From Nitrospirae bacterium CG2_30_53_67 (GTDB lineage Bacteria > CG2-30-53-67): DNA of 20,428 nt. The first letter of the stretch is position 1. Every line of letters begins with the position of its first letter. The stretch covers positions 1-20,428 of the forward strand of contig MNYV01000166.1 of NCBI GenBank assembly GCA_001873285.1. The letters are read 5' to 3'. The notes beneath the pieces were generated by a model. It did not search any database, had not been told where the DNA came from, and was given only the letters and a program-made list of their open reading frames with translations. This document shows positions 1-20,428 of the stretch, in pieces. Made by a program: the position numbers and the translations under genes.

Positions 1-1508
1 GAGAAGATATTGATCAGGTCCAGGGCATGAAGTTCGGACTTCCCCGCGTTCGGATAGTAACGCAAAACCAGATTGCCGAAGTCGATCTGAGAACCGGCCA
101 GGTATCCCTGATCGGCGTCCAGAAGATTATGATAAGCCGGGCGGATACTTACCTGCTGGAAGAAGTTTTTTTTCCAAAACCCCGCTCCCACGCCAAGGCG
201 GTTGGAGCCGTGCCCCAGGTCGGGGCGGATGGGCGTCGGAATTTCCGGACTTGCCTTGCCGGGTTGTCCGAGCCGGCTGCGGGCGTTGAGCAGGGCCAGA
301 TACCGGCGCCGGTATTCCTCCTGGGTCAATTCCTTTTCAAAATACCGGAACTCAATGGTTTCCGCGGAAAGATCGAGAATCCGAATCTCTCCGTCTCTGG
401 TGAGATTCTTCTGCGTCAGATCTTCCGGCGCTCTTTCACCCCTGATGACCTCTACAGCGGCTTTCTGTTCAGCATCGTTCATCTGCGATGCGATATGGCT
501 GATCCGTGTGGCCTTGGATGGGCGATAAAAAGCCTCTTTGAACAGTCCGCTGTCCCGGATCATCCGGACCGTGTCAATGGGAATGACCCAGGGCCGGCAC
601 GGATCGGTCAGGTTCAGCTCGGGACGGGCCGCCTCCAGGAGAAACAACAGGTTATAGGAGCAGTTTTCATCAAAGAAGAAGTAGTCGGAATAGATGTCCC
701 GCAATTCCCAGATGTGCAGGAACATCCGCATGGTTTCTTCTTCGCTCAGATTCAGGTCATACTCCCAGACATCCCGGCGTTTCAGGTCACTGTACTCCTT
801 CAGCTTTTCGTAATAGGGGAGTATGGAAAAATACCCTCGGTAAACCCCCAGGATCCCCTTGATAGCGTAAGCGAAGCCGTTGGTCTCATCGGTAACGGCC
901 GAGTAATTCACAGCGTAAGAGAGGAGTTTGCTTTCATAGGGGCCCTGAATGCTGATCAGGGTATGGCCGAACATCGAGGCGGGGCTGTTGACGTGAGTCG
1001 TCGGAAAAATCAGAACAGCGGATCTGGGCTGAACCTTGTTCAGGGCGCGCTGAAATTCATTGCAGGATATGGCCGGAAGCCTGTTCTCGTCGATTTCAAG
1101 CTCTTGTTTGAGCCAATCAAAGCGTGCGACAAAGCGGCAGCGGGGATGTTCATCATTCTCCGGTCCGGGCTGAAAAAGGGCTCGAAGTGTCGCGATGAGT
1201 TCGGCCTCCGGATTGTGCTTCCCATCTTCAGCCAGAAAAAATTTGGGGTCGTCGATCAAGCTGGTGACACCATGGAGTGAGGGCTTGTAATGGAGGAGGA
1301 TATGCCAGTTCCGCTGACGGTAAAGTTCTCTTTGCTCTGCTCCGGCAATCAGTTTAGAAAGATATGGGTCTTCCGGAGCAGCATCGGCAAGGCAGGGAGC
1401 GATCAGAGTCATGAGCAGAAACATGAAAAAGGCGGGACACTGAAGGTATAACCTTCTGTGCCCCGCCTTTCGGTTTAGATTTAAAGATTGTGAATGAACG
1501 AGGATCAT
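1..1508 (-). CDS. DUF4105 / Lnb N-terminal-type periplasmic protein (partial, runs off the left edge)
   Basis: The minus strand is open from position 1508 to the window edge, about 502 codons without a stop. The translation has the DUF4105 signatures SMFGHTLISIQG (conserved His) and FFDENCSYNLLFLLE (conserved Cys), with the segment DVWEYDLNLSEEETMRM between them. In Bacteroides, members of this family (Lnb) N-acylate lipoproteins; proteobacterial members are mostly uncharacterised, so a role in envelope acyl transfer is only inferred. I chose the ATG at 1508 because it shares a base with the TAA of the upstream DUF3015 gene (TAATG), and the frame then gives a basic stretch (RKAGHRR) followed by a hydrophobic signal segment ending near CLADA. 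A later ATG at 1424 would leave a signal peptide with no basic residues and no ribosome binding site. The C-terminus is missing. A terminator-like hairpin lies inside codons 13-28. Confidence 0.85.
   Translation of the reverse strand, partial: MILVHSQSLNLNRKAGHRRLYLQCPAFFMFLLMTLIAPCLADAAPEDPYLSKLIAGAEQRELYRQRNWHILLHYKPSLHGVTSLIDDPKFFLAEDGKHNPEAELIATLRALFQPGPENDEHPRCRFVARFDWLKQELEIDENRLPAISCNEFQRALNKVQPRSAVLIFPTTHVNSPASMFGHTLISIQGPYESKLLSYAVNYSAVTDETNGFAYAIKGILGVYRGYFSILPYYEKLKEYSDLKRRDVWEYDLNLSEEETMRMFLHIWELRDIYSDYFFFDENCSYNLLFLLEAARPELNLTDPCRPWVIPIDTVRMIRDSGLFKEAFYRPSKATRISHIASQMNDAEQKAAVEVIRGERAPEDLTQKNLTRDGEIRILDLSAETIEFRYFEKELTQEEYRRRYLALLNARSRLGQPGKASPEIPTPIRPDLGHGSNRLGVGAGFWKKNFFQQVSIRPAYHNLLDADQGYLAGSQIDFGNLVLRYYPNAGKSELHALDLINIF
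1426..1470 (-). terminator. Intrinsic-terminator-like hairpin inside the 5' end of the DUF4105 gene
   Basis: Read on the minus strand, 1470-1451 pairs with 1447-1428 as a stem of about 19 base pairs with one G-U wobble (1461/1437), one A-A mismatch (1457/1441) and a 3-base loop. It closes with a GC-rich base and runs into five U (1430-1426). The wobble is an A/C mismatch on the plus strand, so the structure belongs to the minus-strand transcript. It starts about 40 bases after the DUF3015 stop codon, where a terminator would be expected, yet it is also inside the open frame of the next gene. Confidence 0.8.
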
Positions 1509-1981
1509 TAATTAATTGCGACGGCAATTCTATCCAGGATCGTCGCTGCATTTTCGGCGCCCGTTACAAAGATGTTTCCGAAATGACTCTGAAGCTTAGA
1601 GGCAAACTCGGGCCGGGCGGACTCCGGGATCTCCATCAGCTCCGCCAGGGTATCCAAAGACTCGCCTTGTCCTTTGGCGATGTCCTTGGCCAGGTTATCC
1701 GTGTTCCTTGAAGCGAACTCCATGAGGCGCTCACTGGCGGCAATCTTGGATGGCTGCTCGCACTCCAGTGTGCCTGAGGTAATGCCGAAAAGCTGATTGG
1801 CAAACGTTCCGTTGGTTGTAGCCTGAAGAGTTTGGGAAACTACGGAATTGTCCGAATTGCCCGCCCAGAGCACAGTGCCGAGGCCGCAGCCGCAATTGTT
1901 GTGTGCCTGCCCGGCAAAAGCCGTTCCTGCCATGAGCACGAAGCTGAGAAGAACCATCCATACGACCATGAGCTTCTTCAT
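1508..1981 (-). CDS. DUF3015 family exported protein
   Basis: This is a 158-residue protein with a signal peptide (MKKLMVVWMVLLSFVLMAGTAFA, cleavage near residue 23). The mature part carries the DUF3015 signatures CGCGLGTVLWAG (about residues 30-41), QATTNGTFANQLFGITSGT (about 53-71) and a third Cys at 74. The family is periplasmic and of unknown function. The frame extends upstream to 2029, but I start at the ATG at 1981 because AAGGAGGACAACAGT lies directly before it and the signal peptide then begins correctly; a promoter also maps with its start site near 2029. Its TAA overlaps the ATG of the DUF4105 gene by one base. DUF3015 and DUF4105 genes are often neighbours in Proteobacteria, which suggests joint work in the envelope, but no reaction is known. 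Confidence 0.85.
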   Translation of the reverse strand: MKKLMVVWMVLLSFVLMAGTAFAGQAHNNCGCGLGTVLWAGNSDNSVVSQTLQATTNGTFANQLFGITSGTLECEQPSKIAASERLMEFASRNTDNLAKDIAKGQGESLDTLAELMEIPESARPEFASKLQSHFGNIFVTGAENAATILDRIAVAIN

Positions 1982-2035
1982 ACTGTTGTCCTCCTTCAAA
2001 AATAGTTTATAAAATAGCCTGTCATTCAATGATAC

Positions 2036-2064
2036 AATTTAATGATAAAACCTCAAAAGGTCAA
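2036..2064 (-). promoter_or_regulatory. Candidate sigma-70 promoter for the DUF3015-DUF4105 operon
   Basis: On the minus strand TTGACC (2064-2059) is followed after 17 bases by TAAATT (2041-2036). Transcription would start near 2029, leaving a leader of about 48 bases ahead of the AAGGAGG site and the ATG at 1981. The -10 box matches the consensus at four of six bases, so this is a moderate call. Confidence 0.45.
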
Positions 2065-2142
2065 GCAGAATCATATAACCGGTACTGAACCGTGTACACC
2101 ATGAGAGTCAGGCCTGCCCGGATGTTTAAGATACCTGTTCCC

Positions 2143-3246
2143 TCAGCGGCCCATGGGAATGCTCATCAGGAGATCCTCGTTGGTTGGATGCTTATCGATC
2201 AGCCTCAGAAGCGTTTCCATGGCTTCGTCGGGTTTCAGGTCCGCCAGTGCCCGGCGGAGCGTTGAGATGCGCCGGCTCTCATCCTCACTGTACAGCCGCT
2301 CTTCCTTCCGGGTGCTGCTGGAGCGAATGTTGATGGCCGGAAAGATATGGGCTTCAGCTAGGGAGCGCTCCAGGACGATCTCGCTGTTGCCGGTCCCCTT
2401 GAACTCTTCGAAGATCAACTGGTCCATGAGGGAGCCGGTATCAACCAGGGCCGTGGCGATAATGGTCACGGAGCCGCCGCCCTCGATGTTTCTCGCAAGG
2501 CCAAAAAAGCGGCGCGGAATCTCCAGCGCCCCTGCCCCCAGGCCGCCTGAAAGGGTCCGTCCCGAGTTGGAACCTTTAACGTTAAAAGCCCTCCCCATGC
2601 GTGTGAGGCTGTCGACCAGGACCACCACATTACGGCCGCACTCAAGATCGGTACGGATATGTGCGAGTGTCAATTCGGCCAGATCCACGTGCTCCTGCAT
2701 GCTCTGATCGCTGCTGCTTGAGAGGACCTCCGCTTCCACGGAACGTTGAAAGTCGGTGACTTCTTCAGGCCGTTCATCGAGCAACAGAAAGATGATCCGG
2801 GTCCCGGGGTCGTCCGCATGGATGGCATTGGCCATCTGCTTCAGGAGCATGGTCTTGCCGGCCTTGGGCGGAGAGACAATCAGGCCCCGTGTGCCCTTGC
2901 CGATCGGCGCTACAAGATCAACGATACGCATGCTCGTCTCACCCGATGCGGCCAGGTGGAACCGTTCACAAGGGTCGATGGCTGTAAGGATTTTAAAAGG
3001 CCTTCGGCCGCAAAAGGCATCGGGCGTGAGGCCGCAGACCGACTCTACCGAGGAGAGTTCAGGCCCGTTCGGTCCCTTCCTGATGGAGCCGGTGACGGCA
3101 GCCCCCTCAACGAGGCCATACTCCCGAATGAGTCTGGACGGAACAGCGACATCATTGGGCCTTTTCCGAAAGGAAAACAAGGGGTCGCGCAGCACGCCGC
3201 CTCCCTTGCTGGTCATTTTTAAAACGCCGCCGGCTGTGTTGGGCAT
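2143..3246 (-). CDS. Transcription termination factor Rho paralogue, N-terminally short
   Basis: This 367-residue hexameric-helicase-type protein has the Rho ATPase core: APIGKGTRGLIVSPPKAGKT (Walker A, Lys131), LLLDERPEEVTDFQRS (157-169, catalytic Glu region), VVVLVDSLTRMGRAFN (Walker B, Asp212), RRFFGLARNIEGGGSVTIIATALVDTGS and EEFKGTGNSEI. Ordinary Rho has about 415-420 residues. Here the N-terminal helical Rho_N domain is absent, the cold-shock-type RNA-binding domain is shortened, with the usual GFGFLR strand missing, and the Q-loop reads SGGLGAGAL instead of SGGVDANAL. Those changes suggest altered RNA contacts, so it may be a second Rho or a regulator rather than the main terminator factor. 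I chose ATG 3246 because AGGAGGAG precedes it; the frame runs on to 3336 without another good site. It is divergent from asnS, and repeat copy A lies upstream. Confidence 0.85.
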   Translation of the reverse strand: MPNTAGGVLKMTSKGGGVLRDPLFSFRKRPNDVAVPSRLIREYGLVEGAAVTGSIRKGPNGPELSSVESVCGLTPDAFCGRRPFKILTAIDPCERFHLAASGETSMRIVDLVAPIGKGTRGLIVSPPKAGKTMLLKQMANAIHADDPGTRIIFLLLDERPEEVTDFQRSVEAEVLSSSSDQSMQEHVDLAELTLAHIRTDLECGRNVVVLVDSLTRMGRAFNVKGSNSGRTLSGGLGAGALEIPRRFFGLARNIEGGGSVTIIATALVDTGSLMDQLIFEEFKGTGNSEIVLERSLAEAHIFPAINIRSSSTRKEERLYSEDESRRISTLRRALADLKPDEAMETLLRLIDKHPTNEDLLMSIPMGR

Positions 3247-3307
3247 GAAACGGATTTCTCCTCCTGCGGGACAATTCTGAAGGCATCTTGTCTGATTAAA
3301 TAAGGGC

Positions 3308-3545
3308 AAACCCCCGGCTGTGCCGGGGGACTCCAAGAGTTTGACAATTCCGGGAGTATGCAGTTAACCGAAAATGCTTTACCCCTCACCCTTGCCCTCT
3401 CCCACAAGGGGCGAGGGAACTGCCAGCGGCCTCCCAGCCCTTGATGGGAGGGGACTCCGGGGAGGGTGTTTTTAACCGTTTGCGAATAGGCCCCTTTGAG
3501 GGGCCGGCAAACGTCAAGCCTCCGGTTTTGCCGGAGGTTGATGAC
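3308..3545. repeat. 238-bp structured dispersed repeat, copy A
   Basis: This stretch is duplicated in the same orientation at 10902-11139 with the same length and only scattered differences. It begins with a perfect hairpin (CCCCCGGC-TGT-GCCGGGGG, 3311-3329), contains the pyrimidine-rich CCCTCACCC...CTCTCCCACAAGGGG block and a CCTCCCA/TGGGAGG hairpin (about 3431-3452), then a nested stem (CGTTTGC with GCAAACG enclosing GGCCCC with GGGGCC, 3477-3512), and ends with CCTCCGG-TTTTG-CCGGAGG (3519-3537). No reading frame is convincing. It sits between the divergent Rho and asnS genes. Confidence 0.85.
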
Positions 3546-3590
3546 TTTTCCTTTCTTTGTGAGATCTGGTGGTTTCTTTTCTTCAGGTAA

Positions 3591-3907
3591 AATTGCCACT
3601 CAAGATATACCACCAAGGATGACAGCGTCAATAGGAAATGCCCGAACCAGCTATTCACCATCGATGTGGTTATCGTCGGACTGCACCACGGGCCCCTCTG
3701 GAGTGCCCGGAAGGTCGGGGGCCTTCTCGATGCGGGATGGATTCCAGACGGTCGGAAGACTTTGACATGCTTATCCTGACCGAGGTGCAGATGTATCGGG
3801 TGGGCGTCGGCAGTGAGGTTGACAATCTCCCATACCCCGTATTGACATTCTCCGGAAAATCTGCAAGGATGGTCAGCGGATCAAAGCTTATCAAGGAGGG
3901 TGCATGA
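3591..3907 (+). pseudogene. Small broken reading frame upstream of asnS (unrecognised)
   Basis: Two plus-strand frames with coding-like composition join near 3760. The first (3591-3779) reads IDVVIVGLHHGPLWSARKVGGLLDAGWIPDGRKT from 3660 and then stops. The second continues FDMLILTEVQMYRVGVG...SKLIKEGA and ends with a TGA at 3905-3907 that overlaps the asnS ATG (ATGA). One extra T at ACTTTGAC (about 3759-3766) would fuse them into one protein. No ATG starts the first part. The second part alone could be a 46-residue gene from ATG 3767 with GGAAG upstream. I do not recognise the family. It may be the 3' end of a gene cut off by repeat copy A, or a sequencing indel in a real gene coupled to asnS. 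Confidence 0.35.
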
Positions 3908-5199
3908 CTGACCGCGTGTGGATTGAAGATATCTCCAAATATGAAGGCAAAGAAGTTCTGCTCCAGGGATGGCTCTACAACAGGCGCTCCAGCGGCAAAC
4001 TCCATTTTCTTCAGGTCCGGGACGGAACAGGGATCATTCAATGCGTGGTTTTCAAGGGGGACGTCTCTCCGGAGCTTTTTGATCTGGCCGATAGGATTTC
4101 TCAGGAATCAGCCATAGAAGTCCGCGGCAGGGTCAAGAGGGATGAGAGATCACCCCTCGGGTATGAGCTGGGCGTTACTGATCTGTCGCTGGTGCATGAG
4201 GCCCTTGACTACCCGATCACGCCCAAGGAGCACGGCGTCGCCTTTCTCATGGATCACCGGCACCTCTGGCTCCGCTCCTCCCGCCAGCACGCCATCCTCC
4301 GGATCCGTCATGAAGTGATCCGGGCGGTACGCGATTTCTTTGACGGCAAGGGATTCACCCTTCTGGACGCTCCGATTTTTACCCCCAACGCCTGTGAGGG
4401 GACCACGACCCTTTTCAGCACCGAATATTTTGAGACCCAGGCCTACCTGACGCAGAGCGGGCAGCTCTACAACGAAGCCGGGGCCATGGCTTTCGGCAAG
4501 GTCTACTGTTTCGGTCCCACGTTCCGGGCGGAGAAGTCCAAGACCCGGCGCCACCTGACCGAGTTCTGGATGGTGGAGCCTGAGATGGCCTATTGCGACC
4601 TGAACCAGGATATGGATCTGGCCGAGGAGTTCGTGGAGTTCGTGATTCAGCGGGTGCTGGAAAACAGACTCCCTGAGTTGAAAATCATCGAGCGGGACAT
4701 CGAACCTCTGAAGAGAGCCAAGCGGCCTTTCCCGAGGATCACCTATTCGGAGGCCATCGAAATCCTTCGTCGGAAAGGGAACAACACGCCATGGGGGGAG
4801 GACCTGGGGGGAGACGAGGAGACGCTGATCTCGGATGAGTTCGACCGGCCGGTCATGATCCACCGGTATCCGGTGAAGTGCAAGGCCTTTTACATGAAGA
4901 CCGATCCGGGCCATCCGGAGGCGGCGCTCTGTGTGGACATGCTGGCCCCGGAAGGTTACGGGGAGATCATCGGAGGCGGCCAGCGTGAGGATGACTACGA
5001 GACGCTCAAAGAGAAGATCCTGCATCACGGTCTCTCTCCGGAGGTTTTCGGCTGGTATCTGGATCTACGCAGGTACGGTTCTGTGCCCCACGCCGGCTTC
5101 GGGATGGGGATTGAGCGGGCCGTGGCATGGATCTGCGGCTTGAAGCATGTGCGGGAAACCATCCCCTTCCCGAGGATGATGGAGCGGCTTACACCGTGA
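3904..5199 (+). CDS. asnS: Asparagine--tRNA ligase
   Basis: This 431-residue class II aminoacyl-tRNA synthetase charges tRNA-Asn in the cytosol. An OB-fold anticodon-binding domain covers about residues 10-100 ([24 protein letters not shown]). The catalytic domain has motif 2 at 207-229 ([22 protein letters not shown]) and motif 3 from 398 ([15 protein letters not shown]), ending with RETIPFPR. The EFWMVEPE stretch and the length near 430 fit AsnRS rather than the longer bacterial AspRS, which carries an inserted GAD domain. AAGGAGGG lies a few bases before the ATG. The start overlaps the stop of the small upstream frame by ATGA. Octamer-repeat element 1 follows immediately, and I see no clear intrinsic terminator. 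Confidence 0.95.
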
Positions 5200-5207
5200 A
5201 CATCTTT

Positions 5208-5449
5208 GGTTCTTCTCCCATATAGCGGGTAAAAAGGGTTCGAGGATTCCAGGGTTCAAGGGGTCAAGTGAAATACTGAAACGCAAGCAAAATCCCCAGA
5301 GAAAAACACTGGAACCCTTGAACCCTAGGACCCTCGGCCCCTTATGTCTTTTGCACTTCACTTGACCCCTTGACCCCTTGAGCCCTTGAGCCCTTGACCC
5401 CTTGACCCCTTGACCCCTTAACCCCTTAACTCCTTGGACTCTTGTATCC
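5208..5449. repeat. Octamer-array inverted-repeat element 1
   Basis: The left arm has four in-phase octamers of the GGGGTCAA type (5236-5267). An inner right arm has four reverse-type octamers (5310-5341), and an outer right arm has eleven tandem TTGACCCC-type octamers (5362-5449). TCAAGGGGTCAAGTGAA (5256-5272) is the exact reverse complement of 5357-5373, a 17-bp inverted repeat. The left flank 5208-5235 plus the left arm recurs in inverted orientation at 17951-18013. No gene is seen in the 42 bases between the left and inner right arms. Confidence 0.85.
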
Positions 5450-5459
5450 TCCAGCAGGA

Positions 5460-5957
5460 TTATCGCTTCTGAGGTTTGTCAGAGGAAGAACCCTTTCCCT
5501 CTTCTGCTTTCACCGGGGCCTTTTCCCGAATCACCGTGAAGGGGCCTCTGCTTCTCTCCAGAATGTCTGTCCAGACGCCTTCCATCCGGTCTCCCTGTAC
5601 TTTTGCTTCGAAGGAAAAAATATGGCCGTTCCTGAAATTGCTTCCGTTGGACGTGGCGGAGAAGGTCACATTGTTGTCGACGAACTTTCCTCCTGAAATG
5701 ATCGCTTCTTCGAAAGTCCCATCCATGGAGGTGATCGTCCCCCAGACTTCGCCGCCCTCTTTGGTGTTCAGTTTCAACGAAAAGGTCGGGTTGGGGCTGC
5801 CGGTCTGCTGGGCGGTGCCGGACCATGTCCCCCGGATGTTTCGTCCGGCTTCACCTTCGGCCTGTTTCTTCCCTTTAGAGCATCCCATGATCATCAAGAG
5901 TGAAAGAAAGATAGTCAGGACAAGAAGTCTTCGATCGATGCGGCCTGCAGAATTCAT
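5460..5957 (-). CDS. Hypothetical lipoprotein, small beta-rich domain
   Basis: This 165-residue protein has a lipoprotein signal: basic RIDRR, a hydrophobic stretch and IMGC with the lipidated Cys at 26. The following linker is charged (SKGKKQAEGEAGR), then a domain of alternating polar and hydrophobic residues (GTWSGTAQQTG, FSLKLNTKEGGEVWGTITS, VTFSATSNG, FSFEAKVQGDRMEGVWTD) that looks like a small beta-barrel of the type seen in other GTW(S/T)G lipoproteins; I cannot name a family. The tail is Lys/Glu/Ser-rich. The start is supported by GAGGGGGG about five bases before the ATG. It lies between element 1 and rluB, 129 bp downstream of the rluB stop, so it probably has its own promoter. Its 3' end comes within 11 bp of the octamer array. 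Confidence 0.75.
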   Translation of the reverse strand: MNSAGRIDRRLLVLTIFLSLLMIMGCSKGKKQAEGEAGRNIRGTWSGTAQQTGSPNPTFSLKLNTKEGGEVWGTITSMDGTFEEAIISGGKFVDNNVTFSATSNGSNFRNGHIFSFEAKVQGDRMEGVWTDILERSRGPFTVIREKAPVKAEEGKGSSSDKPQKR

Positions 5958-6071
5958 AAAAAGCCCCCCTCAGATTTATATTGAAACGCTCTATTCTTAA
6001 GACGAGTCATCAATAAATTTAAATATTAAAATGTATATATTAAGAGGAACAAAATCAAGGATAAATTGTAA

Positions 6072-6097
6072 AGAAAAGCTGATTTTTCAGTTTTTCT
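6072..6097 (-). terminator. AT-rich hairpin overlapping the rluB stop codon
   Basis: AGAAAAGCTGA (6072-6082) pairs with TCAGTTTTTCT (6087-6097) around a 4-base loop. On the minus strand one position is an A/C mismatch and the stem runs into CTTTTCTTT. The low GC content makes this a weak intrinsic terminator at best. Confidence 0.35.
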
Positions 6098-6857
6098 TCT
6101 CTTTGACGCCCCATGTGGTCAGTCGTTTGATCTCATCGGAATTGAGTTTTCTGAATTTCCCGAGGGGAAGGCCGCCCAGGGAGACCGGGCCGATGCGGAT
6201 CCTTTTGAGTTTGAGGACTGAATGCCCGATTTTATCAAACATGCGTCGGATCTCCCTCTTTCTCCCTTCATGGATGGTGATCTCCAGGAAGGTATTGACA
6301 GGAAGAGGCCGGACGTTCCGTATCACGGCCGGAGCGGTAAGCCCGTCGGGGAGATGGACCCCCCGTTTCAGTTTATCGAGTTTTGAGGGGGTCAGCTTTC
6401 CTTTCACCTTGACCAGGTAGGTCTTGGGCATGCGGCGCCTGGGGTGCATGATCTCATTGGCGAGTTCACCGTCATTGGTGAGGATGATCAATCCTTCAGA
6501 GTTGCAGTCGAGACGGCCCACCGGGAAGAGGCGCGCTTTGATCCCCCCTCGGATCAATTCCATGATCGTGGAGCGGTTTTGCGGATCCTTGAGGGTGGTG
6601 ACATATCCGATCGGTTTGTTCAGGGCCAGGTAGACTTTTTTCTGCTGTGATTGGATGAGCTTGCCGCGAACCTTGATATGACAGTGTTCCGGGTCGACCT
6701 GTGTCCCGAGATGGGTGATCACCTGACCGTTGACCGTGACCAGGCCTTGCCTGATCATCTCTTCAGCCTCCCTTCTGGATGCAACTCCGGCATCGGCAAT
6801 GGCTTTCTGGAGACGGATCATGTTTTTGGTCATCTCTTTTTTGACTTCAGTATTCAT
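6087..6857 (-). CDS. rluB: 23S rRNA pseudouridine synthase, RluB type
   Basis: This 256-residue protein of the RsuA/RluB/E/F family turns a uridine of 23S rRNA (position 2605 in E. coli) into pseudouridine. An N-terminal S4 RNA-binding domain (about residues 14-60, IRLQKAIADAGVASRREAEEMI) is followed by the synthase domain with GRLDCNSEGL at 114-123, where Asp117 is the catalytic residue, and by EGRKREIRRMF. The acidic linker of some RluB proteins is absent. The start is uncertain: no good ribosome site precedes ATG 6857, and in-frame ATGs at residues 9 and 13 are possible. It lies downstream of scpB on the same strand, the order seen in many bacteria, but a 90-residue gene on the opposite strand is interposed. 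RsuA or RluE/F subfamilies are less likely given the scpAB neighbourhood. Confidence 0.88.
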   Translation of the reverse strand: MNTEVKKEMTKNMIRLQKAIADAGVASRREAEEMIRQGLVTVNGQVITHLGTQVDPEHCHIKVRGKLIQSQQKKVYLALNKPIGYVTTLKDPQNRSTIMELIRGGIKARLFPVGRLDCNSEGLIILTNDGELANEIMHPRRRMPKTYLVKVKGKLTPSKLDKLKRGVHLPDGLTAPAVIRNVRPLPVNTFLEITIHEGRKREIRRMFDKIGHSVLKLKRIRIGPVSLGGLPLGKFRKLNSDEIKRLTTWGVKEKKN

Positions 6858-6908
6858 TTGGTGTTATGATAAATAGGATCCTATAACGTTATTGCAGAAA
6901 GCATCAAC

Positions 6909-7181
6909 ATGGCCTTCATTCAGGGCAATCCACTGGCTGTGGCAAAAGATGTCGCAGAAGGATATGTTTTCGTCACGCCGATCTTCCTCAAAAAATTTGT
7001 GGAATCGGACTACAAAGAACTCTACCACAATCTCATCAAGGTGCAGAAGCTGGTACGGGCCGAAAGCCCTGACCCCAGGGATCATCATGCCGTGCGGCAG
7101 CGCAACATGCGGTTGCAGCGCCTGAACAACAGTCTGGTTGTGCTCAAGCACCAATGCAAGGTTAAAAAGATCCTGCTATAA
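6909..7181 (+). CDS. Hypothetical protein, 90 residues
   Basis: This plus-strand gene lies between the minus-strand genes rluB and scpB. Its codons have GC-rich third positions like those of neighbouring genes. The protein (MAFIQGNPLAVAKDVAEGYVF, then VTPIFLKKFVESDYKELYHNLIKVQ) is probably cytosolic and alpha-helical, with a basic C-terminal half (RQRNMRLQRLNNSLVVLKHQCKVKK). There is no signal peptide or membrane segment. I do not recognise the family. The ribosome site is weak (AGAAAG about eight bases before the ATG). Its stop codon overlaps the 3' end of scpB by six bases, tail to tail. The opposite-strand frame at 6864-7154 looks less protein-like, so I prefer this strand. Confidence 0.55.
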   Translation: MAFIQGNPLAVAKDVAEGYVFVTPIFLKKFVESDYKELYHNLIKVQKLVRAESPDPRDHHAVRQRNMRLQRLNNSLVVLKHQCKVKKILL

Positions 7182-7910
7182 AATATCTTCCTGATGATCT
7201 TCCGCAAAGTCCTCTGCATCCTTGATGTTCTGCTCGTAAGTGATGCCGTTATCCTCCGGAATTTCCTGATCTTCCGACACGTCTTGACCTCCCGGACCCC
7301 CCTCAGCCGAGGTTCCGTCCGGAGAGGGAGAGACGGCGCTTGCATCTTCCGGTTCCGGAGGCATGTTTTCCTCGTGCTCCTCGAGGATCTCCTGAAACTC
7401 CTTGAGGGTCGGGAGGTCCTTGAGGGATCGGAGCCCGAAGTATTCCAGGAACTCCCTGGTCGTGGCATACATGATGGGATTGCCGACCGCATCCATCCGT
7501 CCTGTAATTTTGATCAGATTCCTGTCGAGCAGGGTCTTGATGACTCCGGATGAATTGACCCCTCGGATCGACTCGATCTCCGGGGTTGTGACCGGCTGCT
7601 TGTAGGCGATGATCGCCAGGACTTCAAGCGAAGCCGGAGAAAGCCGGACCTTTTTCGGACGGCGGAGCTTCTTGATCCAGACCACGAGGTCTTTGCGTGT
7701 GAGCAGGCGGTATCCGCCCGCGGCCTCGATCACTTGAACGGCCCTGTTCCCTTCTTCCAGGGATCTTGCGAGATCGGCGACGGCCTTCCTGACCGCCTGT
7801 TTGTCCAGGCCTTCGGGTTCAAGGATCTCATGAAGTTGTTCCAGGGAGATGGGCGTTTCCGAGGCGAAGATCAGCCCTTCAATGACCCGGATCAATTCAG
7901 TCTCGTTCAT
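7176..7910 (-). CDS. scpB: Segregation and condensation protein B
   Basis: ScpB binds the kleisin ScpA and with SMC forms the condensin complex that organises and segregates the chromosome. The 244 residues contain two winged-helix domains: about 4-80 (LIRVIEGLIFASETPISLEQLHEIL) and about 85-165 (LSPASLEVLAIIAYKQPVTTPEIESIRGVNSSGVIKTLLDRNLI, typical of the family), then GNPIMYATTREFLEYFGLRSLKDLP. Beyond residue 175 there is an acidic, low-complexity tail of about 70 residues, longer than in many ScpB proteins and probably disordered. CGGAGGAAAC precedes the ATG, and the start overlaps the scpA stop by ATGA, so the two are translationally coupled. Confidence 0.93.
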   Translation of the reverse strand: MNETELIRVIEGLIFASETPISLEQLHEILEPEGLDKQAVRKAVADLARSLEEGNRAVQVIEAAGGYRLLTRKDLVVWIKKLRRPKKVRLSPASLEVLAIIAYKQPVTTPEIESIRGVNSSGVIKTLLDRNLIKITGRMDAVGNPIMYATTREFLEYFGLRSLKDLPTLKEFQEILEEHEENMPPEPEDASAVSPSPDGTSAEGGPGGQDVSEDQEIPEDNGITYEQNIKDAEDFAEDHQEDIL

Positions 7911-8692
7911 GTTTCCTCCGATAGGGATTCAGATTCTTCTGCAAAAGAAGGGGGCCCGTCTTTCGGCGGTTTCTCCTGCTCGTTCACGGCCTTCTGGATC
8001 CGGATGGGCCCGAACCGGTCGGTCTGTTCGATCCGGACCAGGCGCAGGCGGATGATCTCAAGGAGGGCGAGAAAGGTGAGGATGATCTCATGCCGGGTGG
8101 GGGTTTCATGGAACAGGTCCTCGAAACGGATGCTTTCACGATACTCCAGGGTCTCCATGATCCATGAGATCTTCTCCTTGATGGTCATGGCATCAACCGT
8201 GATCTCGTGTACGTCGTCGGTCGAGGCCTTATTCAGAACGTTCCGGAATGCCTCGATCAGGTCCATGAGGTTCAGGTTGATCAGGACCACTTCCCGCTCC
8301 TCTTTGGCATGATCCGCCGAACCGAATGCATAGGAATCGATCCAGAGATTCTCCTGGTCTTTCAGCGAATGGGCCGCCTCCTTGTATTTCTTATATTCCA
8401 GGAGGCGCTCGATCAGTTCCTGGCGCGGATCTACCCCTCCCTCCTCCTCCTCATCGGTCTCTTCAGGAGGAAGGAGCATCCTGGACTTGATTTGTGTCAG
8501 TGTGGCGGCCATGACAAGAAACTCCCCCGCGACATCCAGGTTCAATGTCTTCATCAGGTCGAGATATTCCAGGTATTCCCGTGTAATCAGCGCGATAGGG
8601 ATATCGTAGATATCGATTTCGTGCTTCTGTATCAGGTAGAGCAGAAGGTCCAACGGGCCTTCAAAAACGTTCAGCTTGACCTTGTAGGACAT
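7907..8692 (-). CDS. scpA: Segregation and condensation protein A (kleisin)
   Basis: ScpA bridges the SMC heads and ScpB in bacterial condensin. The N-terminal kleisin helix is clear (YKVKLNVFEGPLDLLLYLIQKHEIDIYDIPIALITREYLEYL), followed by MAATLTQIKSRMLLPP, an acidic linker and a C-terminal winged-helix part (about residues 170-240, EKISWIMETLEYRESIRFEDLF). I start at ATG 8692, giving 261 residues, the usual length. GGAGGG lies eight bases upstream. The longer frame to 8875 would run through a dispersed inverted repeat and gives no family-like sequence. It is coupled to scpB and follows trpS after 223 bp. Confidence 0.93.
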   Translation of the reverse strand: MSYKVKLNVFEGPLDLLLYLIQKHEIDIYDIPIALITREYLEYLDLMKTLNLDVAGEFLVMAATLTQIKSRMLLPPEETDEEEEGGVDPRQELIERLLEYKKYKEAAHSLKDQENLWIDSYAFGSADHAKEEREVVLINLNLMDLIEAFRNVLNKASTDDVHEITVDAMTIKEKISWIMETLEYRESIRFEDLFHETPTRHEIILTFLALLEIIRLRLVRIEQTDRFGPIRIQKAVNEQEKPPKDGPPSFAEESESLSEET

Positions 8693-8749
8693 GGATACAA
8701 CCCTCCGATCGGGAGTATCAAGGGTCTCGTAATAGAATTGACATGGATT

Positions 8750-8866
8750 GTAAAATCTCCCCTCGCCCCTCTTCCCCGATAAAATCATTCGAGGACAAGT
8801 TTTCAAAGAGGGGTAAATTCCTCCCGGCGCCTGCCCTCGAATGGGTTTATCGGGGGAGGGATTTAT
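8750..8866. repeat. Imperfect inverted repeat upstream of scpA
   Basis: The arm 8750-8794 (TAAAATC, CCCCTC, CCCCGATAAA, CATTCGAGG) matches the reverse complement of 8835-8866 (CCTCGAATG, TTTATCGGGG, GAGGGATTTA), apart from about ten extra bases in the left arm. The loop is about 40 bases. It fills the trpS-scpA gap and could fold in RNA or DNA. It may be a small dispersed element or a processing/attenuation site; no gene is present. Confidence 0.65.
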
Positions 8867-8915
8867 AGAGATCATGTCGTTACAATTTTAAGACCATTAA
8901 TAAGCCCGTGACGGA

Positions 8916-9905
8916 TCAAAAAGAAATCTTCATCGCCTCTCGGACCTGAGCCATGGTCTGCGAAGCGGCCCTTGCAGCCGATGCCGTGCCCTGCTCAACG
9001 ATCTCGATGATCCGTTTCTTGTCTGCGGCGACGGCGGCCCGCTTTTCATGGATCGGGGAGAGCTTCCGGATCATGTTGCCGGCCAGGATTTTCTTACAGT
9101 CCACACATCCGATCCCCGCGGTCCGGCATTCGTGGGCAATCCGTTCGACCTCTTCACGACTGGAAAAAATCTTATGGTATGCGAAGACCGGGGAGACATC
9201 GGGATCGCCGGTGTCCTGTCTCCTCTTGCGCTGGGGATCGGTCATCATGTTCCGGACCTTGTTCCGGATCACCTCCTCGGAATCGGAGAGGTAGATGCAG
9301 TTGTCGTAGCTCTTGCTCATCTTCCTGCCGTCGGTTCCAGGGAGTTTCGGGATCTCTGCAAGGATGGCCTGGGGGTCTGGAAAGACCTCGCCATACAGGT
9401 GGTTGAACCGGCGGCCGATCTCCCTCGTGAGTTCGAGGTGAGGGACTTGATCAATGCCCACCGGGACCTTGTGGGCCTTGTAGATCAGGATGTCCGCAGC
9501 CTGGAGCACCGGATAGCCCAGGAATCCGAACGTGGAGAGATCCTTTTCCGTGAGCTGCTGCTGCTGTTCCTTATAGGTGGGACAGCGCTCCAGCCAAGGC
9601 AGGGGAGTGATCATGGAAAGGAGGAGATGGAGAACCGCATGGTCCGGGACCATGGACTGGACGAAGATCGTGGCTTTTTCGGGGTCGATCCCCACCGCAA
9701 GCCAGTCGATCAGCATCTCATGGATATAGGTCCGTATATCCGAGGTTGAGGCGTACTCCGTGGTCAGGGCATGCCAGTCGGCTACAAAAAAGAAACAATC
9801 ATAGGTTTCCTGCATCTCTTTCCAGTTTTTCAGCGCCCCCAGGTAGTTCCCCAGATGGAGTTTCCCTGTCGGGCGCATCCCGCTTAAGACCCGCTCTTTA
9901 GTCAT
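8916..9905 (-). CDS. trpS: Tryptophan--tRNA ligase
   Basis: This 329-residue class I aminoacyl-tRNA synthetase charges tRNA-Trp. The HIGH-equivalent is at residues 12-24 (PTGKLHLGNYLGA) and the KMSKS loop at 195-199 (GRKMSKSYDN); DWHALTT and GIDQVPHLELTREIGRRFN are typical of bacterial TrpRS. The C-terminal CRTAGIGCVDCKK cysteines match a subgroup of bacterial enzymes and may bind metal. AAGGAG six bases before the ATG supports the start. It is downstream of the M50 protease gene on the same strand with a 75-bp gap that holds a hairpin. Confidence 0.96.
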   Translation of the reverse strand: MTKERVLSGMRPTGKLHLGNYLGALKNWKEMQETYDCFFFVADWHALTTEYASTSDIRTYIHEMLIDWLAVGIDPEKATIFVQSMVPDHAVLHLLLSMITPLPWLERCPTYKEQQQQLTEKDLSTFGFLGYPVLQAADILIYKAHKVPVGIDQVPHLELTREIGRRFNHLYGEVFPDPQAILAEIPKLPGTDGRKMSKSYDNCIYLSDSEEVIRNKVRNMMTDPQRKRRQDTGDPDVSPVFAYHKIFSSREEVERIAHECRTAGIGCVDCKKILAGNMIRKLSPIHEKRAAVAADKKRIIEIVEQGTASAARAASQTMAQVREAMKISF

Positions 9906-9916
9906 TCCGTCTCCTT

Positions 9917-9956
9917 ACCACAGAGAACACAAAGTATTCTCTGTGTACTCTGTGGT
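9917..9956. repeat. CCACAGAG-type inverted repeat before trpS
   Basis: ACCACAGAG (9917-9925) and CTCTGTGGT (9948-9956) are exact reverse complements, and GAGAACAC/GTATTCTC-like bases extend the pairing inside. The arm ends directly at the trpS ribosome binding site (CTCCTT on the plus strand, 9911-9916). Similar CTCTGTG(T/G) palindromes occur between genes in many bacterial genomes. Confidence 0.6.
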
Positions 9957-9980
9957 TAGCTTTTGACATGGCCTTGACCA

Positions 9981-10688
9981 TCATAACAGGAAATCGATCA
10001 TCCGGTCGAAGATCGGCCAGATGGTGAAGTTCAGAATGCCGCTCATGATGATCAGGACCAGGATGAGCATTCCATAGGGTTCAACCTTGGCCAGGGCCAC
10101 GGCTTTTTTCTGCGGGAGAATCCCCACCATGATCCTTCCGCCGTCCAGAGGCGGCACGGGGATCAGGTTAAAAAGCATCAGCAGGATGTTGATGACCACG
10201 CCCGTGCCCGCCATCAGGACCAGGGGTGTGGCCAGGAAAGATACCGCGGAATGGTCTCCCCAGGAAGGGATCTTTAATGTTGATATAAATATATGGAATA
10301 CCACCTTGAGCGAAGGAGAGGATAGGACGAGGACCGTGTAGATCAATGTAAAGATCAGAGCCAGGATCAGATTGGTTGCCGGCCCGGCGCCTGCGACATA
10401 GATCATATCGTGTTTCGGATTCCTAAGGTTTCTGAAATTGACCGGGACCGGTTTGGCCCAGCCGAAGAGAAATTTCGACCCGATCAGGATCAGAAAGAGC
10501 GGCAGAAGGATGGTCCCCATCAGGTCGATATGGGGCAGGGGGTTGAGCGTCAACCTCCCCATGCTTCTTGCCGTGGTATCCCCGAATTTTTCGGCAACCC
10601 ATCCATGAGCCACCTCATGCAGGATAATGGAGAAGATAATGGGCGGCGCCATGACCGCTGCAACCTGAATATATTGAGCAAAGTCCAT
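9981..10688 (-). CDS. Site-2 protease family (M50) membrane metalloprotease
   Basis: This 235-residue integral membrane protein is a zinc metalloprotease of the S2P/M50 family that cuts within the membrane. HEVAH at residues 24-28 gives the zinc ligands and catalytic Glu, and LIPVPPLDGG (about 178-187) supplies the third ligand motif. Five to six hydrophobic segments are visible, and KPVPVNFRNLRNPKHDMIYVAGAGPATNL is typical of the YwhC/YdgO-like subgroup without PDZ domains. I start at ATG 10688 because AGGA lies six bases upstream; a TTG at 10709 is a less likely alternative. It begins the minus-strand run M50, trpS, scpA, scpB. The substrate is unknown. Confidence 0.9.
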   Translation of the reverse strand: MDFAQYIQVAAVMAPPIIFSIILHEVAHGWVAEKFGDTTARSMGRLTLNPLPHIDLMGTILLPLFLILIGSKFLFGWAKPVPVNFRNLRNPKHDMIYVAGAGPATNLILALIFTLIYTVLVLSSPSLKVVFHIFISTLKIPSWGDHSAVSFLATPLVLMAGTGVVINILLMLFNLIPVPPLDGGRIMVGILPQKKAVALAKVEPYGMLILVLIIMSGILNFTIWPIFDRMIDFLL

Positions 10689-11211
10689 CCATAATCCTAT
10701 GAATTTCAAAAGGTTTCAAGCATTTGATTTTCAGATGTCCGACCAAAATGTATCGAAAAAAACTATCAGAACGGGGGTTCAATGTCAATGATTTTGTACA
10801 ATGACAACCATATGTAATCCTGATGTATGCCAACCCCCGATCGTAGTCGAGGGCAGGCATTTTTGTCGTAGACATGCCGGTTCCATAATTAACATTTAGG
10901 TAAACCTCCGGCTCTGCCGGGGGACTCCCAGAGTTTGACAATTCCGGGAGTATGCAGTTAACTGAAATGTTTTACCCCTCACCCTTCCCCTCTCCCACAA
11001 GGGGCGAGGGAACTGCCAGTGGACTTCCCCTCCCTTGAGGGGAGGGGATTAAGGGGAGGGTGTTCTTAACCGTTTGCGAATAGGCCCCTTTGAGGGGCCG
11101 GCAAACGTCAAGTCTCCGGCTTTGCCGGAGGTCACTGACTAGTTGAATTACCTATGCGAAGTCCATTATAGTATAAGGTGCAAAGATTCCATCACCGATC
11201 ATGGAGGCTGA
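10689..11211. other. Intergenic region between the divergent M50 and geranylgeranyl reductase genes
   Basis: I see no credible gene in these 523 bases. The frame on the minus strand at 10615-10941 overlaps the M50 start and has no recognisable domain. Content: GGGGGTT near 10773 and AACCCCC near 10829 are complementary around a long loop; GGCA/TGCC pairs around TTTTTGTCGTAGACA (about 10856-10880); repeat copy B fills 10902-11139; the last 70 bases carry the GGAGG site of the downstream gene. Confidence 0.6.
10902..11139. repeat. 238-bp structured dispersed repeat, copy B
   Basis: This copy has the same length and orientation as 3308-3545. The 5' hairpin is CCTCCGGC-TCT-GCCGGGGG, where one C-G pair of copy A is replaced by U-G on the plus strand. 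The middle hairpin is TCCCCTC-CCTT-GAGGGGA where copy A has CCTCCCA/TGGGAGG. The nested CGTTTGC/GCAAACG stem enclosing GGCCCC/GGGGCC is identical in both. The 3' hairpin is CTCCGGC-TTT-GCCGGAG. Hairpins persist despite base changes. It ends about 70 bases before the downstream start codon. Confidence 0.85.
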
Positions 11212-12363
11212 ATGCGTATGCGGATCGGAATTGTGGGCGCCGGGATATCGGGACTCTATCTCACATCGCTTCTCGGGGCGAAGGGATATGAGGTTTCCCT
11301 GTATGATCCCAGGACGCCGTGGGAGAAGCCTTGCGGGGGCGGAATCACGTTCCGGACCTACAGCGCATTCCCTGTTCTCGATGGCTTCCGCTCACAGTGC
11401 CTTGCCGTGCATCACATGAGGATGGTTGCTGCGGACGGGGAGTATTGCACGGTTTCTTATCCCGATCCGATCCTGATTGCCTCTCGGCAGGAGCTTGGGG
11501 CCTACCTGCTTACGAGCCTCGAATCCAAAGAGAGCGTGAAGCTCATCCGGGCGAATGTGGACCGGGTGGTCCCCCAGGGCCGGAGGTGGCGTCTGTCCGC
11601 CGCCGGCAGAAGAGATTCGTGCGATCTCCTGATCGGAGCGGACGGCGTGAACAGCCTGGTCCGGAGAACCGTGGCGGCGCGTTTTTCCAAGGAGGAGACT
11701 GCGCTCGCCGTGGGTTACTGGGTGGAGGGAGCGCCTGAAGAACCTGAGGTGATGATCGGTTTTCTATCGGGCCTCTCCGGGTATATCTGGGTCTTCCCCA
11801 GAAAGGATCATCTCTCTGCAGGGATTGCCGTGAGAACAGGCGAGACGACCGGGAAAAAACTTTTCTCATGCCTCGATGGTTTTTTAAAGAAAAATCTCCC
11901 CGGCTTTGAGAAGAGAAATCGGACAAGATATTCGGCCCTGATCCCGTCGCTTTCCAGCCGGGGGCTTTCGGCCAATCGAATCTGCGGCGAGAACTGGGCC
12001 TTGACCGGGGACGCGGCAGGTTTTGTGGATCCGCTCACGGGCGAGGGGATCTATTATGCCTTCCGTTCCGCCGAGCTTCTCTTTGAGGCCATCTCCTGCG
12101 GGAGGCTCATGGCCTATGAAGAGGCCTGCCGCAAGGATATCGTTCCTGAATTAGACTGCGCCTCTTCCTATGTGCACAGGTTCTACGATCCGGAGGTGAC
12201 GGCCCGCCTGGTGACGCTTTCCAGGGATCATCCCGCCGTCCGGAATCTCGTGGCGGACCTGGCGGCCGGGACCCAGGGGTATCTTTCCCTGAAGAAAGAA
12301 GTCCTGAAGATCCTCCCCGGTCTGACTCGGGATGTTCTGTCGGGGATCTTCAAAAAGAGGTGA
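11212..12363 (+). CDS. Geranylgeranyl reductase family FAD-dependent oxidoreductase
   Basis: This 383-residue flavoprotein is related to ChlP/GGR enzymes, which reduce double bonds in isoprenoid chains such as those of quinones, carotenoids or lipids. FAD-binding motifs are visible: GIVGAGISGLY (6-16), KPCGGGI with Cys41 (39-45), IGADGVNSLVRR (141-152) and LTGDAAGFVDPLTGEGIYYAFRSAELL (264-290). No membrane segment is evident. GGAGG lies four bases before ATG 11212 and ten before the second ATG at 11218, so either could be used. It is divergent from the M50 gene and runs into the kinase gene on the opposite strand with only four bases between the stops and no terminator. Isoprenoid substrate is inferred from the family; a general FixC-like monooxygenase is the alternative. 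Confidence 0.82.
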   Translation: MRMRIGIVGAGISGLYLTSLLGAKGYEVSLYDPRTPWEKPCGGGITFRTYSAFPVLDGFRSQCLAVHHMRMVAADGEYCTVSYPDPILIASRQELGAYLLTSLESKESVKLIRANVDRVVPQGRRWRLSAAGRRDSCDLLIGADGVNSLVRRTVAARFSKEETALAVGYWVEGAPEEPEVMIGFLSGLSGYIWVFPRKDHLSAGIAVRTGETTGKKLFSCLDGFLKKNLPGFEKRNRTRYSALIPSLSSRGLSANRICGENWALTGDAAGFVDPLTGEGIYYAFRSAELLFEAISCGRLMAYEEACRKDIVPELDCASSYVHRFYDPEVTARLVTLSRDHPAVRNLVADLAAGTQGYLSLKKEVLKILPGLTRDVLSGIFKKR

Positions 12364-12367
12364 TGCG

Positions 12368-14302
12368 TTATCCATCCTCCTCATCCAGCGTTTCTCTCAC
12401 CCGACTCAGAAGATCCCCGGGCGTTATGGGCTTTGAGACAAAGGCAACATTCTTTTCAAGGCCTTCCAGTCCTTTGAAACCGTTTGCCGTATATCCGCTG
12501 ATGAAAATAGCCTTGATGCCGGTCTTTATCTTTATGATTTCGTCATAAGCCTCTTTGCCGTTTTTTTTCGGCATCAGCATATCGAGCAGGACGAGCTGAA
12601 TATCGTCTTTCTTCTCTTTGAACTTGAGAACCGCGTCATCTCCATTTTCCGCCATGATGGTTTTATATCCGCCCATGGTCAATACGGTCTGCAGGAGCTT
12701 CCGCAACGTGTCGTCATCCTCGGCCACCAGGATGGTCTCCCCCCCTCCAGGAAGATGCTCATGTTTCTTTGTCGGTTTCCTTTCAACAGGCGGCTCGATT
12801 AAAGGGAAATAAATCCTGAATAACGTTCCTTTGCCCGGCTCGCTGTCCACTAAAATATAACCATGATGCTGTTTGACGATACCGTATACGAGTGCAAGCC
12901 CGAGCCCGGTCCCCCGCCCTATTTCCTTGGTTGTGAAAAACGGTTCGAATATTCTCCTTTTTGTTTCTTCATCCATGCCGATGCCAGTGTCAGACACGGA
13001 AACCAGCGCATACCTTCCGTGTTTGACATAGCTCTGGGATTTCAGGAATTCTTCATCGGCATCGACAACCTTTGATCGTATGGTCAGAACGCCGCCCTTC
13101 GGCATAGCGTCCCGTGCGTTGACGATGAGGTTCATCATAACCTGCTCGATCTGGCCTGAATCAGCCATCATGATCACCTCTCCCTCTCCGAGCATGGTCC
13201 TGATTTCGATGTTTTCTCCGATCAGCCTTGCCGTAAACCGCTCCATATTCCGTATGATCTCGTTCAAATTCAACGGCTGCGTGTTCATGACCTGCTGACT
13301 GCTGAATGCAAGCAGGCTGTGCGTCAGCTTGGCGGCCCGTTCAGCGGACTCGAGTATCTGCGTCACATCGTCTCTCTCCGGATCGTCTTTTTGCATCTTC
13401 ATCTGCACGATATTGGCGTAGCCCATGATGGCCGTAAGGATATTGTTAAAATCGTGCGCAATACCGCCCGCCAGGGTCCCGACGGCTTCCATCTTCTGCG
13501 CGTGGCGAAGCTGGTCTTCGAGCGTCTTCTTTTCCGTTATGTTATTCAATGTCTCGATGACCGCAGTCACCTTTCCGGAGGCGTCTTTCATGGGATAGGA
13601 TTTCGTCTCTATATAAACAGGATTGCCGTCGCTGTCATAGTGCGTATGGACGGCCGCGCAAGGCTCCCCGGTCTTAAAGGTATGTGCCGGAGGGCATTCC
13701 TCTCCTGCATCAAAACAGGGCCGGTCCCGATGATGCGAAACATCGTAACAGTGTTCTCCTACGATATTATTGGCCGTACACTTCACCTGTTCGCAGTATG
13801 CCTTGTTAGCGGAGACGATCCGGTACTCAGGGTCTATGACAATAAAACCCTCATCAACGGTATCGAGTATTTTCTTTATGAATTCCTCGCTTTTTATCAA
13901 CGCCTCTTTGGTTTGATGCATTTCAGTGACGTCCCGCAGGATCTGGATCAGATGAGTAACATGGCCTTTTTCATCTCTGATGGGAAAGGAAGCGATATGG
14001 AATGTTTTTTTCGCGCCGTCAGGCATGGTATGGGTATGCACCACCGATGTTGCCCTGCCGTTTTGAAACGCTTCGGCATGGGGGCAGATGATCTCCTGAA
14101 GGCATTCTTCGGGGCAGGGCGTGGGGCATCCATGTGACAGGTCGTGGCATTTTTTCTTGTTGACATCTTCTGCCGTCAGCCCATTGCATAAATCGAGCAT
14201 GGCCTTGTTGGCGAACACGATGTTGAAATCCCTGTCTATGACGAATATGCCGTCTGAGACGGCGTCAAGGATCTCTTGCTTGTATTTGTTGATCTCGTTC
14301 AT
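12368..14302 (-). CDS. Soluble hybrid histidine kinase with two Cys/His-rich PAS domains and a receiver
   Basis: The order of the 644 residues is PAS1 (about 8-128), PAS2 (about 138-258), HisKA with phospho-accepting His283 (GGIAHDFNN), ATPase domain (N box 384-399, G1 DTGIGM 438-443, GTGLGLALV 464-472) and a receiver (523-640) with Asp530/531, phospho-accepting Asp574 and Lys624. There are no membrane segments, so it senses a cytosolic signal. Both PAS domains carry matching clusters: C52-HDLSH-GC59...C63...C67...C73-PHAEAF and C185-YDVSH...C196...C203-PPAHTF, each followed by VHTH. They look like repeated metal, haem or thiol sites. AGGGA precedes the ATG. It follows a two-CW protein gene in the same direction after 31 bp. 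No DNA-binding output is attached, so phosphotransfer to another protein is likely. Confidence 0.92.
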   Translation of the reverse strand: MNEINKYKQEILDAVSDGIFVIDRDFNIVFANKAMLDLCNGLTAEDVNKKKCHDLSHGCPTPCPEECLQEIICPHAEAFQNGRATSVVHTHTMPDGAKKTFHIASFPIRDEKGHVTHLIQILRDVTEMHQTKEALIKSEEFIKKILDTVDEGFIVIDPEYRIVSANKAYCEQVKCTANNIVGEHCYDVSHHRDRPCFDAGEECPPAHTFKTGEPCAAVHTHYDSDGNPVYIETKSYPMKDASGKVTAVIETLNNITEKKTLEDQLRHAQKMEAVGTLAGGIAHDFNNILTAIMGYANIVQMKMQKDDPERDDVTQILESAERAAKLTHSLLAFSSQQVMNTQPLNLNEIIRNMERFTARLIGENIEIRTMLGEGEVIMMADSGQIEQVMMNLIVNARDAMPKGGVLTIRSKVVDADEEFLKSQSYVKHGRYALVSVSDTGIGMDEETKRRIFEPFFTTKEIGRGTGLGLALVYGIVKQHHGYILVDSEPGKGTLFRIYFPLIEPPVERKPTKKHEHLPGGGETILVAEDDDTLRKLLQTVLTMGGYKTIMAENGDDAVLKFKEKKDDIQLVLLDMLMPKKNGKEAYDEIIKIKTGIKAIFISGYTANGFKGLEGLEKNVAFVSKPITPGDLLSRVRETLDEEDG

Positions 14303-14333
14303 GGTTTCCCTACCGATCCGATGTGCGTTTTCA

Positions 14334-14564
14334 TTATATCAGTTTTGTGAAACCTCTGTCGTAATACTCGCTTTTGTAAAAGTCACACTCGACGCAGCTT
14401 TGTATCTTCTTGGCAAAAGTTCCCTGCACCTTGTTGCCACACAGCGTTCCGGTTACGCGGGCGCAATGGGTCCCATGGTCGGGATACGCCGGACAGACAC
14501 CCAACTCAGCGGCCTTTGCCCCTGCTTTTTCACGTCCGCACTTCTTGAATTCCCAGCAGTTCAT
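14334..14564 (-). CDS. Two-CW-type small Cys-rich protein
   Basis: This 76-residue protein has seven cysteines (3, 9, 24, 34, 42, 57, 60) in the arrangement NCWEFKKCGRE, GVCPAYP, HCARVTGTLCG, VQGTFAKK, CVECDFYKSEYYD. It fits the two-CW family, whose function is unknown; the cysteines suggest a bound metal or Fe-S centre. The second CW of the name is CA here. There is no signal peptide. AGGAGATC before ATG 14564 is a good ribosome site. It is 31 bp upstream of the PAS kinase on the same strand, so the two are probably cotranscribed, which makes this protein a candidate input or partner of the kinase. Confidence 0.8.
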   Translation of the reverse strand: MNCWEFKKCGREKAGAKAAELGVCPAYPDHGTHCARVTGTLCGNKVQGTFAKKIQSCVECDFYKSEYYDRGFTKLI

Positions 14565-14725
14565 TCATGATCTCCTTTTAGAAGCGATGCCTGCCTCTGC
14601 GATAGAATAATATTAAAATGTTGAGATACTATTATAATTATAATTATAAATCAATATAAAAATTAAGATAGGCATAAACAGCTTTGATGTTTTCATATAT
14701 TCTGTTTTTGGGTCCGGGGCAGGAC

Positions 14726-14754
14726 TTGATAAAGCGGCTTCTATGTGTTATATA
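14726..14754 (+). promoter_or_regulatory. Sigma-70-type promoter of the second two-CW gene
   Basis: TTGATA (14726-14731) is followed after exactly 17 bases by TATATA (14749-14754). The expected start point near 14761 is about 27 bases before ATG 14788. The upstream stretch 14610-14700 is strongly AT-rich, as in an UP-element region, and also serves as the upstream region of the divergent two-CW/kinase operon. Confidence 0.6.
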
Positions 14755-14787
14755 TATAAATATGTTTTAAAAGAAAAGGCATCACAC

Positions 14788-15084
14788 ATGGAACGAAAAA
14801 ACTGCTGGGAAATGAAGGAATGCGGACGGCAGCCGGGCGGCGCAAATATTGAGATGATGGGAACATGCCCGGCGGCTTTGCCTAATGAATATGATCATAC
14901 GAATAGAGGCAAGTATGCCGGCAGGTTTTGCTGGGCCGTTACCGGAACGCTCTGCGGAGGTCAAATACAGGGCACATTTGCCAGGAAGATGAAGGATTGT
15001 CTTCATTGTGAATTTCTAAAGCGGGTCCATGAGGAAGAAGGCCGCTTCTTCATACTGACTCCGAATATGATTAAAGATGAATGA
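14788..15084 (+). CDS. Second two-CW-type small Cys-rich protein
   Basis: This 98-residue paralogue of the divergent two-CW protein shares all seven cysteines (6, 12, 27, 48, 56, 71, 74): NCWEMKECGRQ, GTCPAALP, FCWAVTGTLCGG, IQGTFARKMKDC, LHCEFLKRV. Both CW pairs are present. An insert of about 11 residues (EYDHTNRGKYA) separates the third and fourth cysteines, and a short tail (FFILTPNMIKDE) follows. I start at ATG 14788 because MERKNCW matches the family N-terminus and the promoter start point lies just upstream; the frame itself extends to 14743. The ribosome site is weak (AAAAGG). Cytosolic; function unknown, probably metal-binding and linked to the neighbouring kinase. Confidence 0.8.
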   Translation: MERKNCWEMKECGRQPGGANIEMMGTCPAALPNEYDHTNRGKYAGRFCWAVTGTLCGGQIQGTFARKMKDCLHCEFLKRVHEEEGRFFILTPNMIKDE

Positions 15085-15157
15085 TAGTGAGAGGCATCGA
15101 GGACTGCGCCTGTGCAGGGTTTGCAGTCAGGTCCCCTTTGAGTGAGGTCAGAGCCGT

Positions 15158-16426
15158 TTGGACGTCCCCTTATTTGTTTATATCCTTTTTTCGTTCAGCT
15201 TAATTGCGCTATCCTCCTTCGTATCCGGTTCCAAGAAATCCTTCTTTGTCCTGGATCAGTCGGAGGTGCGGGCCATGGCCGAGGCGGATGAAAGCCCGGC
15301 CCTGCGTTTTCTGACTCAAAGGCCTCAGGAGACGCTCCTGACCCTCCTGATCCTGCATCAGGCCATCTGGATCCTTCTGGTCGTCGTCACGGTCTGGGTG
15401 TTTCGGGATGCCCCGTGCAGGGTCCTTGCCCTCATGGTCCTCTTCATAGTCTATCTCTTCTTCGGCAGATTCCTTCCCAGGACCTTGGTCCAGGGGAGGG
15501 AGGTCCGGTATATCCGGAGCGTATCTCCCGTTCTCAAGGTCTTTTATTTCATGATCACTCCGGTCCGTTTTGTACTCGATAAAGTTTCCTCCATCATATT
15601 AAGGGAAGGATGGATCCAGGAAAAGCGTGTGATCCAGGACCGGGATTTTAAGAAACTCGTCATGAAACCTTCGCCAGGCCCTGAGATGTATGAGCGGGAG
15701 ATGATACAGAATGTCATGGATTTCCGAAAGACGCTGGTCAAGGAGGTCATGACCCCTCGGCCGGACATGTTCTGTGTCAACGTGGAGGAGGATGTGTCCC
15801 GTATGATTCAGAAGGTCAAGGCGGCGAGCTTTTCCAGGATACCGGTTTATGCCGGGGATTGGGATCACATTGTCGGCATCCTGTACGCCAAGGACCTTCT
15901 CCCCCTGGTTCTTAAAGGGGTTTCACCAGGCCAGAAACTGCCCGGCAATCTCCTGCATCCGGCCATGCATGTCCCTGAGACCAAACGGATCAGCGAACTT
16001 CTGAGGGAATTCAAGAAGCAGAATGTTCATATGGCCATGGTGGTGGACGAATACGGCGGCGTGGAAGGCCTGGTCTGCCTCGAGGACCTTCTTGAGGAGA
16101 TTGTCGGCGAGATCCAGGATGAGGGGGACATCGAGGAGAAACTCGTGGAAAAGGTTGACGAGCAGACCTGCAGGATCTCCGCCATGCTCCCACTGGAGGA
16201 TTTCAACGACCTTTTTCATGCCGCAATCGAGAGTGAGGACTATGAAACCATCGGGGGCTTTGTCGTAGACCAGCTCGGTCATTTCCCGAAGTGGGGGGAG
16301 AAGATCGTATACGGCGGTCTTGAGATCTCGGTGTACCGAATCAAGGACGTCCGGATCCTGGAACTGATGGTCACGGACCTCGGCGCGCACCAAGAGGACG
16401 ACGGCGGTCCGGACATAAACGGGTAG
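15158..16426 (+). CDS. CNNM/CBS-domain (CorC/HlyC-type) membrane protein, first of a tandem pair
   Basis: This 422-residue protein has three to four membrane helices of a CNNM (DUF21) domain (about residues 5-150), two CBS domains (about 190-315; VMTPRPDMFCVNVEEDVSRM, FSRIPVYAGDWDHIVGILYAKDLLP, MAMVVDEYGGVEGLVCLEDLLEEIVGEIQDE) and a CorC/HlyC domain (about 330-410, EDYETIGGFVVDQLGHFPKWGE). Relatives bind adenine nucleotides through CBS and export Mg2+ or Co2+; 'hemolysin' is an older label. The CNNM signature usually written SGSE(T/I)A reads SGSKKSFF here, so ion transport by this copy is doubtful. The start must be TTG 15158, since an in-frame TGA lies five codons upstream; GAGG precedes it by ten bases. 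The second copy begins seven bases after its stop. Confidence 0.85.
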   Translation: MDVPLFVYILFSFSLIALSSFVSGSKKSFFVLDQSEVRAMAEADESPALRFLTQRPQETLLTLLILHQAIWILLVVVTVWVFRDAPCRVLALMVLFIVYLFFGRFLPRTLVQGREVRYIRSVSPVLKVFYFMITPVRFVLDKVSSIILREGWIQEKRVIQDRDFKKLVMKPSPGPEMYEREMIQNVMDFRKTLVKEVMTPRPDMFCVNVEEDVSRMIQKVKAASFSRIPVYAGDWDHIVGILYAKDLLPLVLKGVSPGQKLPGNLLHPAMHVPETKRISELLREFKKQNVHMAMVVDEYGGVEGLVCLEDLLEEIVGEIQDEGDIEEKLVEKVDEQTCRISAMLPLEDFNDLFHAAIESEDYETIGGFVVDQLGHFPKWGEKIVYGGLEISVYRIKDVRILELMVTDLGAHQEDDGGPDING

Positions 16427-16433
16427 ACGTTTT

Positions 16434-17720
16434 ATGCTGATGAGTGTATGGCTGATCATAGGGGTTTTTGCAGGCGTCCTGGGCGAAGCCTTCTTTGCCG
16501 TTTCCGAGATCTCTCTCATGGTCTCCGACAAACTGACGCTTCTCGATCTCAAGGATAAGCAGAAACCCGGGGCCATGCCCCTGTTGCGCATTCTCTCCGA
16601 TCCCCGGAAGATCTCTTATGCCCTGATGATCGGTACGGTCTTTTCAGCGGGGATCAGTACCCTCTTTCTGTCGGTTTTCGTTTTTCGGATGTTCCCCGGC
16701 ATCTCGCTCGCGGCATCCATCATCATGATCTTTTGTGTTCAGCTCCCCCTGCTGATCATCTTTGGGGAGATCATCCCCAGAGTGTTTTTTTATCACCGGG
16801 CGGAGGATGCCGCCCTCCTGATCGCCAGGCCCCTTTCGTACAGCATGGACCTCTTCAAGCCGCTTATTGAACTTTCAGTCCGCTTTCATAGTCTAGTCCG
16901 GAAATTTACAGGCGTGAAAGAACCGTCGGAGAATCCCTTTGTTGAAGACGAGGATCTGGAGTGGATCAGGCGGTTCGCCCAAGGGAGCGAGAAGCTCAAG
17001 CTGGAGGATGTCCGGATCATCAGGAAGATCTTTGACTTCAGTGACATCCGTGTCCGTCACATCCTTGTCCCCATGGATCAGGTGATCTCGGTGAGCGAGA
17101 AAGCATCCGTAACACAGGCCATGGATGAGGTCGTCAGAAACGGGTACACGAGGCTCCCGGTATACCGGGGAGACAGAACACGGATCGTCGGCCTGCTGCA
17201 TGCCCTGGACCTTTTGCGCATCCAGCCGCTTGACCGGGAGATTGCGGACTACTGCGCGAAACCCTTTTTCGTAAAACCGGACACTCTGATCCGGGACCTT
17301 TTCAAATCCATGCAGAAACGGGGAATCATGATGTCGGTGGTCCTGGGAGACGATGGGACTGCACAGGGGATCATCACCATGGAAGACATCCTTGAAGAGA
17401 TCTTCGGGGAGATTGAGGATGAGTATGATCTGAAGGACCAGCTCTGCCGGGAGGTCAGCGAAAATGAATATCTGGCTGACGCCCGGATCGGCATTCAGGA
17501 ACTGAATGAACAGCTCCACCTTGATATTCCGGGCAACGGTTACAGGACACTGAACGGCTACATCCTCCACTATCTGCGCCGGGTCCCGCAGGAGGGGGAA
17601 CGGTTCACCATCGTGAACCTGATGTTCAAGATCGAACTGGCGGATGAACGGCAGATCTATAAACTCTTCTTAAGGAAGCTGCAGCCGGTTAAAAAGGAAA
17701 ACGGGCCTTTTCCCACTTGA
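16434..17720 (+). CDS. CNNM/CBS-domain (CorC/HlyC-type) membrane protein, second of a tandem pair
   Basis: The 428 residues follow the same plan as the preceding gene: a CNNM domain of about four helices (residues 5-150; GEAFFAVSEISLMVSDKLTLLDLK, PLLIIFGEIIPRVFFYHRAED), paired CBS domains (about 200-325; RHILVPMDQVISVSEKASVTQAMDEV, YTRLPVYRGDRTRIVGLLHALDLL, MMSVVLGDDGTAQGIITMEDILEEIFGEIEDEYD) and a CorC/HlyC domain (about 335-420; YRTLNGYILHYLRRVPQEGERF). The signature region here (AVSEISL) is closer to the family norm than in the first copy. The seven-base gap implies one transcript, and the pair may form a heteromer. ATG 16434 or the ATG at 16440 could start it; no strong ribosome site is seen, which fits translational coupling. 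Confidence 0.87.
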   Translation: MLMSVWLIIGVFAGVLGEAFFAVSEISLMVSDKLTLLDLKDKQKPGAMPLLRILSDPRKISYALMIGTVFSAGISTLFLSVFVFRMFPGISLAASIIMIFCVQLPLLIIFGEIIPRVFFYHRAEDAALLIARPLSYSMDLFKPLIELSVRFHSLVRKFTGVKEPSENPFVEDEDLEWIRRFAQGSEKLKLEDVRIIRKIFDFSDIRVRHILVPMDQVISVSEKASVTQAMDEVVRNGYTRLPVYRGDRTRIVGLLHALDLLRIQPLDREIADYCAKPFFVKPDTLIRDLFKSMQKRGIMMSVVLGDDGTAQGIITMEDILEEIFGEIEDEYDLKDQLCREVSENEYLADARIGIQELNEQLHLDIPGNGYRTLNGYILHYLRRVPQEGERFTIVNLMFKIELADERQIYKLFLRKLQPVKKENGPFPT

Positions 17721-17775
17721 GGAAGGACAGATAATAACTTACGGTTCATCTCCAAAAGAGTGAGTGAAGACATCA

Positions 17776-18013
17776 GGGGTCAAGGGGTCAAGGATTCCAG
17801 GGGTCAAGTGAAGTTCTCAAACACTACAAGGAGTTAAAGGAAGGGCCCCAGTCTTATCAATTATGCTTGGAGATTTATAAAATAACAAAAAGATTTCCTG
17901 AGGAGGTTGAGCGGATGCTCAAGGCACTGATCAAATCACTGGAAAACAAACACTTGACCCCTTGACCCCTTGAATCCTCGAACCCTTTTTACCCAATAGA
18001 TGGGAGAAGAACC
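17776..18013. repeat. Octamer-array inverted-repeat element 2
   Basis: The left arm has four in-phase octamers (GGGGTCAA, GGGGTCAA, GGATTCCA, GGGGTCAA; 17776-17807) and the right arm has four of the opposite sense (TTGACCCC, TTGACCCC, TTGAATCC, TCGAACCC; 17954-17985). CAAGTG/CACTTG closes the arms. The right arm plus the flank to 18013 (TTTTTACCCAAT, TGGGAGAAGAACC) is the inverted counterpart of 5208-5270. Between the arms is a remnant of a four-helix-bundle gene. Outside the element, 17721-17775 and 18014-18106 hold no gene that I can see. Confidence 0.85.
17813..17965 (+). pseudogene. Four-helix-bundle (23S rRNA intervening-sequence type) protein gene, internally deleted
   Basis: The frame reads LKHYKELKEGPQSYQLCLEI, then YKITKRFPEEV, then ERMLKALIKSLENKHLTP and a stop inside the right octamer arm. 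The first part is the N-terminal helix of the four-helix-bundle/S23 family (usually K.L.VWQ.SYQLCLEIYKITK.FP.EE) and the last part is its C-terminal helix (ML.ALIKSLE). About 70-80 central residues, including the RRAA.SIP.NIAEG region, are missing with the frame kept, the VWQ motif is replaced by EGP, and no ATG starts it. It is therefore a relic, not a working gene. Intact relatives are encoded within intervening sequences of 23S rRNA genes and elsewhere in genomes; function unknown. Confidence 0.75.
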
Positions 18014-18106
18014 TAACTTACAAATAAGGTTCTTGCCAAATTGAAGAAAAAATTTGTGTCGAATGGATTCTGGCCGGTCCGGGCGACCCCCGGATCACGC
18101 CGGTAT

Positions 18107-18487
18107 TCAGGTAATTCCAGCCAAGATCTTTTTTGCCCTTTCCAGGACAACTGACGGGTCAAAGGGCTTGGTCATATACTCATCCGCGCCCAGTTCAATC
18201 CCTTTGCTGATTTCATTGATCTGACCTCTGGCAGACAGGATGATCACATGGATGTCCGACAGCCCGGGATCGGTCTTGATCTGCCGGCAGATCTCGTATC
18301 CGTTCTTGCTGGGGAGCATGATGTCCAGAAAGATAAGGCAGGGCCGTTCTTTTTCGATCAATTTCATGGCCTCTTCCCCGTCTTCGGCGGTGATCACGTC
18401 GAGTTTTCCCACCCGTTCCAGTTGAAACTGAAGGGAGCGGAGGATGCAGGGCTCGTCGTCCACCACCAGAATCTTGTTGCTCAGCAT
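18107..18487 (-). CDS. Receiver-only response regulator
   Basis: The 126 residues form one receiver domain: acidic pair Asp10/Asp11, phospho-accepting Asp55 (LIFLDIMLPSKNGYEIC), Ser85 in ILSAR and Lys107 in MTKPFD. There is no output domain, so it should act by protein contact or phosphotransfer, as CheY- or Spo0F-like proteins do. GGAGG lies four bases before the ATG. It follows the histidine kinase gene after 35 bp in the same direction and is its likely partner. Downstream, TCCGGG and CCCGGA pair around GGTCG, but there is no U-run, so I do not call a terminator. Confidence 0.93.
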   Translation of the reverse strand: MLSNKILVVDDEPCILRSLQFQLERVGKLDVITAEDGEEAMKLIEKERPCLIFLDIMLPSKNGYEICRQIKTDPGLSDIHVIILSARGQINEISKGIELGADEYMTKPFDPSVVLERAKKILAGIT

Positions 18488-18522
18488 ATGACCTCCAAAA
18501 TCGTTTTATGAAAAGGACGGGA

Positions 18523-19665
18523 TTATCCGGCCATTTCTTCCTGAGACGGCATGCTTTCCTGCAACAGGACTTTCCTGGCAAGCGGGACCGTGAAGACGAA
18601 CCGGCTTCCCTGTCCGGCGGCCCTGCCTTCCGCCCAGATCATTCCCCCATGGGCGTGGATGATCACCTTGCAGATCGGAAGCCCCAGGCCCGTTCCCTTG
18701 GGCTTGCCGGTCAGGACATTTCCCCCCTGTTTGAACTTGCTGAAGATCTCCTGCCTCTGATCTTCAGGGATCCCGATGCCGTTGTCTTCTACAGAAACCT
18801 GGATCTCATTTCCGGCGGACCTGGCGGCAATCCGGATATTTCCTTTTTGTCCGGTGAATTTGACGGCATTGCTCAGGAGATTTGTGATGACCTGCATGAG
18901 CCTGTCCGCATCTCCCATGACCATGGGGAGATCCTTCTCCACCTCGGTATCCATCCAGATCTCCTTTGCATTGCTCAATGGGGCAATGGACCCGGTTGCT
19001 TTTGTGATGATATCCGGGAGGGAGACGTCCTGCATGTTCCATTCCATCTTACCTGCCTCGAGTTTGCTGAGGTCCAGGATATCATTGACCATGCGTGTGA
19101 GCCGGTCGCTTTCCTGGTCTATAATCTTGAGAAAGTCGTTTCTCTCTTCCGGCCGGACAAGTTCATTGTTATAGAGGAGGATGTTGGAGAAGGCCTTGAT
19201 GGATGTGAGAGGGCTCCTGAACTCGTGTGAGACCATGGAGATGAAATCGGATTTCATCTGGTCCAGCTTTCTCAGTTCCTTATTGGCCCGGGTCAGTTCC
19301 TCGGTCCGGGCATGCATGGATTCGTTGAGGCTTCTGAGTTCACGATTCAGTTTTTCCATCTCCATGGATTTCTTTTTCAAATCGAATGCATTGAGATAGA
19401 GTTCGTCTGTTTTGGTATTGACCAGGAATCCCAGGATGACGAGTATGGCCACAATCAGAAGTATCCCCAGATTGTAGAGTATCGGGTAACCGGACAGATA
19501 ATTGAGGATGAGAAGAAGGGTGAACGTCATCATGATCGCGGTATTATACTGTGTGCCGAGGCATTCAAAAAATCGGCTTTCACAATAGTCGCACCGTTTA
19601 TAGAGCTTGACGTTCAGGCCCTTATAAAGAAGGCAGTTTTCGTTCTTCTTGACCTTCAATTCCAT
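18523..19665 (-). CDS. Membrane sensor histidine kinase with N-terminal Cys cluster
   Basis: In this 380-residue kinase a cytosolic N-terminus with four cysteines (11, 25, 28, 35: NENCLLY, YKRCDYCESRFFECLG) is followed by two membrane helices (about 43-58 and 62-83) with almost no periplasmic loop, a coiled coil (about 95-138), HisKA with His147 (MVSHEFRSPLTSIKAFSNILL) and the ATPase domain (DADRLMQVITNLLSNAVKFT, VEDNGIGIP, GTGLGLPICK). It lacks a periplasmic sensor, so the signal is probably sensed in the membrane or by the Cys cluster, which could hold zinc or an Fe-S centre. The start rests on frame and a weak GCGGA site. It lies between a DUF4395-like gene (30-bp gap) and a receiver gene (35-bp gap), apparently one operon. 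Confidence 0.92.
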   Translation of the reverse strand: MELKVKKNENCLLYKGLNVKLYKRCDYCESRFFECLGTQYNTAIMMTFTLLLILNYLSGYPILYNLGILLIVAILVILGFLVNTKTDELYLNAFDLKKKSMEMEKLNRELRSLNESMHARTEELTRANKELRKLDQMKSDFISMVSHEFRSPLTSIKAFSNILLYNNELVRPEERNDFLKIIDQESDRLTRMVNDILDLSKLEAGKMEWNMQDVSLPDIITKATGSIAPLSNAKEIWMDTEVEKDLPMVMGDADRLMQVITNLLSNAVKFTGQKGNIRIAARSAGNEIQVSVEDNGIGIPEDQRQEIFSKFKQGGNVLTGKPKGTGLGLPICKVIIHAHGGMIWAEGRAAGQGSRFVFTVPLARKVLLQESMPSQEEMAG

Positions 19666-19695
19666 GTTTCACATCCGCCGGCCGTTTAAGAAGGT

Positions 19696-20214
19696 TTATC
19701 TTTTGGAAAAAAGTTTTCGCACCTGGATGTAAGACACGCCCATCAGGCAGATTCCAGTGGTGGCCGCCAGGGACATGCCCGCCGCGACAATGGCCACAGG
19801 AACGATCCAGAAGCCGGCGCCGCAGGCCTGCAGGTAAAGGCCGGCAAAAACAAAGAGGCCCATGACCGTGAAGATGAATTTCTCCGCACTGTTCCCCAGG
19901 AGGTACTTGCCTGAGGCGTCTTCAGAAATGGGCCAGGGCTCCCTCCCCAGGACCTTTATCAGGATGTACCGGTAAAACAAAACCGATGGCTCGTAGCGGG
20001 TTGAACTGAGCAGGGTGATCAGGGTGGATACCATGACCGGATAGAGAATTCCCGGTTCCTTGAAAAGGACCGCAAAAATACAGCAGAGGGCGATATAGGA
20101 CCGTTGGAACCGGGACGCCTCGGCGCTCTGGTTGGCCTTGTCGGGTTTAACCTTCGTTAAAACATCGGGAGTTCCCTGAAAAGGCTCGTTGAATATCCGG
20201 CTGACTTGTGCCAT
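19696..20214 (-). CDS. DUF4395-like integral membrane protein
   Basis: The 172-residue protein has a polar N-terminus of about 37 residues, then hydrophobic segments at about 38-70 (YIALCCIFAVLF, ILYPVMVSTLITLL), 110-130 and 133-160. The pattern NSAEKFIFTVMGLFVFAGLY...AATTGICLMGVSYIQ resembles DUF4395 proteins, which have P.RFA...G and a terminal (T/E)...G.C.GC.(I/L)Y; here only one Cys of that terminal motif remains. The function is unknown; relatives often sit beside thioredoxin or sulfur-metabolism genes. TAAGGAGGT five bases before the ATG is the strongest ribosome site in the window. It heads the apparent operon with the histidine kinase and receiver genes. Confidence 0.65.
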   Translation of the reverse strand: MAQVSRIFNEPFQGTPDVLTKVKPDKANQSAEASRFQRSYIALCCIFAVLFKEPGILYPVMVSTLITLLSSTRYEPSVLFYRYILIKVLGREPWPISEDASGKYLLGNSAEKFIFTVMGLFVFAGLYLQACGAGFWIVPVAIVAAGMSLAATTGICLMGVSYIQVRKLFSKR

Positions 20215-20334
20215 ATCATACCTCCTTAAATTTCTGTTCTTTCAATCTTTTCGACCGTTTTTGCGGAAAACTTTAAGTATATTTTTTTCGGATGATCTGA
20301 TTATTGAGATTTGAGGTTTTATGGATATTAATTC

Positions 20335-20364
20335 TTGACAAGAGATATTCGAAAATGTTAATAT
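20335..20364 (+). promoter_or_regulatory. Promoter for the gene leaving the right edge
   Basis: A perfect -35 box TTGACA (20335-20340) is followed after 18 bases by TAATAT (20359-20364). The leader then contains GGCTTT-CAA-AAAGCC (20389-20403), a 6-bp hairpin just before a possible start codon at 20412. The remaining gap 20215-20334 shows nothing further. Confidence 0.55.
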
Positions 20365-20411
20365 CCCGAAACTTCTTGGACCTATGAAGGCTTTCAAAAA
20401 GCCGGGGATCC

Positions 20412-20428
20412 ATGAAAAAAGAAGATAA
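20412..20428 (+). CDS. Start of a gene cut by the window edge
   Basis: ATG AAA AAA GAA GAT begins a frame still open at the edge, preceded by GGGG and by a promoter about 50 bases upstream. Only five codons are visible, so nothing can be said of the product. An overlapping 14-codon frame from ATG 20384 that closes exactly at 20428 is an alternative (a leader peptide), but that could be chance. Confidence 0.3.

Follow-up and report, generated by a model that had tools for sequence, protein, structure and literature searches.

A probable ISL3-type MITE enclosing the relic of an octamer-armed four-helix-bundle gene in a Nitrospirae genome

In the window analysed here (a stretch of 20,428 nucleotides of contig MNYV01000166.1 of Nitrospirae bacterium CG2_30_53_67), arrays of an eight-base word face each other across the remains of a four-helix-bundle gene. 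This raises the question of what kind of element the locus represents, where its ends lie, and whether the octamers, the gene or some other component accounts for its mobility. A sequence-only reading of this DNA had proposed a small transposon-like element, or one derived from a 23S rRNA intervening sequence (IVS), with octamers as its ends. That main idea was partly right, in that a small mobile unit does exist and has an intact counterpart elsewhere, but the octamers are not its ends. We conclude that the element is probably a MITE-like, non-autonomous transposon bounded by ISL3-type ends, within which an armed four-helix-bundle (IVP) unit is nested. Direct support comes from its terminal repeats, a target duplication fixed at 8 bp, tens of dispersed copies, the intact form elsewhere, the in-frame deletion within the gene, the spread of a defective form and an empty syntenic site.

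Boundaries and organization of the element

Comparison of the copies within the genome places the element at 17743–18013, with its left edge at 17743 (GGTTCATCTCC) and its right edge at 18013 (GGGAGAAGAACC), and it is larger than the unit bounded by octamers. Two exact 8 bp copies of TAACTTAC, at 17735–17742 and 18014–18021, constitute a target-site duplication on either side. Reading rightwards on the plus strand, the left terminal inverted repeat (L-end, 17743–17774; GGTTCATCTCCAAAAGAGTGAGTGAAGACATC), which is shared with about 48 elements of the same genome and with loci L317, L324 and others in different genomes, is followed by the left octamer arm (17775–17810; AGGGGTCA, AGGGGTCA, AGGATTCC, AGGGGTCA, AGTG), the gene relic (17813–17965), a right octamer arm inverted with respect to the left one (17951–17986; CTTGACCC, CTTGACCC, CTTGAATC, CTCGAACC), and the right terminal inverted repeat (R-end, 17987–18013), which ends in ACCCAATAGATGGGAGAAGAACC and was placed from genome-wide right-end matches and alignment to L317. 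The facing arrays around a relic, with its stop codon in the right one, are thus present as first described. The termini conserved among the genome's copies are GGATCATCTCCAAAAGAGTGGGTGAAAACATC on the left and GGTTCTTCTCCCATTTAGTGGGTAAAAAGG on the right, read inward on the other strand; these terminal inverted repeats are ISL3-like and lie outside the arrays. The octamers are therefore ruled out as the true ends, since conserved non-octamer termini and the 8-bp duplication lie further out, and the structural role assigned to them passes to the separate ISL3-like repeat and its target duplication.

The left and right arms are complementary at 81% over 36 nt, with a perfect core of 18 nt, and the element has complementary ends that close a stem, as do 23S rRNA IVSs. 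Its RNA folds better than shuffled sequences (z = −4.4 for the window copy and −4.7 for L317).

The relic reads EVLKHYKELKEGPQSYQLCLEIYKITKRFP joined to EEVERMLKALIKSLENKHLTP in a single frame, with a TGA stop codon at 17963–17965. Alone it gives a weak match to PF05635 (E = 0.24), and its two ends match an intact homologue at 56% over 41 aa and 95% over 20 aa, with an in-frame loss of about 73 codons. On these alignments, we take it to be an in-frame deletion derivative of a four-helix-bundle gene of the PF05635 (23S rRNA IVP) family. The start codon GTG is now GTT and the residues VWQKS are replaced by EGPQS, so the gene in the window is dead.

A truncated second member of the family lies on the minus strand of the window from 5208 to about 5450. 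Its R-end, at 5208, matches a 63-bp right-end query at 97%, and its octamer arrays, which include 9.5 unit copies at 5361–5436, run to about 5445; the L-end has been lost, and there is no gene relic.

Copies in the genome

The same 63-bp query gives about 40 strong matches across the genome, and at least 48 complete copies, 125–411 bp in length and with no transposase inside, can be recognized. An exact 8-bp duplication flanks 12 of the 48, where 0.13 would be expected from flanks re-paired at random, and a further eight match at seven of the eight duplicated bases; exact duplications of 7 or 9 bp were found in none. Two loci, L036 and L117, were omitted from this count, as their element flanks are perfectly palindromic and lie at contig ends, and they are probably assembly artefacts. 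In the sister species G001 the syntenic place has no element; the upstream and downstream genes are 80.7% and 92.5% identical to those in the window, and the intergenic region has diverged so far that one copy of TAACTTAC can no longer be recognized.

With no more than two mismatches allowed, the 2.36-Mb genome contains 210 + 230 occurrences of the doubled octamer and 0 + 0 of its reversed control, an abundance far beyond chance. Most of these arrays are paired inside bounded elements, which rules out for this genome the notion that they are free filler. Octamers also flank other four-helix-bundle relics here, and neither of the outcomes that the sequence-only reading had named as refuting it was therefore observed.

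Only seven of the 48 complete copies retain gene sequence and the interiors of the others are mosaic, in agreement with the earlier suggestion that the gene can decay while the arms persist. A mutated and deleted form of the gene, recognizable by the signature GGAAGGGCCCCAGTC, is present at 12 sites, which indicates that defective copies were themselves spread. The elements look as if they were built from exchangeable modules joined at octamers. One recurring interior module of other origin, TTACGCTTCGCGTGTCCCGC...CGTCTGCGACGGCTACTACACTAAGGCATCTTGGG, occurs in L024, L063, L100 and L102, and a second, the hairpin CCCCGTTAGAGGTTGTCCTCTAACGGGGT, in L052, L074, L081, L100 and L102.

The intact form that had been anticipated elsewhere in this genome exists in other genomes (L317, L324), but no intact octamer-flanked gene was seen in this one, where contig ends truncate several copies. 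Many contigs terminate within element copies (L003, L004, L007, L008, L009, L012, L015, L016 and L018); the draft assembly is thus broken by the element, and intact gene-bearing copies may hide at these breaks.

Intact relatives in other genomes

A homologue search with a 67-aa fragment of the gene from the same lineage identified 78 loci in named genomes, MAGs of Desulfobacterales, Syntrophales, Nitrospirae, Acetothermia, Aminicenantes, Actinomycetota, WOR-3 and Bacteroidetes. Terminal repeats are present in 31 of the 78, and an exact 8-bp duplication in 13 of the 30 that were scored, against an expectation of 0.1. L317 (1764–2252), in a Desulfobacterales MAG, is an intact element of 489 bp with the same ends, the same octamers, an open gene and an 8-bp duplication, AAATTAAT; the window copy aligns with it end to end except for the internal deletion. 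The L317 protein is a strong match to PF05635 (E = 3.7e-40) and has a homologue of solved structure in XCC0516 (2gsc; E = 3e-23), and it is this intact homologue of which the window copy is the relic. L324 likewise has the same terminal end, and the same octamer arms on either side of an open four-helix-bundle gene. These duplications and same-arm copies around open genes bear out the proposal of a small mobile unit.

The intact genes diverge mostly at third codon positions (for example, 0.51 at third against 0.08 at second positions between L323 and L332), and a difference of this size indicates that the intact gene is under selection. At seven loci (L322, L323, L326, L332, L336, L339 and L345) octamer arms and a full gene are present, but no terminal repeats could be seen by eye.

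PF05635 genes and their inverted arms

The association of a PF05635 gene with facing arrays extends well beyond this family of elements. Arms were measured by matching the 160 bp before each gene, in inverted orientation, with the 160 bp after it, and 1355 shifted pairs taken from these loci served as controls, in a sample that favours strong PF05635 matches and consists mostly of MAGs. Among 94 PF05635 loci from many lineages, 71 lie between inverted arrays of 7–9-nt units, compared with 1% of control windows. The median inverted-match score is 18.5 against 8.0 in controls, and 75.5% of the loci score above the 99th percentile of the controls (p = 6e-45), whereas direct matches exceed theirs in 7.4%. 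The unit is seven nucleotides long in most loci, followed in frequency by eight and nine; it differs from locus to locus, yet is the same in both arms of any one locus. Arms of different loci match one another no better than controls do (1.1%), and the repeat unit is thus private to its locus.

It is conceivable that such arms are ordinary tandem repeats grown by replication slippage, that template switching within a hairpin produced their inverted match, and that they have no role and surround PF05635 genes by chance. Unit copy number does vary widely, as the 9.5-copy array in the window illustrates, unit sequence varies between loci as expected of slippage products, and the seven-nucleotide unit that is commonest here is also, according to earlier work cited in PMC4679880, the commonest long repeat in most bacterial genomes. 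However, the link is specific to PF05635 (no inverted arms were found in 28 loci of a control family, the ParE toxin genes), the inverted arrangement outweighs the direct one by 75% to 7%, and the arms are kept around intact genes in many lineages. We therefore consider this explanation unlikely. Slippage together with template switching in a hairpin is the simplest idea for how both arms might retain one private word.

With neighbouring genes defined as open frames 90 codons or more in length and not by annotation, both neighbours of a PF05635 gene are co-directional with it in 68 of 85 loci and both opposed in two. Because ordinary ParE genes are also mostly in the sense orientation (both neighbours sense in 11, antisense in two), the orientation of gene-bearing copies is weak evidence. 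In the genome of the window, gene-less copies situated between co-directional neighbours are sense in 18 cases and antisense in none, an imbalance that ordinary operon structure accounts for less readily and that fits an effect at the level of RNA.

Elements without terminal repeats show a marginal excess of flanking duplication (longest shared word 4.89 against 4.62), which we do not claim as a duplication. The lack of a clear duplication fits a two-layered construction, in which a transposon end was added to an armed gene unit in the lineage of the window. Nitrospirae, Syntrophaceae and other groups contain octamer-armed PF05635 genes that lack these terminal repeats, and in many lineages PF05635 genes have inverted 7–9-nt arrays of their own without clear duplication; both observations suggest that the armed unit existed before the MITE and would later have been trapped in it.

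A candidate source of mobility

Duplications of eight bases and ends that begin with GG suggest the ISL3 family. A search of the genome of the window for an ISL3 transposase (PF01610) found none, and among 12 genomes with an intact or related element PF01610 is present in five and absent from seven. In an Acetothermia host genome there is an ISL3-family IS at L397 597–2274 (Zn_ribbon_ISL3 and DDE_Tnp_ISL3 domains). Across about 30 nt its R-end matches those of the elements in that genome (z = 9.6; p = 0.0015 for the inner 19 nt alone), and its L-end matches their L-ends (z = 6.6). Its first 11 nt (GGTTCTTCTCC) are common to the window copy, and the comparison involves this one IS, which has no duplication of its own and an interrupted transposase. 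These matching ends in one host genome make mobilization in trans by an ISL3 transposase likely, and an enzyme of this family would then have made the copies described here, as with other MITEs.

We note that the IS at L397 is itself interrupted by a PF05635 gene with heptamer arms (1020–1475), which splits its transposase; just outside the arms, GTAACTACTC and GAGTGGTTAC are mutually inverted, as if the target had been a hairpin.

Alternatively, the four-helix-bundle protein could drive movement itself, the 489-bp single-gene element being autonomous and the terminal repeats and octamers serving as its binding sites. PF05635 is the sole gene of the intact element and is under purifying selection, several hosts have no ISL3 transposase, and armed PF05635 genes are widespread with no transposase within the armed unit. 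Against this, most copies are gene-less and the defective GGAAGGGCCCCAGTC form has reached its 12 sites, the 8-bp duplication and the ends match those of an ISL3 IS, and a clear duplication is absent from elements that lack terminal repeats. To our knowledge, PF05635 proteins have no nuclease or recombinase activity and neither a DDE nor a tyrosine active site. We regard movement by this protein as quite improbable. Least credible, and very unlikely, is a domesticated regulatory or terminator-like repeat, selected at gene ends and not mobile, for although the elements nearly always lie in one orientation between co-directional genes, often with the right end near the downstream gene (median 23 bp for the named elements), and have a strong RNA fold with a T run after the right arm, their 8-bp duplications lie at many unrelated AT-rich sites, their interiors are mosaic and decaying, the syntenic site is empty, unrelated phyla carry the element, and a search within it for an intrinsic terminator of the standard kind gave none.

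Relationship to known elements

The non-autonomous ISL3-type transposon that we favour resembles MITEs of the ISL3 family (the ISL3 / IS204 / IS1001 / IS1096 / IS1165 group), which are short, without a transposase, multicopy, and have terminal inverted repeats starting with GG and a fixed, AT-rich 8-bp duplication; in one host genome, an ISL3-family IS has ends that match those of the window type. It departs from them in its facing octamer arrays and four-helix-bundle gene, and in that no transposase was found in its own genome. The nested unit resembles the 23S rRNA IVSs with an S23p/IVP reading frame, such as those of Coxiella and Leptospira (PMC4990558), in which a sense PF05635 gene is also flanked by complementary, stem-closing arms, the stem outlasts the decaying gene, and distribution is sporadic with horizontal spread. 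Unlike these, the window element is intergenic, each of its arms repeats a short word in tandem where Coxiella has one 28-bp stem (PMC4990558), and it has in addition an outer transposon end and duplication. Derivation from an IVS in 23S rRNA, as had been proposed, finds no backing: there is no Rfam match in 17000–18600, protein genes flank the element on both sides, and none of 40 PF05635 loci scanned is in rRNA.

Excision by RNase III is established for 23S rRNA IVSs (PMC4990558). By analogy, the arms would give the transcript a long closing stem that is likely to be cleaved by RNase III, and the unit might then be tolerable inside operons.

Other resemblances are more distant. The bAvd proteins (PF22296), accessory to diversity-generating retroelements, are of the same fold class, and the L317 protein matches their profile with E = 3.6e-8, below its cut-off, but no reverse transcriptase or variable repeat was noticed beside the element among the open reading frames of the window. 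Intergenic heptamer repeats are also known in cyanobacteria as STRR heptamers. The TAACTGA repeats of Beggiatoaceae (PMC4679880) are likewise tandem seven-nucleotide words between genes, oriented towards the downstream gene, but they are direct repeats without a four-helix-bundle gene, and that report does not mention S23, four-helix proteins or intervening sequences. Foldback transposons such as Tetris of Drosophila virilis (PMC4079207) have inverted ends made of tandem short repeats, but are eukaryotic and longer, whereas the arrays in the window lie inside a separate terminal repeat.

The function of PF05635, the gene family behind the 23S rRNA IVSs, is not known. In the open-access literature we found no paper linking these genes to flanking repeat arrays, and PF05635 genes between facing arrays do not seem to have been described there. 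If members of this family normally live between locus-specific arms outside rRNA, then the rRNA IVSs would be a special case of a broad class, and the long-noted excess of seven-nucleotide repeats in bacterial genomes would gain a possible source. The evidence leaves us evenly divided on the larger proposal that PF05635 genes in general are the core of a widespread and undescribed class of selfish elements, with private facing arms of 7–9-nt units, located in the sense orientation between operon genes and moved or tolerated at the RNA level, of which the 23S rRNA IVSs are only the best-known members and the window element is one captured by an ISL3-type MITE. The window type also illustrates how a transposon end can amplify an armed unit, which then loses its gene.

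Some further arrangements were seen in other genomes. Solo octamer-like arrays (L127, L129, L138 and L143) occur in G072 and G114, where no PF05635 match reaches E ≤ 0.001. At three of the 40 loci scanned, CRISPR direct repeats (L177 2423–3309, L192 2–38 and L212 2927–2963) are situated no more than about 1.5 kb from the PF05635 gene. In genome G267, degenerate tandem repeats of about 70 bp follow two near-identical 500-bp PF05635 copies (L186 and L260).
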